Source: Adhaeribacter pallidiroseus
GTDB taxonomy: Bacteria > Bacteroidota > Bacteroidia > Cytophagales > Hymenobacteraceae
NCBI RefSeq assembly: GCF_003340495.1
Contig: NZ_QASA01000001.1
Span: forward strand, 4,898,001-4,962,000
DNA: 64,000 nt
Reading direction: 5' to 3'
Shown piece by piece: positions 1 to 64,000 of this stretch. The first letter of the stretch is position 1. Each line of letters starts with the position of its first letter. A program made the position numbers and the translations under genes. Under the pieces are notes generated by a model. That model was not told the origin of the DNA. It saw only the letters and a list, made by a program, of their open reading frames with translations, and ran no database searches.

Positions 1-59
1 CTGTACCGGGTTTAGCTGAATCGGTAGGTTATACCAGAGGCGTAATGCGATTAATATAG
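1..59 (+). CDS. C-terminal end of an unidentified gene (cut by window edge)
   Basis: The frame starting at base 3 is open from the window edge and reads VPGLAESVGYTRGVMRLI before TAG at 57-59. A terminator-like hairpin lies about 30 bases downstream, as expected behind a real gene end. Only 18 residues are visible, too few to identify the protein. An accidental open frame is possible. Confidence 0.5.
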   Translation, partial: VPGLAESVGYTRGVMRLI

Positions 60-84
60 AAATTTTAAATTTCCTTAATCAACT

Positions 85-120
85 AGGGGCCTTCTTACAA
101 TTTGAGAAGGCTCTTTTATT
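85..120 (+). terminator. Intrinsic terminator behind the left-edge gene
   Basis: GGGGCCTTCT and AGAAGGCTCT pair (with G-U pairs) around an 8-9 nt loop and are followed by TTTTATTT. It serves the gene ending at base 59. Confidence 0.65.
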
Positions 121-378
121 TACGCCATTTTGCATGAAGCTAACTTTCTTTGTTTGACTAAGTAAATATCTACTTTATACAAAAATATTGTAAGAGCAAG
201 CAAAATCTTACCGGTTGAAAGTAATGTTATTACGGAAACAACTATTTTTACTGAGGAATGAAAACACACTTACAAGTGTGAACCGGAATATAATAAAAGA
301 CTAGGTAGAGGTGCTGTCTACCGGGTGAAAACAATGAAAAAGATTTGTGTGTAAGAAAAATAAGGCTGCAAGACTAAG

Positions 379-681
379 CTAATCGCCAGAATGATGCTTT
401 TTACGTCTTGCATAATTGAAACTGCAAAAGAACACTGGTGTATATTGAAATACCGATAAAATCATCATTATTTCAAAAGTTGGCCCGTTCTTATAGCCGG
501 ATAATAATAGACCCACAATAAGGTTACTTATTATTGAAAATAACAGAAATGCTCCTATAAACTTAAGCATTGACAAGTGGACATCTTTTCTGTCTAAGAT
601 AGCGGCTAGAAGAAGACCACAAGGAAATGCGAGCCAAATTGAATACATAAAAACCATGAGACTCGCACCTAAAAATTCCAT
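379..681 (-). CDS. Small membrane protein of unknown function
   Basis: This 100-residue protein has about three hydrophobic stretches (roughly residues 5-28, 38-60 and 66-88), separated by short polar segments such as LDRKDVHL, and ends in a basic tail (ARRKKHHSGD). That pattern suggests a small inner-membrane protein with a cytoplasmic C-terminus. No family is recognised. It stands alone between two terminator regions, with no partner gene close by. Its hydrophobic organisation supports real coding, but nothing points to a function. Confidence 0.55.
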   Translation of the reverse strand: MEFLGASLMVFMYSIWLAFPCGLLLAAILDRKDVHLSMLKFIGAFLLFSIISNLIVGLLLSGYKNGPTFEIMMILSVFQYTPVFFCSFNYARRKKHHSGD

Positions 682-889
682 AGCAAATTAATGATATAAC
701 CTTACTATCATAATATAACAACTATTGTGACTATATATAATTCATTTAATACTGATACATTTAACTTATTGCTTTTATTGCTTCTCACGTAAAGTTACGG
801 TGGCGTTTATAAGTATTACCCAATAAGTGGTCATAACGACTTAGGTAGGTACTCCTAGTATTAACTTGCTATGCAGGACATTTTAAAAT

Positions 890-930
890 AAAAATAGCTT
901 TAGCGCTACCTGCACCAAAGCTATTTTTTA
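890..930 (-). terminator. Terminator of the ilv operon
   Basis: AAAAATAGCTTT (890-901) and AAAGCTATTTTT (917-928) form a perfect 12-bp stem with a 15-nt loop. Read on the minus strand it lies about 40 bases after the ilvA stop codon and runs into T-rich DNA. The stem is symmetrical and could work in both directions. Confidence 0.75.
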
Positions 931-970
931 AATTTTTAATTTTCTACTTGGTAGTTTTTACATAGTATTA

Positions 971-2245
971 TTAAATAATAAAGTGATAAAACTCTGGCCG
1001 GTTGTTAATGTACTCGCAATTAAAGTTACGTTCCGTCATTCGCTGCACTAAAGCATCAAAATCTGACCGGCTTTTTAATTCGATACCAACCAACGCCGGC
1101 CCTTTTTCCCGGCTGTTTTTCTTGGTATACTCAAAGTGGGTTATATCGTCGGTAGGCCCTAAAATATAATTTACAAATTCCTTTAATGCGCCGGCACGTT
1201 GCGGAAAATTAACGATAAAATAATGCTTCAGGCCCTCATAGAGCAAGGAGCGTTCCTTTATTTCTTCCGTACGGGTAATATCATTATTGCCGCCACTTAC
1301 AACGCACACAACCGTCTTACCAACAATTTGGTCTTGTACAAAGTCTAAAGCAGCAATACTTAGCGCCCCGGCCGGTTCTACCACCATGGCTTCTTCGTTG
1401 TAAAGCTGCAGAATAGTAGAGCAAACTTTCCCTTCGGGTACCGTAATTACTTCATCCAGGTTTTCCTGGCAAATCTGTAAAGTTAATTCACCTACTGATT
1501 TTACCGCCGCCCCATCCACAAATTTATCAATATGTTCCAGCGTTATTTTTCGGCCGGCTTCAATAGATTTTTTCATGGCTGGCGCCCCTTCGGGTTCAAT
1601 ACCAATTAAAGTAGTTTCGGGGCTTTCCTCTTTAAAATAACTCGATACGCCTGCGGCCAGGCCTCCACCACCAATCGGCATTAGCAAAAAATCGATTGGC
1701 TTAGTAGCAGCTTCCAGTATTTCCAAGCCTACGGTGCCTTGGCCCGCAATAACTTGTAAATCATCAAAAGGGTGAATAAAGACAGTTTTATTTTGATTGG
1801 AGTAGGCTAACGCTTGTAAGTACGAATCATCGAAGGTGTCGCCGGTAAGTACTATTTCTACGTGCTCTTTCCCGAATAATTGTACTTGCTTTAATTTTTG
1901 CTGCGGGGTAGTTACGGGCATAAAAATATGGCCTTTTATCCCGAGTTTATGGCAGGAATAAGCTACCCCTTGCGCATGATTGCCTGCGCTGGCGCATACA
2001 ATACCGTTTACTAATTGTTCCGGCGTTAAACTGCTGATTTTATTATAAGCACCCCGCAGTTTGTACGACCGTACTACCTGTAAATCTTCCCGTTTCAGGT
2101 AAATGTTGGCCCGATACTTTTCTGACAGGTTGATACTACGCAGTAATGGGGTATGATTTACTACTTGCTGCAAACGGGCAGCAGCTACTTTTATATCTTC
2201 GGCTCGCACCAGCGTTGCCTTTTCCACCGCAACTTCTTCCGGCAT
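971..2245 (-). CDS. ilvA: Threonine ammonia-lyase (threonine dehydratase), biosynthetic
   Basis: Converts threonine to 2-oxobutanoate, the first committed step to isoleucine. The pyridoxal-phosphate lysine is K62 in SYKLRGAYNK, and the phosphate-binding loop GGGGLAAG is at residues 192-199. Residues 340-424 form a C-terminal ACT-like regulatory domain (LLYEGLKHYFIVNFPQRAGA), so feedback control by isoleucine is likely. At 424 residues it matches the short, single-regulatory-domain type rather than the roughly 510-residue enterobacterial enzyme. It is the last gene of the ilv operon, about 150 bases after ilvC, and is followed by a terminator. The catabolic form is unlikely because of the ACT-like domain and the operon context. 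Confidence 0.95.
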   Translation of the reverse strand: MPEEVAVEKATLVRAEDIKVAAARLQQVVNHTPLLRSINLSEKYRANIYLKREDLQVVRSYKLRGAYNKISSLTPEQLVNGIVCASAGNHAQGVAYSCHKLGIKGHIFMPVTTPQQKLKQVQLFGKEHVEIVLTGDTFDDSYLQALAYSNQNKTVFIHPFDDLQVIAGQGTVGLEILEAATKPIDFLLMPIGGGGLAAGVSSYFKEESPETTLIGIEPEGAPAMKKSIEAGRKITLEHIDKFVDGAAVKSVGELTLQICQENLDEVITVPEGKVCSTILQLYNEEAMVVEPAGALSIAALDFVQDQIVGKTVVCVVSGGNNDITRTEEIKERSLLYEGLKHYFIVNFPQRAGALKEFVNYILGPTDDITHFEYTKKNSREKGPALVGIELKSRSDFDALVQRMTERNFNCEYINNRPEFYHFII

Positions 2246-2271
2246 AATTTTACTTCGTTGTTTGTTGTTGG

Positions 2272-2384
2272 TTACTCGTTGTTCGTCAAATTCCAGATGC
2301 GAATTTTACAACCTGCGTAATCTTTATTTAATGGTAGATTTAAGCAAAAATTCTTCTCTGAAATGGGGATTGAACAACGAGTAA
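2272..2384. repeat. Inverted word repeat in the ilvC-ilvA spacer
   Basis: TTACTCGTTGTTC (2272-2284) and its exact complement GAACAACGAGTAA (2372-2384) lie near the two ends of the spacer and could fold the whole spacer into a hairpin. It is one of several such spacers in this window (see findings). Confidence 0.6.
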
Positions 2385-2395
2385 AACAACAATTA

Positions 2396-3442
2396 TTAAT
2401 TATTCTGAGGACGTAGTTTACGTACTTGAGCGCCGGCTTGCCACATTTCGGAATCGCGTAGTTCTTTTAGTTCAGCATCTAGTTTTTCCCGGTAATCGGG
2501 CTGGCTGTTGGTATCAATGGAGCGTTGGGCTTCGTTACCGGTAGCTACGCTTTCGTATAATTCTTCAAATACAGGTGCTACCGCATCCCGGAATTTATCT
2601 TTCCAATCTAAAGCACCCCGCTGGGCAGTAGTAGAACAGTTGGCATACATCCAATCCATACCATTTTCGGCTACCAGTAAAATTAAACTTTCGGTTAATT
2701 CTTCTACTGTTTCGTTGAACGATTCGGAAGGCGAATGCCCTTTTTTACGTAGCAAATTATATTGCGCTTCCAGAATACCCGCTAAGGCCCCCATTAAAGT
2801 ACCGCGTTCGCCGGTTAAATCAGAAAATACTTCTTTTTTGAAATCAGTTTCGAACAAATAACCCGAACCCACCCCAATACCCAAAGCAACTACTTTTTCG
2901 CGGGCTTTACCAGAAGCATCTTGGAAGATAGCGAAGCTGGAATTTAAACCTTTGCCTTCCAGGAACATGCGGCGCAAACTGGTACCCGATCCTTTTGGAG
3001 CCACCAGAATAACATCTACATCCGTAGGAGGAACAATGCCGGTACGTTCTTTAAAAGTTACGCCAAAGCCATGCGAGAAATAGAGCGTTTTGCCTGGTTT
3101 AAGAGCATTTTTAACCATCGGCCAAGCGGCAATCTGGCCGGCATCTGAAAGTAAGAATTGCAAAATAGTACCGCGCTCACAGGCTTCTTCCAGTTCAAAT
3201 AAAGTTTCACCGGGTACCCAGCCGTCGTTTACAGCTTTTTCCCAAGTTTTTGAATCTTTCCGCTGACCAACAATCACGTTAAAGCCATTGTCGCGCAGGT
3301 TTAATGCTTGGCCAGGACCTTGCACGCCGTAACCGAGTACCGCAATTGTTTCATTTTTTAAAACTTCTCTTGCTTGCTCCAAAGGAAACTCTTCCCGGGT
3401 TACAACACTTTCTTCAGTTCCGCCAAAATTGATTTTTGCCAT
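2396..3442 (-). CDS. ilvC: Ketol-acid reductoisomerase (NADP+)
   Basis: Performs the alkyl migration and NADPH-dependent reduction of acetolactate or acetohydroxybutyrate. The Rossmann motif GYGVQG is at residues 37-42 after a 30-residue N-terminal extension, followed by GQRKDSKTW, the region that sets cofactor preference. VAPKGSGTSLRR and FSDLTGERG carry conserved catalytic and metal-binding residues. At 348 residues it belongs to the short class I enzymes. It lies between ilvN and ilvA, with spacers of about 150 bases holding inverted word repeats on both sides. Confidence 0.96.
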   Translation of the reverse strand: MAKINFGGTEESVVTREEFPLEQAREVLKNETIAVLGYGVQGPGQALNLRDNGFNVIVGQRKDSKTWEKAVNDGWVPGETLFELEEACERGTILQFLLSDAGQIAAWPMVKNALKPGKTLYFSHGFGVTFKERTGIVPPTDVDVILVAPKGSGTSLRRMFLEGKGLNSSFAIFQDASGKAREKVVALGIGVGSGYLFETDFKKEVFSDLTGERGTLMGALAGILEAQYNLLRKKGHSPSESFNETVEELTESLILLVAENGMDWMYANCSTTAQRGALDWKDKFRDAVAPVFEELYESVATGNEAQRSIDTNSQPDYREKLDAELKELRDSEMWQAGAQVRKLRPQNN

Positions 3443-3499
3443 TGTTTTTTAAATAGTTTATAGATTATTATAATAGGTTTCTTTTCTGGATGTTAGACG

Positions 3500-3591
3500 T
3501 TAGATATTCGATATTCGCGTTTGATCAAAGGGTATACTGCTACGCATTAAAAGAGAATTGAACAATCTAGAATTGAATACCGAACATCTAA
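3500..3591. repeat. Inverted word repeat in the ilvN-ilvC spacer
   Basis: TTAGATATTCGATATTC (3500-3516) pairs with GAATACCGAACATCTAA (3575-3591) at 15 of 17 positions. The left arm sits in a run of similar words (GGATGTTAGACGTTAGAT). The same word family occurs again behind thrA at 15490. Confidence 0.55.
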
Positions 3592-3592
3592 A

Positions 3593-4156
3593 TCACAAAT
3601 AAGCTTCTTCCTGTTCGCGCAGGTAAGTGCTTAAATCTTTCATGTGTTTGGTGATGGCTACCCGGCCGCTACGCACAAATTGCAGAATACCAAAAGGAGA
3701 TAGTTTTTCAAATAACTCGCGGGTTTCTTCCATGTGCCCGGTTTTCTCGATAATAATGTACTGCGGATCTACCGTTAAAATGCGGGCATGGCTATCACGC
3801 ACAATTTGTTCTACCTGGCTGCCATTTATCATGGAACTCATTGGTATTTTATACATCGCAATTTCCTGGAAAACGGTTTCTTCTTCCGGATAAAACGAAG
3901 CCCGCAAAACGTCGACCTGTTTAGCTATTTGTTTTACTAGTTTTTCGACCTGAGCGTAGGTAGTTTTAATGATAATGGTATAGCGGTATACATTTTTTAC
4001 TTCCGACTCTGAGACGGTGATACTCTCGATATTGATGTGTCGACGGGTAAAAATAATGGTAATGCGGTTGAGCAGACCAACTTTGTTTTCGGTAAATGCA
4101 AATATGGTAAAGGTTTTTTCCTCGCCTGAATCTATTTGATAATCTTCAATCGCCAT
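3593..4156 (-). CDS. ilvN: Acetolactate synthase small (regulatory) subunit
   Basis: Binds the IlvB catalytic subunit and confers valine feedback inhibition. The N-terminal ACT domain spans about residues 15-90 (TIFAFTENKVGLLNRITIIF, then INIESITVSESEV), followed by the C-terminal small-subunit domain with SGRVAITKH near residues 163-171. At 187 residues it is within the usual 160-190 range. It follows ilvB after about 140 bases, the normal order for these two partners. Confidence 0.93.
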   Translation of the reverse strand: MAIEDYQIDSGEEKTFTIFAFTENKVGLLNRITIIFTRRHINIESITVSESEVKNVYRYTIIIKTTYAQVEKLVKQIAKQVDVLRASFYPEEETVFQEIAMYKIPMSSMINGSQVEQIVRDSHARILTVDPQYIIIEKTGHMEETRELFEKLSPFGILQFVRSGRVAITKHMKDLSTYLREQEEAYL

Positions 4157-4213
4157 TGCTATTTATAAATACTTAATGCTGTATTAATTTATTTTACGCC
4201 CGTTTTTCTTACT

Positions 4214-4284
4214 CTAAAACCTCCTCTACTGGCAAAAATTTAAAAAATTGTATGGGCACTCCTTCTCCGGTTGGTGGAGGGCCA
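4214..4284. repeat. REP-like element between ilvB and ilvN
   Basis: The spacer holds GGGCACTCCTTCTCCGG followed by TTGGTGGAGGGCC (4254-4282), a degenerate palindrome related to the cleaner copy at 18627-18667 (GGCACCCCTTCTC...GAGAAGGGGCC). A shorter CCTCCTCTACTGG precedes it at 4220. Confidence 0.45.
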
Positions 4285-4296
4285 TAGAACAGGATA

Positions 4297-6042
4297 TTAC
4301 GATAGCCGAATGTTAGCCACAGAATCGCCGGCAGGTACCATCGGGAATACGTTATCTTCTTTCTCTACCACTACCTCTAGTACATAGGGACCTTCGTGAT
4401 CCAGCATGGCCTGAATAGACTCTTGCAGACTTTCGCGCTCCGTTACTTTATTGGCAGCAATACCGTAAGCTTTAGCAATGCCTACAAAATCGGGGTTTAC
4501 CATTTCGGTGAAAGAATAGCGTTTTTGATGAAAAAGTTGCTGCCACTGACGGACCATCCCTAAGAAATTATTATTTAAAATAACCACTTTCACCCCGATC
4601 TGGTACTGAAAAATGCAACCGAGTTCCTGTATAGTCATCTGGAAACCACCATCGCCGATTACCGCAATTACTTGCCGGTCGGGAGCACCAACTTTAGCGC
4701 CCATAGCAGCAGGCAAACAAAAGCCCATCGTTCCTAAACCACCGGATGTTATGTTGCTTCGGCGGGTATCTTTGAAATTATAATAACGCATGGCGGTCAT
4801 TTGGTGCTGGCCTACATCCGTAACCACTACGGCCTTGCCCTCAGACAATTCGGAGATAAGGTGCATGGCTTCGGCCATTTTCAGCTTTCCTTCTGCCGGA
4901 TACATCTCGGGCGCCATTACTTTTTCAAATTCAATCTTAGCGCAATCATTAAACTTCTGAACCCAATCGGTGTGCTGGTTTTTATTAATTAAAGGCAATA
5001 AGGCTTGCAATGCTTCTTTGGCATCTGCATTTACGGCCACATCTACCCGGATATTTTTATTTATCTCCGCTGGGTCAATTTCTATGTGAACAATTTTGGC
5101 CTGCCGGCCATAACGTTTTAAATCACCCGTTACCCGATCATCGAAACGCATACCAATAGCAATCATTACATCGCACTCGTTCGTTAATAAATTAGGACCG
5201 TAATTACCGTGCATGCCCAACATACCAACATTTAACGGGTGATCGGTAGGCAAACCGGCTAAACCCAAAATTGTCCAGGCAGCAGGAATGCCCGCTTTTT
5301 CGATAAAAGCCTTTAAATCTTCTTGGGCATTAGATAATAAAACACCTTGGCCCCATAATACATAAGGTTTCCGGGCATTATTAATTAACTCGGCAGCTTC
5401 TGCTATAGCTTTTCTGTTTAGTTTTGGGACCGGATAATAGCTCGAAATGCGCTTACATTTCTTGTAGGTATATTCAAACTTGGCATTCTGCGCATCCTTG
5501 GTAATATCAATTAAAACCGGACCAGGCCGCCCAGAAGTAGCAATATAAAAAGCCCGAGCGATAGCATCCGGAATTTCTTCGGCACGAGTTACTTGCAGGT
5601 TCCACTTGGTTACCGGCATGGTTACTCCCAAAACATCCGTTTCCTGAAAAGCATCGGTACCCAGTAAATGCGAAAACACCTGGCCGGTTATACATACTAA
5701 AGGCGTAGAATCAATCTGCGCATCGGCAATACCCGTAATTAAATTGGTAGCTCCCGGCCCGGAAGTAGCAAAACAAACGCCCGGTTTACCGGTAATGCGG
5801 GCATAACCCTGAGCAGCATGCGCTCCGCCTTGTTCGTGGCGGACCAGGTAATGATTTAACTGGTCTTTGAAATCATAAAGCGCATCGTAAATGGGCATGA
5901 TAGCTCCACCCGGATACCCAAAAATAGTATCGACGCCTTCTTCCAGTAAAGCAAGTAGGAGACCTTGGGCGCCTGTTACTATCTTTTTTTCTGTTACTGC
6001 TTGCTCTCCCTTTTCGGTAATTTCTGCTACTGCTGCGTTCAT
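4297..6042 (-). CDS. ilvB: Acetolactate synthase large (catalytic) subunit
   Basis: Thiamine-diphosphate enzyme that condenses pyruvate with pyruvate or 2-oxobutanoate. The PYR-domain catalytic glutamate is E70 in RHEQGGAHAAQGYAR, after FGYPGGAIMPIYDAL. The C-terminal ThDP/Mg site is the GDGGF...NNNFLG motif near residues 462-500. The middle domain lies between these. At 581 residues it has the normal family length. An N-terminal extension of about 20 residues (MNAAVAEITEKGEQ) precedes the core. It is the third gene of the ilv operon, with its regulatory subunit directly downstream. Confidence 0.96.
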   Translation of the reverse strand: MNAAVAEITEKGEQAVTEKKIVTGAQGLLLALLEEGVDTIFGYPGGAIMPIYDALYDFKDQLNHYLVRHEQGGAHAAQGYARITGKPGVCFATSGPGATNLITGIADAQIDSTPLVCITGQVFSHLLGTDAFQETDVLGVTMPVTKWNLQVTRAEEIPDAIARAFYIATSGRPGPVLIDITKDAQNAKFEYTYKKCKRISSYYPVPKLNRKAIAEAAELINNARKPYVLWGQGVLLSNAQEDLKAFIEKAGIPAAWTILGLAGLPTDHPLNVGMLGMHGNYGPNLLTNECDVMIAIGMRFDDRVTGDLKRYGRQAKIVHIEIDPAEINKNIRVDVAVNADAKEALQALLPLINKNQHTDWVQKFNDCAKIEFEKVMAPEMYPAEGKLKMAEAMHLISELSEGKAVVVTDVGQHQMTAMRYYNFKDTRRSNITSGGLGTMGFCLPAAMGAKVGAPDRQVIAVIGDGGFQMTIQELGCIFQYQIGVKVVILNNNFLGMVRQWQQLFHQKRYSFTEMVNPDFVGIAKAYGIAANKVTERESLQESIQAMLDHEGPYVLEVVVEKEDNVFPMVPAGDSVANIRLS

Positions 6043-6182
6043 AACATTTTGAATTTATTCTACTCCTAGCCCGTTTGCGGAATGGAGAATCTTAAAATAT
6101 TTTTATTTTTAAATTAACTATAAAGCACCTTCCAAATATCTAACTAATTATAATCCAGTAGAATTCATCCGTTACCACATTT

Positions 6183-6761
6183 TTATTTTTTTACCGCTAT
6201 AACAATACCGGTAGCCCAAATCTGTTTTGTTAAAACTATATCATTTCGCTGATCCAGATCCTGAATGAGTTTGATTGCTTTTTGATCATGACCATCCGGC
6301 CAATTAGGTTGAGGCAACATATCATCTAAAATATAAAGCCCGCCGGTATTCAGCATTTGCAGTGCTTCTTCCAGTAAAAAGTATTTTCCAGGCCAAGTAT
6401 CGGCAAAAATATAATCAAACTTCTGATCTTTATTTTGCTCCATCCACTGCTCCCCATTTGAGCAAATAAGCTGCAACCGCTCATCGTGGCCTAGGAAATC
6501 TTGAGCAATTTTTAAAAAATCTGCACTATTATCTACAGATATTAAGGTGGAGTCTTGGTCCATTCCGTCCAGAATCCAGGAGGTTGAAAGACCCGTTCCG
6601 GTTCCGAGTTCCAGAAACTTAGCAGCTGGTTTAGTAGCGGCCAAGGTACGCAGTAAAGAACAAGTCAGTACCTCCGAAGCCATGGTAAAACCCGCAGCAA
6701 TTGTAGCTTCGTTTATTGCCAAGTAAGTGCTAGGCAAAGGCTGATTTATTTCGTCTGACAT
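6183..6761 (-). CDS. Class I SAM-dependent methyltransferase inside the ilv operon
   Basis: A 192-residue protein with a Rossmann-type SAM-binding motif at about residues 50-58 (FLELGTGTGLST), an acidic strand end SVDNSADF and the later motif FDYIFADTWPGKY. This resembles small O-methyltransferases of the COG4122 type. It lies between ilvD and ilvB on the same strand with spacers of about 140 bases, so co-transcription is likely. It has no known role in branched-chain amino acid synthesis, and its substrate cannot be read from the sequence. Confidence 0.75.
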   Translation of the reverse strand: MSDEINQPLPSTYLAINEATIAAGFTMASEVLTCSLLRTLAATKPAAKFLELGTGTGLSTSWILDGMDQDSTLISVDNSADFLKIAQDFLGHDERLQLICSNGEQWMEQNKDQKFDYIFADTWPGKYFLLEEALQMLNTGGLYILDDMLPQPNWPDGHDQKAIKLIQDLDQRNDIVLTKQIWATGIVIAVKK

Positions 6762-6905
6762 GAGTACTGGCTTTAACCTTATTTTTTAAATTTATTTTTT
6801 CTGATTCTTGATTTATTAAAGGTAAACACCTTAAGAAGATGCGATTTTTAAATTTTTATAAATTTAATTACCTTCATTATAAAAGCTTATTTCCTTTATC
6901 ATTAA

Positions 6906-8609
6906 TTATCGATCGGTAACACAACCTTCGGAGGCCGATGAAACCGATTTGGCGTATTTATACAAGATACCCGAATTTTTGCGCAATGGCCGGGGCTGCC
7001 AGGCTGCCCGGCGTTTCGCAATTTCTTCTTCGCTCAAATCTACTTCCAGACGATTGCTCACGGCATCAATGGTAATTTTATCACCATTCTGGAGTAAACC
7101 AATCATACCGCCCACGTGTGCTTCCGGCGTAATGTGCCCTACCACAAAACCGTGGGTACCACCCGAGAAACGTCCATCGGTAATTAAGGCTACCGATTTG
7201 CCTAAACCCGCTCCCATAATTAAAGAAGTAGGCTTCAGCATTTCTGGCATACCAGGTCCTCCTTGCGGCCCTTCGTACCGGATAACCAACACATCACCTT
7301 CTTTTACCTGGCCTGATAAAATACCATCGTTGGCTTCAAATTCGCCGTCGAATACTACCGCTGTACCGGTGAAAACTTCCCCCTCTTTACCGGTGATTTT
7401 AGCCACCGAACCTTGCTCGGCTAAATTGCCATAAAGAATGCGGATGTGACCCGTTTCTTTTATAGGCTGATCTAAGGGCATAATTACATCTTGTCCTTCG
7501 GTTAAGTCTGGTACATTGGCTAAGTTCTCGGCAACGGTTTTACCTGTTACGGTTAAACAATCGCCGTGTAATAAACCAGCATTCAATAACATTTTCATTA
7601 CCGCCGGAATACCACCAATTTTGTGTACGGCTTCCATGTGGTATTTGCCACTGGGCTTCATATCGGCCAGTAACGGAGTTTTGTCGCTGATGCGTTGAAA
7701 ATCATCAATGGTTAAGTCTATCCCCGCGGTTTTGGCAATGGCTAATAAGTGCAACACCGCATTAGTAGAGCCACCTAAAATTGTAAGCACCACCATGGCA
7801 TTTTCAAACGCCTTTTTGGTCATGATATCCAAAGGCTTAATATCTTTAGCCAGGAGCTCCCGGATAGCAATACCCGCCTGCACCGATTCTTCTGCTTTTT
7901 CCGGACTGATTGCCGGGTTAGAAGAATTATAGGGCAAAGTCATACCCATGGCTTCTGCTGCCGAGGCCATAGTATTAGCCGTATACATACCACCACAAGC
8001 ACCAGCACCCGGACAAGCATGTTCTATTACTCCTTTAAAATCTTCCGGCGAAATAGTACCAGCGTATTTTTCACCCAACGCTTCGAATGCCGAAACAATA
8101 TCTAATTTTTTACCCGTGAATTTACCGGCCGCATCGCAGTAGTTACCCGGGGCAATTGTACCACCATACACCATAATAGCGGGGCGGTTTAGGCGAGCAA
8201 AGCTTATAAGTGCCCCGGGCATATTCTTGTCGCAACCTACCACCGCTACTACACCATCGTAGCTTTGGGCATTTACCACTGTTTCGATGGAATCCGCAAT
8301 AAGATCGCGCGACGGTAAAGAATAACGCATGCCGGGTGTTCCCATAGAAATACCATCACTTACCCCAATAGTATGGAACATTAAACCAAGTACATCCTCT
8401 GTAGTATTTACCCCATTTTTAACCAGTTTCGCTAAATCATTCAGGTGCATGTTACACGGGTTACCATCGAATCCGGTGCTAACCACTCCTATCTGGGCTT
8501 TTTTCAGGTCGTCGTTGCTTAAGCCAATAGCGTGCAACATAGCCTGTGCCGCCGGATTGGTTTCTTCCTGGGTAACGAGGTAACTGTAACGGTTTAATGT
8601 AGTACTCAT
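6906..8609 (-). CDS. ilvD: Dihydroxy-acid dehydratase
   Basis: Dehydrates dihydroxyisovalerate and dihydroxymethylvalerate to the 2-oxo acids. The likely iron-sulfur ligands are C52 (NPCNMH), C126 (GCDKNMPG) and C199 ([11 protein letters not shown]); K128 next to C126 is the usual carbamylated metal ligand. The C-terminal part has the expected GGPGMPEML and [10 protein letters not shown] motifs. Length is normal at 567 residues. It is the first structural gene of the ilv operon, 135 bases after the attenuator terminator, so its transcription should depend on the leader peptide described below. Confidence 0.96.
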
Positions 8610-8744
8610 TTTAAATAGTTATAAAGTTAAAATCTAAAAGTTTAGAAGATTATTTTGACGAAAGAATCTTCTTCTTAAAGCAATTAATTTTAAAAATCAG
8701 AATTAATTACTTCCGCTTGCAGCCTTATTCTCAACATTATAGTT

Positions 8745-8780
8745 AAAAAAAAGCGCCATTCTTGTTAAAGGAATGGCGCT
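8745..8780 (-). terminator. Attenuator terminator in the ilv leader
   Basis: Read on the minus strand, AGCGCCATTC and GAATGGCGCT form a perfect 10-bp stem with a 9-nt loop, directly followed by eight Ts. It lies between the leader peptide stop codon and ilvD, where an attenuator terminator would be expected. Confidence 0.9.
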
Positions 8781-8813
8781 GCTTCTATTTTATCAAAGTA
8801 AATTACACCATCC
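8771..8813 (-). promoter_or_regulatory. Possible antiterminator pairing in the ilv leader
   Basis: GGAUGGUGU at the 3' end of the leader ORF (8805-8813) can pair over all nine bases, three of them G-U, with GCGCCAUUC (8771-8779), the 5' arm of the terminator. The two structures exclude each other. A ribosome stalled at the Ile/Val codons leaves this segment free; one that reaches the stop codon covers it. This is inferred from base pairing only. Confidence 0.65.
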
Positions 8814-8877
8814 ATCGTTTAGCGTCGATAATGACGCTAAAAATAATTCGGTTCAGGACAGATGAAGTAAACAACAT
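8803..8877 (-). CDS. ilv operon leader peptide (attenuator)
   Basis: A 24-codon ORF, too short for normal gene calling, starts MLFTSSVLNR. It contains nine Ile, Leu or Val residues, including Ile-Ile at 11-12 and Val-Ile-Ile at 15-17. A perfect 9-bp hairpin (TTTAGCGTC / GACGCTAAA, 8818-8841) overlaps the Val-Ile-Ile codons. An intrinsic terminator follows the stop codon by about 22 bases, and ilvD lies beyond. Such a codon cluster at this position is the hallmark of ribosome-mediated attenuation: charged tRNAs let the ribosome finish and the terminator form, while starvation stalls it and transcription continues. Confidence 0.85.
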   Translation of the reverse strand: MLFTSSVLNRIIFSVIIDAKRWMV

Positions 8878-8912
8878 ATAATTTTCTCAGTATTATTTTG
8901 CTTAAAGTGTTG

Positions 8913-8943
8913 CTAATGTAAAGAACAAAAATTAAAAACCAAA
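8913..8943 (-). promoter_or_regulatory. Candidate ilv operon promoter (Bacteroidota type)
   Basis: On the minus strand, TTTG (8940-8943), a 19-base spacer, then TACATTAG (8913-8920). This matches the Bacteroidota consensus TTTG / TAnnTTTG with one mismatch in the -7 element. Transcription would begin near 8906, about 30 bases before the leader ORF. Confidence 0.55.
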
Positions 8944-9348
8944 AATTACGATTTCAATTTTTGTTCAAATATTTTAAATCTGCTTCTTAATTTATATTAA
9001 GGAAAGCCCGTATTCTTAATAATCTTTATAACAAAAGGCTTTTACAAATATGTTTTTTATTAAATTTCAAAATATTCAGATTCTTTTTGCAAAATTATAA
9101 AATCTACTTTCTCCCTTACTTAAAGTATAAATTCATGCATTAATTTACACTCATTTATTGCTTGAATTTTAAAATTCTCCATTTCCCACTCCTTTTTTAA
9201 GCATTGTTACTAATTTTTCAGATGAAAAATAAAACCTTTTAACACATAACCTTGAAATACATATACATAGCCAGCTTATCTGAAATAAATAGCATCAGTG
9301 AAGTAATGCTAAAGAACGGCTGTAATTACCAGAAAGCCTTTAATTCAC
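8944..9348. other. A/T-rich spacer upstream of the ilv promoter
   Basis: About 400 bases without a convincing ORF, between the ilv promoter and the large hairpin at 9349. The DNA is strongly A/T-rich with no clear repeats. It may hold upstream control sites, but none could be recognised. Confidence 0.5.
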
Positions 9349-9412
9349 AGTAGACAAAAACCCGGCGGCGAAAGGCTTAGTGAAGCTTTTCGCCGCCGGG
9401 TTTTTGTCTACT
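9349..9412. terminator. 64-nt hairpin ending the acyltransferase operon
   Basis: Arms 9349-9378 and 9383-9412 pair over 30 positions with a single G-T pair and a 4-base loop AGTG. The GC-rich core CCCGGCGGCG is flanked by AAAAA and TTTTT, so it is a terminator in both directions. It follows the SGNH-like gene by about 57 bases. The stem is much longer than a normal intrinsic terminator. Confidence 0.8.
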
Positions 9413-9468
9413 CATCAGGGAACGGTCTAAAGAAAAATTAAAGTAAAGAAAATTTAATTTTGATAATC

Positions 9469-10422
9469 TTATCTACGATTAACAAAAGCTGACTCTACTG
9501 TTTTAAAAGAAGGCTCGATCAAATTTTCTTTTACTTCTAAGGTAAAAGTCTTAACTCCTTTTTTATTTAAATGAACTTCATCATAGAACATATTTAGTTC
9601 ATTATTATAAATAGTGGCATAGTTAATATAATCAACCCCTTTGCGGCTCATCATCTGTTTAAATGCTTCAACGTTTTGTTTGTACTTTTCAGTAACAGCC
9701 ACATTACTGTAAGGAGCAGTAAATAAAGTAAGCTTTACATTTTTAGATTTACAAAGAGCAATAACTTTATTTAAATATTTATAGTTATTTGTTAAATCAA
9801 ACTCGTATGCCTGCTGCTTTTTATAAGACCTTTTATAATTGGATACTGGATAAAAACGTCCGCCGTACTTATCATATTCTTTAGGAAATAATTGGAAGGA
9901 ATCGTTTAAGAATTGATGTATTCCCCAGATGGTATTATATTCCGCATAACGATAAAATGGTACATACCGGTAAACATACCATATATAACCAAATTGTTTA
10001 AAATGATTAAAAACCTCTTTCTCTTTTATATAAGGAAAAAATTTAGGAATAGTAGTACTGTTTATCTTCTCTGTTCCGGATGAAACAGGATCCACTTGCA
10101 AGTACAAATGGTTAATCTTATTCCCATGTTCCAGGAAAAGCTTTAAAGTAAGATATTGATCAGCGATGTAGGCCCCATCCACCGATAAATTTATACCCTT
10201 TAAGTGAGTGGCTTTATTAATATCGCCAACATCAATAGTAGTATACCCTCTGGAACTTCCATGAATAGCGTAATCGAACTGCTGCCCTTCCATTTTATAG
10301 ATCCATTGCGTTTTGGTATATTCTCCTTTTTTGTATACCCGGGTAAAAACCTCATCGAGTATCCAAAAAAAGCCATATAGAAGCACAAGCAGCGTAAATA
10401 AATTTAAAAAAAGCTTTTTCAT
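9469..10422 (-). CDS. SGNH-like membrane-anchored protein, partner of the MBOAT acyltransferase
   Basis: A 317-residue protein with an N-terminal membrane anchor (about residues 4-24) and an extracytoplasmic domain. HGSSRGYTTID near residues 54-64 resembles the SGNH nucleophile block, and FYDEVHLNKKG near residues 280-290 has the D-x-x-H catalytic pair seen in SGNH hydrolases and DltD/AlgX-like proteins. It starts two bases after the MBOAT gene, so the two are translationally linked. The likely role is acyl transfer to, or removal from, a cell-surface glycan. The substrate is unknown, and sequence similarity to named families is weak. Confidence 0.65.
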   Translation of the reverse strand: MKKLFLNLFTLLVLLYGFFWILDEVFTRVYKKGEYTKTQWIYKMEGQQFDYAIHGSSRGYTTIDVGDINKATHLKGINLSVDGAYIADQYLTLKLFLEHGNKINHLYLQVDPVSSGTEKINSTTIPKFFPYIKEKEVFNHFKQFGYIWYVYRYVPFYRYAEYNTIWGIHQFLNDSFQLFPKEYDKYGGRFYPVSNYKRSYKKQQAYEFDLTNNYKYLNKVIALCKSKNVKLTLFTAPYSNVAVTEKYKQNVEAFKQMMSRKGVDYINYATIYNNELNMFYDEVHLNKKGVKTFTLEVKENLIEPSFKTVESAFVNRR

Positions 10423-10424
10423 GA

Positions 10425-11849
10425 TTAAAACTGGAAATATATAAAACTACTTTGCTCAACCAACACACCAAAGAAAGCTATTAAAACTATCAGGGAAATA
10501 TAGCAGGCGTACCGTAAAGGCTTTGAAGAATAAAACAGATTTTGTGCCCAGTTAAACTCCTGGCTTTTCTCCAGTAATAACAATAATATAATCAGCGGAA
10601 AACCAACTGCTAAATTATATAAGTTTACTCCGCTCAATCCTTTCATTTCTTTCAGGAAAGAATAGTCAAACGAAAACATATTATTGATAAGTAAGAAAGA
10701 ATCATGCAAATTATTTGCCCGGAAAAATATCCAAGCAAAGCATACTATGGTAAAGGTCCAGATATTGGCTAATAAAGGCGGAAGAGAGAACCGGATAAAA
10801 TGCGTTTTAGAATTAAGAGCTTCCAAGGCATTCAGTAAACCATGAATAGCGCCCCAGATCACGAAGTTCCAACTAGCGCCGTGCCATACACCCGAAACCA
10901 TAAAAGTAATAAAGAGGTTTAAAGCCCAGCGGGACGTGGAAACCCGGTTACCACCCAAAGGAATATACACATAATCCCGGAACCAGGTAGATAAGGAAAT
11001 ATGCCAGCGGCTCCAGAATTCTTTGATTGATTTAGAAAAATAAGGCGTACGAAAGTTTTTAACTAAATCTACTCCCATTGTTTTAGCCACCCCAATTGCC
11101 ATATCCGAATAGCCGGAAAAATCACAATAGATCTGAAAAGCAAAAAATATAGTGGCTATTACTACGGATAAGCCATGATAAGAATCCGGATCGTTATAAA
11201 CGATATTTACAAAATAAGCAAGACGGTCAGCGATGGCTACTTTTTTAAATAATCCCCAAAGCATAAGCCGCAGCCCAACTATAATGTTTTCTGATGCCAA
11301 AGGCTTCATGTTGCTCAGTTGGGGAAGCAGTACTTGCGGCCGGTTAATTGGGCCGGCTACCAGTTGGGGAAAATAAGAGACAAACAGGGAAAATCGGAAA
11401 AAATTTTGTACCGCTTTTTGGCGACCGTAGTAAACTTCTACGGTGTAACTGATGCTTTGGAACGTATAAAAAGAAATACCAATTGGTAATAAGATGTTAG
11501 CCAGAGGCAAAGAAAAGCTGGAACCAAATAAAGAAACGCTAGAATTAATGCTATCAATAAAGAAATTATAATACTTAAAGTAAAAAAGTAGCCCCAAATT
11601 CGTGATTAAACTAATACTTAAGAGTAACTTTTTTCTTTTTATATCTGCTGTTTTCTCTAAGCCTTTAGCAACAAAAAAGTCGATGGTGGCCGGAAAAAAC
11701 ATAATAAAGATGTATTGCCATTTCCAGCTCATATAAAAATACAAACTGGCAATTAGCACCATAAACCACCTGAATTTACTGGGCAGCAAGTGGTACAAGG
11801 TAAGTACTACCGTAAAGAATACTAGAAAGTCGTAAGAATTAAAGAGCAT
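10425..11849 (-). CDS. MBOAT family membrane O-acyltransferase (AlgI/DltB-like)
   Basis: A 474-residue polytopic membrane protein with about ten hydrophobic segments. It has the MBOAT signature: FWSRWHISLSTWFRDYVYIP, with the first conserved histidine, and SGVWHGASWNFVIWG, with the second (catalytic) histidine. ISFYTFQSISYTVEVY earlier in the chain is also typical. The family transfers acyl groups across the membrane to alginate, peptidoglycan, teichoic acid or other polymers. It heads a two-gene operon with an SGNH-like partner. The polymer cannot be named, because no glycan synthesis genes lie nearby. Confidence 0.88.
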   Translation of the reverse strand: MLFNSYDFLVFFTVVLTLYHLLPSKFRWFMVLIASLYFYMSWKWQYIFIMFFPATIDFFVAKGLEKTADIKRKKLLLSISLITNLGLLFYFKYYNFFIDSINSSVSLFGSSFSLPLANILLPIGISFYTFQSISYTVEVYYGRQKAVQNFFRFSLFVSYFPQLVAGPINRPQVLLPQLSNMKPLASENIIVGLRLMLWGLFKKVAIADRLAYFVNIVYNDPDSYHGLSVVIATIFFAFQIYCDFSGYSDMAIGVAKTMGVDLVKNFRTPYFSKSIKEFWSRWHISLSTWFRDYVYIPLGGNRVSTSRWALNLFITFMVSGVWHGASWNFVIWGAIHGLLNALEALNSKTHFIRFSLPPLLANIWTFTIVCFAWIFFRANNLHDSFLLINNMFSFDYSFLKEMKGLSGVNLYNLAVGFPLIILLLLLEKSQEFNWAQNLFYSSKPLRYACYISLIVLIAFFGVLVEQSSFIYFQF

Positions 11850-12510
11850 AATAGATACTGTAAAAAGCTTTTATGTTATAGTACATTTAAATTAAGATCA
11901 ACTTCAAAATCAGTGGAATATCGGGCATTCTCCTTCACAGAACTAATTACACGCTAATAGATAGACTATTTACAATATTTAAATTCATTTATAGGAGAGG
12001 CTCTTAGCAAATAAATTGCCAAACTTATATATATTTTAATAATTTTTAGAATATAACTTATATCTCTTAGAACTAATTGCACTAAATTCGGCCCTATTAC
12101 TAAGTTCTTCAACCCTTACGATGCATACTCTCGATTTTACCTGTAACCATAAAATAAGGTAACTCAGCAGAAATACTCTACTTTAGAAAACAGCCAGAAT
12201 AGTTGATGGAGAATGTACTGCTGACAAGAATTTGCTATACACTTAAAAATGCTTATTTAGCTTTAATCATCTCGTTTAAAAAATTTACATTTTGATTATG
12301 AGAAACTTAACTTAAATACCTTAATTAAACCACTCAGCAAATTACGAGTTAGTAATATGGAATCTATATAGCACATAAATACCATAGCAATTTTTAAATA
12401 TTTCCAAACAAAATTACCATACATTACCCATATAAAAAAATTATCAATCAATTATTGAAAATATTATAACTTTAAATCAAATTTTTAAAATATTTACATT
12501 CAGCAGCTAG
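11850..12510. other. A/T-rich spacer upstream of the acyltransferase operon
   Basis: About 660 bases of strongly A/T-rich DNA with no convincing ORF, repeat or hairpin. It must contain the acyltransferase operon promoter, but no clear TTTG/TAnnTTTG pair was found. Confidence 0.5.
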
Positions 12511-12726
12511 TTACTTAAAGCAGAATAAATCTATAGCTTTGCAAGAAAAAGGTATAATAGAATTTGCAGGATTTGTAGCTGCTGTAAAATCTGCTTTACC
12601 CAAGTCTCTTTTTAAATGGGAGTTCTTGACAAAAACAAATATATAATCTTGAGCAAGATGAGGAGTATAAGTAGATTGACTTTGACAAACAGATTGTAAA
12701 TTACAAGCTATACTTGTTAGGAACAA
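12511..12726 (-). CDS. Doubtful small ORF or gene remnant
   Basis: A 71-codon open frame inside a 1.2-kb A/T-rich spacer. Its start region (MFLTSIACNLQSVC) could pass for a short signal or lipoprotein-like segment. The rest (YTPHLAQDYIFVFVKNSHL and on) has ordinary composition but no recognisable family. It may be an orphan gene, a degraded fragment or chance. Nothing around it supports a function. Confidence 0.25.
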   Translation of the reverse strand: MFLTSIACNLQSVCQSQSTYTPHLAQDYIFVFVKNSHLKRDLGKADFTAATNPANSIIPFSCKAIDLFCFK

Positions 12727-13044
12727 AAGCCTACATCATTAATTAAAAAGAGAAATAAACAAGGAATCAATAACCTATTATATAGAATAAACTAACGTAT
12801 AGTAGCCTGTTCCTAAATTAAAGCCTTCATTAAAAATTTGCCATTTTAGACAAAAATCAATAAAATAAGTAAAACGCTGAAAATTTTCTTTGCTTTGTTT
12901 TGAAATTTTAAAAATTATAGAGTTTCTTTCGCCTCGCAAAAATCAAAGAGCATTAATTCCATAAAATCACCTTACCTTATGGCGCTTTAGCAGTTACATA
13001 ACGCTGTTGAAACCAACAATCCATTAGCATATTTTTATTATCGC
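12727..13044. other. Spacer upstream of thrA
   Basis: About 320 bases that must carry the thr operon promoter. A weak candidate is TTTG at 12894-12897, 20 bases, then TAGAGTTT at 12918. No leader peptide rich in Thr or Ile codons and no terminator hairpin were found, unlike in front of ilvD. Confidence 0.4.
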
Positions 13045-15489
13045 ATGATAGTTTTAAAGTTTGGCGGGTCTTCGGTGAGTACGCCGGAGAACATCTTAAA
13101 AGTACTGGCTGTAGTTAAATCGCACGCGTCAGTAAATGAATTGGCTGTAGTAGTATCGGCGTTTGGTGGTGTTACCGATAGCTTGATTAATACCAGCCGG
13201 TTAGCCGAAAAAGGCGATCTGGCTTATAAAGAAGAACTTAAAAAATTAGAAGAACGCCACTTAACGGCCGTTAAAGAGTTAATTCACGCCACGCGCCAAA
13301 GTGCGATTATTGCCAACGTAAAGTTTTTACTGAATGAACTGGAAGATATCTTACAAGGAGTTTACTTGGTAAAAGAATTAAGTTTAAAAACCCTGGACTT
13401 TGTTTCCAGTTTTGGCGAACGCTTATCTTCGTATTTAATAGCCGAGGCTTTTAAGGAAAACGGAGTACCGGCTTTTGCCGCCGATTACCGCCAACTAATT
13501 ATTACGGACCGTACTTATGGTAATGCTAAAGTAAAGTTTGAGGTAACGAATGCCCGCGTTAAGCAGTATTTAACTAATACCAACGAGTTGCCCGTTATTC
13601 CAGGTTTTGTAGGCACAACCGAACACGGCGAAACAACTACTTTAGGCCGGGGCGGCTCCGATTATACCGCAGCTATTGTAGCAGCGGCGCTCGACTCGGC
13701 GAGCCTGGAAATCTGGACCGATGTAAACGGCATGATGACCGCCGATCCGCGCCGCGTAAAAAATGCCATTCCGATTGAAGAGTTGTCGTATGAAGAAGCC
13801 TTGGAGCTATCTTACTTTGGAGCGAAAATCATTTATCCGCCTACCATTCAGCCGGCGTTAAGCAAGAAAATTCCGATTCGGTTAAAAAACACGTTTGAAC
13901 CGGCGGCACCTGGTACTTTAATTACGCAAAACCCGCGACAGAGCGAAGCGCCCGTAAAAGGCATTGCTTCCATCGAGAACATCGCTTTGCTTACCATTTC
14001 GGGCAGCGGTATGGTGGGTGCCAGTGGTATAGCCATGCGTTTTTTTGGCGCTTTGGCCAACCAAAAGGTAAACGTTATTTTAATTACCCAAGCATCCTCA
14101 GAACACTCGATTACCGTAGGTATTAATCAACGCGATGCAACGCGGGCCCAACTAGCCATAGAACAGGAATTTCAGTTAGAGATACAGGCGGGCATTGTGG
14201 ATAAAGTAAATATTCAAAACGATTTAGCTATTCTGGCTTTAGTAGGTTTGAATATGAAAAACACCCCAGGTATTGCCGGAAAATTATTTAGTTCGTTGGG
14301 CCGCAATGGTATTAATATAATTGCTATAGCCCAGGGCACTTCCGAGCTCAATATTTCTTGCGTTATTCAAAAGAAAGATGAAGAAAAAGCTTTAAATACC
14401 ATTCACGAAGCTTTCTTCCTTTCCGACATAAAAACCCTGCATTTATTTGTGGTAGGGACCGGTACGGTGGGCGCTACTTTATTAAAACAAATTAAAAATC
14501 AAGCGTTTAATTTATACAAAACTTTAGCTATTGATATTAAACTGATTGGCCTTACCAACAGTAAGCAGGCGGTATTTAATGAAAAGGGTATTCCGTGGGC
14601 ACAATGGGAAGAAATATTTGAGCAAAAAGGGCAAGAGTCGAATATTGAGATTTTTGTGGAGCGGATGGCTGAGTTAAATTTACCGAATGCCATATTTGTA
14701 GATTGCACCGCTAATCCGGATGTAGCGGCTACCTATAAGTTTTTACTGGAACGCAGCATTTCGATTGTAACACCTAATAAAATAGCGGCCTCCAGTAATT
14801 ACCACACCTACAAAGAATTAAAAACCTTAGCTGCTAAACGCGGAGTAAAATATTTATACGAAACTAACGTAGGTGCCGGTCTACCCATTATTAGTACCCT
14901 AACAGATTTAATCCGGAGCGGCGATACCGTTCATAAAATAGAAGGTATTTTCTCGGGCACCATGAATTATTTGTTTAACACCGTAAGTGCCGATAAAAAA
15001 CTGAGTACCGTAGTACAGGAAGCCATGGATTTAGGTTACGCCGAACCCGATCCGCGTATTGACTTGAGTGGCAAAGATGTAGCCCGCAAAATTATGATTC
15101 TGGCTCGCGAAACCGGTGATAATCTGGAACTGGAAGATGTGCATATAAAACCCTTCTTACCAGCTAACTGTTTACAAGACTCCCCCATGGACCAATTCTG
15201 GCAGAACCTGCGTTCGTACGAAGATACGTTTGAAGGGCAACGCGCCGAAGTGGAAAGCCAAGGTAAAGGTTACCGTTTAGTTGCTTCGTGGGAAGACGGC
15301 AAAGCCCGCATTGAATTACGGGAGGTAGATAAAAGCCATCCGTTCTACTCGGTTTCCGGTTCTGATAATATTATTTTGTTTACTACCGAGCGCTACAAAA
15401 CGCAGCCGCTGATTGTAAAAGGTTCCGGGGCGGGTGCCGAAGTAACCGCTGCCGGCGTATTTGCCGATATTATCCGGATTGCGAATTAG
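13045..15489 (+). CDS. thrA: Bifunctional aspartate kinase / homoserine dehydrogenase
   Basis: Carries out the first and third steps of the threonine branch: phosphorylation of aspartate and reduction of aspartate semialdehyde to homoserine. Residues 1-290 are the aspartokinase domain, starting with KFGGSSV at 5-11 and including TLGRGGSDYTAA. Residues of about 310-460 form two ACT domains, which give feedback control by threonine. From about residue 470 the homoserine dehydrogenase domain begins with the Rossmann motif VVGTGTVGATLL, with TPNKIAA and GIFSGTMNYLF further on. At 814 residues it equals the enterobacterial ThrA layout. It is first in a thrA-thrB-(NTF2-like)-thrC cluster. Confidence 0.96.
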   Translation: MIVLKFGGSSVSTPENILKVLAVVKSHASVNELAVVVSAFGGVTDSLINTSRLAEKGDLAYKEELKKLEERHLTAVKELIHATRQSAIIANVKFLLNELEDILQGVYLVKELSLKTLDFVSSFGERLSSYLIAEAFKENGVPAFAADYRQLIITDRTYGNAKVKFEVTNARVKQYLTNTNELPVIPGFVGTTEHGETTTLGRGGSDYTAAIVAAALDSASLEIWTDVNGMMTADPRRVKNAIPIEELSYEEALELSYFGAKIIYPPTIQPALSKKIPIRLKNTFEPAAPGTLITQNPRQSEAPVKGIASIENIALLTISGSGMVGASGIAMRFFGALANQKVNVILITQASSEHSITVGINQRDATRAQLAIEQEFQLEIQAGIVDKVNIQNDLAILALVGLNMKNTPGIAGKLFSSLGRNGINIIAIAQGTSELNISCVIQKKDEEKALNTIHEAFFLSDIKTLHLFVVGTGTVGATLLKQIKNQAFNLYKTLAIDIKLIGLTNSKQAVFNEKGIPWAQWEEIFEQKGQESNIEIFVERMAELNLPNAIFVDCTANPDVAATYKFLLERSISIVTPNKIAASSNYHTYKELKTLAAKRGVKYLYETNVGAGLPIISTLTDLIRSGDTVHKIEGIFSGTMNYLFNTVSADKKLSTVVQEAMDLGYAEPDPRIDLSGKDVARKIMILARETGDNLELEDVHIKPFLPANCLQDSPMDQFWQNLRSYEDTFEGQRAEVESQGKGYRLVASWEDGKARIELREVDKSHPFYSVSGSDNIILFTTERYKTQPLIVKGSGAGAEVTAAGVFADIIRIAN

Positions 15490-15656
15490 ATGTTAGATAC
15501 TGGATGTTAGACTAAAAATAGAAAGTGTCTTTTTAAAGTAATTATATTCGATCCAGTAAATAGTTAAAAATTTAAAAATTTACCCTGTTCTACTTAAACC
15601 TAGGCGGAAAGTTCTAAAAAATGAGTACCAGCTTTTCTTTAGAACCATGGCGGCAT

Positions 15657-15699
15657 CTCCTCCCCTGCTTTTAGGGGAGGTCCCGCAGGGGGAGGGGTT
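15657..15699. repeat. REP-like element directly upstream of thrB
   Basis: CCTCCCCT (15659-15666) and AGGGGAGG (15673-15680) form an 8-bp stem with a 6-nt loop, followed by a second half-palindrome GCAGGGGGAGGGG. The element ends about 13 bases before the thrB start codon. Related sequences occur at 32293 (opposite orientation) and, more loosely, at 18627 and 32661. Confidence 0.6.
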
Positions 15700-15712
15700 T
15701 TCACATATTCTC

Positions 15713-16645
15713 ATGGCAGACAGTAACAGCATTAAAATATTCTCACCGGCTACCGTAGCCAATGTAGCTTGCGGGTTCGATATATTGGGTTTTGCCCTTG
15801 ATCATCCGGGCGATGAAATTCAGGTACGTTTAAAAGATGCGCCCGGTATTACCGTACTGAACCAAACCAAAGACACGGTGTTTCCGGCGGATGTAAACAA
15901 AAACACCGCTGTAGTTTCGCTGCAAGCCTATTTAGCGCATCTGGGCTCGGAGCAGGGATTTGAAATTATCTTTACTAAAAAAATAAAACCTGGCAGTGGT
16001 ATTGGTTCCAGTTCGGCGAGTGCCGCCGCCAGTGTGTTTGCCGTAAACGAATTACTGGGCAACCCGCTTAGCAAAGAAAACCTGGTGCAATTTGCCATGC
16101 AAGGCGAAAAGGCTGCTTGCGGTGTAGCCCACGCCGATAATGTAGCCCCTGCACTGCTGGGTGGTTTTGTATTAGTTCGGTCCTACTCTCCCCTGGATAT
16201 TATTTCTATTCCGTATCCCGCAGAATTATACTGCACCATTATTCATCCGCAGATTGAAGTAAAGACGGAGGATGCCCGTAAAATTTTGCGCCAGGGCATT
16301 TCGCTGAAAGATGCCGTAAAACAATGGGGCAACGTAGGCGGTTTAATTGCCGGTTTAATGAAAGGCGATTACGCGTTAATAGGTCGTTCGTTGGAAGATG
16401 CTATTATTGAACCCATCCGTTCTATTTTAATTCCGGGGTACGATGCCGTAAAAGAAGCGGCTTTGAAAGCAGGTGCCTTGGGTTGCTGCATTTCCGGTTC
16501 TGGTCCCAGCATGTTTGCCTTAAGCCGCTCCCAGGAAGAAGCGAATCAGATTGCATCCGCCATGAAAAAAGCTTTTACCCGCTACGAAATTGATAATATT
16601 GATTACGTATCGAAAGTAAATAGCCAAGGGCCAAAGGTGATTTAG
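15713..16645 (+). CDS. thrB: Homoserine kinase
   Basis: ATP-dependent phosphorylation of homoserine. The GHMP-kinase ATP loop is KPGSGIGSSSASAAAS near residues 88-103, the N-terminal substrate block is FSPATVANVACGFDILGFAL, and the C-terminal GHMP motif is GCCISGSGPSMFAL. The start at 15713 gives 310 residues, the family size. A longer frame from 15647 exists, but its extra 22 residues (MAASPPLLLGEVPQG...) are only a translation of the REP-like element, so it was not chosen. It lies between thrA and the NTF2-like gene in the thr operon. Confidence 0.93.
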   Translation: MADSNSIKIFSPATVANVACGFDILGFALDHPGDEIQVRLKDAPGITVLNQTKDTVFPADVNKNTAVVSLQAYLAHLGSEQGFEIIFTKKIKPGSGIGSSSASAAASVFAVNELLGNPLSKENLVQFAMQGEKAACGVAHADNVAPALLGGFVLVRSYSPLDIISIPYPAELYCTIIHPQIEVKTEDARKILRQGISLKDAVKQWGNVGGLIAGLMKGDYALIGRSLEDAIIEPIRSILIPGYDAVKEAALKAGALGCCISGSGPSMFALSRSQEEANQIASAMKKAFTRYEIDNIDYVSKVNSQGPKVI

Positions 16646-16760
16646 TTGCTGGTTGTTGGTTGCTAGTTATCAGTAAACAATAATTAAGCAAAATCTGCTT
16701 CTCTGATTTTAATAAACCAAACACTTACAACCTACTACTACTACCTAAAACCTACCCACC

Positions 16761-17198
16761 ATGAGCACCTTTACTATAAGAGAACAACTGATAGAAATAG
16801 TAAACAAGTTGTTTGTATACACTGATTCCCGGGAATGGCAGAAGATTCAGGAAGAAATTTTTGGCCACAAGGTTTTATTCGATATGTCTTCGTTAGGCGC
16901 TGGTGAACCCGCCGAGAAAACCTCTGCCGATATCTGTGCCATGTGGGATGCCGGATTTAAAGGAATAGATGCGATACATCACCAGAGTGGCAACTTTTTA
17001 GTAACTGCAACAGAGAACACCGCCACCGTTTTTTGCTATGCTATTGCTAGTCATTACAAAGCCGCCGCCACGCAAGGTAAAACTCGTGAATTTGTGGGAA
17101 GCTACGATATAAACTTATCTTTAACCGGATATGGTTGGCGGATTACCGCTTTTAAATACACGGTAAAATATACCAGCGGTAATATATCCTTGGAATAG
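16761..17198 (+). CDS. NTF2-like (SnoaL-type) protein in the thr operon
   Basis: A 145-residue protein with the helix-then-sheet layout of the NTF2-like superfamily: an N-terminal helix (REQLIEIVNKLFVYTDSREW), an ICAMWDAGFKGIDAIHH block, and a C-terminal strand pair (YDINLSLTGYGWRITAFKYT). Proteins of this fold include small enzymes and binding domains, and the fold alone does not give a substrate. It lies between thrB and thrC on the same strand with short spacers. No role in threonine synthesis is known. Confidence 0.7.
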   Translation: MSTFTIREQLIEIVNKLFVYTDSREWQKIQEEIFGHKVLFDMSSLGAGEPAEKTSADICAMWDAGFKGIDAIHHQSGNFLVTATENTATVFCYAIASHYKAAATQGKTREFVGSYDINLSLTGYGWRITAFKYTVKYTSGNISLE

Positions 17199-17237
17199 AA
17201 AAATTTAAAAATTTAGTAATTTAATACGCAATAATAA

Positions 17238-18539
17238 ATGTCTTTTTACAGTACCAACCAGCAAACCCCGCACGTCAGTTTGCGCGAAGCCGTTACCAAA
17301 GGCTTAGCCGATGATAACGGTCTTTTTATGCCTTTACAAATTCCGGAGTTACCCCACAGCTACTTTGAGGTTATTCAGGAAAAATCTTTACCCGAAATCG
17401 CCTTAGATGTATCAGCCACGCTGTTGCGCGGCCAGATCGAAAGAGGTGTTTTGCAGGAAATTGTAGAAGAAAGCTTGAATTTTCCTATCCCGGTAGTGCC
17501 GGTGCATGGCCGTATACATACCCTGGAGTTATTTCACGGACCAACCTCCGCGTTTAAAGATGTAGGTGCCCGGTTTATGGCCCGCTTGCTGGCCTACTTT
17601 GTAAAAGACAGTGATAAAGAATTAACTATCCTGGTAGCTACTTCCGGCGATACGGGTAGTGCCGTAGCTAATGGCTTTTTAGGTGTGCCTGGCATTAACG
17701 TAGTCATTCTATACCCCCATGGCAAGGTAAGCGACATTCAGGAAAAACAATTAACCACGCTGGGTCAGAACATTACGGCTTTGGAAATTGACGGTACTTT
17801 TGATGATTGCCAGCGTTTGGTAAAACAAGCTTTCCTGGATCAGGAACTAAACCAGCGGATGCAATTAACCTCGGCTAACTCCATCAACATTGCCCGGCTT
17901 ATTCCGCAATCGTTTTACTATTTTCACGCGTATGCGCAGGTAAAGCATTTGAGTGAGCGCGTTATATTTGCGACTCCCAGCGGTAACTTCGGCAATTTAA
18001 CCGGTGGTTTACTGGCTAAACGCATGGGCTTGCCGGTAGCTAAATTTATTGCGGCCACGAACATCAACGACATTGTTCCGGAGTTTTTAACGAGCGGCAA
18101 TTTCAACCCAAGAGCTTCTACCCAAACTATTTCTAACGCCATGGACGTAGGAAACCCCAGCAACTTCGTGCGCCTGATGGAACTATACAACCAAAATGGC
18201 GATGCTATGCGGGAAGATGTAATTGGTTACCGCTTTACCGATGAGCAAACCAAAATGCTGATGCGCGAAGTATACGAAAATCACGGCTATATTCTGGACC
18301 CGCACGGCGCCATTGGCTACGGTGCCATCCGCGATTACCTGGCTATGGAACCAGATGCTATTGGGATATTCCTGGAAACCGCGCACCCAGCCAAATTTAT
18401 AGATGTGGTAGAAGAAGTTATCGGGCAAAAAGTTACGATACCGGAAAACCTGCAGGCCGTCATGCAAAAGACCAAGCAATCTACCCGCATGAGTCACGAT
18501 TATAATGATTTAAAAACTTGGCTGTTAGCCCGGGCGTAG
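17238..18539 (+). CDS. thrC: Threonine synthase
   Basis: Converts O-phosphohomoserine to threonine. The pyridoxal-phosphate lysine is K107 in GPTSAFKDVGARFMARLL, and ATSGDTGSAVANGF gives the phosphate-binding region. FATPSGNFGNLTGGLLAKRM is a further conserved threonine synthase block. At 433 residues it is the shorter, E. coli-like class II type, without an N-terminal SAM-binding domain. It is the last gene of the thr cluster and is followed by REP-like elements. Confidence 0.95.
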   Translation: MSFYSTNQQTPHVSLREAVTKGLADDNGLFMPLQIPELPHSYFEVIQEKSLPEIALDVSATLLRGQIERGVLQEIVEESLNFPIPVVPVHGRIHTLELFHGPTSAFKDVGARFMARLLAYFVKDSDKELTILVATSGDTGSAVANGFLGVPGINVVILYPHGKVSDIQEKQLTTLGQNITALEIDGTFDDCQRLVKQAFLDQELNQRMQLTSANSINIARLIPQSFYYFHAYAQVKHLSERVIFATPSGNFGNLTGGLLAKRMGLPVAKFIAATNINDIVPEFLTSGNFNPRASTQTISNAMDVGNPSNFVRLMELYNQNGDAMREDVIGYRFTDEQTKMLMREVYENHGYILDPHGAIGYGAIRDYLAMEPDAIGIFLETAHPAKFIDVVEEVIGQKVTIPENLQAVMQKTKQSTRMSHDYNDLKTWLLARA

Positions 18540-18548
18540 AACCTGCCC

Positions 18549-18667
18549 CAACCTAAATCCCTCCCCGGTGGAGAGGAACTTTAAAAATTTACTTTACCTT
18601 AACCAGCACTCCTTTTTATCTTAACTGGCACCCCTTCTCTACCGGAGAAGGGGCCGGGGGATGAGGC
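18549..18667. repeat. Pair of REP-like elements behind thrC
   Basis: CCCTCCCCGGTGGAGAGG lies near 18551. Then CCCCTTCTC (18631-18639) and GAGAAGGGG (18645-18653) form a perfect 9-bp stem with loop TACCG, flanked by GGCA and CCGGGGGATGAGG. The second is the clearest copy of this type in the window. It lies just after the thr operon, where it could also act as a transcript-end structure. Confidence 0.6.
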
Positions 18668-18867
18668 AAATCCGATATCATTATAGATTTTACAAAAATT
18701 TTGTAAATAAATTTAAAATTTTCAATAAACTGGGGAGAGCAAATTATTTTTACTAGTTAAGCTTGGATATTTTTAAAAAAATTACGCATCTTTAATAAAC
18801 GGCTTTAGTTAAGATTTTTCTTCGGGTTTGTAAGAAAATAACAGAGCAGCCGTTTTTCAGAAAATAG

Positions 18868-18933
18868 ATGGTGATGCCGGTTTTATTTCTGAACTATAAT
18901 TCTGAGCAGAACCGCCCTTTCTGGAACTGCTGA
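18868..18933 (+). CDS. Candidate leu leader peptide
   Basis: A 21-codon ORF (beginning [13 protein letters not shown]) ends three bases before a terminator-like hairpin and 58 bases before leuA. It has Val-Leu-Phe-Leu at residues 5-8. TTCAGAAA just upstream of the ORF can pair with TTTCTGAA over the Leu codon. The arrangement is like the ilv leader but weaker: only two Leu codons and no convincing antiterminator. Confidence 0.4.
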
Positions 18934-18935
18934 TC

Positions 18936-18968
18936 AAGCCTGGCAACGTGCCGGCTTCTGTTGTTTTA
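18936..18968 (+). terminator. Terminator-like hairpin in front of leuA
   Basis: AAGCCTGGCA and TGCCGGCTT pair over nine positions with one bulged T and the loop ACG, followed by CTGTTGTTTTAAT. It lies 24 bases upstream of the leuA start, so it cannot serve thrC alone. An attenuator role is inferred. Confidence 0.5.
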
Positions 18969-18991
18969 ATACATTTAAACATTTTTCTACC

Positions 18992-20176
18992 ATGAGCGAC
19001 AAGGTCCATATTTTTGACACCACGTTACGCGACGGCGAGCAGGTTCCTGGCTGCCAGTTAAATACCAAAGAAAAAATTGAAGTAGCCAAAGCCCTGGAAG
19101 AACTAGGTGTAGATATTATCGAAGCAGGTTTTCCTATTTCCAGCCCCGGCGACTTTACTTCCATTATCGAAATATCCAAGGCGGTTTCGGAGCCGGTAAT
19201 CTGCGCGCTGACCCGAGCCAAAAAAGAAGATATTGACTGTGCCGTGGAGTCGTTGAAATACGCGAAGCGTAAACGCATCCACACGGGCATTGGCGCTTCT
19301 GATATGCATATTCAGTATAAATTTAACACTTCGCGCCAAGATGTACTGGAACGCGGCGTATGGGCGGTAAAATACGCCAAGCAATTTGTAGAAGAAATTG
19401 AATTTTACGCCGAAGATGCCGGCCGGGCTGATCTGCCTTTTCTGGCGCAAATGGTTGAAGCTGTAATTGCGGCGGGCGCTACCGTGGTAAATATACCTGA
19501 TACTACCGGCTATTGCTTACCCTGGGATTACGGTGCGAAGATAAAATATTTAAAAGAAAACGTTAAAAACATCGATCAAGCTATTATCTCGGTGCATTGC
19601 CACAACGATTTAGGCTTAGCTACGGCCAACTCTATTGCCGGGGTAATTAACGGTGCCCGCCAGATTGAGTGTACCGTTAACGGCATCGGCGAACGGGCCG
19701 GGAATACCTCGCTAGAGGAAGTGGTGATGATTATGAAAAGTCACAAAGAACTGGAATTACTTAACCGCATAAACACGCCGCGTATCTATCCCACCAGCCG
19801 GTTGGTATCTCGGTTGATGCGCATGCGCGTACAGCCGAATAAAGCCATTGTGGGCGACAACGCATTTGCGCACTCTTCCGGTATTCACCAGGATGGCTTC
19901 CTGAAACACCGCGAAACCTACGAGGTAATTGATCCGCATGATGTAGGTGTGGCCGATTCTTCTATTGTTTTAACGGCGCGTAGTGGTAGAGCCGCCTTAA
20001 AGCACCGTTTAGAAAATCTGGGTTACTTTGTTACCAAAGAAGACATTGACGAAGTATACCCCGACTACCTGGTGATGGCGGATGAGTTAAAAGTTATTCA
20101 GGACGAGCATTTAACCGAGCTTTTTGGAAAACTGGAAACTAAACGGGAACAAGCCGCTGTTAAAACCAACAGCTAA
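18992..20176 (+). CDS. leuA: 2-isopropylmalate synthase, short form
   Basis: Condenses acetyl-CoA with 2-oxoisovalerate at the start of leucine synthesis. The metal-binding residues are visible: D9/D10 region in [14 protein letters not shown]202 and H204 in [14 protein letters not shown], and N238 in NGIGERAGN. The chain ends after the catalytic TIM barrel and a short linker domain (394 residues), so it lacks the C-terminal leucine-binding regulatory domain of the roughly 510-residue enzymes. Allosteric control by leucine may therefore be absent. Homocitrate and citramalate synthases have the same fold, but the leuCD neighbours favour LeuA. Confidence 0.88.
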
Positions 20177-20184
20177 TTTTACAG

Positions 20185-21596
<1,412 letters not shown>

Positions 21597-21597
<1 letters not shown>

Positions 21598-21742
21598 TCG
21601 ATAGTCCATGGTCCATAGACAATGGTTCGTTGACTGGAAGTAGATACAAGACTATTGGTAAATTATACTTTAAGCTTTTGTTTGCAGGAAAGAAATCAAA
21701 TAACAATTTAAATCTATGGACTATCGACTGTGGTCTATGGAC
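21597..21742. repeat. Inverted word repeat in the leuC-leuD spacer
   Basis: GTCGATAGTCCAT (21597-21609) matches the exact complement of 21716-21728, and GTCCATAGAC (21611-21620) that of 21733-21742. The spacer could fold back on itself. The same word family (GTGGACTATGGGCCATGG) recurs upstream of the second permease gene at 26862. Confidence 0.6.
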
Positions 21743-21750
21743 TTGAAATC

Positions 21751-22380
21751 ATGGAAAAATTTAAAAAAATAACCTCTACGGCGGTTCCATTGCCGATTGA
21801 AGACATTGATACGGACCAGATTATTCCGGCCCGCTTCCTGAAGGCTACTACCCGCGAAGGTTTTGGTGATAACTTGTTCCGGGATTGGCGCTACGATAAC
21901 CAAAATACGCCGAAGCCGGATTTTGTACTGAACAACCCGCTGTATACGGGTAAAGTATTAGTAGCTGGTAAAAACTTTGGTTGTGGCTCCAGTCGCGAAC
22001 ACGCAGCTTGGGCCATTAACGATTATGGTTTTAAAGTAGTTATTTCGAGCTTTTTCGCCGATATTTTTAAAGGCAATGCCTTAAACAATGGCCTCTTGCC
22101 GGTGCAAGTTTCCGAGGAGTTTCTGGCAGTTATTTTCGCGCACATTTTCGCCGACAGAAACACGGAACTAGAAGTAAACCTGGAAGCCCAAACCGTACGC
22201 ATTGCCGGCACGGACCAAGTAGAAAAATTTGATATTAATCAATACAAAAAAACCTGCTTAATTAACGGGTATGACGATATTGATTACTTACTCAGCTTAA
22301 AGAAAGAAATTGAAGCTTACGAAAAAACCAGTAAGTATTTAAGCCTGGTGAACCAAAGCCAGGAAGAAGTAGAAGCTTAA
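21751..22380 (+). CDS. leuD: 3-isopropylmalate dehydratase small subunit
   Basis: Partner of Leu[20 protein letters not shown] near the N-terminus and [17 protein letters not shown] are the LeuD signatures; the swivel-domain loop binds substrate. The ATG at 21751 gives 209 residues beginning MEKFKKITS. An upstream GTG at 21730 lies in the inverted word repeat and was not chosen. It is last in the leuA-leuC-leuD operon and is followed by a terminator. leuB does not follow. Confidence 0.95.
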
Positions 22381-22404
22381 TTTTTTTAAATTTACATGCA
22401 TCAC

Positions 22405-22436
22405 AAAGCCAGTTCTAGAACTGGCTTTTTTCTTTT
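22405..22436 (+). terminator. Terminator of the leu operon
   Basis: AAAGCCAGTTCT and AGAACTGGCTTT form a perfect 24-nt palindrome, followed by TTTCTTTT. It begins 25 bases after the leuD stop codon. Confidence 0.8.
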
Positions 22437-22587
22437 AAGAATTCCCGGAAAATTGTTGGGTTTCCAATTGGGTTACATTCGGCAAGCAGCTAATTGTAAA
22501 ATTCTTCTCTTGGTTTTAATTCTTTATTCTTTAAATATTCAGGAATATTGGGTGGCCCGGATTTAAATTTTAAACGAATAGGCAAAC

Positions 22588-23238
22588 TTATACAAATTGC
22601 AGACTTCCGAAATATTCCGGCAAATGAAAGTTAGGTTCTGAAGTGCTAATCGGGCTCCAGGCTAAATAATGCGGACGCGGTAAATCGTCGCCGCATTTAT
22701 AAAAATTCGCACGTGCGTTTACGCCCCGAAATGTAGTAAGGCAGTGTTGGGTAAAAACTTCGGCCGGAATAAGTACCGTTAACTCCCAGAATGTTACCTG
22801 GCCGTTGCTGGGCAAAGTTGTTTTTTGCAACGTTCCGGCGTATTTAATCTTGCGGATGGATTCTTCGGGCAGCAACCGGCGGTTTTCGCGGGCGTCACCA
22901 AAACCGAGCAAACAGGTTCCTAAGCAATTAAACTCCACATTATAGTAACTGGCTTCGCCGTTAAACGCAATAAAAAACTCTACACAACTATCTTTATACA
23001 CCGGATCGTTTGTGTTACGAAACTTAGCCTGGATGGCTTCTTCTGCCACGTAAAATTTTAAAAAAATACAATTGTGGTGGTAACCCAGGGCAAATTGCAC
23101 CCGGGGCTTGTAGCTAAACCGGGGCCAGGGCGTGTGATCCAGGGTATGTTTGTCCAGGGTATCTAGTTCCGCACTTATTTGCTCTAAGGAGCTTTGCCGG
23201 TTCAGCATGGGCAAGGAGGCGACTTCCAGGCTTTTCAT
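22588..23238 (-). CDS. Carbohydrate-binding family 9-like (CBM9/DOMON-type) protein
   Basis: A 216-residue beta-rich protein resembling family 9 carbohydrate-binding domains: VQFALGYHHNCIFLKFYVAE, then DSCVEFFIAFNGEASYYNVE and the late motif YFGSLQF. No clear signal peptide is visible, so it may be cytoplasmic or the start may be wrong. In Bacteroidota such stand-alone domains often occur with sugar metabolism genes, but none is adjacent here. The remnant of another gene ends four bases before its start codon. Confidence 0.7.
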   Translation of the reverse strand: MKSLEVASLPMLNRQSSLEQISAELDTLDKHTLDHTPWPRFSYKPRVQFALGYHHNCIFLKFYVAEEAIQAKFRNTNDPVYKDSCVEFFIAFNGEASYYNVEFNCLGTCLLGFGDARENRRLLPEESIRKIKYAGTLQKTTLPSNGQVTFWELTVLIPAEVFTQHCLTTFRGVNARANFYKCGDDLPRPHYLAWSPISTSEPNFHLPEYFGSLQFV

Positions 23239-23241
23239 CTA

Positions 23242-23463
23242 TTAATTAACTTCTTTTTCGGAATATCCCCAGATAATTGCTATTCTTTCGTGGAAATGAG
23301 CCATATTTTGGTAAATAGTAACCCTGAGCAAAGGCACATCTTTAAGAATAGAATGGTTAATGCGCTGCAACAGATAATCCGGATATTCTTGGTAGTTGCT
23401 AACAAGGTGAAAAATATCGCGAACGTATTTGCTAGGGCACGTTTTAATGTGCTTTAATTTTTG
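23242..23463 (-). pseudogene. 3' remnant of an unidentified gene
   Basis: This frame is open for 73 codons and ends in TAA three bases before the CBM9-like start codon, as expected for the end of an upstream operon gene. The product has protein-like composition (YPDYLLQRINHSILKDVPLL, then MAHFHERIAIIWGYSEKEVN). There is no start codon at its 5' end: an in-frame stop precedes it and A/T-rich spacer DNA lies beyond. The body of the gene appears to be deleted. The family is not recognised. Confidence 0.4.
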
Positions 23464-23515
23464 TTAGCTGATGTAATTTTTTTATTTAAATTTTTCTTCC
23501 CGGTTTAAAGGTTAT

Positions 23516-23851
23516 TTATGCCTTATATCCTGTAACATCTCTCCAAATCTTTATTCTATTGAAAATTCTGTTTCTCACTTCTTCACCTTCTTTCTCTCCA
23601 ATTAGTAAGATCCATTTGCCTTTGGGTGTAAACCAGTCATAAATAGAATCATATATAGGAGATCCGTTCCAGTGTTCAAGGTCATCTAATTCTTCAGAAA
23701 ATGCTTCTTTGAAGTCTTCTACAAAACCTCCAGGGCAGAAGAGGTCATCTCTATTTTCTAATAATTTTTGAGCTAAGTAAAGATCATTAAGCAGTTCAGT
23801 AAGCTCCCACTTCTTCCAATATTCAGCCTTCGATAACGTCTGATTTTTCAT
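23516..23851 (-). CDS. Small acidic protein of unknown function
   Basis: A 111-residue, probably cytoplasmic protein. The N-terminal half is helical and charged (AEYWKKWELTELLNDLYLAQ, then FKEAFSEELDDLEHWNG), and the C-terminal half has alternating hydrophobic residues (KGKWILLIGEKEGEEV). It has no signal or membrane segment. No family is recognised. It stands alone between A/T-rich spacers; codon use looks more A/T-rich than in the metabolic genes, which may mean it was acquired. Confidence 0.55.
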   Translation of the reverse strand: MKNQTLSKAEYWKKWELTELLNDLYLAQKLLENRDDLFCPGGFVEDFKEAFSEELDDLEHWNGSPIYDSIYDWFTPKGKWILLIGEKEGEEVRNRIFNRIKIWRDVTGYKA

Positions 23852-24055
23852 TTTTCAAAAATATGCCTGCCAACTTGCAGCTATACAACATAACATACGG
23901 TTATCTGCACTATATATAAAGTAGGAACACTCGCTTTTATCCGGTTCTTAACAGTTTTTTTCCAAGTGTAGCGACTCGTTTTATATTACAAGTAATATAT
24001 AGAATTTTTTACCAATTTATTATTCTTTGTATTTCCCTATGCAAAAGTAAATGGC

Positions 24056-24095
24056 TGTGCTAAAAGCGAACAAAACATTGTATCGAAACCGGACA
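24056..24095 (+). promoter_or_regulatory. Two operator-like sites upstream of the first permease operon
   Basis: Two 17-bp sites, TGTGCTAAAAGCGAACA (24056-24072) and TGTATCGAAACCGGACA (24079-24095), have start points 23 bases apart. Both fit TGTnnC-N5-CGRACA. The same pair occurs at 55908-55946 upstream of the other permease operon. Their position about 64 bases before a conserved promoter-like block suggests binding sites for an enhancer-type activator. Confidence 0.65.
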
Positions 24096-24156
24096 GATTA
24101 AACTTCCCTCAAACATCATTTACACGGCAAATCACTTATTATCAACCAATTAAGAT

Positions 24157-24177
24157 CATGGCACTTTTCTTATTTAA
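24157..24177 (+). promoter_or_regulatory. Conserved sigma-54-like promoter block
   Basis: ATGGCACTTTTCTTATTT matches the block at 56007-56027 in 18 of 21 positions. TGGCAC is a good -24 element, but the expected TTGC at -12 reads TTAT, so assignment to sigma-54 is tentative. It lies about 100 bases before the permease start codon. Confidence 0.45.
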
Positions 24178-24276
24178 AGATAATCAGGTTTGCTAAAATA
24201 CCGGAGAGCTAGTTTTTTAAATTTTTCATAAGATTATGTCTTCTCTTGGCTTCTATTACTTATTAATCGCCATAAT

Positions 24277-26637
24277 ATGCTTACAAATTACCTGAAAATA
24301 GCGTTGCGAAACCTGCTCCGGCATAAAGGTTTTTCTTTTATTAATATTTCGGGTTTGGCCTTAGGCATGACCTGCAGCATTTTAATTATGTTGTGGGTAC
24401 AAGACGAACGTAGCTTTAACCAGTTTCATGCGCAACTCAACCGGTTGTACCGGGTAATGGAAGTGCAGCATTACGGCGGTAATTCTGATTTTACCTTCGA
24501 TGCTACGCCCGGACCACTGGGCGAAAACCTACCGCAAGATATTCCCGAAGTAGCGCAAGCGGTAACTTTGCACCCGGGCTTTAACCTGCTGTTTACCCAC
24601 GAGAACCAAGCTCTAAAGCAAAACGGCACCTACGCTGGTCCGGATTTTTTCCGGATGTTTTCTTTCCCGTTCACGCAAGGAAATCCTCAGACCGCGCTGA
24701 AGCAACCTAAGTCAATTGCCATTTCGGAAACCATGGCGCAAACGTACTTTCGGAGCACCAACGTAGTGGGTAAAACCATTAAAGTAAACAACAAAGATAC
24801 CTACCAGATTACCGGCGTATTTAAAGATGTACCCAAAAACTCGTCGTTGCAGTTTGATTGGGTAATGCCATTTACCGACTATGTGCAGGAAAACGATTGG
24901 GTGAAAGACTGGGACAATAACGGACCTAAAACGTACGTATTGCTGCAGCCCAATACTAGCCAGGCCACCGTAGACCAAAAAATAAAGCATTACCTGGCCA
25001 CCAAAAAAAAGGAAAGTACGATTGATTTATTTCTGCAACCGGTGGGGGATATGTACTTACAAGGCAATTTTAAATCCAGTAACGTGCCGGTAGGAGGTCG
25101 TATCGAGTACGTGCGGTTATTCGCGATTGTGGCCGTTTTTATTCTGGTAATTGCCTGCATCAACTTCATGAATTTAGCTACCGCCCGGTCGGCGCGGCGG
25201 GCGAAAGAAGTAGGCGTGCGCAAAGTAATAGGTGCCGGACAGCGCGAGCTCATCGGGCAATTTAGCGGCGAATCCATGCTGATTACTTTACTGGCTATTG
25301 TGTTTGCCTTAGGGTTGGCGCAGTTGTTAATACCGGTATTTAACCAGCTTACCGATAAAGCAATTGCTATTCCGTATCAAGACCCGCAGTTTATTCTGGC
25401 GGTAGCGAGTATTGCTCTTATTACCGGCTTACTCTCTGGTTCTTACCCGGCTTTGTTTTTAGCATCGTTCGAGCCGGTGAAAGTTTTAAAAGGGACTCTT
25501 CGTTTTAATACCAGTACCATCTGGTTCCGGAAAGGCCTGGTCGTATTTCAGTTTATCTTATCCTCGGTGCTGATTGTGAGTGCTTTGGTGGTATACAGCC
25601 AGGTGCAATATATCCGGACCAAAAACCTGGGTCTGAACCGCGACAATGTGGCTTACGTGTACCTGGAAGGCAAATTAAAAGAACAGGCGGCTCCTTTAAG
25701 AAATGATTTACTACGCTCCCCGGATATTAAACAAGCCACCATCGCGAACCAAAATCCGCTTATGGTGGGTTCCTCCACGGGCAATGTGCAATGGGCGGGC
25801 AAAACGCCTAAAGCCGATGTGTTGTTTAGCGTATTGGCTACCCAGTATGATTACCTGAAAACCATGGACATCCCCCTGAAAGCCGGGCGCGATTTTTCGA
25901 AGGAGTTTGGCACCGATACTTCTAATTTCGTGATAAACGAAGAAGCCGCCCGGCTGATGAACATGCGCGACCCAATAGGGCAAAAAATTCAGGTAATGGG
26001 GGTAACCGGGCAGATTATCGGGGTTACCAAAGATTTTCATTCTTCTTCCATGCACACAGCCATGCAGCCGCTGATCCTGATTTTAAACCCGAAGTATGCT
26101 GCCGATTACCTGTTCGTGCGCCTGGCCACCGGAAAAACCAAAGACGGTTTAGCCCAAATGGAAAAACTGGTGAAACAATACAACCCGGGTTATCCTTTTG
26201 AGTACCACTTCCTCGACGAAGATTTTGAGCAAATGTATAAAAGCGAAGCCATGATTGGCCAGTTAGCTTACTACTTTGCGTTTCTGGCTATTTTTATTTC
26301 GTGTTTAGGTTTGTTTGGGTTAGCCTTGTTTACAGCCGAGCAGCGTACCAAAGAAATCAGTATCCGCAAGGTATTGGGTGCCTCGGTGTTTAACATTACC
26401 CGCATGCTTTCCCTTGATTTTTTAAAATTAGTGTTACTGGCCAATATTATTGCCTGGCCTTTGGCGGCTTATGTGATGCATAACTGGTTGCAAAACTTTG
26501 AATACCGCACCAACCTGGCCTGGTGGATTTTTGCCCTGGCGGGTGGATCTACGTTAATCATTGCCCTGCTTACGGTAAGTTACCACGCCATCCGGACGGC
26601 TGTAACCAACCCGGTTACTTCGTTGCGCAGCGAGTAA
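24277..26637 (+). CDS. MacB/FtsX-type ABC transporter permease, intact
   Basis: A 786-residue permease with the family's duplicated layout: TM1 at about residues 20-42 (SFINISGLALGMTCSILIML), a periplasmic MacB-PCD domain to about 280, three TM segments with the FtsX motif (ARSARRAKEVGVRKVIGAGQ), a second TM and periplasmic domain from about 415, and three final TM segments with RTKEISIRKVLGAS. Such proteins use a separate ATPase, not found here, to drive export or to transmit force across the membrane. The substrate is unknown. It is first in its operon, under the operator module, and is followed by a broken paralogue. Confidence 0.9.
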   Translation: MLTNYLKIALRNLLRHKGFSFINISGLALGMTCSILIMLWVQDERSFNQFHAQLNRLYRVMEVQHYGGNSDFTFDATPGPLGENLPQDIPEVAQAVTLHPGFNLLFTHENQALKQNGTYAGPDFFRMFSFPFTQGNPQTALKQPKSIAISETMAQTYFRSTNVVGKTIKVNNKDTYQITGVFKDVPKNSSLQFDWVMPFTDYVQENDWVKDWDNNGPKTYVLLQPNTSQATVDQKIKHYLATKKKESTIDLFLQPVGDMYLQGNFKSSNVPVGGRIEYVRLFAIVAVFILVIACINFMNLATARSARRAKEVGVRKVIGAGQRELIGQFSGESMLITLLAIVFALGLAQLLIPVFNQLTDKAIAIPYQDPQFILAVASIALITGLLSGSYPALFLASFEPVKVLKGTLRFNTSTIWFRKGLVVFQFILSSVLIVSALVVYSQVQYIRTKNLGLNRDNVAYVYLEGKLKEQAAPLRNDLLRSPDIKQATIANQNPLMVGSSTGNVQWAGKTPKADVLFSVLATQYDYLKTMDIPLKAGRDFSKEFGTDTSNFVINEEAARLMNMRDPIGQKIQVMGVTGQIIGVTKDFHSSSMHTAMQPLILILNPKYAADYLFVRLATGKTKDGLAQMEKLVKQYNPGYPFEYHFLDEDFEQMYKSEAMIGQLAYYFAFLAIFISCLGLFGLALFTAEQRTKEISIRKVLGASVFNITRMLSLDFLKLVLLANIIAWPLAAYVMHNWLQNFEYRTNLAWWIFALAGGSTLIIALLTVSYHAIRTAVTNPVTSLRSE

Positions 26638-26861
26638 GCAGTAGTTTAGTTTTTTTCGGATTGCGGCGTTTACCGGAAAAGTAATAGTAGCGTTTTTTTT
26701 CGCAGAAAGACCTGGCCAGCGGTTCGGGCAGGCGCCCATAACGGTACCGTTCCGGGAGCAATGGTCTAACTGTTTCTTTTGTAAAAATAAAAGCAGAACT
26801 ACTTAGATAGGTCCATACAAATCGATCCTAGCGCTGCAAACAAGCTAAAATTTTAAAAAAC

Positions 26862-26888
26862 TGTGGACTATGGGCCATGGATAATCGA
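26862..26888. repeat. Word-repeat copy related to the leuC-leuD spacer
   Basis: GTGGACTATGGGCCATGGAT followed by AATCGATTG is a variant of the GTCCATGG/CTATGGAC words at 21597-21742. It lies just before the broken permease gene. Confidence 0.4.
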
Positions 26889-26896
26889 TTGAAACT

Positions 26897-29333
26897 ATGC
26901 TGACCATCTATCTGAAAACCGCCTGGCGCATTTTGTGGCGCCACAAAGCTTTTTCGCTGATTAATAATCTGGGATTAGCCCTGGGCATTACCGCCTTTAT
27001 TTTAATTTTGGAGTACGTCAGTTTTGAACAGAGTTTTAACCGGTTTCATACCAACCTATCTACCATGTACCGGCTGCAGGTGCAAGGCCGGGGCGGCGAA
27101 TTTAACATTAATATAGCCCCGGCCGTTGCACCACTCGTGCAGCAACAGTTTCCGGAAGTGCAGGTTTTCTGTCGCGTGGCCGAACAAGCGGCGAATGGTT
27201 TGGTTACCTTCGCCGGTGCTAAAAAAGAAAGTGTTCCGCAATCGTTCCGTGAAGATGCTATTGCGTACGCCGACGCGAGCTTTTTTACCTTATTTACTTT
27301 TCCGCTGGTGCAGGGCCAGGCCGCTACCGCACTGCAAGCCCCCAATACGGTAGCTTTATCGCAAGCGCAAGCCCACAAATATTTCGGAAATAAGCCGGCG
27401 ATGGGGCAAGTTATCACGCTTAATAACCAATTTGGTAAAACATTGTACACCGTTACGGCCGTGTACGCCGACATGCCGCTAAATTCTGATCTGCGCTTCG
27501 ATGCGGTTTTCTCCCTTATTACCCTGGCCAATCCGGCGAACCTGAACGGTAACGGATGGGCCCGGTTAGATGGCTTCGACGGTACTTTTGTAACTACTTT
27601 TTTCCGGGTAAGTCCCGGTACCGATTACCAGCGGCTGGCCGCCAAACTAAACGCGCTGGCTAAAAAAATGAATCCCGACGGAGAAGACCGGTTTTGGCTG
27701 CAACCCGCCGGTAACTTGCACCTGGCAAACTCGCTGGGCGATCTCTTGCGGGCCAGCGGCAGTCTGGGTTTTGTGTATTTGCTGGAAGGTATTGCCGGGC
27801 TAATATTAATTATTGCTTGGTTTAATTACGTTAATCTATCTACGGCCGGCGCCTTAAAAAGAGCAAAAGAGGTAGGCATCCGAAAAGTAATCGGTGCTCG
27901 TTCCGGGCAATTAATATTGCAATTTTTAGGTGAGTCGTTGTTTTTGAACCTAATAGGATCTTTATTAGCGCTGGGGTTGGTAGTTTTGCTGCAAAGCCCT
28001 TTTAACAAACTGATTAAAAAAGACTTGACTTTTAGTGTACTGCAGGCCGATAATTATTGGTTAATTGGTTTAGGCTTGTTACTGGTAGGGGCGCTGGCTT
28101 CGGGTATTTACGTAGTCTTTTACGCTGGTATCGTTCCAGCCGGTGCAAACGTTAAAAGGCACTCCCCGGATGAGCCGCGGCTATTGGTTACGTAAATCTC
28201 TGGTTGTCGGGCAGTTCAGCGCCTCGGTGGTGTTAATTATTGCCACTCTGGTATTATACCGCCAGTTACAATACATGCAAAATCAGGATTTAGGCTTTGC
28301 ACTCACCCAGCGTTTGGTTATCCAAAGTCCGCAGGTAGGCGAGGAAGCGGCTATAACTACGCGTACCGCCGTGCTGGAACAACAGTTAAGCCAGTTGCCA
28401 TACGTCAAAAATTTCTGCCAGAGCGGCATTGTGCCGGGTAATTATTACAACTTCGGCGCCAACGGCATTGCCCGGCCCGGAGCCCCCGCCGACGATAATA
28501 AAAAAGGCTACTCCATGGGTATCATCGATGACCGTTACCTGCCAACGTACGGCATTGCTTTAGCCGCCGGGCGCAACTTTACCCACCAGGAAACTACTTT
28601 AGGTTGGGAGAAAAGCGCCAAACTGATGCTCAACGAATCGGCGGCTCGGCAATTAGGTTTTTCTTCGGCTGCCGCGGCCGTGGGCCAGACGGTAAACTGG
28701 GGGCAAGCGTACCAGGTAGTAGGCGTTATGCGCGATTACCACCACCAAGGGTTACGTAATGCCATTGATCCCATTATTTTTCTGCCCCGCCGTTCGGTAG
28801 GTTACCTAACAGTGCAACTTACCCCCGGTGGCATGTCCCGGAAACTTGCCGAGCTCGAAAAGCTATACCGGGCCAATTACCCCGGTAATCCCTTCGAATT
28901 TTTCTTTTTAGACGAACGCTACAACGAGCAATACCAACAAGAGCAACAATACGGGCAAGTATTTACCGTAGCCTCTACCTTAGCTATTTTTATTGCTTGT
29001 TTAGGCTTGTTTGGTTTGGTAGCGTTTACCACCGAGCAACGTACCAAAGAAATCGGCATTCGTAAAGTGCTGGGGGCTTCGGTAGCGAATATCCTGTCGT
29101 TGATTTCGAAAGATTTTTTAAAATTAGTAGTGCTGGCGAATCTGCTGGCCTGGCCCGTTGCCTGGTAGGGCATGCACCGCTGGCTCCAGGACTTTGAATA
29201 CCGCATTACCATCACGTGGCCAGTTTTTGCTCTAGCCGGGGCCTTAGCCATCCTTATTGCTTTGCTTACCATTAGTGTGCAGGCCATAAAAGCCAGTTTA
29301 GCCAATCCGGTAAACTCCCTGCGGAATGAGTAG
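26897..29333 (+). pseudogene. Second FtsX-type permease, broken by a frameshift and a nonsense codon
   Basis: The first frame runs 26897-28195. The family sequence leaves it near 28130, where FYAG should continue as SFQPVQTLKG and one extra base shifts the frame. The second frame then continues with normal family sequence to an in-frame TAG at 29166-29168. Beyond the TAG the reading frame continues for 54 codons to the usual end, NPVNSLRNE, at 29333. Intact paralogues have Tyr or a similar residue at the TAG (AWYGMQTWL), so TAC-to-TAG is likely. Removing one base gives exactly 812 codons, the family length. It has all the usual domains and is probably a recent pseudogene. Confidence 0.85.
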
Positions 29334-29930
29334 TCAGCACCTTGCTTGGTAGGATCAGAGGATTATCCGGATTAACTTCCTGAACTAAAAAGAAAAATTT
29401 TTTAAATTTTTGTATGTCCGGAGGCTGCTTTCTTAAAAGCAACGCATTATTTGATGCGTAATCGCCAATAAGAGAAATCTTCTTCTTTGGGTTCTGCCTG
29501 CAACAGCTTATATTTATCCATTGGTAGTGTTTTAATTAAAATAGCAGTAGAAGATTCCCAGTGCAACTCCAAAGGTTTCCAATCCTGGTGCACGATCTCC
29601 AAGAACTTTTTAATGGCAGGCGATTTTTCAGTATTTGCTACTTCCCAGATCTGGATTCCGTTCGGCGCTTCGTCCAGGGCAGTGGCAAAGGAGCTATTGG
29701 CTAAATACTTTTGGTCCGGCGAAACAATTGGTTCTGTCCAGGTGGTTGTGATAGCCCCAGTGGTTTTATCTACCAGATACGTTTCGTAGGCTTCGTAAAA
29801 ACGACCAGCCACTAAGTATTGGTTAATTTTTGCGTGCTGCCCCAAGTAGCGATACGCTCTTATTGCCGGATCATCGGTATTTAGCAACGTATCCCGGAAC
29901 ATTTTAAAAGGGGTCCATTTATTATTTATT

Positions 29931-30831
29931 AGACTTCTTTCAAAAGTAATTAGATATTAAGTAAATAGCAGAACTTTGCGGTATGGTGACAAAATACGAA
30001 CAAATCCGCTTTTTAAGCGAAGCTCTTTTCCGGCGCTTAACAGGGGTGCATAAAGCCACCTTTGAGCACATGAAAGCAGTTTTAAGCGAACAAATAGCCA
30101 AAAACAAGAAAGTTCTCGGTCGTCCTAGTCGCTTGTCGGAGGCCGATCAAGTATTGATGATGTTAGAATATAATCGGGAATACCGGACCTATTTTCACAT
30201 CGCTCAGAGCTACCAAGTGAGTGAAGCCACGGCCTTCCGCTTGATTACACGAGCGGAAAATCTTTTACTCCAATCCGGGGAATTTAGCTTACCTGGCAAA
30301 AAAGCCCTTCTCCAAAGTTCCATCAGTTACCAAGTAGTACTGGTAGATGCTACGGAGACAAGAATCGAACGTCCCCAAAAAAACAAAGACGCTACTACTC
30401 GGCTAAAAAGAAACAACATCATCTGAAAACACAAATGATAGTGGATAAGAAGAGCGGAAAAATCATTTGTACGCATTTTGCCAAAGGAGCAGTGCATGAT
30501 TTCCAACTTTTTAAATGCAGCCAGCTTAAACTCCCAACTCCTATCCTGCTATTAGCGGATTCGGGTTATCAAGGAATCAAAAAGTTGATCCCGCAAGCCC
30601 ATACCCCGAAGAAGGCCTCCAAACATTATCCTTTAACGCGGCAAGACCAGCAACAAAACCGAGCGTTGTCTTCCCAGCGAATCAAGATTGAAAACGTGTT
30701 TGGTTTTCTTAAACGATTCAAAATTTTTGCTACCAAGTATAGAAATCGTCGAAAGCGCTTTGGCTTACGCTTTAACCTCTTTGCTGCCATTGCTAATTAC
30801 GACACTATCTAAGTACTTTTGAAAGAAGTCT
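29931..30831 (+). mobile_element. IS5-family insertion sequence, 901 bp
   Basis: The ends are inverted repeats, AGACTTCTTTCAAAAGTA on the left and the same sequence complemented on the right, continuing to 25 of 26 matches. A 3-bp ATT target repeat flanks the element. It carries one transposase in two overlapping frames. The length, short target repeat and two-frame transposase fit the IS5 family (ISL2- or IS427-like groups). It appears complete and may be active. Confidence 0.85.
29983..30812 (+). CDS. IS5-family transposase made by -1 frameshifting
   Basis: The first frame (29983-30426, 147 residues) holds the helix-turn-helix region and the first catalytic aspartate in VVLVDATETRIERPQK. 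The second frame (ending 30812) supplies ILLLADSGYQG and IKIENVFGFLKRF, the second Asp and the Glu of the DDE triad. The frames overlap at A-AAA-AAC (30378-30384), a standard -1 slippery heptamer. Slipping there gives RPQKKQRRYYSAKKKQ, a sensible family sequence, and a product of 276 residues. An ordinary frameshift mutation is possible, but the heptamer favours programmed slippage. Confidence 0.8.
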
Positions 30832-31082
30832 ATTTTAAAAACTAGTACTCCATCTATTTTACGGGCTTCATCTGGTCCCATTTCAAAGCTAATACTTTGC
30901 CTGGTCGCGGCCTGTTCAAAGTCTGCTTTAGAAGCAGTTTCTAAGGCGTATGGCTTAGATCTTTTTAATTTTTTTACGATTTTTACAGAAGCAGTATCCC
31001 TTTTAGTTGAAGTTACATTATTTTCTCCGCTAAGATTACCTGGTGAATTATTACAGCGAGTAGTTAAAACTAACAAGATTAA

Positions 31083-31244
31083 TAAATACCAATTACGCAT
31101 AAATTTTAATTTTTGAATCAATTTTTGGAAACAACGAAATCAGCCACTCTTGTTCTTGCGAATGAAGGGATAAAAATGTTGGCAGCCCCTGCTTTTCGTT
31201 ATTTCATCTATTAAAGGTGGTAGACTAGTACACAATAAAATAAT
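31083..31244. repeat. 162-bp duplicated segment, copy at IS copy 1
   Basis: Matches 55614-55774 with five substitutions and one 1-base gap. It consists of the first 18 coding bases of the split lipoprotein gene and its upstream region. IS copy 1 begins four bases to its right, whereas IS copy 2 ends exactly at the left of the other copy. Confidence 0.85.
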
Positions 31245-31248
31245 ATAA

Positions 31249-32143
31249 GAGCATGTTTAAATAATACGTTGATTAGATATCAAGGTATTCGGTTCAGAAT
31301 AAGTTGACAATTGTGCCATAGCACCCAAGCTTCGGCACTTTGGGTAGTTTTTTCGTGGTCTTTGTCGAGCCGCCGGAAGAAATTAAACAGGCCAAACGCC
31401 CGTTCGCTCACCCAGCGCCATTTAACAGGCACGAAGCCTTCTGCCAGGCACGAAGCCTTCTGCATCGGGGGGCTTAGAAGTGATCTCTACTTCTACACCC
31501 CGTAGGTTCTCAGTGCCCCAATCGACAAATACCTGCTCATAAGCTGCATCGGCTAGTATCTTTTTCATCCGGTGCAAGTACCCCCGTAGCGGAGCTACCA
31601 CCCGCTCGGCCGTGGCTCCATCGGCCTGATTAGCGCCATGTACCACTACCCCCCAGACTAAGCCTAGGGTGTCTGTGATTACGTGCCCTTACGGCCATTA
31701 ACCTTTTTATTGCCGTCTATACCAGTCTGTTGACTAACGAACGGTGCTACTTTAATCGACTGCGAATCAATACACCATAAACTGGGGGAGTCTTCTTTCT
31801 TTCTCCTTTTCCGTTCCCAGATATTCAAATGCCAGTTGCGTTTTGCCAGGGTTCCATCCGCTTGCCACTGGTGAAAATAATAGTACACCAACGCCCACTT
31901 AGGGAAACTCGCTGGTAAGTTTCGCCACTGGCTACCTACTCGCAGATACCAGAGAATAGCATCGACTATTTCCCGCAACGAATGTTGGCGTTTTCGTTGT
32001 GTGGGCAGAGATTCTTTCATAACTTCCCACTGCGAGTCAGTGAGTCGCTGGTAACAGGATTACATAAGCTTAGCAGTTTCGTCGCTCTTTGCTTACGGGC
32101 TGACTCGCTTTTTATTCCCATTTCCTAATATTTAAACACGCTC
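31249..32143 (-). mobile_element. IS5-family element, copy 1 (defective)
   Basis: An 895-bp element with imperfect terminal inverted repeats GAGCATGTTTAAATA / GAGCGTGTTTAAATA. The transposase lies on the minus strand. The sequence is the same as copy 2 at 54719-55613 apart from one base seen in this comparison, which creates a stop at codon 2 of the transposase (32060-32062). No direct target repeat is evident (TAA on the left, TTA on the right), which suggests rearrangement at this locus. Confidence 0.85.
31280..32065 (-). pseudogene. Transposase of IS copy 1, multiply broken
   Basis: The start codon at 32065 is followed directly by TAA. A 1-base deletion near 31687 turns the expected GRKRHVITD into GRKGT-stop. 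A 19-bp tandem duplication (31426-31444 and 31445-31463) shifts the frame again at PPDAEGFVP. The DDE residues are still visible: WCIDSQSIK, ILADAAYEQ and WVSERAFGLFNFFRRLDKDHE. Correcting the deletion and duplication gives 256 codons, the usual IS5 size. No functional product can be made without suppression or slippage. Confidence 0.85.
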
Positions 32144-32292
32144 TTACTTGTAAGTTCAAGCCTAATAATTCTCGTTCGCTTAGCATCGGCTGTTGCTTTG
32201 GTTGCTGACTAGTTGATTCTCGTTCGCATAGCTGGTTGAGTAGCTTTGGTTTCGGAGTGAAGTTGTTTCATGGCTTGTGTATTTGTTCTTAA

Positions 32293-32342
32293 GGACCCTT
32301 CCGCCCTAAAGGACACCATCCCTAAAAACAGGGAAGGAGAGG
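32293..32342 (-). repeat. REP-like element, orientation opposite to 15657
   Basis: On the minus strand it reads CCTCTCCTTCCCTGTTTTTA, then GGGATGGTGTCC, then AGGGCGGAAGGGTCC. This follows the same order as the copy in front of thrB (CCTCCCCTGCTTTTAGGGGAGG, then CCCGCAGGGGGAGGGG), with several substitutions. Confidence 0.5.
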
Positions 32343-32660
32343 CGACTTTTTGCTTGAGAATAAAAGTAATGCAAGTCAAAAACTCGCTGAACAACAGAAC
32401 AGTTTAGCGTCAACACTTGCACCGGGCTACTGCTGTTTGTTCCATAGCAAACGAGCAAAATTTTTAAAAATTTAAAATTTTCGTCATTCAGGAGGAACCT
32501 ATTTGGCTACGCAGCAAGAATACTTTGTTAAGTAAATGCCTCTTGGTATACCACTATGTGTGATTATCCCGATTGCCAATAAAAAGTTCCCCCTTCGGAG
32601 GTAGTAGGAGGAGGATAATTATCACGATCATATATTGGTAAATGGTAACTGTAAAAAGAA

Positions 32661-32700
32661 AGCTCCCCGCCTTGGATAAGGAGGGGTTAGGGGTGGTTGA
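32661..32700. repeat. REP-like element upstream of doxX end
   Basis: CTCCCCGCCTTGG...AAGGAGGGG forms an imperfect stem and is followed by TTAGGGGTGGTTGA. A further degenerate copy, TTCCCCCTTCGGAGG, lies at 32587-32601. Confidence 0.5.
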
Positions 32701-32752
32701 TTTCTGGACAAATTCAGTAGTAGTTTTAATAAATAAGGAAGTAACTACCGCC

Positions 32753-33283
32753 TTAACTTAAGATTAATTCGGTTTTATTAAATCGCCAATTTAACTGCAA
32801 AGTACCCCGATAACCAAACCCGTACACCCAAAGAATAAACAACAGCTGCAATGGAATCCGGAACCATAAATAACTTAAACCCGGACCAGTAAAGTCGGCG
32901 GCTTGAATGTTTACGTGCTTTATAGCCGCTACTACGTTGGCCGGTAAAATAGCTATCAGGAACAGAATTAAAAGCAGACTACTGCTTTTTCTGGTTTTTT
33001 TGAACCACAAACCCAGACCCAGAATTATTTCCAGCACGCCGGTTACATAAACTAACGCCATCTTAGCCGGTAAAAAATCCGGCATCATCCATCCCAGGCC
33101 TTTGGTTAAATAAAAATGCGAGATACCGGTAAATACCAGCATGGCGCCCATAGCTATCCGGCCGGCTTGCGCTACGGAGAGGGATGTTTTTTTAAAAAAT
33201 TTGCTTATCAGCAGCCCTAAGGCAAATACCACGAGCAATATTATGAGCGTAATCATAGCGTGTAAGTTTTTCACGTGAAACAA
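32753..33283 (-). CDS. DoxX-like membrane protein
   Basis: A 176-residue protein with an N-terminal TM helix and four more, arranged as in the DoxX family: AGRIAMGAMLVFTGISHFYL, VYVTGVLEIILGLGLWFKK, LLILFLIAILPANVVAAIKH and a final helix. The family includes quinone-linked subunits and proteins linked to redox stress; a precise role cannot be given. An internal ATG at 33256 (MITLIILLVV) may be the real start, since the first nine residues are polar. The frameshifted Crp/Fnr gene lies about 50 bases upstream on the same strand and may have controlled it. Confidence 0.8.
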   Translation of the reverse strand: MFHVKNLHAMITLIILLVVFALGLLISKFFKKTSLSVAQAGRIAMGAMLVFTGISHFYLTKGLGWMMPDFLPAKMALVYVTGVLEIILGLGLWFKKTRKSSSLLLILFLIAILPANVVAAIKHVNIQAADFTGPGLSYLWFRIPLQLLFILWVYGFGYRGTLQLNWRFNKTELILS

Positions 33284-33331
33284 GATGCCGGCAAAATTAC
33301 CGGCTCAGGTGCGCTGGAAAAATGATGTAGG

Positions 33332-33915
33332 TTAGGAAATGTGGTTTACTTTCTGCCGGATTCGGCTTAAACTTTCGGGATGAATGCCCAGGTAGGAAGC
33401 TAAGTGTTTCACCGAAAGGCTACGCACTAACTTCGGATTCTTGCGCAGTAAGTTCACGTATTGTTCTTCGGCGGAGAGCGACAATAAATCAATTTCGCGG
33501 TTGGTTTTGTGCACGAAAAGCGTTTCGGCGAATAAGCGGCCCAAGCGTTCGGCCGGATGATGTTGTTCGTAGGATTGATATAAATGCGCCCGGTAGATGC
33601 GCGAAGCGTGCACGTTCTCTAGTGCCTGCAAATAAACCCGCGATGGTGTTTGCGTGAGAAACGACGAAAACGCACTCACAAACTCCTGGGCAAAATGAAA
33701 GTTTAAAGTAAATTCTTGCTGCTCCGTTTGGTGGTATACCCGAACGGCACCCGCGTGAATGAAATACAAGTACTGTTCTACTTGCCCAGCCTGGCACAAA
33801 TAATCCTTTTTTTAAATTTCACTTCTTCCAGGTGCTGCTCAAACGTAGCCCACTGCTCGGGGCTGAGTGCTACCAATTGCTGAAAAACTTGCCGGATTTC
33901 TTCGCCACGATTCAT
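33332..33915 (-). pseudogene. Crp/Fnr-family regulator with a poly-A frameshift
   Basis: The 5' part from ATG 33915 reads MNRGEEIRQVFQQLVALS...EEVKFKK and then leaves frame. The main frame holds the cyclic-nucleotide-binding domain (YLYFIHAGAVRVYHQ) and the C-terminal helix-turn-helix (SVKHLASYLGIHPESLSRIR). The break is in a run of seven As (plus-strand Ts at 33807-33813). One extra A gives KFKKKDYLCQAGQVEQYLYF and a normal 194-residue protein. It may be a mutation, a slippage-controlled gene or a sequencing error. The HTH closely resembles Bacteroidota regulators of DoxX-type neighbours by position only. Confidence 0.8.
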
Positions 33916-34205
33916 GTAAGTTCATTTAAAAAATACCAGATAGCCACTTTACGTGCATTGAACTGTATCCGGATAAAGACAATTTAAAAGAGTACTAATC
34001 AAAATTACAAACTTCCGGAAACCTAAAATAAGTATCTGCAAATGCGGTGAAACCTAAAATTTTAAATTTTTCGTAACATAAATTACGGATACCTGCTAGC
34101 CGAATAAATAAGTTATAGAAGAAAGTTATGCCGTTCTGGTACAAGTATTTACAAGTTTGCTTCTGGCAATTATTTAGTGTAAATTTGTAATAGACCAAGA
34201 TTAAA

Positions 34206-34658
34206 ATGCAAAATTACGATAGTGTAACGGTTGCCAATTATTTGCTGGCTTTAGCTTATAAAAAAGGCATTGTACTAAATGTAACCAAAGTACAAAAGCT
34301 TTTATTTATTGCTTACGGGTATTTTCTGGCGCACCATAACCAGCATTTATTTAACGAACCGCCAAAAGCCTGGCCTTACGGACCAGTGTTCCCGAAAACC
34401 CGTAAACAGGTCGATTACAGCAAAATAATCGATGTGAAAGATGATTCCTTAAAAGATATTGCCGCGGACCCGGAAGTTACCAATGCCCTGAACCGCATTA
34501 TTGATAAATACTCTAAATTTAGCGCTTCGCAATTATCGGAGTGGTCGCACATGCCCGGAAGCCCCTGGGATAAAACCACTAAAGAAGCTTCTTTTACCTG
34601 GGACTACCCGATTCCGGACGAATACATTAAAGACTATTTTTCCGGTATTGAAATATAA
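34206..34658 (+). CDS. Panacea (DUF4065/SocA-like) domain protein, possible antitoxin
   Basis: A 150-residue protein with the DUF4065 pattern: TVANYLLALAYKKGIVLNVT, KVQKLLFIAYGYFLAHH, then AWPYGPVFPKTRKQ and a C-terminal LSEWSHMPGSPWDKT block. Panacea-domain proteins act as antitoxins that neutralise unrelated toxins encoded beside them; some, such as SocA, are protease adaptors. The next gene starts 17 bases later and encodes a two-TM protein, which fits an antitoxin-toxin pair. The domain call is firm; the antitoxin role is inferred from family and context. Confidence 0.8.
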   Translation: MQNYDSVTVANYLLALAYKKGIVLNVTKVQKLLFIAYGYFLAHHNQHLFNEPPKAWPYGPVFPKTRKQVDYSKIIDVKDDSLKDIAADPEVTNALNRIIDKYSKFSASQLSEWSHMPGSPWDKTTKEASFTWDYPIPDEYIKDYFSGIEI

Positions 34659-34675
34659 AAGCGAAGGAAACAGAC

Positions 34676-35008
34676 TTGCAGCGTTTAGAAGATATTATTC
34701 AATCGCGCATTACCCTCCCGGGCAAAGCCGATACTGATATTGATGCCGATGATTTAACAGCCCAACGCCGGCGTTTTGAAAACCAACGTTATAAAGAAGA
34801 TACGTCGCACCGGAAATGGCTCGGCGTCTGGACGGCCATAGTAGTAACTTGTTGGCTGACAGCAGTATTGGCTATTCTGGTTTATAACGAGCGTTACATT
34901 TGCTTAAGCGATACCGTGCTTACGTCTTTACTGGCTACTACCACTTTAAATGTGCTGGGTTTGTCGTTTATCGTGCTGCGCGGGCATTTCCAGTTGCCCC
35001 CCAAATAA
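34676..35008 (+). CDS. Two-TM protein next to the Panacea gene, candidate toxin
   Basis: A 110-residue protein with a charged N-terminal half (QRRRFENQRYKEDTSHRKWL) and two hydrophobic segments at about residues 50-70 and 80-101. No ATG lies in the frame, so TTG at 34676 is the likely start, with GAAGGAAA upstream; translation is probably coupled to the Panacea gene. Some Panacea-linked toxins act on membranes, which makes this a candidate. The sequence matches no toxin family that could be recognised, so an unrelated membrane protein is possible. Confidence 0.6.
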   Translation: MQRLEDIIQSRITLPGKADTDIDADDLTAQRRRFENQRYKEDTSHRKWLGVWTAIVVTCWLTAVLAILVYNERYICLSDTVLTSLLATTTLNVLGLSFIVLRGHFQLPPK

Positions 35009-35050
35009 CAAAAATTTAAAAATTTTATCTTTTGTAGATTATCCCCTGCC

Positions 35051-35401
35051 CTAGCGCCTACTTTTGGCTAAACTTTCCGCAGCTATGAAGTGTGGCTTAT
35101 CGGTGAAAGCCGCTTTTAAAACGTATCCTTCTTTTACTTCAGCAGATCGTTGCAATTTTACTTTGTAGAAAAAATAATCCATGGTATCTAAAACCTGTAA
35201 GGTTTCCTGCGGTTGCACCAGGGCTATTCCCAAACCTTTTACGGTAGGCCGGTCATAGACCTTCTCCTGAATAGTGGGTATAATTACTGAAAGTTGAGGC
35301 TGTTTAACGGTGGCTTGGTTTTTCTGGTCCGGGTTGGATTGGCATTTACAGAAGACCACCAGAATAAACAGCAGCGCAAAAATATTTTTCATGTATTTCA
35401 A
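35051..35401 (-). CDS. Small lipoprotein, possible SH3-like domain
   Basis: A 116-residue protein with a signal sequence and a cysteine at residue 18 or 20 (ILVVFCKCQSNPDQ) suitable for lipidation. The start may be the internal ATG at 35392 (MKNIFALLF). The mature part has short strands ending in YYFKVKLQ-like and EVKEGYVLKAAF segments, which resemble a bacterial SH3 fold (a KEGYVL motif is typical), but this is weak. It is probably attached to the outer or inner membrane. No function is assigned. Confidence 0.6.
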   Translation of the reverse strand: MKYMKNIFALLFILVVFCKCQSNPDQKNQATVKQPQLSVIIPTIQEKVYDRPTVKGLGIALVQPQETLQVLDTMDYFFYKVKLQRSAEVKEGYVLKAAFTDKPHFIAAESLAKSRR

Positions 35402-35601
35402 AAATTAGCTATTTATTTTCCGGAGAGTTATTTACTTTTAAGCAGTTACTACTGGTAACTAATTCGCTCCCACTTTACCGCGCAAAACAAACAAAAGATT
35501 ATTTTGGGGAACTGCGGCTCTCTATAAACGAGCTGCGCAGTAAATAATTTTTATCTACCTACCCGACTCTTAAATTTTTAAAATTTAAACAATTTTCAAC
35601 T

Positions 35602-37056
35602 ATGCGCGCTTATTTTTTACCCCGGCAGAAGCTATGGTTAGCTTCTGCTGCCCTCGGACTTGGAATAACACTTTCGTTGGGAGCTTGTAGTCCTAAAACC
35701 GTAAGTTCTACCACCTCCGCCACCCCAACTACCACCCAACCAACCACTACCAGTCCTACTACTGCTGCGTACCAGGTAGCGGTAGATTATTACACCCTGG
35801 AAAATGGCCTACGCGTTATTTTATCGCCGGATAAAACTACGCCCATTGTTACCACCGCGGCTTACTACAACATTGGCTTCCGGAACGAACCAAAAGACCG
35901 TACGGGGTTTGCCCACTTGTTTGAGCACATGATGTTTCAGGGCTCACAGAACCTGGGTAAAATGGAGTTTATTCAGTTAATTCAGAAAAACGGCGGCGTG
36001 CTTAACGGCTCTACCCGTTTCGATTTTACCAATTACTTCGAGATTGTACCGGCCAACAAACTCGAAACTATTCTGTGGGCCGAAGCCGACCGCATGCGGG
36101 GCTTAAACATTACCCAGGATAATTTAAAAAATCAGCAGGAAGTCGTAAAAAACGAAGTAAAAGTAAACGTACTCAACCAACCGTACGGCGGTTTTCCGTG
36201 GCTGGACATGCCGCAGTACGCGAACAAAAACTGGTTTAATGCGCATAATTTTTACGGCGACTTGAAAGACCTCGATGCGGCTAATCTGGAGGATGTGAAA
36301 AGCTTTTTTAAAACTTTTTACTCGCCCAACAACGCGGCGCTCGTGGTTACCGGCGATTTTGAACCGGAGCAGGCCAAAACCTGGATCAAACAATATTTCG
36401 GCAATATTCCTTCCTCTCAATTACCGCCCAAAGTAGATTTAACCGAGCCCCGCCAGGAAAAAGAACAGCGTTTTTCCAAAGACGATAAACTGGCCACCAA
36501 GCCGGCTTTAGCGTTTGCCTATCACATGCCCGACCGCAACACGCCCGAGTACTACGCCATGGGCTTACTCGACCAGATTTTGCTGCAAGGCCACGACAGC
36601 CGCTTGTACCAGGCGCTGGTGCAGGAACGCGGCTACTCCGACGCCGTAACCGGCGGCATTAACTCGGGTTTAGGCAATATGTTTAACTATAACGGACCCA
36701 TGCTCTGGGACGGCAGCCTGGTGCACGACAATACCGTTACCGCCGATTCGATTATAATGGTACTGGACCGAGAAATTAAAAAATTAGAAACCCGCGGCAT
36801 CGACCAGGCTTTGTTAGATTTAGCCATTGTAAAAATGCGTTCCAGTTTTTACGACCAGATTAACGAATTATACGGTTTCGGGAAAGCCGATATGCTGGCG
36901 AGTTTTGCTTTGTTTGATAATAATCCGGCGCGTATTAACACCCTGGAAGCGGAGTTCCGGAAAGTAACGCCGGAACTGATGCAGAAAACCTTGCGCGAAT
37001 ATTTACGGCCGACCAACCGCACCATTTTAACCATTAATCCTTTAGCCAAAAGTTAA
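35602..37056 (+). CDS. M16 zinc peptidase, catalytic partner, lipoprotein
   Basis: A 484-residue M16 family (pitrilysin-type) peptidase. A lipoprotein signal ends in LSLGAC29, followed by a Thr/Ser/Pro-rich linker (about residues 33-57). The zinc motif HxxEH is H105-L-F-E-H109, and the third ligand is the glutamate in QQEVVKNEVKVNVL about 75 residues later. One M16 repeat unit pair follows. It forms an operon with the next gene, an M16 protein without the zinc motif, the usual two-subunit arrangement. It likely degrades peptides in the periplasm. The target is unknown. Confidence 0.9.
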   Translation: MRAYFLPRQKLWLASAALGLGITLSLGACSPKTVSSTTSATPTTTQPTTTSPTTAAYQVAVDYYTLENGLRVILSPDKTTPIVTTAAYYNIGFRNEPKDRTGFAHLFEHMMFQGSQNLGKMEFIQLIQKNGGVLNGSTRFDFTNYFEIVPANKLETILWAEADRMRGLNITQDNLKNQQEVVKNEVKVNVLNQPYGGFPWLDMPQYANKNWFNAHNFYGDLKDLDAANLEDVKSFFKTFYSPNNAALVVTGDFEPEQAKTWIKQYFGNIPSSQLPPKVDLTEPRQEKEQRFSKDDKLATKPALAFAYHMPDRNTPEYYAMGLLDQILLQGHDSRLYQALVQERGYSDAVTGGINSGLGNMFNYNGPMLWDGSLVHDNTVTADSIIMVLDREIKKLETRGIDQALLDLAIVKMRSSFYDQINELYGFGKADMLASFALFDNNPARINTLEAEFRKVTPELMQKTLREYLRPTNRTILTINPLAKS

Positions 37057-37068
37057 AAATTTCGGATC

Positions 37069-38466
37069 ATGAAACCAATATCGCTATATATTTTAAGTGC
37101 GGCTTTCGCCCTGAGCAGTACCGCCGCCGTGGCCCAAAAACAAACGCCCCCGGCTGGTGGCGAACCGCGCAATTTTACCTTGCCCGCCAAGCAGGAATTT
37201 ACTTTACCAAATGGTTTACAGGCTACCCTGGTGCCCTATGGCGCTTTACCGAAAGTTACGGTGAGCCTGATTGTGCAAGTGGGCAATGTGCACGAGCAAG
37301 AAAGCGAAAACGGCTTAGCCGATATTACCGGCCAACTCATGCGCGAAGGAACCGCTAGTTTAAACGCCAAACAAATTGCCGATCAAGCGGCCCGCATGGG
37401 TGGCTCGGTAAACGTAAGTGTCGGCTCTAACCAAACGAGCATCTCGGGATCGGTGTTATCAGAATACGGTCCGGAACTGGTAAAACTACTGGCCGATTTA
37501 GTGCAGCATCCGGCTTTTCCGGAATCGGAGATGGCGCGGATTAAGAACGATTTTAAGCGCAACATGAACCTGGCCCGCTCGCAACCCAGCACCCAGGCTG
37601 ATGTTAAATTCCGGATGGCTTTGTACAAAGGCCACGCCTACGGTCGCGATTTACCCACCGATGCTCAGATTAACGCTTTTACCACCGAACAAGTCCGGGA
37701 TTTTTATCAGCGGCAATTTGGCGCCCAGCGCACCGGTGTGTACGTGGCCGGTAAGTTTGAAGCGAATGCCATGCGCCAGGCCATTACGTCGGCACTCAGC
37801 GAGTGGCAGCAAGGCCCGCCGCCCCGCATCGAAATAGCGCAACCCGTTACCAAACCCGATTTGTTACTGCTCGACCGGCCGGGTGCCCCGCAATCCACTT
37901 TAATTATTGGTTTGCCCACCATTGATCCGTCGCACCCCGATTATACCAAACTGCGCGTGATGAACTCTTTACTGGGTGGCTCGTTTGGCTCCCGCATTAC
38001 CAGCAATATCCGCGAAAATAAAGGGTATACCTACTCCCCACGCAGTACCGTTGCCCCGCGCTACCGGGTAGCCGACTGGAGCGAAGTAGCCGACGTAACC
38101 ACCGAGCATACGGGTAATTCTTTAAAAGAAATTGTAAACGAAGTAGAGCGGCTGCAAAAAGAAGCGCCGAGCCCCGAAGAGCTAAAAGGCATTCAGAACT
38201 ACGAAGCTGGTTTGTTTGTGCTGCGCAACTCCACCCCCGAAGGCATTATCAATCAACTCAGTTTTTTAGATTTGCACGGTTTGCCTGATACCTACTTAAC
38301 CAACCAGGTACAAGCCATTCACGCGGTAACGCCGCAGGAGGTAAAAGATCTCACCAAAAAGTACATTCGCCCCGAAGATATGACGATGGTAGTGGTGGGC
38401 GATAAAAAAGTAATTACCCCGCAGATCAAGAAGTTTCAGGCCGAAACCAAGAAGAAAGCTCTGTAG
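37069..38466 (+). CDS. M16 peptidase partner subunit lacking the zinc motif
   Basis: A 465-residue M16 homologue with a signal peptide (MKPISLYILSAAFALSSTAA). Where the catalytic HxxEH should be, it reads GLADITGQLMREGT, so it cannot bind zinc in the normal way. The late motif NIRENKGYTYSPRS, typical of the non-catalytic subunit that helps bind substrate, is present. It starts 12 bases after the catalytic subunit, so the two are likely co-translated and act as a heterodimer. A terminator lies about 240 bases downstream. Confidence 0.9.
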   Translation: MKPISLYILSAAFALSSTAAVAQKQTPPAGGEPRNFTLPAKQEFTLPNGLQATLVPYGALPKVTVSLIVQVGNVHEQESENGLADITGQLMREGTASLNAKQIADQAARMGGSVNVSVGSNQTSISGSVLSEYGPELVKLLADLVQHPAFPESEMARIKNDFKRNMNLARSQPSTQADVKFRMALYKGHAYGRDLPTDAQINAFTTEQVRDFYQRQFGAQRTGVYVAGKFEANAMRQAITSALSEWQQGPPPRIEIAQPVTKPDLLLLDRPGAPQSTLIIGLPTIDPSHPDYTKLRVMNSLLGGSFGSRITSNIRENKGYTYSPRSTVAPRYRVADWSEVADVTTEHTGNSLKEIVNEVERLQKEAPSPEELKGIQNYEAGLFVLRNSTPEGIINQLSFLDLHGLPDTYLTNQVQAIHAVTPQEVKDLTKKYIRPEDMTMVVVGDKKVITPQIKKFQAETKKKAL

Positions 38467-38467
38467 G

Positions 38468-38530
38468 ATTTAGTTCTTGGTTGTTAGTTGCTGGTTGTTA
38501 GAAGAATAGGTTGCTAGAAGGTGGCTCTTT
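38468..38530. repeat. Word-repeat run behind the M16 operon
   Basis: TTGGTTGTTAGTTGCTGGTT followed by GTTAGAAGAATAGGTTGC is a run of near-identical GGTTGTTAG/TTGCTGG words. The same words occur behind thrB at 16646-16672. Confidence 0.45.
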
Positions 38531-38708
38531 GCTGATTGTATGTGCTAAATCTCAAATAAATTTAGAGCTATCTTTTAGATTTTCCCTTTTCTGTCATTCC
38601 AAAAAATCTAATCAGTAGAATGTAAACCCATTACTTAGTGACCTTCTTTTTTACCCGTATTTAAAAACTTTTTAATTTTTGATAGTACAAGTAGAGTTTA
38701 TTTATCCG

Positions 38709-38745
38709 GAAAGGCTGGTTTTGGTACCGGCCTTTCTTTATTTTA
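38709..38745 (+). terminator. Terminator behind the M16 operon
   Basis: GAAAGGCTGG and CCGGCCTTTC pair over ten positions (one G-U) with the loop TTTTGGTA and are followed by TTTATTTT. Confidence 0.7.
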
Positions 38746-38782
38746 CCGTATAGCAGAAATACTTACCGCAGCTGCTTATATT

Positions 38783-39034
38783 ATGGAAAACAAACATTTG
38801 TTTATTATAACTACTACCACTAACAAAACGGTAGATTTAACCAAAGCCAAAGAACTGCGCAGTAATAATTTATTTCCGTTTGGCCGGCACAACTACGCCA
38901 TTTACCGCACCCCCGATTACGTGTTTGTAAAAGGTACCAATTCGGGCCGCGAAACGCACATGCTCGATACCTACGAGATTATTGACGAAGCTACCGCCAT
39001 AAGCTATCAGCATCCTTATTTCCGGGAAGAGTAA
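38783..39034 (+). CDS. Small protein of unknown function
   Basis: An 83-residue soluble protein (MENKHLFIITTTTNKTVDLT at the start). It has three or four short beta-like strands, with YAIYRTPDYVFVKG in the middle and a tail EATAISYQHPYFREE. It has no signal or membrane segment. It follows the M16 terminator by about 40 bases and is followed by another terminator, so it is a single-gene unit. No family is recognised, but the defined start, composition and flanking terminators favour a real gene. Confidence 0.55.
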   Translation: MENKHLFIITTTTNKTVDLTKAKELRSNNLFPFGRHNYAIYRTPDYVFVKGTNSGRETHMLDTYEIIDEATAISYQHPYFREE

Positions 39035-39157
39035 TCCGGTACAAGATTCATTAGTGAAAAAAATATACTTGACGGTTGTTAAACTTCGTACCGGCTAATT
39101 GCCTAACAGTAAGTATTGGGGGCTGTCGTCTATGGAAAGTGGACTAAAAAAACATAA

Positions 39158-39191
39158 AAAAGGGTAAACTGCCTGTGCTGTTTACCCTTTT
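39158..39191. terminator. Bidirectional terminator
   Basis: AAAAGGGTAAAC (39158-39169) and GTTTACCCTTTT (39180-39191) form a perfect 12-bp stem with a 10-nt loop. It lies between two convergent small genes and can serve both. Confidence 0.75.
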
Positions 39192-39215
39192 AAGAGTTGG
39201 TGGTGGGGCTAAAAT

Positions 39216-39416
39216 TTATATCCATCGGGTTTGAAAGTTGTTGGCTACAGGAGTTGGTTTTATTAATTGTTTCTCCGATTCGTAATACGTTTGGTATTCG
39301 TCGTCGGTTAATTCATCCTGGAGGGCCATGTGAAAACGGGATAATTCGGGGTAAGTGGTGTAGCGTTCCTGCCGTTCCGTTGGGTTGTCTACGTCGTAAT
39401 CATAAAAGCTTTTCAT
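39216..39416 (-). CDS. Small acidic protein of unknown function
   Basis: A 66-residue, highly polar protein starting MKSFYDYDVDNPTERQERY and rich in Tyr, Asp and Glu (MALQDELTDDEYQTYYESEK). It has no signal or membrane segment. It ends 25 bases before a bidirectional terminator, which supports real coding. The family is not recognised. Confidence 0.5.
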   Translation of the reverse strand: MKSFYDYDVDNPTERQERYTTYPELSRFHMALQDELTDDEYQTYYESEKQLIKPTPVANNFQTRWI

Positions 39417-39924
39417 ACAGTTATTTAGATTAAATTTTTGTGGGGAAGACTTCTTTACTCCGATGCAGCCGAAAGGTTGTGAACTTTCTCCAAATTTTTA
39501 ATTTTTTAAATTCTTTATTATTAGCTAAGTACCTAACAAATAAATAGTTTGCTTGCATAACAATTGTATTTAACAAGTATAATATAACAGTTGTGGATGC
39601 TATTGAGGAAATGTAAAATCGCTGCAATTCTGTTGTTAGAAAACACCGACCATCCAGTAATCCAATTGAGAGATTTATTGCAACAATACGGCTACCGATA
39701 AAAAAACAAATTTACTGTTATTGCTAGCTTTATTACCTTAAGCATAGCACTAAGTAACTGCCCTATGCCAGGTAATGTGTATAATAATGGCCCGGAACAG
39801 AAGTTTAAGATTACCGCTGCTTTTACATGATGTTATTTAAGATATAATTCCGGTATTTTAAATAAAAAACCGGGTTAGTAACTCCTAAACCGACTTTTGT
39901 TTCTGAAATTAAGTTATCTACTTT
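39417..39924. other. A/T-rich spacer with only doubtful ORFs
   Basis: About 500 bases. A 65-codon minus-strand ORF (39430-39627) has an unlikely composition. A 34-codon plus-strand ORF ending HPVIQLRDLLQQYGYR near 39702 may be a gene fragment. An A/T palindrome lies at 39488. Confidence 0.4.
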
Positions 39925-40854
39925 CTAATTTATTTTCTTTACCGCTTCTCTAAAATATTGTACGCTGGCGGTTACATCGGGGGCGCTGTTTTCCCAGTTG
40001 TATTCGTACTCCGCCGATAAAACACCTTTAAAATTTTGCCGTTTTAACTCGGCTAAAACGCCATCTACATTTGATATGCCCGTGCCCCAGTGTACATCGT
40101 GGGCATTTTTGCTTTTTTCGTTTAAATCTTTAAAGTGCAGTTGAATCACATGTCCTTCCAGCTTTTTTAAACATTCAACCGGGTCCAGGCCCGAACGGAC
40201 CCAATGCCCGATATCGGCGCAGGCGCCTAAGCGATTGCTCTGGCCCTGCATGGCCGCAATCACCACATCGGGGTTCCAATAACGCGAAGGGTTAGGGTGA
40301 TTATGTAGTGCGGCGTTAATCTGGTATTCGTCGCAAAGTTTAGAAACCAAGGGAATAAATTCTGGTTCCGGTTCCATGGTAATATTTTCCAGACCCATCG
40401 CTACCGCAAATTCAAATAATTCCCGCCAGCCGGCTTCGTCTTTCGCGCCGGTAACGCCAAACGATACCATTTTCACGCCTTTGTCCTGCAACATTTTTAA
40501 AATTTGCTGGCGTTTTTCGGCCGGCATGCTGGGTTCCATTTTACCTTCGATGCCGCCGCCAATGGTTTGGCCCGGATACGCTTCGACGTAGCTTAAACCG
40601 CAGCTTTTAATTTTATCAATAGCTTCGGCAAAGGTAAAACGGTTAAAAGTATACGCCTGCGCACCCAATTTCCAACCTAAAGCTACTTCCGGATTCTGGC
40701 TCTGATCGCCATTGGAAGTGGTTGTAGTGGTTGTTGTAGTGGTGGTACCGGAGTTAGTGGTAGTGGTAGATGTAGCCGAACTAGTACTATCGCTGGTTTT
40801 ACACGATACCGCTAAGCAACAAACGGCTAAAGAGATTAAAAGAAAGTTTTTCAT
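39925..40854 (-). CDS. Sugar phosphate isomerase/epimerase-like TIM-barrel lipoprotein
   Basis: A lipoprotein signal (MKNFLLISLAVCCLAVSCKT) is followed by a Ser/Thr tract containing ten consecutive threonines (about residues 33-50) and then a xylose isomerase-like barrel: LGAQAYTFNRFTFAEAIDKI, VEAYPGQTIGG, ITMEPEPEF, HNHPNPSRYW, ACADIGHWVRSG, QLHFKDL and a final LSAEYEYNWE. The conserved Glu, His and Asp residues look like the metal site. The likely role is sugar isomerisation or epimerisation outside the cytoplasm. The start was moved to 40854 because the residues before it (MMPQKAMY) spoil the signal. Confidence 0.85.
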   Translation of the reverse strand: MKNFLLISLAVCCLAVSCKTSDSTSSATSTTTTNSGTTTTTTTTTTSNGDQSQNPEVALGWKLGAQAYTFNRFTFAEAIDKIKSCGLSYVEAYPGQTIGGGIEGKMEPSMPAEKRQQILKMLQDKGVKMVSFGVTGAKDEAGWRELFEFAVAMGLENITMEPEPEFIPLVSKLCDEYQINAALHNHPNPSRYWNPDVVIAAMQGQSNRLGACADIGHWVRSGLDPVECLKKLEGHVIQLHFKDLNEKSKNAHDVHWGTGISNVDGVLAELKRQNFKGVLSAEYEYNWENSAPDVTASVQYFREAVKKIN

Positions 40855-41021
40855 GTACATGGCTTTTTGCGGCATCAATATACAAGAACTCCGGCCAGAA
40901 ATAAAATTACCGAAGCAGTTTCTAAATCGTCCCTCTTCAACCAGCTTTGGTTACACAGCGCAACCAGATTTAAAGACATTGTAGTAAAATTTTACCCACT
41001 TACGTTTGTTTCAGGAAGGTT

Positions 41022-41441
41022 TCATCCGGTTGTAAATACTAAAATGCCCGAAACAATGTAGCAAATAAAAGCGATTACTAATCCGGTAAATGGTATTTTA
41101 AACCAGTATTTTTTTGCTAACCACACATAAAACGCCACTACCGAGATTGTAAAGAGAAAGAAGAAAACATCTGTTTCGAAAATCGCGAAGTAATTTACAG
41201 CCAAATAAAAATTTACGATTCCAATAAAAATTACGCCCATACTATGGCTGGCATTAAACCCGATCCAGGCTTTCCAGATGGTGGTTTGCTTGGTTAACAG
41301 CATAAAAGATGTTTTCATGGCTGCCATTAACGTTTGATTATCTGATGAAAATTTGTTGGTTAAAAATGTATAATACAGATGAATCGCTCCTAAAAGTATT
41401 AAAATACAAGAGCCAATTTCCCATAAGTATTTTGGTGTCAT
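41022..41441 (-). CDS. Four-TM membrane protein of unknown function
   Basis: A 139-residue protein with four predicted TM helices (about residues 5-28, 60-82, 85-106 and 115-138). The motif IGFNASHSMGVIFIG in the second helix resembles a group of small uncharacterised membrane proteins (LIC_13387-like, named from memory and not verified). It is followed on the same strand by nothing within 100 bases, and its neighbours are an isomerase and an oxidoreductase. No function is assigned. Confidence 0.6.
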   Translation of the reverse strand: MTPKYLWEIGSCILILLGAIHLYYTFLTNKFSSDNQTLMAAMKTSFMLLTKQTTIWKAWIGFNASHSMGVIFIGIVNFYLAVNYFAIFETDVFFFLFTISVVAFYVWLAKKYWFKIPFTGLVIAFICYIVSGILVFTTG

Positions 41442-41574
41442 ATGCTGTTATTATTAAAAAACATTGATTTAAGGTGTAATTAATGCCCGAAAAAAGTTTA
41501 TAGGTTTAGCTATACCATTAACTTGGTTCCAGTAATCTGTAAGTCTATGGAAAAGTCAGCAGTTAAAAATACAG

Positions 41575-42903
41575 TTATTTCAAACCAAAAAGCTTTTTAA
41601 CCTTATTAGCTGTTATGGGGGCTGAAGGATGTAATTGATTGTATTGCCGTAATAATTCGGGTTCGTAGCGCTTAAAAAATTCCGGATCGAAGTTGGCTTG
41701 ACGTAGATTTTTTAAAACTTCCTGAATGGGCGTGTTACTTTTAATCCAACGGGCGCATACGTCGTGGCGATACCGGATTCCCATTAAGTTAAATCCTTTT
41801 ACGCGGTTACTAGCTTTATCATAACAAATCCGAATCGATTTTTTACCCTTCGGATGTTCCCAGTAAAGATGCGCCTCGTCAGGTTGCGGTTCCCGATTTA
41901 CTTCGCCGTATACCTGGTATTCAATATCAAAAAACTTAGCGGAGTTAAACCATACGCCCGGTTGATAGGGCGTTTTCTGGCCGCAGAGATTATGCGCTAA
42001 CGCTTCGCCGTGCTGCCGGCCGGCGTACCAAAGCGGCTCCACGGGTTTGCGGCCCGTGGGTGGATTTACATATTGGGCACAATCGCCGATGGCGTACACA
42101 TCGGGCACGTTGGTCTCGAAAAACGCATTTACCAACACCCCTTTATCCAAGGCAATGCCGCTGTTTTTTAAAAAATCAATATTAGGGTGCACGCCTACGG
42201 CTAAACCCACAAACTCTCCGGCAATTTCTTCGCCTTTTTTAGTACGTACGGCACGTACCTGGCCCGCTTCATCGGGCAAAATTTCGGCGAGTTCGGTTTC
42301 CAGGCGCAGATCTACGTGGTGGCTTTGGATGTGGCGGGTGACCATCGCGGATTCTTCGGCGGGTAATACGCTGCTCCAGAAACTTTTTTCGCGCACCAAA
42401 AACGTAACCGGAATGCACCGCGACAGAAACATTTCGGTTAGCTCTATCCCGATTAAGCCGCCACCCACCACAATGGCCCGTTTTACTTTGGGCGTTATCG
42501 CTTCCATGGTTTCTAAATCCTGCCACGAATATAAGCCCTGCACACCCGCTAAGTTCTGGCCCGGCCAGTTAAACGTATTGGATTTAGAACCGGATGCAAT
42601 TACCAAAATATCGTAGCTAATTGTTTCGCCGGACTGTAGTTGTAGTTGTTTTTGCGTGGTATTTACCTGCATTACGTAATCGCGCTTCAGCTCAATCTGA
42701 TTTTCGGGCCAGTACCAATCTTCTACGGGTTTTAACTGATCGGCCCGTAAGTGGCCCATGTACACGTACATCAGGGCGGTGCGCGAAAAAAAATAATCGG
42801 TTTCCGAAGAAATAATTAATAAAGAATGATTACTGAGCCGCCGCACTTGTTGGGCCAGCGTAACGCCGGCAATGCCATTTCCGATGATTACTATTTTCTT
42901 CAT
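41575..42903 (-). CDS. FAD/NAD(P)-dependent oxidoreductase
   Basis: A 442-residue pyridine nucleotide-disulfide-type flavoprotein. The FAD-binding GxGxxG is at residues 8-13 (IIGNGIAGVTLAQQ). The NAD-binding motif is VVGGGLIGIELTEMFL near residues 143-158, and the second FAD motif is VYAIGDCAQY near residue 275. A C-terminal region with HPKGKKSIRICYDKAS-like sequence follows. There is no redox-active CxxC, so it is closer to nitrite-reductase or rubredoxin-reductase-like NADH oxidases than to disulfide reductases. Substrate unknown. Downstream is a thioredoxin-like gene on the same strand. Confidence 0.85.
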   Translation of the reverse strand: MKKIVIIGNGIAGVTLAQQVRRLSNHSLLIISSETDYFFSRTALMYVYMGHLRADQLKPVEDWYWPENQIELKRDYVMQVNTTQKQLQLQSGETISYDILVIASGSKSNTFNWPGQNLAGVQGLYSWQDLETMEAITPKVKRAIVVGGGLIGIELTEMFLSRCIPVTFLVREKSFWSSVLPAEESAMVTRHIQSHHVDLRLETELAEILPDEAGQVRAVRTKKGEEIAGEFVGLAVGVHPNIDFLKNSGIALDKGVLVNAFFETNVPDVYAIGDCAQYVNPPTGRKPVEPLWYAGRQHGEALAHNLCGQKTPYQPGVWFNSAKFFDIEYQVYGEVNREPQPDEAHLYWEHPKGKKSIRICYDKASNRVKGFNLMGIRYRHDVCARWIKSNTPIQEVLKNLRQANFDPEFFKRYEPELLRQYNQLHPSAPITANKVKKLFGLK

Positions 42904-43007
42904 AGACGGTAAAACCGGCTTATTTAGTACAAGTGCATTTTATAAAAAAGTACCATATAATTTCAACGGAAGGTCAATCAAAAATAAAATTTTAAAAAAT
43001 TTACTTT

Positions 43008-43622
43008 TTAATGCCAGTTCCGGAGCAATTGGGCCATTTCGTGCTGCAAAGAATTAGTTCGGTCGCGGGCGTACCACAGCTGCACGTTCTGGATAAACTC
43101 TTTTTTGGTACCAACCGGGTTCGCTTTAAAAGCATAGTACAACTCCTGAGCCGCGGCCGGGCGAGGCCCCCAGGTACCTAGCTCCTGACCCGTGGTAGCA
43201 TCGAAGCAAATTAACTTAGGAATGGAGCGCGTGCCGTTGGTTAAATACTGATCCATTAATTCTAAATTCTCGTCGCGGAGCAGCAATTTTAACTCAATCT
43301 TACCCGCCGATGCCTCCGCAATTTTAGCCAGCACCGGTACATTTTGCGCGGCATCGCCGCACCAGGCTTCGGTTAAAACGAGCCATTGCAAAGGGCGGGT
43401 TAAGTGCGCCAGTGCTTCCTGCACTTCGGGCAGCAGCGTGGTAGTGCGGGCAATCCGGGTCATCCGAACCTGGTTCATTTGGGTATACTCCACCATTTTA
43501 GGATGCTGGTCGGGGCCGGTAGTTTTGTTTTCGGCCAGTAAGCTATTAATTAAGGCTTCGTACTCGGAGTAAGTAAACGTTTGTTGTAGCTGGCTAAGCG
43601 GGTGTTTATAATCGTATTGCAT
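43008..43622 (-). CDS. Thioredoxin-fold protein with a CxxA site
   Basis: A 204-residue cytoplasmic protein with a thioredoxin-like core from about residue 75: LQWLVLTEAWCGDAAQNVPV, then KLLLRDENLELMDQYLTNG and the cis-proline loop TRSIPKLICFD. The active-site position is WCGDA, with only the first cysteine, so it could not form a standard CxxC disulfide. A monothiol or peroxidase-coupled role is possible. It lies upstream of the FAD oxidoreductase by about 100 bases on the same strand. Confidence 0.75.
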   Translation of the reverse strand: MQYDYKHPLSQLQQTFTYSEYEALINSLLAENKTTGPDQHPKMVEYTQMNQVRMTRIARTTTLLPEVQEALAHLTRPLQWLVLTEAWCGDAAQNVPVLAKIAEASAGKIELKLLLRDENLELMDQYLTNGTRSIPKLICFDATTGQELGTWGPRPAAAQELYYAFKANPVGTKKEFIQNVQLWYARDRTNSLQHEMAQLLRNWH

Positions 43623-43697
43623 TTTTAATAAATCGTTTTAAAACTAAACCATAAGTATTTTGCAGGCTTCCGGAATTACGTATTTGCTTACCCGGCT

Positions 43698-44417
43698 TTA
43701 CTTTTTGTTTAAATTCCAGTCGTATTCGTAAAAGCCAAGCTGGTAATTTTCCGGTATTTTGTTGCTGCGGTACGCATTAATAAAATGGAGCACCGTTTGA
43801 TTATTTTTTAAAAAATCGGCTTGGTACCAATCAAAAATTTTAGAAATCAGCACTTGTTGCTTCGGAGTATTAACCCGGATAAAGGTCGGATTGTTCAGAG
43901 CCAGCTGGGTGCGGGTATTTAGTTGCGTATCCATCTGGTCAGGGGTATAAGCAAAGTCAGCGAGCGGCGGGCAACTTAGGGCGGCACAAACCAGTACAAA
44001 ATGCAGGCGGGCGTCGCGGTAAGGTTCCAGTAGTTTTTTCTTTTCTAGGTTATTTAGAGTTAATTTCTCGCCGGCTACCAGGTGTAAGGTTTTATCAAAA
44101 AAGCCGGGCTTATCCATTACGGTTTGCAAGGGGTACCCATTAGTAACCGCCTGTATCACCAGCAGATTATAGGCATTTATATAAAAAGCTTTTTTACTGT
44201 TATCCGAAGCTTCAGCCAAGTCTATACTACCAATTTTGTCGGATAAAGACTGAATACTTTTCGCTTCTTTTTTAACAGCGGCATAATCTACTTTACCAGC
44301 TACTACAAATTTTTTTAAAAAAGCATCGGCTTCGGCGGTAAAAGTGGGCAACGTATTTTGGGCAGAGAGGTTAAAACCGGCAAAAATTAAAAAAACAAAG
44401 AGGGCAACTTTACTCAT
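43698..44417 (-). CDS. DUF547 domain secreted protein
   Basis: A 239-residue protein with a signal peptide (MSKVALFVFLIFAGFNLSAQ) and a DUF547 domain: AFYINAYNLLVIQAVTNGYP, then DKTLHLVAGEKLTLNNLEKK, RLHFVLVCAALSCPPL with a conserved Cys, and a C-terminal FDWYQADFL block. It is periplasmic or secreted. The domain has no agreed function. It precedes the thioredoxin-like gene on the same strand by about 75 bases. Confidence 0.85.
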   Translation of the reverse strand: MSKVALFVFLIFAGFNLSAQNTLPTFTAEADAFLKKFVVAGKVDYAAVKKEAKSIQSLSDKIGSIDLAEASDNSKKAFYINAYNLLVIQAVTNGYPLQTVMDKPGFFDKTLHLVAGEKLTLNNLEKKKLLEPYRDARLHFVLVCAALSCPPLADFAYTPDQMDTQLNTRTQLALNNPTFIRVNTPKQQVLISKIFDWYQADFLKNNQTVLHFINAYRSNKIPENYQLGFYEYDWNLNKK

Positions 44418-44761
44418 GAGCAGTGGAAAACAAAATAATAAGGGAAGCTAAGAAATAAATCAGACATAATAATCAAAAGCCCTCCTACTTAAATTTTGAT
44501 TTTTGCAACAGACCCGATAGATTTGAAGAAGCCGGCAAAATACAGGTCAGATTTACAGGTATAAAACCTCTTTCTGCCTGATATTAGATTAACTTATGGA
44601 GCAAATATTTTATTTTAATCGAAGTAACAGGACAAAATGAAACAGAAGAATGCATTAGAATAAGTAGCTGATTGTTTAAATTTTTAATTAAATAACGAAA
44701 GTCGAACAACGAACAACTCATAACGACCAACTACTTAGAATCAGCTTAAAATTTTAAAATT
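44418..44761. other. Divergent promoter region
   Basis: About 340 bases between the DUF547 gene and the divergent oxidoreductase gene. Word-like repeats GAACAACGAACAACTC lie near 44702, and an A/T palindrome directly precedes the ATG at 44762. No defined promoter could be assigned. Confidence 0.4.
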
Positions 44762-46063
44762 ATGGATCGTCGTCATTTTATTAAAACCTCGGCTGCGGCC
44801 AGTTTAGCTTTTTCGGCTTATACTTTGCCGGCTATTTCGGTGGCGGGTAAAACGCGGCCTTACCGTACGGCCTTAATTGGCGCTGGCTGGTGGGGCACCA
44901 ACATTCTGCGCGAAGCATTAGCGGCCGGCGAAAGCAAATTAGTAGCCATGTGCGACGTCGATCAGAACCAGTTAGAAAAATCGTACACCGAAGTACAAAA
45001 ACTAACCCAGGATAAACCCAAAAGATACAGCGACTTCCGGGAACTGCTAAGCAAAGAAAAACCCGAAATTGTAATTGTAGCCACCCCCGACCACTGGCAC
45101 CCGTTAATTACCATTGCGGCGGTGCAGCAAGGTGCCCACGTATACGTCGAAAAACCGATTAGCCATACCGTTTACGAAGGCCGTGCCATGGTAAAAGCGG
45201 CCCGCGACGCCGACCGGGTGGTGCAGGTGGGTACGCATCGGCGCGTGTCGCCGCACAACGTTTCGGGTATGGATTTTTTAAAATCGGGTAAGGCTGGCAA
45301 AATAGGCATGGTGCGGGCCTTTGTGCATTATGGCGGCGGGCCCGGCGAAGTAAAACCAGATGCCGAAGTACCTAAAGGCTTAGATTGGGATATGTGGTGC
45401 GGGCCCGCTCCGTTGCGGTCGTATAACCCGGCTATTCACCCCCGCGGATTCCGTTCTTTTTTGGATTACGCCAACGGGCAACTCGGCGATTGGGGCATTC
45501 ATTGGTTAGACCAGATTTTGTGGTGGACCGAAGAAAAATTTCCGAGGAAAGTGTTCTCCACGGGTGGCCGGGCTATCCGTAAAGATAACACCGATGCGCC
45601 GGATCACCAGGTAGCCACGTATGAGTTCGAAGATTTTACCGTGAATTGGGAACATCGCTTATTTGCGGCGAATAACGCTGAGAAAGGCGAAAATGTAGGC
45701 TGTTATTTTTACGGTACCGAAGGTACGTTCCACATGGGGTGGCAAAACGGCTGGACCTTCTACCCTACCGATTCTAAAAAAGCACCGATCCACCAGGAAC
45801 CGCAACTTCATAAACCTGACGACCAAAATATTAAAGAATTATGGGCCGATTTTCTGGCTTCCATTAAAGCTAAAAAACGCTCCATTTGTGATATCGAGAT
45901 TGGTCACCGGTCTACGAATATGGCTTTATTGGGTATGCTGTCTATGAAATTAGGCCGAAGTGTGGTATGGGACGGCGAAAAAGAAGTTATCCTGAACGAC
46001 CCGGAAGCTAATAAGCTGCTCAGTCGCGAGTACCGCGGTGAATGGAAATACCCGGTGGTGTAA
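44762..46063 (+). CDS. Gfo/Idh/MocA-family oxidoreductase with Tat-like signal
   Basis: A 433-residue protein. The N-terminus MDRRHFIKTSAAASLAFSAY resembles a twin-arginine export signal. The NAD-binding Rossmann motif is LIGAGWWGTNIL near residue 38, and the conserved EKP motif is in VYVEKPISHTVYEGRAM near residue 130. The C-terminal sheet domain has GQLGDWGIHWLDQILWW. Such proteins oxidise or epimerise sugars, often in glycan breakdown. The sugar isomerase-like lipoprotein 4 kb upstream could work in the same compartment, but this is inference. Confidence 0.88.
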   Translation: MDRRHFIKTSAAASLAFSAYTLPAISVAGKTRPYRTALIGAGWWGTNILREALAAGESKLVAMCDVDQNQLEKSYTEVQKLTQDKPKRYSDFRELLSKEKPEIVIVATPDHWHPLITIAAVQQGAHVYVEKPISHTVYEGRAMVKAARDADRVVQVGTHRRVSPHNVSGMDFLKSGKAGKIGMVRAFVHYGGGPGEVKPDAEVPKGLDWDMWCGPAPLRSYNPAIHPRGFRSFLDYANGQLGDWGIHWLDQILWWTEEKFPRKVFSTGGRAIRKDNTDAPDHQVATYEFEDFTVNWEHRLFAANNAEKGENVGCYFYGTEGTFHMGWQNGWTFYPTDSKKAPIHQEPQLHKPDDQNIKELWADFLASIKAKKRSICDIEIGHRSTNMALLGMLSMKLGRSVVWDGEKEVILNDPEANKLLSREYRGEWKYPVV

Positions 46064-46082
46064 GTTTTAAATTTTTAACGTA

Positions 46083-46120
46083 AAAAAGGCCGTGTTTTAG
46101 GAGAACACGGCCTTTTTGTT
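46083..46120 (+). terminator. Terminator behind the oxidoreductase gene
   Basis: AAAAAGGCCGTGTT (46083-46096) and AACACGGCCTTTTT (46104-46117) form a perfect 14-bp stem with a 7-nt loop. It ends the upstream gene and could also act in the other direction. Confidence 0.8.
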
Positions 46121-46213
46121 GTATCTGCAGATAATTTTAAAAATAAGGAGATGGTACATGTTACACTCTGAGCTACAAAGCCCAGGTAACATGTGTAGAT
46201 AGTAAATTACCGG

Positions 46214-46417
46214 TTAGGGTTTATATTCCAGAATATCGCCGGGTTGGCAATCGAGTTCGCGGCAAATAGCTTCGAGCGTCGAAAACCGGATAGCTTTGGC
46301 CTTGCCTTGCTTCAGGATAGATAAGTTAGACATCGTAATATCTACCCGCTCCGATAACTCGGTTAGCGACATTTTCTTTTTCACTAACTGTAAATCCAGG
46401 TTAATTAATATCGGCAT
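46214..46417 (-). CDS. XRE-family helix-turn-helix regulator
   Basis: A 67-residue Cro/CI-type DNA-binding protein: KKKMSLTELSERVDITMSNL holds the helix-turn-helix, and TLEAICRELDCQPGDILEYK is the usual C-terminal helix block (YozG-like). It starts four bases after the DUF2975 gene, so the two are coupled. This pairing is common in Bacteroidota and Firmicutes, where the regulator probably controls the membrane protein gene. Confidence 0.88.
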   Translation of the reverse strand: MPILINLDLQLVKKKMSLTELSERVDITMSNLSILKQGKAKAIRFSTLEAICRELDCQPGDILEYKP

Positions 46418-46421
46418 GGTA

Positions 46422-47060
46422 TTAAACAGTTAGTTCTTGTTCTTCTTTCATTTGCGCGCCAATCCGGAATATCTCCGCAATAACCAGCACAATTAAGCCG
46501 GCAAACAAAGTTTTTAAATCAATGACTAAGTGCGCCCGTATGCCGGAGCCACTTAGTAAAAAATTTTGCTGCAAAAACCAGTTTACAATAGCATCGTGCG
46601 CAAAGGTAGTAAACGAAGTTACCATAATTAAAATGGCAATAATGCGAAGCCGTTGCGCATTTTCCAGTACAAACGGATTGTTTTGCGCTAAACTCCGGAA
46701 GAGCTGCCGCAGCAAGTAGGTAATGGAGAGCGAAATGGTAAAGGCAACCCACATAACAAGTAGGTTAAACCCAATAATAGACTTACTACTCGGGTGGTTA
46801 AAAGTAAGTTTACCAGAGTCTAATTGAAGAGAAGCATTTGTAAGATTTTCTGCGATGGCTCTTGTGCTTACCTCAACCGGACGACCTTGCGTTAATCTTA
46901 CCTCCAAGGTTTCGGGAGTGGGTTCAGTGGTACCATTCTTAAAGAATTTAAGCGATATGGCAAAAGTTAGATAAATCAAAAATAACAACTGAATATACCA
47001 GGCGGCACTAATGATAAACCGAATGAAAGAAGCGAGCGAGTAATTTCCTAAAGCTTTCAT
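46422..47060 (-). CDS. DUF2975 membrane protein paired with an XRE regulator
   Basis: A membrane protein with four TM helices (about residues 10-35, 90-112, 130-150 and 175-195) and a periplasmic segment. It has NPFVLENAQRLRIIAILIMV, the family's typical conserved region. The chosen start (MKALGNYSLASF, 47060) gives 212 residues; a frame extending to 47141 adds an unlikely A/T-rich leader. Function unknown; the XRE gene follows directly. Confidence 0.8.
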   Translation of the reverse strand: MKALGNYSLASFIRFIISAAWYIQLLFLIYLTFAISLKFFKNGTTEPTPETLEVRLTQGRPVEVSTRAIAENLTNASLQLDSGKLTFNHPSSKSIIGFNLLVMWVAFTISLSITYLLRQLFRSLAQNNPFVLENAQRLRIIAILIMVTSFTTFAHDAIVNWFLQQNFLLSGSGIRAHLVIDLKTLFAGLIVLVIAEIFRIGAQMKEEQELTV

Positions 47061-47265
47061 AGTTTTTGTTTTTATAATTAAATGAACGCTCAAATAAAAA
47101 TAAAATTTATTAAATATCAAAATATTTTTATTGATAATCAATAATTACTTATTGAAATACATTTAAATAAATTCATCAAAATAAATTTAACCCAAAGGAA
47201 CTATAAAATGGAATATATAGTTTAAAAACTATATTTACAACTACTATTCTAACCTAGCAACAACC

Positions 47266-47514
47266 ATGACAAAACAGAAATTAGTAACTGTGCTTACATA
47301 TGCTCTAGGTGTACTAGGGGCTTCTCTGGGGCTTCTTTTTTTAGATTTTCTTCAAACAGCATCTAAAGGGTCGTATGCATTGCCACTTCATTTTTGGGAA
47401 AGATTATTTGGGTTGTTTTTTATTTATATGGCTGGAGCTTACCTAGTGGTTATTCTGGGTAATAAAGACAAAACAGATATTTTTTGGAGAGAACCGATTA
47501 CACCCGAAGAGTAA
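47266..47514 (+). CDS. Small two-TM membrane protein
   Basis: An 82-residue protein with two hydrophobic segments (about residues 8-27 and 45-65) and a polar tail (KDKTDIFWREPITPEE). No family is recognised. It lies divergently from the DUF2975 gene and 65 bases before the DUF3857 gene, so it may share that transcript. Confidence 0.5.
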   Translation: MTKQKLVTVLTYALGVLGASLGLLFLDFLQTASKGSYALPLHFWERLFGLFFIYMAGAYLVVILGNKDKTDIFWREPITPEE

Positions 47515-47579
47515 ACCCTCCCTCTGCAATTAACCCGCTATTCACAAATTAATCATTAAATCAATCCATCCTTTCTTGC

Positions 47580-50189
47580 ATGTTTCTACGCTTATCTGGC
47601 CGGTACTCAACTGTAGCCTTTTTTGTGTTTACATTTATCATTCAGGCAGCAACCAGTTCCGCTGCAAACCGCTTACCCAAAGGTCCGGTTCCGGATTGGG
47701 TGATTAACCGGCCGGTAAAACTTACCACTGCTGTTAAAGCAAAAGATGTATCGGGCGGCTATCATATCCTTCTCCGGGATATTCAATTCGACTTAGAAAG
47801 TCAAACTAATTACTACCACAATGGCTACGTTGTTTTTACCGACGAAGGATTACAGGCTGTTTCGGAGATTCAGGTGGCTTACGATCCGAACTACGAAAAA
47901 GTAAATTTTCACGCTATCCGGGTTTGGCGCAACGGGAAGTTAATAGATAAGCTGGGCACGGCTAAGTTTAAACAAAGCCAGGTAGAGAAAGAACTGGATA
48001 AACACATTTACAACGAACAGCTCTCGGCAATTGCTATTCTGGATGATGTGCGCATAAACGATATCGTAGAATTTTCTTATTCTATCACCGGTTGGAACCC
48101 CATTTTTAAAAATAAATTCTTTAACAGCTTTAGTCTCCGCACCTACGATCCTTTAGACGAGATTTATGTGCGGGTAAATACTACTGCTAACCGAAAAGTA
48201 AATTATAAACTATTTAATGCAAAAGAACAACCAGCCATTACTTCAACCAATAACCAACACGCTTATACCTGGCATTTAAAAAACCTGCCTGGCTTTCCAG
48301 TCGATTCCGATATTCCTTCCTGGTACGATCCTTATCCGTGGGTAAGCCTATCGGAATTTACAAATTGGCAAGAGTTTGGGCAGTGGGCCGCCGCACTTTA
48401 CGAAGTGAATGGTTTAAGTAAAAAGCTACAATTAGAAATTGATTCTATTAAAAATATTTCGGGCGATGCCGGAGAACGCTTAACGGCTACGGTGCGCTTT
48501 GTGCAAGATAAAGTACGTTACTTAGGCCTCGAAAATGGCATAAGCGGCTACAAACCACATGCACCGGCCCAAACCTTTCGGCAACGTTTTGGCGATTGCA
48601 AAGACAAATCCTTGCTCTTAAGCCAAATGCTGCAAGCCATGAACATTAAGGCTTATCCCGCTTTAGTGCACACCGACTACCAGGATCAAATCTCAAAGTG
48701 GTTACCTTCGGCGTATGCGTTTAACCATTGCATTGTAGTGGTTGAGTTACTAGGCAAAAAAATCTGGATCGACCCAACTATTAGTTTGCAACGGGGCCGC
48801 TACAATAGCATTGCCACGCCTAATTACAAAATGGCTTTTGTGCTAAAAGAAGGGGGCGGCACTTTCGTTAAAATGCAAACACCCCAGATCGCTAAAGTAA
48901 AAGTAAACGAGAATTTTATTTTTGATAATGTGGGCGGGCCCGTTAAACTAGAGGTAAAAACCTATTACTACGGCTCCGAGGCTGATAATATGCGCCAGCG
49001 CTTGGCTACGAGTAACTTAAAAGAAACCGAGAAAAGCTACCTTAATTATTACGCAAATACCTATCCCAACATAACTGTTGCCCGCGACCTGGACTACCTT
49101 GATAATCCGGACCAAAATATTTTAACTACGCTGGAGGAGTATAGTATCCAGGATCTCTGGACCAGAGTCTTGGAGAATCAGGATAGTTTGATAACGGCCT
49201 ACTTTTACCCGCAAATACTTCGCGACCGTTTAAGTAAGCCCAGTACCGTTATTCGCAAAATGCCGATTAGCTTATCATATCCTTCCAATTTCGAACAAAC
49301 TATTACTTTGCTTCTGCCAGAGCCTTGGTCTGTAGAAAACACCTCTCAAATTATTCAGGATAAATCATTTTATTTTAAAAATGATATTACCTACAAAGCC
49401 AGCAGCAATTCGATAATTCTAATATATTCTTATAAAAACCTGCGCGATCATGTACCGGTTGCCGAAGCTGGTTTTTACTTAAAAAAGCAAAAAGAAGTAC
49501 TGGATAAACTAGGCTTTGAGATATCTAAACCCTTAAATACAACAATTTCTCCTGCCGGAGAGAACGAAATCTTTAACTCATGGATGGTGGGATTAAGCAT
49601 TTTGTTTTTAATGGGTTGGGTATTTGGGGCATATAAATTAAATACTTACAATCCTACCTTGCCCGAGCCTAAATACTACCAAAATGAAATAGGAGGCTGG
49701 CTTATACTGGTTTGCTTTGGCTTGTACGTAAGTCTGTTGGGTATTATCATTAACTTATTTAATAACTTTTTTAAAATTGAGTTCTGGGCGATGCTTACCG
49801 ATACTGGTCATGAAAGCTATAATCCAGCACATGCTTTATTGATTCTTTTTGAATTAGCCAGCAACACGGCATTTTTAGTTTATATCGCATTGCTAATCTG
49901 GTTATTTCATCAACGGCGTACCAGTGTGCCTCGCCTGCTTATGGTATACTATGGAGTTAATTTTCTTTACATATTTTTTGATAATGCATTAGCGGCGATG
50001 CTAAAAATTACGGATGCCGAATTCAAGCAAATTTTTTATGCGTTGTTAGGTGCCGCTATCTGGATACCTTATTTTATAAAGTCTAAGCGCGTAAAATACA
50101 CCTTTACCGAAAGGTTGCCTCAGCCAGAAGTAGAACCAATAAAGCATGAGGTAAACCCAGAAGAAGTAGAAGCCTTGATAGGAGCTTAA
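47580..50189 (+). CDS. DUF3857-transglutaminase-like protein fused to DUF2569
   Basis: An 869-residue envelope protein: signal sequence, DUF3857 domain (about residues 40-260), then a transglutaminase-like core near residue 340 (FRQRFGDCKDKSLLLSQMLQ, catalytic Cys), FNHCIVVVELLGKKIWIDPT with the His/Asp pair, and a C-terminal domain with four TM helices. That last part (NEIGGWLILVCFGLYVSLLG and on) resembles DUF2569. DUF3857-transglutaminase proteins are common in Bacteroidota, but the added membrane domain is unusual. It would anchor the enzyme-like part at the inner membrane. Substrate unknown. Confidence 0.85.
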   Translation: MFLRLSGRYSTVAFFVFTFIIQAATSSAANRLPKGPVPDWVINRPVKLTTAVKAKDVSGGYHILLRDIQFDLESQTNYYHNGYVVFTDEGLQAVSEIQVAYDPNYEKVNFHAIRVWRNGKLIDKLGTAKFKQSQVEKELDKHIYNEQLSAIAILDDVRINDIVEFSYSITGWNPIFKNKFFNSFSLRTYDPLDEIYVRVNTTANRKVNYKLFNAKEQPAITSTNNQHAYTWHLKNLPGFPVDSDIPSWYDPYPWVSLSEFTNWQEFGQWAAALYEVNGLSKKLQLEIDSIKNISGDAGERLTATVRFVQDKVRYLGLENGISGYKPHAPAQTFRQRFGDCKDKSLLLSQMLQAMNIKAYPALVHTDYQDQISKWLPSAYAFNHCIVVVELLGKKIWIDPTISLQRGRYNSIATPNYKMAFVLKEGGGTFVKMQTPQIAKVKVNENFIFDNVGGPVKLEVKTYYYGSEADNMRQRLATSNLKETEKSYLNYYANTYPNITVARDLDYLDNPDQNILTTLEEYSIQDLWTRVLENQDSLITAYFYPQILRDRLSKPSTVIRKMPISLSYPSNFEQTITLLLPEPWSVENTSQIIQDKSFYFKNDITYKASSNSIILIYSYKNLRDHVPVAEAGFYLKKQKEVLDKLGFEISKPLNTTISPAGENEIFNSWMVGLSILFLMGWVFGAYKLNTYNPTLPEPKYYQNEIGGWLILVCFGLYVSLLGIIINLFNNFFKIEFWAMLTDTGHESYNPAHALLILFELASNTAFLVYIALLIWLFHQRRTSVPRLLMVYYGVNFLYIFFDNALAAMLKITDAEFKQIFYALLGAAIWIPYFIKSKRVKYTFTERLPQPEVEPIKHEVNPEEVEALIGA

Positions 50190-50221
50190 TTTTTAAGTTT
50201 AAAGCTTTTTATAACTAGTAC

Positions 50222-50261
50222 GGTTCATCAGGAATATTTATTTTAAAATTCCTGATGAACC
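50222..50261. other. Hairpin behind the DUF3857 gene
   Basis: GGTTCATCAGGAAT (50222-50235) and ATTCCTGATGAACC (50248-50261) pair over 14 bases. No T-run follows, so it is probably not an intrinsic terminator by itself; it may stabilise the transcript end. Confidence 0.5.
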
Positions 50262-50349
50262 ATGAAGATAAAAGGTGTAGCCTTAAGGTTTAAGAAATAT
50301 GGAAAGACTCTAAAAAGTACGCAATCGAGCTTATTTTTAATTTTAACGC

Positions 50350-50916
50350 TTACAATTCAAACCCGATTTGGCAGCGTTCGCCTTGTAGCTTGTATAGTTC
50401 CTGCTCAATCGTTAAGTTTGATTTTACATTGTTGAACTGGTCGGCGTACTGGATCTTCATTTCTTTGCGCTTTATGGCTTCGAGGTAGCGGCGCACCTGG
50501 TTGCGGGTTTCCAGGATTAAACCTGGTACTTCGGTAGGTTTATCGTCTTCGCCTTTAGCCACCATTGTAAAATACGAAGTATTGGTATGTTTCATCACCC
50601 CGGTTCTTACGTTTTCGGCGGTAACTTTAATACCTACCAGCAGCGAAGTGCGACCCACATAATTAATAGAAGCCATAAGCGAAACCAACTCGCCTACTTC
50701 TACGGGTTGTAGAAAATTAACCCCGTCTACGGTTACCGTAACGCAATAATTACCTGCGTGCTTGGCGGCGCAAGTGTAGGCTACCTTATCCATCAACGAC
50801 AATAAAATTCCGCCATGTATTTTACCACCAAAGTTGGCGTAACTCGGAATCATTAATTCGGTTAGAGTGGTTCGCGAATAAGCTACAGAACGAAAATCAG
50901 GCAGTATGGCAAGCAT
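50350..50916 (-). CDS. Acyl-CoA thioesterase (hotdog fold)
   Basis: A 188-residue hotdog-fold thioesterase: ANFGGKIHGGILLSLMDKVA contains the family signature, followed by CVTVTVDGVNFLQPVEVGEL and RTGVMKHTNTSYFTMVA. It should hydrolyse acyl-CoA esters in the cytoplasm. A C-terminal extension of about 50 residues (RNQVRRYLEAIKRKEMKIQY and on) follows the domain. It is transcribed away from the DUF3857 gene. Confidence 0.88.
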   Translation of the reverse strand: MLAILPDFRSVAYSRTTLTELMIPSYANFGGKIHGGILLSLMDKVAYTCAAKHAGNYCVTVTVDGVNFLQPVEVGELVSLMASINYVGRTSLLVGIKVTAENVRTGVMKHTNTSYFTMVAKGEDDKPTEVPGLILETRNQVRRYLEAIKRKEMKIQYADQFNNVKSNLTIEQELYKLQGERCQIGFEL

Positions 50917-50921
50917 GGGTT

Positions 50922-51044
50922 AGTTGAAAAGTTGCAGGTTTAAGGTTGCAAGTTACAGGTTTTACAAAATACTTAATCTTTCAAAAACATAACAGACCAC
51001 GTAAACTATAACCATTTAACTTTTCAACTTTCTAACTTGCAACC
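50922..51044. repeat. Inverted word repeat between the thioesterase and DUF721 genes
   Basis: AGTTGAAAAGTT (50922-50933) pairs exactly with 51018-51029, and GGTTGCAAGTTA (50944-50955) with 51033-51044. The pairs are nested only approximately. This is the clearest case of the word-repeat spacers in this window. Confidence 0.65.
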
Positions 51045-51055
51045 GCTCAACCCCT

Positions 51056-51379
51056 CTATAAGAATACTACTTCTTCTACAACTCCTGCTCCTACTTCCAG
51101 ATTAATTAATTCTATAACGCGGGTTTTAGACATAATTAATTGATGCTTAAGTGGCGCCGAAGAAAGTAATACAAACAACTTGTTATCTTTAAAGTAAAGT
51201 TCCTTTGTTTTAAGGGCAATGGCTTTCCCCATAATTTTCTCCCAACTGGCAACAACCTGCACCTGGTTTACCTTGCCTTGTATCCGGTAGGCCTTTAGCA
51301 AAGCCTGAATACTATCCCGTACCGGTTGAATGTCGGATTGCCGGATATTTAATTGTTTATCTCGATTTATAAAGGCCAC
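51056..51379 (-). CDS. DUF721 (DciA-like) protein
   Basis: A 107-residue protein of the DUF721 group: KAYRIQGKVNQVQVVASWEK, then LYFKDNKLFVLLSSAPLKHQ and a C-terminal VIELINLEV. Members such as DciA act in loading the replicative helicase. It lies directly downstream of recF, about 160 bases on, in the same direction, which supports a DNA replication or repair role. Confidence 0.8.
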   Translation of the reverse strand: MAFINRDKQLNIRQSDIQPVRDSIQALLKAYRIQGKVNQVQVVASWEKIMGKAIALKTKELYFKDNKLFVLLSSAPLKHQLIMSKTRVIELINLEVGAGVVEEVVFL

Positions 51380-51537
51380 GTTGAAGAAAATTTAAAAATT
51401 TGATTGGCTAGAATGTGTCAGGAGGTAAGAAATTTTACAATTCTTGCTACACCCTAAACTAACCTCTGGGTAAATATACGTGCCCCGAGACCGGATAACT
51501 GAATTACCGAAAGGTTTATTTATCCCAGCTTTATCCA

Positions 51538-52644
51538 CTAAGTTATCAACTGCACGGTGCCATTTACCACTTTGAAGTTACTAACCTGCTCTGAAATAGA
51601 TCCCACGAGCTTTTGGGTACGCTCCAGGTGGGAATCCGTAATAAACAGCTGACCAAAAGTATTTTCAGCTACTAGCTGCAGTAATTTGGTGATGCGCTTT
51701 TCATCCAGGCGGTCGAAAATATCATCCAGTAATAACAAAGGTTTTTGATTTTTCCGCTGCGCTACAATCTCAAATTGCGCTAACTTTAAGGCAATTACAT
51801 ACGACTTTTGTTGCCCTTGCGAACCATAATTTTTCACGGGCCAGCTATCCATTAAAAAAACAAAATCATCTTTGTGTGGGCCTACTGTAGTACGTTGTAA
51901 TAATAAATCTTTGCGTTGCGCCTGGTTTAGCAAATAGATAAAACTATGCCCGGTTAATTGGTTTTTATACTCGAGCGTTACGGTTTCGCTACTCCCCGAC
52001 AGATGCTGGTAATGTTTTTGAAAAACCGGCACAAAGTTTTCTAAAAACGATTGCCGCACCTGGGTGATATAATTACCGGCAGGCACCAACTGCTCATCCA
52101 GGATCTGCAGGTATTCTTTATCAAAATAATTGCGTTCGGCAAATTGCTTCAGGAGCGAGTTGCGTTGTTTTAAGATGTAGTTATAAGCAATTAATTCATT
52201 CAAGTAGGTGGAGTCGATTTGCGAAATCAGACTGTCAAAATAACGCCGGCGTTCTTCGCTGCCTTCCCGGATTAAATCAGTATCGTAAGGCGAAATTAAA
52301 ACCACCGGGTATTTGCCAATATGCTCGGCTATTTTTTCGTAGGCTAATTTATTATGCGTAATAATTTTCTTCTGACCTGATCGAAAAGTGCATTGGATCG
52401 TATCTTTGTAGGTAAAAGTTTCGAAGCGGCCTTTCACCATAAAATAATCTTCGCCTTGTTTTACGTTTTGTAGATCAGAAGCCGTAAAAGCACTTTTTCC
52501 CATCGAAAGGTAATAAATAGCATCGAGTACATTGGTTTTACCGCTACCATTATCGCCGATAAAGCAATTAATATGTGGCGAGAAAGAAAGGTCTGCCTCT
52601 TCGTAATTTTTAAAATACAGTAAATGGAGATTTTCCAGAACCAT
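51538..52644 (-). CDS. recF: DNA replication and repair protein RecF
   Basis: A 368-residue ATPase of the SMC/RecF group. Walker A is GDNGSGKT (residues 30-37), and the signature and Walker B regions are in GSQGQQKSYVIALKLAQFE and PLLLLDDIFDRLDEKR. It loads RecA at gaps with RecO and RecR. The order recF then DUF721 is common. It is divergent from pdhA, with about 60 bases between the two start codons. Confidence 0.94.
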   Translation of the reverse strand: MVLENLHLLYFKNYEEADLSFSPHINCFIGDNGSGKTNVLDAIYYLSMGKSAFTASDLQNVKQGEDYFMVKGRFETFTYKDTIQCTFRSGQKKIITHNKLAYEKIAEHIGKYPVVLISPYDTDLIREGSEERRRYFDSLISQIDSTYLNELIAYNYILKQRNSLLKQFAERNYFDKEYLQILDEQLVPAGNYITQVRQSFLENFVPVFQKHYQHLSGSSETVTLEYKNQLTGHSFIYLLNQAQRKDLLLQRTTVGPHKDDFVFLMDSWPVKNYGSQGQQKSYVIALKLAQFEIVAQRKNQKPLLLLDDIFDRLDEKRITKLLQLVAENTFGQLFITDSHLERTQKLVGSISEQVSNFKVVNGTVQLIT

Positions 52645-52707
52645 TCATTTCTTTGTTGAATTTTTTACTTAATTTCGCACTCTAAACAGTTTAGCTCGTT
52701 ACAAGTT

Positions 52708-53739
52708 ATGGCAGTTACAAAGCAAATGCCCAAAACAAAGGTAAAACCTGCGACAAATTTCTCAAAAGAAACCTATGTACGTTGGTACGACATGATGCAG
52801 TTGATGCGTAAGTTCGAAGAGAAAGCAGGTCAGTTATACGGTCAGCAAAAAATAAAGGGCTTTTGCCACTTATATATTGGTCAGGAAGCCTGCGTAGCCG
52901 GGGCAGTTACCGCACTTACCAAAGATGACAAATGGATTACCGCTTACCGCGATCACGCGCATCCGTTAGCATTAGGCACATCTCCGAACGCCGTTATGGC
53001 CGAGTTGTTTGCCAAAGCAACAGGTTGTTCTAAAGGAAAAGGTGGTTCCATGCACATCTTCGACAAATCAGTCAATTTTGTGGGCGGCCATGGTATTGTG
53101 GGTGGTCAGATTCCTTTGGGAGCTGGCTTAGCGTTTGCCGAGAAATATAACAAGACCGGCAATTTGTGCATGACCTACATGGGCGATGGTGCCGTACGTC
53201 AGGGAGCTTTCCACGAAACCTTTAATATGGCTATGACCTGGAAACTACCCGTAATATTTGTGGTAGAAAACAATGGTTACGCTATGGGAACCTCCGTATC
53301 TCGCACATCCAACGTTACCGAACTGGCAACTTTAGCCCTGGCGTACGAAATGCCTGCCGAAACCGTAAATGCGATGCGCTGCGAAGACGTGCACGAAGCA
53401 GTAGCCCGTGCCGCCGAACGCGCCCGGGCTGGTGAAGGACCTACTTTCCTGGAATTTAAAACCTACCGATACAAAGGTCACTCTATGTCGGACCCGGCCA
53501 AATACCGCACGAAAGAAGAGTTGGAAGAATACCGGAATCAAGACCCAATTGAAGTGGTGCGCCACACCATTCTGGAAAACAAATACGCCACCGAGCAAGA
53601 ACTCGAAGAAATAGATAATAGAATTAAAGCCCAGGTAGCCGAGTGTGTGGAGTTTGCGGAAAAATCGCCTTATCCAACAGCCGATGAGCTGTATAAAGAC
53701 GTGTACGCCCAACAAGATTATCCTTATATTCAAGATTAA
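52708..53739 (+). CDS. pdhA: Pyruvate dehydrogenase E1 component alpha subunit
   Basis: A 343-residue thiamine-diphosphate E1-alpha: YTCHLYIGQEAC-like region reads GFCHLYIGQEACVAGAVTAL, followed by YRDHAHPLALG, the ThDP motif MGDGAVRQGAFHETFNMA with VVENNGYAMG, and the phosphorylation-loop-like RYKGHSMSDPAKYRTKEE. It uses a separate E1-beta, whose gene is not in the window. A short spacer separates it from a TPR gene on the same strand. Confidence 0.9.
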   Translation: MAVTKQMPKTKVKPATNFSKETYVRWYDMMQLMRKFEEKAGQLYGQQKIKGFCHLYIGQEACVAGAVTALTKDDKWITAYRDHAHPLALGTSPNAVMAELFAKATGCSKGKGGSMHIFDKSVNFVGGHGIVGGQIPLGAGLAFAEKYNKTGNLCMTYMGDGAVRQGAFHETFNMAMTWKLPVIFVVENNGYAMGTSVSRTSNVTELATLALAYEMPAETVNAMRCEDVHEAVARAAERARAGEGPTFLEFKTYRYKGHSMSDPAKYRTKEELEEYRNQDPIEVVRHTILENKYATEQELEEIDNRIKAQVAECVEFAEKSPYPTADELYKDVYAQQDYPYIQD

Positions 53740-53872
53740 TAAGTTTAATTAGTCGTTGTTGGTCTTATTTTTGGTAATATTTTTAAAATTATTGAAAATG
53801 AGGCGAATGAAATTTTATTTTTGAATGTTGTAGCAAAAAACAACGATTAGTGAACAAGAATAACCCACAATA

Positions 53873-54583
53873 ATGGCACAAAATATCACCAAGAAAGACC
53901 ACACCTTAGATGTCCTGGAGAATCCGGATGTATTAGCAGATCGCTTAACGCATGGCTCGGAAGACTTTATTAGCAAGTATAAAAATGTACTCCTGGGTCT
54001 GTTAGGAGTAGTAGCGGCTGCTATTATTGGAGGTTACTTGTTTTACAATTATCGTAACTCGCAGGAAAAAGAAGCTCAGGCTGATATGTTTCAGGCGGTC
54101 TATTACTTTGAAGCCGATTCGTTAAATAAAGCTTTAAAAGGTGATGGCCAGTATCGTGGGTTAACTACTATTGCGGATGAATATGGCAGTACTAAAGCTG
54201 GTAATTTGGCTAAGTTTTACGCCGGAGTAATTTATTTAAAGCAAGGTAAATTTAAAGAAGCTGTTGACTACCTGGAAGATTACAAGTCTAACGACTTGAT
54301 TTTACAAGGGAAAGCTTATAGTTTACTAGGAGATGCGAACCTGGAACTTGGTAATAAAAAAGAAGCTATTGCGCTTTACTTAAAAGCAGCTGATTATAAC
54401 TCTAACGAATTTTTTACGCCGCAGTACTTAATGAAAGCGGGAGCTGCTTACGAAGCCAATAAAGAGTATGCCAAGGCAACAGAAGTATACGATAGAATTA
54501 TCAATAATTACACTAATGCGGCAGAGGTAGCTGATGCTAAAAAATACAAAGCCCGCGCCGAGCTTTTAGCGGCTGGTAAGTAA
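53873..54583 (+). CDS. TPR-repeat membrane protein
   Basis: A 236-residue protein with one TM segment (about residues 38-60, NVLLGLLGVVAAAIIGGYLF), an N-terminal cytoplasmic part and a C-terminal region with TPR-like repeats: AKFYAGVIYLKQGKFKEAVD, LLGDANLELGNKKEAIALYL and LMKAGAAYEANKEYAKATEV. The layout resembles YfgM/ancillary SecYEG translocon subunits. It follows pdhA by 130 bases and is closed by a strong hairpin terminator. Confidence 0.8.
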   Translation: MAQNITKKDHTLDVLENPDVLADRLTHGSEDFISKYKNVLLGLLGVVAAAIIGGYLFYNYRNSQEKEAQADMFQAVYYFEADSLNKALKGDGQYRGLTTIADEYGSTKAGNLAKFYAGVIYLKQGKFKEAVDYLEDYKSNDLILQGKAYSLLGDANLELGNKKEAIALYLKAADYNSNEFFTPQYLMKAGAAYEANKEYAKATEVYDRIINNYTNAAEVADAKKYKARAELLAAGK

Positions 54584-54603
54584 TTTTTTAAATTTTCCCC
54601 TTA

Positions 54604-54660
54604 AACAGAGCCTCATTATCGAAGTAAAACATTCGATAATGAGGCTCTGTTATTTCATAA
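54604..54660 (+). terminator. Long-stem terminator behind the TPR gene
   Basis: AACAGAGCCTCATTATCGAA (54604-54623) and its exact complement at 54632-54651 form a 20-bp stem with an 8-nt loop, followed by ATTTC. The strong stem compensates for the weak T-run. Confidence 0.75.
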
Positions 54661-54718
54661 TACTTTGTTATCGTAAAATATTACTTGATTACGTTTGGTA
54701 AAGATGAATTGCTCTTAA

Positions 54719-55613
54719 GAGCATGTTTAAATAATACGTTGATTAGATATCAAGGTATTCGGTTCAGAATAAGTTGACAATTGTGCCATAGCACCCAAGC
54801 TTCGGCACTTTGGGTAGTTTTTTCGTGGTCTTTGTCGAGCCGCCGGAAGAAATTAAACAGGCCAAACGCCCGTTCGCTCACCCAGCGCCATTTAACAGGC
54901 ACGAAGCCTTCTGCCAGGCACGAAGCCTTCTGCATCGGGGGGCTTAGAAGTGATCTCTACTTCTACACCCCGTAGGTTCTCAGTGCCCCAATCGACAAAT
55001 ACCTGCTCATAAGCTGCATCGGCTAGTATCTTTTTCATCCGGTGCAAGTACCCCCGTAGCGGAGCTACCACCCGCTCGGCCGTGGCTCCATCGGCCTGAT
55101 TAGCGCCATGTACCACTACCCCCCAGACTAAGCCTAGGGTGTCTGTGATTACGTGCCCTTACGGCCATTAACCTTTTTATTGCCGTCTATACCAGTCTGT
55201 TGACTAACGAACGGTGCTACTTTAATCGACTGCGAATCAATACACCATAAACTGGGGGAGTCTTCTTTCTTTCTCCTTTTCCGTTCCCAGATATTCAAAT
55301 GCCAGTTGCGTTTTGCCAGGGTTCCATCCGCTTGCCACTGGTGAAAATAATAGTACACCAACGCCCACTTAGGGAAACTCGCTGGTAAGTTTCGCCACTG
55401 GCTACCTACTCGCAGATACCAGAGAATAGCATCGACTATTTCCCGCAACGAATGTTGGCGTTTTCGTTGTGTGGGCAGAGATTCTTTCATAACTTCCCAC
55501 TGCGAGTCAGTGAGTCGCTGGTAACAGGATTGCATAAGCTTAGCAGTTTCGTCGCTCTTTGCTTACGGGCTGACTCGCTTTTTATTCCCATTTCCTAATA
55601 TTTAAACACGCTC
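54719..55613 (-). mobile_element. IS5-family element, copy 2 (defective)
   Basis: An 895-bp copy of the element at 31249-32143, with the same inverted repeats and internal lesions. A TAA direct repeat flanks it (left flank ends TAA, right flank begins TAA), so it may be the original insertion or a later one. The right flank is the duplicated segment 55614-55774. Confidence 0.85.
54750..55535 (-). pseudogene. Transposase of IS copy 2, broken
   Basis: Starts at ATG 55535 (MQSCYQRLTDSQWEVMKESL), in frame with codon 2 CAA rather than the TAA of copy 1. A 1-base deletion near 55157 and the 19-bp duplication (54896-54914 and 54915-54933) break the frame as in copy 1. The DDE residues are visible as in copy 1. 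Correcting both lesions gives 256 codons. Confidence 0.85.
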
Positions 55614-55774
55614 TAAATACCAATTACGCATAAATTTTAATTTTTAATCGATTTTTGGAAGCAACGAAATCAGCCACCCTTGTTCTTGCGAATGAAGAGA
55701 TAAAAATGTTGGCAGCCCCTGCTTTTCGTTATTTCATTTATTAAAGGTGGTAGACTAGTACACAATAAAATAAT
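55614..55774. repeat. 161-bp duplicated segment, copy at IS copy 2
   Basis: Starts exactly at the right end of IS copy 2, with the first three bases (TAA) also forming its target repeat. On the minus strand it contains the upstream region and first six codons (ATGCGTAATTGGTATTTA) of a gene like the split lipoprotein, and then IS copy 2. The rest of the gene is gone. A 78-codon ORF across this DNA (55670-55906) is not conserved with the other copy and was not called. Confidence 0.8.
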
Positions 55775-55907
55775 CTGTTTACTCGAATAGCCTCCTGCAA
55801 AAATAAGTAAGCTTTTATGCAACGCTGTTGCTGGTAATTTATTTACCTGTTTTGAGTTATAAGAATTTCTTTTAGCTGCTCCCCTTGCCGGCATTTTCTT
55901 CTGCACG

Positions 55908-55946
55908 TGTTCTAAAAGCGGACAAAAACTGTATCAAAAACGGACA
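55908..55946 (+). promoter_or_regulatory. Two operator-like sites upstream of the second permease operon
   Basis: TGTTCTAAAAGCGGACA (55908-55924) and TGTATCAAAAACGGACA (55930-55946), 22 bases apart by start points, match the module at 24056-24095. Both pairs lie about 63-64 bases before a conserved promoter-like block. Confidence 0.65.
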
Positions 55947-56006
55947 AAATTTAAAAAAAATTGCTTTTTTGTCGCTGTATCTAATTGATAATTAATCTAA
56001 TATAAT

Positions 56007-56027
56007 TATGGCATCTTTCTTATTTCA
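56007..56027 (+). promoter_or_regulatory. Conserved sigma-54-like promoter block
   Basis: ATGGCATCTTTCTTATTT, compared with ATGGCACTTTTCTTATTT at 24158. It lies about 100 bases before the permease start codon, as in the other operon. The -24 element fits sigma-54, the -12 element does not. Confidence 0.45.
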
Positions 56028-56123
56028 ACTATAACAAGAGTTATTATCTCGCTTGATGGCTGGGGATAGTAACCTGCTACACGAAGGAAGTACGTAATTT
56101 TTTAAATTTTACATGCAGCGGAT

Positions 56124-58481
56124 ATGTTCCAGAACTACCTAAAAATTGCGTGGCGTAACCTGCTTCGCCACAAAGCTTTTTCTTTTATTAATATTTTGGG
56201 ATTGGCCTTAGGCATGACCTGCAGTATTTTAATTGCGCTCTGGGTGCAAGACGAACTAAGCTATAATACATTTCATAAGAACGGGCCGCAGCTATACCGG
56301 ATTATGGCTAATTTAAACTGGGGCGAAATCCAGACTGGCACCAATACGCCGCAGCCTTTAGCCGAAGCGCTCCGCAAAGACATTCCGGAAATTACCCATG
56401 TGGTACAGTTAACGGAATGGGATTTAGGAGTGATATTTAAAGCGAACGGCAAGACCAACAAAGAAACCAAAGGCCGCTTCGCCAGTCCCGAACTGTTTCA
56501 AATGTTTTCGTTTCCGCTGGTAGAAGGTGACCCGAAAACCGCCTTGGTTGCGCCGGATGCGGTGGTGATTTCCCAATCTTTAGCGCGCCGGTATTTCGGG
56601 AACCGGGCAGCGCTAGGCCAAATTATTACCATCAAAGGTCAGAACAATGTTCGGGTAACGGGCGTGATGCAAAACATTTCCAAGAATTCTTCTTTGCAGT
56701 TCGATTTTGTGTTACCCATGCAGGGATTCGTGAAGAAGAATGACTGGGTAAAAACCTGGGGTAACTTTAGCCTAACTACCTTCTTGCAACTGCGGCCCGA
56801 TGCTGATTTTGCTAAGGTAGATGCCCAAGTCCGAAAATACATGCCGCAAAATCATCCGGAACAAAAAGCAGACTTTTTCTTACAACCCGTTTCAGCTATT
56901 CATTTGTACGCCTATAAAGCTAGTAAGCCCGATGGCGGCCGCATTGTGTACGTGCGCTTATTTACCCTGGTAGCCGTTTTTATCTTACTTATTGCCTGTA
57001 TTAATTTCATGAACCTGGCTACGGCCCGCTCCTCCAAACGCTCCAAAGAAGTAGGAATTCGCAAAGTTATTGGCGCTGCCCGGTCGTTGTTGGTAGGACA
57101 ATTTATGGGAGAGGCCTTGCTCACAGCCTCACTGGCCGTACTGTTCTCGCTGGTATTGGTAATTTTATTGTTGCCTGCTTTTAACCAGCTTACCGGTAAA
57201 ACTATTACAATAGCCTATTCCAGCCCCCTGTTCTTTTTATCTTTAATGGGCATTACCGTAGTAACTGGCCTGATTGCGGGCAGTTACCCCGCCTTGTTTT
57301 TATCGGCCATGGAGCCGGTAAAAGTATTAAAAGGAGCGGTGGCAGGAACGCGCCGCGGCGCGTTCCTGCGTAAAGGCCTGGTAGTTTTTCAATTTACCTT
57401 ATCGCTTATCCTAATGGTTGGTACTGTAGTCATTTACCGGCAGATCAACTTTATTCAAAACACTAACTTGGGCTTCGACCGGGAAAATGTAATTGCTATC
57501 GGGATAGAAGGCGATTTAGACAAAAATATAAAAGTTTTTAAAACCGAAATACTACAAACGCCGGGTATCAAAAGGGCTACCATCACCAGCGATCTCCCCC
57601 TAGCTATCTATAACTCGTCGGCAGATTTGCAATGGCCCGGCAAAGCCGAAAAAGAAGCGGCTTCCATTTCCGGCGTTTTTGTGGATTACGACTATCTCCA
57701 AACCATGAATATCCGGATAAAGGAGGGCCGGGCTTTTTCCCGCGATTTTGCTAGTGATAGCGATGCTTACATGATAAACGAAGCTGCCGCCGACATGATG
57801 GGCATGCGCAATCCGGTTGGGCAAACGGTATCTTTCTGGAATGGCAAAGGAAAAATAATTGGCGTTACTAAAAATTTCCATTCGCAATCGCTGCACGAAC
57901 CGATTAAACCATTGATTATGCTCCCGCTACCGGAGCCACGCGGCGAAGGCGTTTTACTAGTACGCACCGAGCCCGGCAAAACCAAGGAAGCCGTGGCCAG
58001 TCTGGAAAAAGCCATTCGTAAGTATAATCCGGGCTACCCTTTCGATTATAAGTTCCTGGACAAAGTTTTTGAAGAACAGTACCGGAGCGAAATGACCGTT
58101 GGTACCCTCATTAACTGCTTTGCCGGTTTGGCTATTTTTATTTCCTGTTTGGGCTTATTTGGCTTGGCGCTTTTCACCGCGGAGCAACGCACCAAAGAGA
58201 TTGGCGTGCGCAAAGTGCTGGGTGCTTCCGTCGTGAACATTGTGGCCTTGCTCTCAAAAGATTTTTTAAAATTAGTGTTATTGGCTAATGTCCTGGCCTG
58301 GCCGCTCGCCTGGTGGGCCATGAATAAATGGTTGCAAAATTTTGCTTTTCGGGCCGACTTAGGCTGGTGGATTTTTGCCCTAGCCGGAATTGCCACCTTA
58401 TGCATCGCGCTTATAACTGTAAGCTTCCAAGCCGTGCGCAGTGCGGTAGCTAACCCCGTAAACGCGTTACGGAGTGAGTAG
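56124..58481 (+). CDS. MacB/FtsX-type ABC transporter permease (first of three)
   Basis: A 785-residue permease of the same duplicated layout as the copy at 24277: TM1 near residues 20-42, a large periplasmic domain, three TM with ARSSKRSKEVGIRKVIGAAR, a second periplasmic domain and final TM segments with RTKEIGVRKVLGASVVNIVA. N-terminal residues (LRHKAFSFINILGLALGM) are nearly the same as in that copy, so these are close paralogues. It is first in a three-permease operon, with short spacers to the next two. No ATPase gene is adjacent, and the substrate is unknown. Confidence 0.9.
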   Translation: MFQNYLKIAWRNLLRHKAFSFINILGLALGMTCSILIALWVQDELSYNTFHKNGPQLYRIMANLNWGEIQTGTNTPQPLAEALRKDIPEITHVVQLTEWDLGVIFKANGKTNKETKGRFASPELFQMFSFPLVEGDPKTALVAPDAVVISQSLARRYFGNRAALGQIITIKGQNNVRVTGVMQNISKNSSLQFDFVLPMQGFVKKNDWVKTWGNFSLTTFLQLRPDADFAKVDAQVRKYMPQNHPEQKADFFLQPVSAIHLYAYKASKPDGGRIVYVRLFTLVAVFILLIACINFMNLATARSSKRSKEVGIRKVIGAARSLLVGQFMGEALLTASLAVLFSLVLVILLLPAFNQLTGKTITIAYSSPLFFLSLMGITVVTGLIAGSYPALFLSAMEPVKVLKGAVAGTRRGAFLRKGLVVFQFTLSLILMVGTVVIYRQINFIQNTNLGFDRENVIAIGIEGDLDKNIKVFKTEILQTPGIKRATITSDLPLAIYNSSADLQWPGKAEKEAASISGVFVDYDYLQTMNIRIKEGRAFSRDFASDSDAYMINEAAADMMGMRNPVGQTVSFWNGKGKIIGVTKNFHSQSLHEPIKPLIMLPLPEPRGEGVLLVRTEPGKTKEAVASLEKAIRKYNPGYPFDYKFLDKVFEEQYRSEMTVGTLINCFAGLAIFISCLGLFGLALFTAEQRTKEIGVRKVLGASVVNIVALLSKDFLKLVLLANVLAWPLAWWAMNKWLQNFAFRADLGWWIFALAGIATLCIALITVSFQAVRSAVANPVNALRSE

Positions 58482-58576
58482 CCTATCCGCTGGTTCTTAG
58501 GCAGTAACCATTAAATCTAAAAACACTCCAGGAAACACAAAAAATCAATAAATTTTAAAAATTAACCATCCCGCTT

Positions 58577-60970
58577 ATGCTTACCAACTACCTGAAACTC
58601 GCTGTCCGCAATTTATTGCGGCAAAAGTTTTACACCGCTATTAACGTAGCCGGATTAACGCTGGGAGTTGCCGGTTGTTTGCTCATTTTTATGTTTGTGC
58701 AAAACGAACTCAGCTACGACAAATTTCACGCGAATGGCAATCGTATTTACCGTTTACTGCGCAATAATTACATGAACGGGAAAATAACCAGCACCCCGTA
58801 CACCTCCGGGCCGTATGCCCCCACTTTGGCTGCCGATTTTCCGGAAGATATACAAGCTGCCGTACGGGTAATGGCCAACAATGCCTTGGTAACTTACGGG
58901 GATAAATCTTTTAACGAAGACCGCTTTTACTTTACCGATCCCCAATTTTTTGAAGTGTTTTCTTTTAAGTTGTTAAAGGGAAATCCCCGCACGGCTTTAG
59001 CCGAACCCAATACCCTGGTTATTACCGAAGCAATGGCCAAAAAGTACTTCGGTAAGGCCGAACCAATGGGCAAGCTGGTAACCATTAATAAAGACCAAAC
59101 TTTTAAAGTTACGGGCGTAATGGCCAACGTGCCCGGTAACTCGCAGCTCCAATTCGATATGCTGAGCTCCATTAAGTTAATGGAAAACGAGGATTACTTG
59201 AAAGCCTGGCGCGCGAATATGCTATATACGTATTTGCTGCTCCCAGAGGCTGGTCGTCATGATGCGCTGCAAAGTAAAATGCCCGGTTTTGTGCAGAAAT
59301 ACCTGGCCGAGACCATGCGCCAGTTTAGTATGAACGTAAAATTAACGTTGCAGCCTTTTCAGAACGTTTACCTGGATGATTCTACCACTTTTGATTTTAC
59401 GGAGCACGGCAATAAAAATAACGTGTATATATTTTCGGCTATTGCCATTTTTATCTTGCTCATAGCCTGCATTAATTTCATGAACCTGGCCTCAGCGCGT
59501 TCGGTAGGGCGCGCCAAAGAAGTAGGTGTACGCAAAGTGCTGGGAGCCTACCAACGGCATTTAATCGGGCAGTTTTTAGTAGAGTCCGTTTTGTTGGCTA
59601 CCGTGTCGGTGGTTTTAGCCGTAGCGCTGATTTATGCTGTTTTACCCGCATTTAATACCTTTGCTGAAAAGCAACTAACTTTGCCAGTAACGAACCCCCT
59701 GCTGTACGTATTTTTAATTTTAGTAGCGATAGTAGTTGGGTTACTGGCCGGTAGTTACCCGGCGTTTTTTTTATCGTCGTTCCAGCCGGTAAAAGTATTA
59801 AAGGGCCGGTTAAGTGGTAGTTCGGGCAACCCGTTTATACGCAAAGCCTTGGTAGTTTTTCAGTTTGCCGTTTCCATATTCCTGATAATTGGTACCGTAG
59901 TTATTTTCCGGCAAATGCAATACGTGCAGAATAAACAACTAGGCTTCGGCAAAGAAAACATACTTAAAGTACCTGTTGATAATGGCGATATTGATCAAAA
60001 ACTTTACGGATTTATGCGGCAGGTCCGGCAATTGCCCGAAGTTAAAAATGTATCGGTAATGTCCGGGGAACCCGGCGGTTTTCACGATCGGTATACCATC
60101 AAAATTGTTGAAAAACCAGAGGAGGATTGGTCCTTCCGCACTGTTTTTACCGATTACGATTACATTGCCACCTTAGGAATTAAGCTGGTAGCTGGCCGCG
60201 GTTTTTCCCGCAATTTCCCTACCGATTCTGTTTCGGCTATTATCCTTAACGAGGCCGCAGTTAAACAAATTGGCTGGACGCCGCAGAATGCCTTAGGAAA
60301 AGAATTTCTGGATGTGCCCCGGGATGGCGAGGCCTCTCCCATTCGTCTCCGGGTAATTGGGGTAGTAAAAGATTATAATTTTTCGTCGTTAAAAGAGGCT
60401 ATCCAGCCCTTGGCTATCATGATGCGGAACGATCACCGGGTAATCGCGATAAAACTGGGGCCGGGTAATCCGCAGCAAGCCGTTGCGGCTATCCAGAATG
60501 TTTACACAAAAGTGGCCCCCAAATACCCTTTTGAGTTTACTTTCCTGGATCAGGACTTTGATAAACTGTATAAAAATGAGCAGAAGCAAGCCGTATTGTT
60601 TACCCTGTTTGCTACGCTGGCCATTTGTATTGCCTGCCTGGGTTTATTTGGCTTGGCACTTTATTCAACGGAGCAACGCCGGAAAGAAGTAGGCATCCGG
60701 AAAGTACTGGGCGCTTCGGTGAGCGGGGTAGTAGCCTTGCTCTCGAAAGATTTTTTAAAATTAGTGCTGCTGGCCAATGTATTGGCTTGGCCGTTGGCTT
60801 ATTGGGCCATGCATAAATGGCTGCAGGAGTTTACTTACCGCACCGAATTAAATGCATTTATATTTATTGCGGCTGGCATTATAGCTCTGGTAATCGCTAT
60901 TATAACGGTAAGTTTTCAGGCCGTAAAAGTAGCCATTGCTAATCCGGTAAACGCCTTGCGCGATGAGTAA
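58577..60970 (+). CDS. MacB/FtsX-type ABC transporter permease (second of three)
   Basis: A 797-residue paralogue with the same domain order; ARSVGRAKEVGVRKVLGAYQ and RRKEVGIRKVLGASVSGVVA mark the two FtsX segments. The periplasmic part is more diverged from the first gene than the TM parts, which suggests different partners or ligands. It starts 95 bases after the first gene, and the third gene starts 36 bases after it. Confidence 0.9.
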   Translation: MLTNYLKLAVRNLLRQKFYTAINVAGLTLGVAGCLLIFMFVQNELSYDKFHANGNRIYRLLRNNYMNGKITSTPYTSGPYAPTLAADFPEDIQAAVRVMANNALVTYGDKSFNEDRFYFTDPQFFEVFSFKLLKGNPRTALAEPNTLVITEAMAKKYFGKAEPMGKLVTINKDQTFKVTGVMANVPGNSQLQFDMLSSIKLMENEDYLKAWRANMLYTYLLLPEAGRHDALQSKMPGFVQKYLAETMRQFSMNVKLTLQPFQNVYLDDSTTFDFTEHGNKNNVYIFSAIAIFILLIACINFMNLASARSVGRAKEVGVRKVLGAYQRHLIGQFLVESVLLATVSVVLAVALIYAVLPAFNTFAEKQLTLPVTNPLLYVFLILVAIVVGLLAGSYPAFFLSSFQPVKVLKGRLSGSSGNPFIRKALVVFQFAVSIFLIIGTVVIFRQMQYVQNKQLGFGKENILKVPVDNGDIDQKLYGFMRQVRQLPEVKNVSVMSGEPGGFHDRYTIKIVEKPEEDWSFRTVFTDYDYIATLGIKLVAGRGFSRNFPTDSVSAIILNEAAVKQIGWTPQNALGKEFLDVPRDGEASPIRLRVIGVVKDYNFSSLKEAIQPLAIMMRNDHRVIAIKLGPGNPQQAVAAIQNVYTKVAPKYPFEFTFLDQDFDKLYKNEQKQAVLFTLFATLAICIACLGLFGLALYSTEQRRKEVGIRKVLGASVSGVVALLSKDFLKLVLLANVLAWPLAYWAMHKWLQEFTYRTELNAFIFIAAGIIALVIAIITVSFQAVKVAIANPVNALRDE

Positions 60971-61006
60971 GAAATATCAATTTTTAAATTTTTTGTACGT
61001 ACGGCT

Positions 61007-63436
61007 ATGTTGAAAAACTATTTTATAACTGCTTGGCGCTATTTGGTCAAACAGAAAATGTATGCGGCCATTAAAGTGGGCGGTTTTGCCTTAGGTATTG
61101 CGGCGTGTTTTTTAATTTCTTTGTACATCCAGGAGGAACTCAGCTATGACCGCCATATTCCCAACGCCGACCGAATTTACCGGACTATTGTTGAATACAA
61201 CGACCCGGGAGCTTATGAAAAAGGGGTTCATTTTCCGGCTCCCTTTGCCAAAACTCTAAAAGAAGATTTTCCCGAAATTGAGAAAGCGGGGCGTCTAAAT
61301 GCCAGTTCTCTTTTTGGGGCCGGCAGTGCCGAGATCAGGCGTGCCGACCAACCGAATAACTCCTACGAAGAAGGCATTACCTACGCCGATCAGGAACTAG
61401 TAGACATTCTCCGGTTGCCCATGATCTACGGGAACGCCAAACAGGCACTGGCCGAACCGAATACAATCATTATCTCCCAAAGAAAAGCCGATAAGTTCTT
61501 CCCCCACGAAAATCCGGTAGGTAAAACGCTAATTTTAAATGATAACGTCCAAAAGCCTTATAAAATAGGCGCGGTCATGCAAGATATGCCTGCCACTTCC
61601 CACTTGCAATATGACTTTCTGCTGACTCTGCAAGGAGTAGAGCTTTTTCCCGGCGAACAAACTAGCTGGCGGAATAAGAATTATATCACTTATATTTTGC
61701 TGCGCCCGGGAGCAGATGCGCTGCAATTGGAAAAAAAGTTAACCCGCATCCTGGAAAGGCACGTGGTGCCCATTCTGCAAGCCGAGGGCAATGCCGAGGC
61801 TTTAATATCCGCTAAAAACACCGTATTTCAATTGCAGGCCTTACGTGATATTCACCTGAAGTATGACGGCATCCCGGATTCCTGGACCAAATACGGCGAT
61901 GTGCGGTTTGTGTATTTGTTTGGCGCTATTGCCGCCTTTATTTTAATTATTGCGTGCATTAACTTCATTAATCTTTCTACGGCTAAATCGGCGAACCGGG
62001 CCAAAGAAGTAGGTTTGCGCAAAGTGCTGGGTTCTTACCGGAGCAGCTTAATCAAACAATTCTTAACCGAATCGCTGTTATACAGCGTTATCTCCTTTGG
62101 GGTAGGACTGTTCCTGGCCTGGCTCTTACTGCCTTACTTTAATCAACTCGCCGCTAAAACGTTAGTTATTCCGTGGCGGGCTTGGTGGTTACTACCCACT
62201 TTACTAGCCGCTGCTTCTATTATTGGAGTAGTAGCAGGGGTGTATCCAGCTTTTTACTTGTCGGCTTTTCAACCAGTGAGCGTGTTAAAAGGGGCTGTTA
62301 GCCGCGGCAGCAAAAGCTCCGGCACCCGCAGTTTTTTGGTAGTTTTTCAATTTACTACTTCCATCGTTCTGATAGTCGGCACTTTTATTATTTACCGGCA
62401 AATGAACTACATCCTGCACAAGGAAATCGGTTTTGAGAAAGACCAGGTAATCTTATTGCAAGGAACTAATACTTTAGGTAAAAAGGTAAAAACTTTAAAA
62501 ACAGAACTCTTGCGTTTACCCGAAGTGAAAAATGTCAGCATCAGCGATTACTTGCCTATTTCGGGTACCAACCGCAACGGTAATCCTTTTTGGGAAGAAG
62601 GAAAAACGGTGGTAGAAAAAGCAGTAGATGGCCAATTATGGGTAGTTGACCAGGAGTACGTGAAAACCTTAGGCATGAAAATGACCGTGGGTCGAGACTT
62701 TTCCCAGGATCTGGCTTCCGATTCTCAGGCAGTAGTTGTGAACCAGGCGCTGGTGCAGAAATTTAATTTTGCGCAGCCCATTGGCCAGCGCATTACCAAC
62801 GGTGGCCAAACCTGGACGATAATCGGGGTAGTTGAAGACTTTCATTATGAAACTTTCAAACGAGAAATAGAACCAATTTGCCTGACCTTGGGCAATAGTC
62901 CGTCGGTTGTGGCAGTTAAAGTAAATACCCCCCAAATGGCCAAGCTGGTGCAGGACCTAACTACTGTTTGGAAAAGAGTAGCGCCGCATCAACCTATCCG
63001 CTTTAGCTTCCTCGACGAGTCGTATGCCCGCATGTACGAAGAGGTGGAACGCATGGGCCAGATATTTAGCAGTTTCGCGGTACTGGCTATTATTGTGGCT
63101 TGTTTGGGTTTATTTGCTTTGTCGGCGTATATGGTGGAGCAACGCAGCAAAGAAATCAGTATTCGGTTGGTACTGGGGGCCTCTACGTTTCATATTTTCC
63201 GGTTGCTTACCCAGAATTTTTTAAAATTAGTATTAACGGCCCTGATTATTGCGGTGCCCATTGCCTGGTACGGCATGCAAACCTGGCTGCAAGATTACGA
63301 GTACCGCGTTGCGATTACCTGGGATGTATTTATAGTGGCCGGCATACTGACCGTTTGCATTGCGGTACTTACCATTAGTTACCAGACTTTTCGGGCGGCG
63401 TTTACTAAGCCGGTGAAAGCTTTGCGGAATGAGTGA
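61007..63436 (+). CDS. MacB/FtsX-type ABC transporter permease (third of three)
   Basis: An 809-residue paralogue and the most diverged of the three: AKSANRAKEVGLRKVLGSYR and RSKEISIRLVLGASTFHIFR are its FtsX motifs. Its ending (VAWYGMQTWLQDYEYRVAIT) is the best match to the region around the nonsense codon of the pseudogene at 26897. It is the last gene of the operon. A possible terminator was not found before the convergent S41 gene. Confidence 0.9.
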   Translation: MLKNYFITAWRYLVKQKMYAAIKVGGFALGIAACFLISLYIQEELSYDRHIPNADRIYRTIVEYNDPGAYEKGVHFPAPFAKTLKEDFPEIEKAGRLNASSLFGAGSAEIRRADQPNNSYEEGITYADQELVDILRLPMIYGNAKQALAEPNTIIISQRKADKFFPHENPVGKTLILNDNVQKPYKIGAVMQDMPATSHLQYDFLLTLQGVELFPGEQTSWRNKNYITYILLRPGADALQLEKKLTRILERHVVPILQAEGNAEALISAKNTVFQLQALRDIHLKYDGIPDSWTKYGDVRFVYLFGAIAAFILIIACINFINLSTAKSANRAKEVGLRKVLGSYRSSLIKQFLTESLLYSVISFGVGLFLAWLLLPYFNQLAAKTLVIPWRAWWLLPTLLAAASIIGVVAGVYPAFYLSAFQPVSVLKGAVSRGSKSSGTRSFLVVFQFTTSIVLIVGTFIIYRQMNYILHKEIGFEKDQVILLQGTNTLGKKVKTLKTELLRLPEVKNVSISDYLPISGTNRNGNPFWEEGKTVVEKAVDGQLWVVDQEYVKTLGMKMTVGRDFSQDLASDSQAVVVNQALVQKFNFAQPIGQRITNGGQTWTIIGVVEDFHYETFKREIEPICLTLGNSPSVVAVKVNTPQMAKLVQDLTTVWKRVAPHQPIRFSFLDESYARMYEEVERMGQIFSSFAVLAIIVACLGLFALSAYMVEQRSKEISIRLVLGASTFHIFRLLTQNFLKLVLTALIIAVPIAWYGMQTWLQDYEYRVAITWDVFIVAGILTVCIAVLTISYQTFRAAFTKPVKALRNE

Positions 63437-63540
63437 TCTCCGAACCCTGGTTTACGCGATTATTGAATTATCGCAATTCGTTTATTTTTTAAATTATTCA
63501 TCTTGTAAAATTAGTTTCTAAGCCTGAATTTCAATGATGG

Positions 63541-64000
63541 TCATCTATGGTCATCTTCCCTATTCTTTATTAACGATAAGGTATAATTTAATTGGCGGTC
63601 ATTGTTATGTAGCAAGTCGGCGGGAATGGTTAGTACTTCGTGATCCGGAATAACGCCGCAGTCGGTTCGGGGCCTAGTGGGTGCTTGCCAGACGAGCGGA
63701 ATATCTATTTCCAGGTGCGAATACGGTAAATGCAAAAAGAAAAACTGACTACCGTTTAAACCTTGTTTGGTGCCGCCGGTCTTCTCGCCGATTAAAGTGG
63801 CTGCTTGCGTGGTTTGCAGCAAATCGGCCATGGTAAAGGTAGTAGAACTATTTTTGGCATCAATTAACACGTACACTTTACCGGTAAAGGCCTTCGGTTT
63901 TGGTTCGATGCTGCTGCAATTGGCCGCTTTGGGTTTGTACAAGTTATCGGCAAATGATACGTACTGCAAAGAATCTTTCGGTTTTTTAAAATCCTCGTTC
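63541..64000 (-). CDS. S41-family peptidase, C-terminal part (cut by window edge)
   Basis: The frame is open through the right edge of the window. The visible part is the C-terminal catalytic region of a tail-specific-type serine peptidase: KVYVLIDAKNSSTTFTMADL has the nucleophile serine region, followed by TLIGEKTGGTKQGLNG and DCGVIPDHEVLTIPADLLHN. The internal start at 63969 is a TTG and is not the true start. The protein is likely exported. It is convergent with the third permease gene. Confidence 0.75.
   Translation of the reverse strand, partial: NEDFKKPKDSLQYVSFADNLYKPKAANCSSIEPKPKAFTGKVYVLIDAKNSSTTFTMADLLQTTQAATLIGEKTGGTKQGLNGSQFFFLHLPYSHLEIDIPLVWQAPTRPRTDCGVIPDHEVLTIPADLLHNNDRQLNYTLSLIKNREDDHR

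Follow-up and report, generated by a model that had tools for sequence, protein, structure and literature searches.

A predicted ribosome-mediated transcription attenuator in front of ilvD in Adhaeribacter pallidiroseus and related leaders in the Bacteroidota

The ilvD locus and its leader

The DNA analysed here (the window) is a stretch of 64,000 nucleotides from Adhaeribacter pallidiroseus. Its minus strand carries the genes from ilvD to ilvA (971..8609), which presumably form one operon. Cut-offs are those of NCBIfam.

6906..8609, minus strand: ilvD, dihydroxy-acid dehydratase, the first structural gene (TIGR00110, above cut-off)
6761-6183, minus strand: methyltransferase-like gene (not above cut-off)
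6042-4297, minus strand: ilvB (above cut-off)
4156-3593, minus strand: ilvN (above cut-off)
3442-2396, minus strand: ilvC (above cut-off)
2245-971, minus strand: ilvA (above cut-off)

The methyltransferase-like gene between ilvD and ilvB belongs to no clear family, its NCBIfam scores being far under the cut-off. Upstream of ilvD, the following elements were read on the same strand.

8913..8943, minus strand: promoter-like motif, TTTG (8943-8940), a 19-nt spacer and TACATTAG (8920-8913)
8803..8877, minus strand: leader ORF of 24 codons, MLFTSSVLNRIIFSVIIDAKRWMV, stop codon UAA
8803..8870, minus strand: sequestering stem (1:2) of the minimum-energy folds, 8870-8867/8806-8803 and 8865-8857/8816-8808
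8818..8841, minus strand: hairpin of 9 bp, UUUAGCGUC-AUUAUC-GACGCUAAA, arms 8841-8833/8826-8818
8805..8813, minus strand: antiterminator segment (region 2) GGAUGGUGU, formed by the last leader codons and the first base of the stop codon
8752..8780, minus strand: intrinsic terminator stem of 10 bp, arms 8780-8771/8761-8752
8745..8752, minus strand: U8 tract of the terminator, read from the sequence

The terminator ends at 8745, and ilvD starts (8609) 135 nt further on. The promoter that an earlier note on this DNA had proposed corresponds to a promoter-like motif at 8943-8913, and none of 100 shuffles scored equally high. The TTTG/TACATTAG motif is shared by four of the eight genus members (the window element L001, L083, L084 and L088); in the other four, the identical scan found no promoter motif above chance. 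The same scan over 68 leader units gave results near chance (10 at p<=0.05, median p 0.645), and a promoter motif is predicted only for the window element and its three near relatives.

The 24-codon ORF with nine Ile, Leu and Val codons described in the same note is indeed read at 8877-8803, and its residues comprise 4 I, 3 V and 2 L. The Ile/Val content of this leader alone is borderline (p 0.06), and the Ile/Val statistics without the terminator criterion are weak in the genus as well (p 0.010-0.065 for the eight members). A scan of the window for further leaders found none, and it should be noted that its residue rule would miss the ilv leader too. Inspection by eye of the region before the aspartokinase/homoserine dehydrogenase gene (window 12500-13045) found no Thr/Ile-rich leader with a terminator.

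Helices of the leader and their conservation in the genus

The hairpin claimed to lie over the Val-Ile-Ile codons was found at 8841-8833/8826-8818, where it covers the leader codons Phe13 to Lys20 and carries the two Ile codons in its loop. It is probably the pause hairpin. The segment GGAUGGUGU (8813-8805) pairs with GCGCCAUUC of the terminator 5' arm along its full length, as had been stated, with three of the nine pairs being G-U. The perfect 10-bp terminator with eight Us was likewise found as described, the first U of the tract (8752-8745) doubling as the last base of the 3' arm. The fold of the leader RNA gave a z of -4.71 against dinucleotide shuffles, none of 200 being equally stable.

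The element is present upstream of ilvD in all eight genus genomes analysed, with exactly one match to the hairpin pattern (<=3 mismatches) per genome. The leader ORF has 24 codons and starts with ATG in every case; its stop codon is UAA in five genomes and UGA in three, and the distance from the stop codon to the GCGCC of the terminator is always 23 nt. Across all genome pairs, which are not independent of each other, 94 of 136 single-base codon differences in the leader frame are synonymous (69%, against 22% expected). In the other two frames 22% are synonymous, and these frames contain stops in all eight genomes. Twelve of the last 15 leader residues are invariant, and the first half differs between two clades. 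The leader-plus-terminator unit, under thresholds chosen after a first look at the data, was detected in 8/8 genus regions, on none of the eight antisense strands and in none of the 20 shuffles of each region.

Across the eight genomes, 97.2% of cells are paired in the 9-bp hairpin, 95.8% in the pairing of region 2 with the terminator 5' arm and 100% in the terminator stem. The comparison with relatives, which the earlier note had named as a check on its reading, showed the leader ORF and the stems to be kept throughout the genus. The compensatory changes that it had suggested looking for in the three stems are absent there: in these eight genomes no base pair of the hairpin, the antiterminator or the terminator is changed on both sides. 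Inside the genus, the three helices thus show conservation but no covariation.

A leader that folds strongly and ends in a terminator would also fit a metabolite-binding riboswitch or a protein-binding leader that runs the terminator, with the peptide of the ORF being incidental. However, what is conserved in the genus is mostly the ORF together with the helices listed above, substitutions in the frame are of the coding type, and Ile/Val codons persist across the phylum although the terminators and leaders differ. We therefore regard such an element as highly improbable. A known riboswitch, T-box or other Rfam family was rejected, since no covariance model reached the gathering score in the whole window; the 12 permissive Rfam matches in 8600-9000 were far under it (best E 0.028).

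Leader-plus-terminator units in the phylum

The survey covered 1.2 kb (less at contig ends) upstream of ilvD in 168 regions, namely 8 from the genus, 22 from the rest of its family, 59 (of 60 retrieved) from the order outside that family and 79 (of 80 retrieved) from named records. The best 30 loci from 127 matching family genomes, eight of them of the genus, made up the family sample. For the order, 60 places were hand-picked for genus spread among the matches listed from 210 matching genomes, and the named records were the best 80 of at least 582 named relatives. These samples are non-random and biased to ilvD genes that resemble the one of the window. Three loci were excluded before counting: L026 and L169 had too little upstream DNA, and L002 is a paralogue from the same genome with 36% identity.

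The named records are Bacteroidota by title, with one exception. The record L081, titled Thalassovita sp., contains an ilvD 68% identical to that of the window together with an Ile/Val leader and a terminator. Thalassovita is an alphaproteobacterial name, and L081 is perhaps a mislabelled metagenome bin.

A unit was defined as an ATG ORF of 10-36 codons rich in Ile/Val (score 1.3) followed by a terminator (score 18) 10-45 nt past the stop codon; these thresholds were chosen after an initial inspection of the data and were applied identically in the shuffle, antisense and other-residue controls. Units were found in 74 of the 168 regions (genus 8/8, other family genera 5/22, order 27/59, named records 34/79), compared with one of 168 antisense strands and none in 20 rounds of shuffles. 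A looser finder scored 37 of the 59 order regions at p<=0.05, against 27 with the final one. Ile/Val leaders with terminators stand before ilvD, or before a gene directly preceding it, in many genomes from the order; they also occur in records of Flavobacteriaceae, Saprospiraceae and Cyclobacteriaceae. The remaining 94 regions, including 17 of the 22 from other family genera, had no unit inside 1.2 kb. In some of them the start of the operon may lie further upstream. Where the leader is located about 1.1 kb away, ilvE intervenes in both cases checked (L112 and L004).

The dependence on the residues was examined in several ways. Ten residue sets without Ile gave 0-4 regions, against 74 for Ile/Val, and the sets with Ile gave 44 (Ile+Leu), 53 (Ile+Asn) and 39 (Ile+Lys). 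When ORF-terminator pairs were searched without the residue criterion (ORF of 12-30 codons, a stronger terminator, gap 17-38), 77 pairs at 69 loci were found on the sense strand and one on the antisense strand; the sense ORFs contain 27% Ile, 15% Val and 8% Leu. Among 56 non-redundant units, which had themselves been chosen for Ile/Val, Ile is enriched 3.4-fold, Val 3.2-fold and Leu 0.9-fold, and arithmetic from the same table puts Leu at about 1.4-fold among the remaining residues alone. The leaders are thus dominated by Ile and Val, and Leu may play a weak part.

For each of the 56 units, we asked how well region 2 pairs with its own terminator arm in comparison with the other 55. The own arm had a median rank of 0.10 and fell into the best tenth in 28 of the 56 units (KS p 1.5e-14 against uniform ranks), and against shuffled leader ends 30 of the 56 reached p<=0.05. 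The longest sequence word common to region 2 and the terminator 3' arm was longer for the own arm than for the others in 41/56 (p 1.9e-6). As the units are related by descent, these p-values overstate the independent evidence. The window unit ranked at 0.036, with p 0.06 against shuffles, and five units (L013, L145, L003, L050 and the upstream unit of L080) fell into the worst third. The sequences suggest that, across lineages, a leader end tends to find its best pairing partner in the terminator arm of its own unit. Region 2 started between -26 and +7 from the end of the stop codon (search range from -30). The sequestering 1:2 pairing barely exceeded that of shuffled leaders, with 5/56 units at p<=0.05 and 10/56 at p<=0.1; in the equilibrium fold region 2 was paired upstream in 47/56, a figure that comes without a null.

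Conserved residues could also mean that the short ORF encodes a functional trans-acting peptide, for example a membrane peptide, and that the terminator merely separates it from ilvD. The invariant residues of the genus agree with this, as does the order of leader residues across the phylum, which is alike beyond the leaders' own shuffles (z above 2 in 45/56), and the accessible part of one report offers a precedent in peTrpL of Sinorhizobium (PMC7298713). However, the invariant residues are encoded where the hairpin and region 2 lie, so that a constraint on the RNA can explain them, the first half of the leader varies between the two clades, and the similarity in order may only mirror the clustering of Ile and Val near the leader end. 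A trans-acting peptide seems to us very improbable.

Nine loci carry two Ile/Val units in series, each with its own terminator: four of Aquimarina (L010, L017, L027 and L067), one of Bizionia (L016), one of Sinomicrobium (L080), and L031, L111 and L128. In the Bizionia and Sinomicrobium tandems, the upstream terminator is of the GCCTTCC type and the downstream one of the GCCTGTATC type, and several relatives with a single unit carry either type (e.g., L018 and L047 versus L054 and L065).

Leaders were also seen at other operons of the genus. A Phe/Tyr-rich leader (e.g., MKRITNAFFFYYYFFSTSPGS) with a terminator lies upstream of pheA in seven of the eight genomes (L174 1342-1479, L176-L182). The trpE gene is preceded in all eight by a leader of the MKQLYTAGWWHLLEC type with two adjacent Trp codons (L173 2253-2131, minus strand; L183-L189), a terminator being found in seven; in L173, a TATATTTG motif lies just upstream. 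Before hisG, a His-rich ORF (...HFHHYHH...) was recognised by eye in six of the eight genomes (L172 1149-1256; L192-L198), with a terminator in one. In these three cases the script took the best-scoring ORF for the expected residue, without a shuffle control; the recurrence of the leader sequences between genomes nevertheless indicates that they are not chance picks. Counting ilvD, four operons have leaders whose residues fit the pathway, as ribosome-mediated attenuation predicts.

The proposed switch and related systems

The leader was folded in different states for the eight genus genomes. With a ribosome placed at the Val/Ile codons and the terminator 3' arm unmade, region 2 and the terminator 5' arm paired in 8/8, and with the ribosome placed at the stop codon the terminator formed in 8/8. 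These folds agree with the claim that stalling favours the antiterminator and completed translation the terminator, the former holding before the 3' arm is made. In the complete RNA without translation, region 2 was paired with upstream leader RNA and the terminator was formed, again in 8/8, with differing registers. Once the 3' arm had been made, the terminator was the minimum-energy fold in all eight even with a stalled ribosome; therefore, the switch must be kinetic.

The stability of the terminator, the best fold even when region 2 is free, would equally be seen in a plain constitutive terminator that reduces ilv expression or yields a small RNA, with no control by the ribosome. But the antiterminator pairing is kept in the genus and tends to match the own terminator across lineages, and we hold a plain terminator to be extremely improbable.

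We conclude that the element is very probably a ribosome-mediated transcription attenuator, which would tie the expression of ilvD-ilvB-ilvN-ilvC-ilvA to charged tRNA-Ile and tRNA-Val. This mechanism, which the earlier note had drawn from known ilv and thr attenuators of Proteobacteria, is the best-supported one in view of the conservation in the genus, the leaders across the phylum and the fit of region 2 to its own arm. What is found between the promoter-like motif and ilvD corresponds to this class of element: a short ORF with codons for the amino acids of the operon, predicted to be a leader and showing coding-type substitution; a predicted intrinsic terminator between this ORF and the first structural gene; and a mutually exclusive antiterminator that uses the terminator 5' arm and overlaps the leader end.

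The leader ORF, the alternative helices and their conservation come from sequence and folding; the steps of the polymerase and the ribosome, as we infer them, would be the following. RNA polymerase would pause at the hairpin over the leader codons as a ribosome starts the leader. A ribosome that freely reaches the stop codon would cover region 2, so that the terminator forms and transcription ends near 8745. A ribosome waiting at the Ile/Val codons would open the hairpin and the 1:2 stem, and the freed region 2 could capture the terminator 5' arm before the 3' arm is made, letting the polymerase read into ilvD. If the leader is not translated, upstream leader RNA would hold region 2 and the terminator would form.

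On a wider scale, we think it fairly likely that ribosome-mediated attenuation is a standard control of amino-acid operons in the Bacteroidota: of ilv, where the leaders are dominated by Ile and Val and several lineages have two attenuators in series, and, within the genus, also of pheA, trpE and probably hisG. If true, transcription and translation are timed closely enough in this phylum for a ribosome to steer the polymerase. Bacteroidota rarely use Shine-Dalgarno initiation. Since ribosome-mediated attenuation needs the ribosome and the polymerase in step, attenuators of this phylum make the coupling directly testable; conserved ones could also serve as natural reporters for uncharged tRNAs. 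Annotations would be gained for small leader ORFs, which gene finders tend to miss, and the tandem arrangement might give a steeper response or a backup.

The switch is of a textbook kind. The literature searched did not show its recurrence in the phylum, leaders dominated by Ile and Val or tandem units; no paper on Bacteroidota ilv attenuators or on tandem ilv attenuators was found in these open-access searches. The leader of the E. coli K-12 ilvXGMEDA operon is an attenuator. Like the window element, it has an Ile/Val-rich ORF (IlvL) followed by a GC-rich hairpin and a U tract before the ilv genes; it differs in its length of 32 residues with 4 Leu, in its terminator and in its first gene. 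Although 26 of the 56 Bacteroidota leaders score higher in alignment with IlvL than shuffles of themselves do (p<=0.05), the shared clustering of I and V may explain these alignments, which are suggestive only with regard to homology.

The comparisons that follow draw on the accessible portions of the papers cited. Closest in phylum are cases from Flavobacterium psychrophilum, whose 2021 transcriptome (PMC9723704) describes amino-acid operons headed by structured 5' regions, with "strong clues" that leader peptides attenuate them. The main text of this paper never mentions "ilvD", and no survey of the phylum was found there. A map of Bacteroides thetaiotaomicron (PMC7366714) mentions short ORFs that resemble leader peptides. 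Korolev et al. 2016 (PMC4833913) cite a comparative study of attenuation from 2010 (PubMed 20198868), which may list Bacteroidota cases. For the Actinobacteria, similar ilvB leaders have been described, and in Streptomyces coelicolor the replacement of regulatory codons had no effect (PMC1262725); therefore, such leaders need testing.

The Corynebacterium glutamicum ilvBNC attenuator (PMC11857589) resembles the window element in having a leader ORF with Ile/Val/Leu codons and a terminator and antiterminator. Its leader has 15 codons, and its terminator, antiterminator and anti-antiterminator were tested by mutation. It differs in phylum and first gene, its terminator and antiterminator hairpins overlap, and its leader begins one nucleotide past the transcription start. 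The tandem loci have a likeness in Salmonella mgtCBR (PMC3641672), where two leader-ORF attenuators stand in series in one leader. Those two units sense different signals, whereas at the ilv tandem loci both leaders are rich in Ile and Val.
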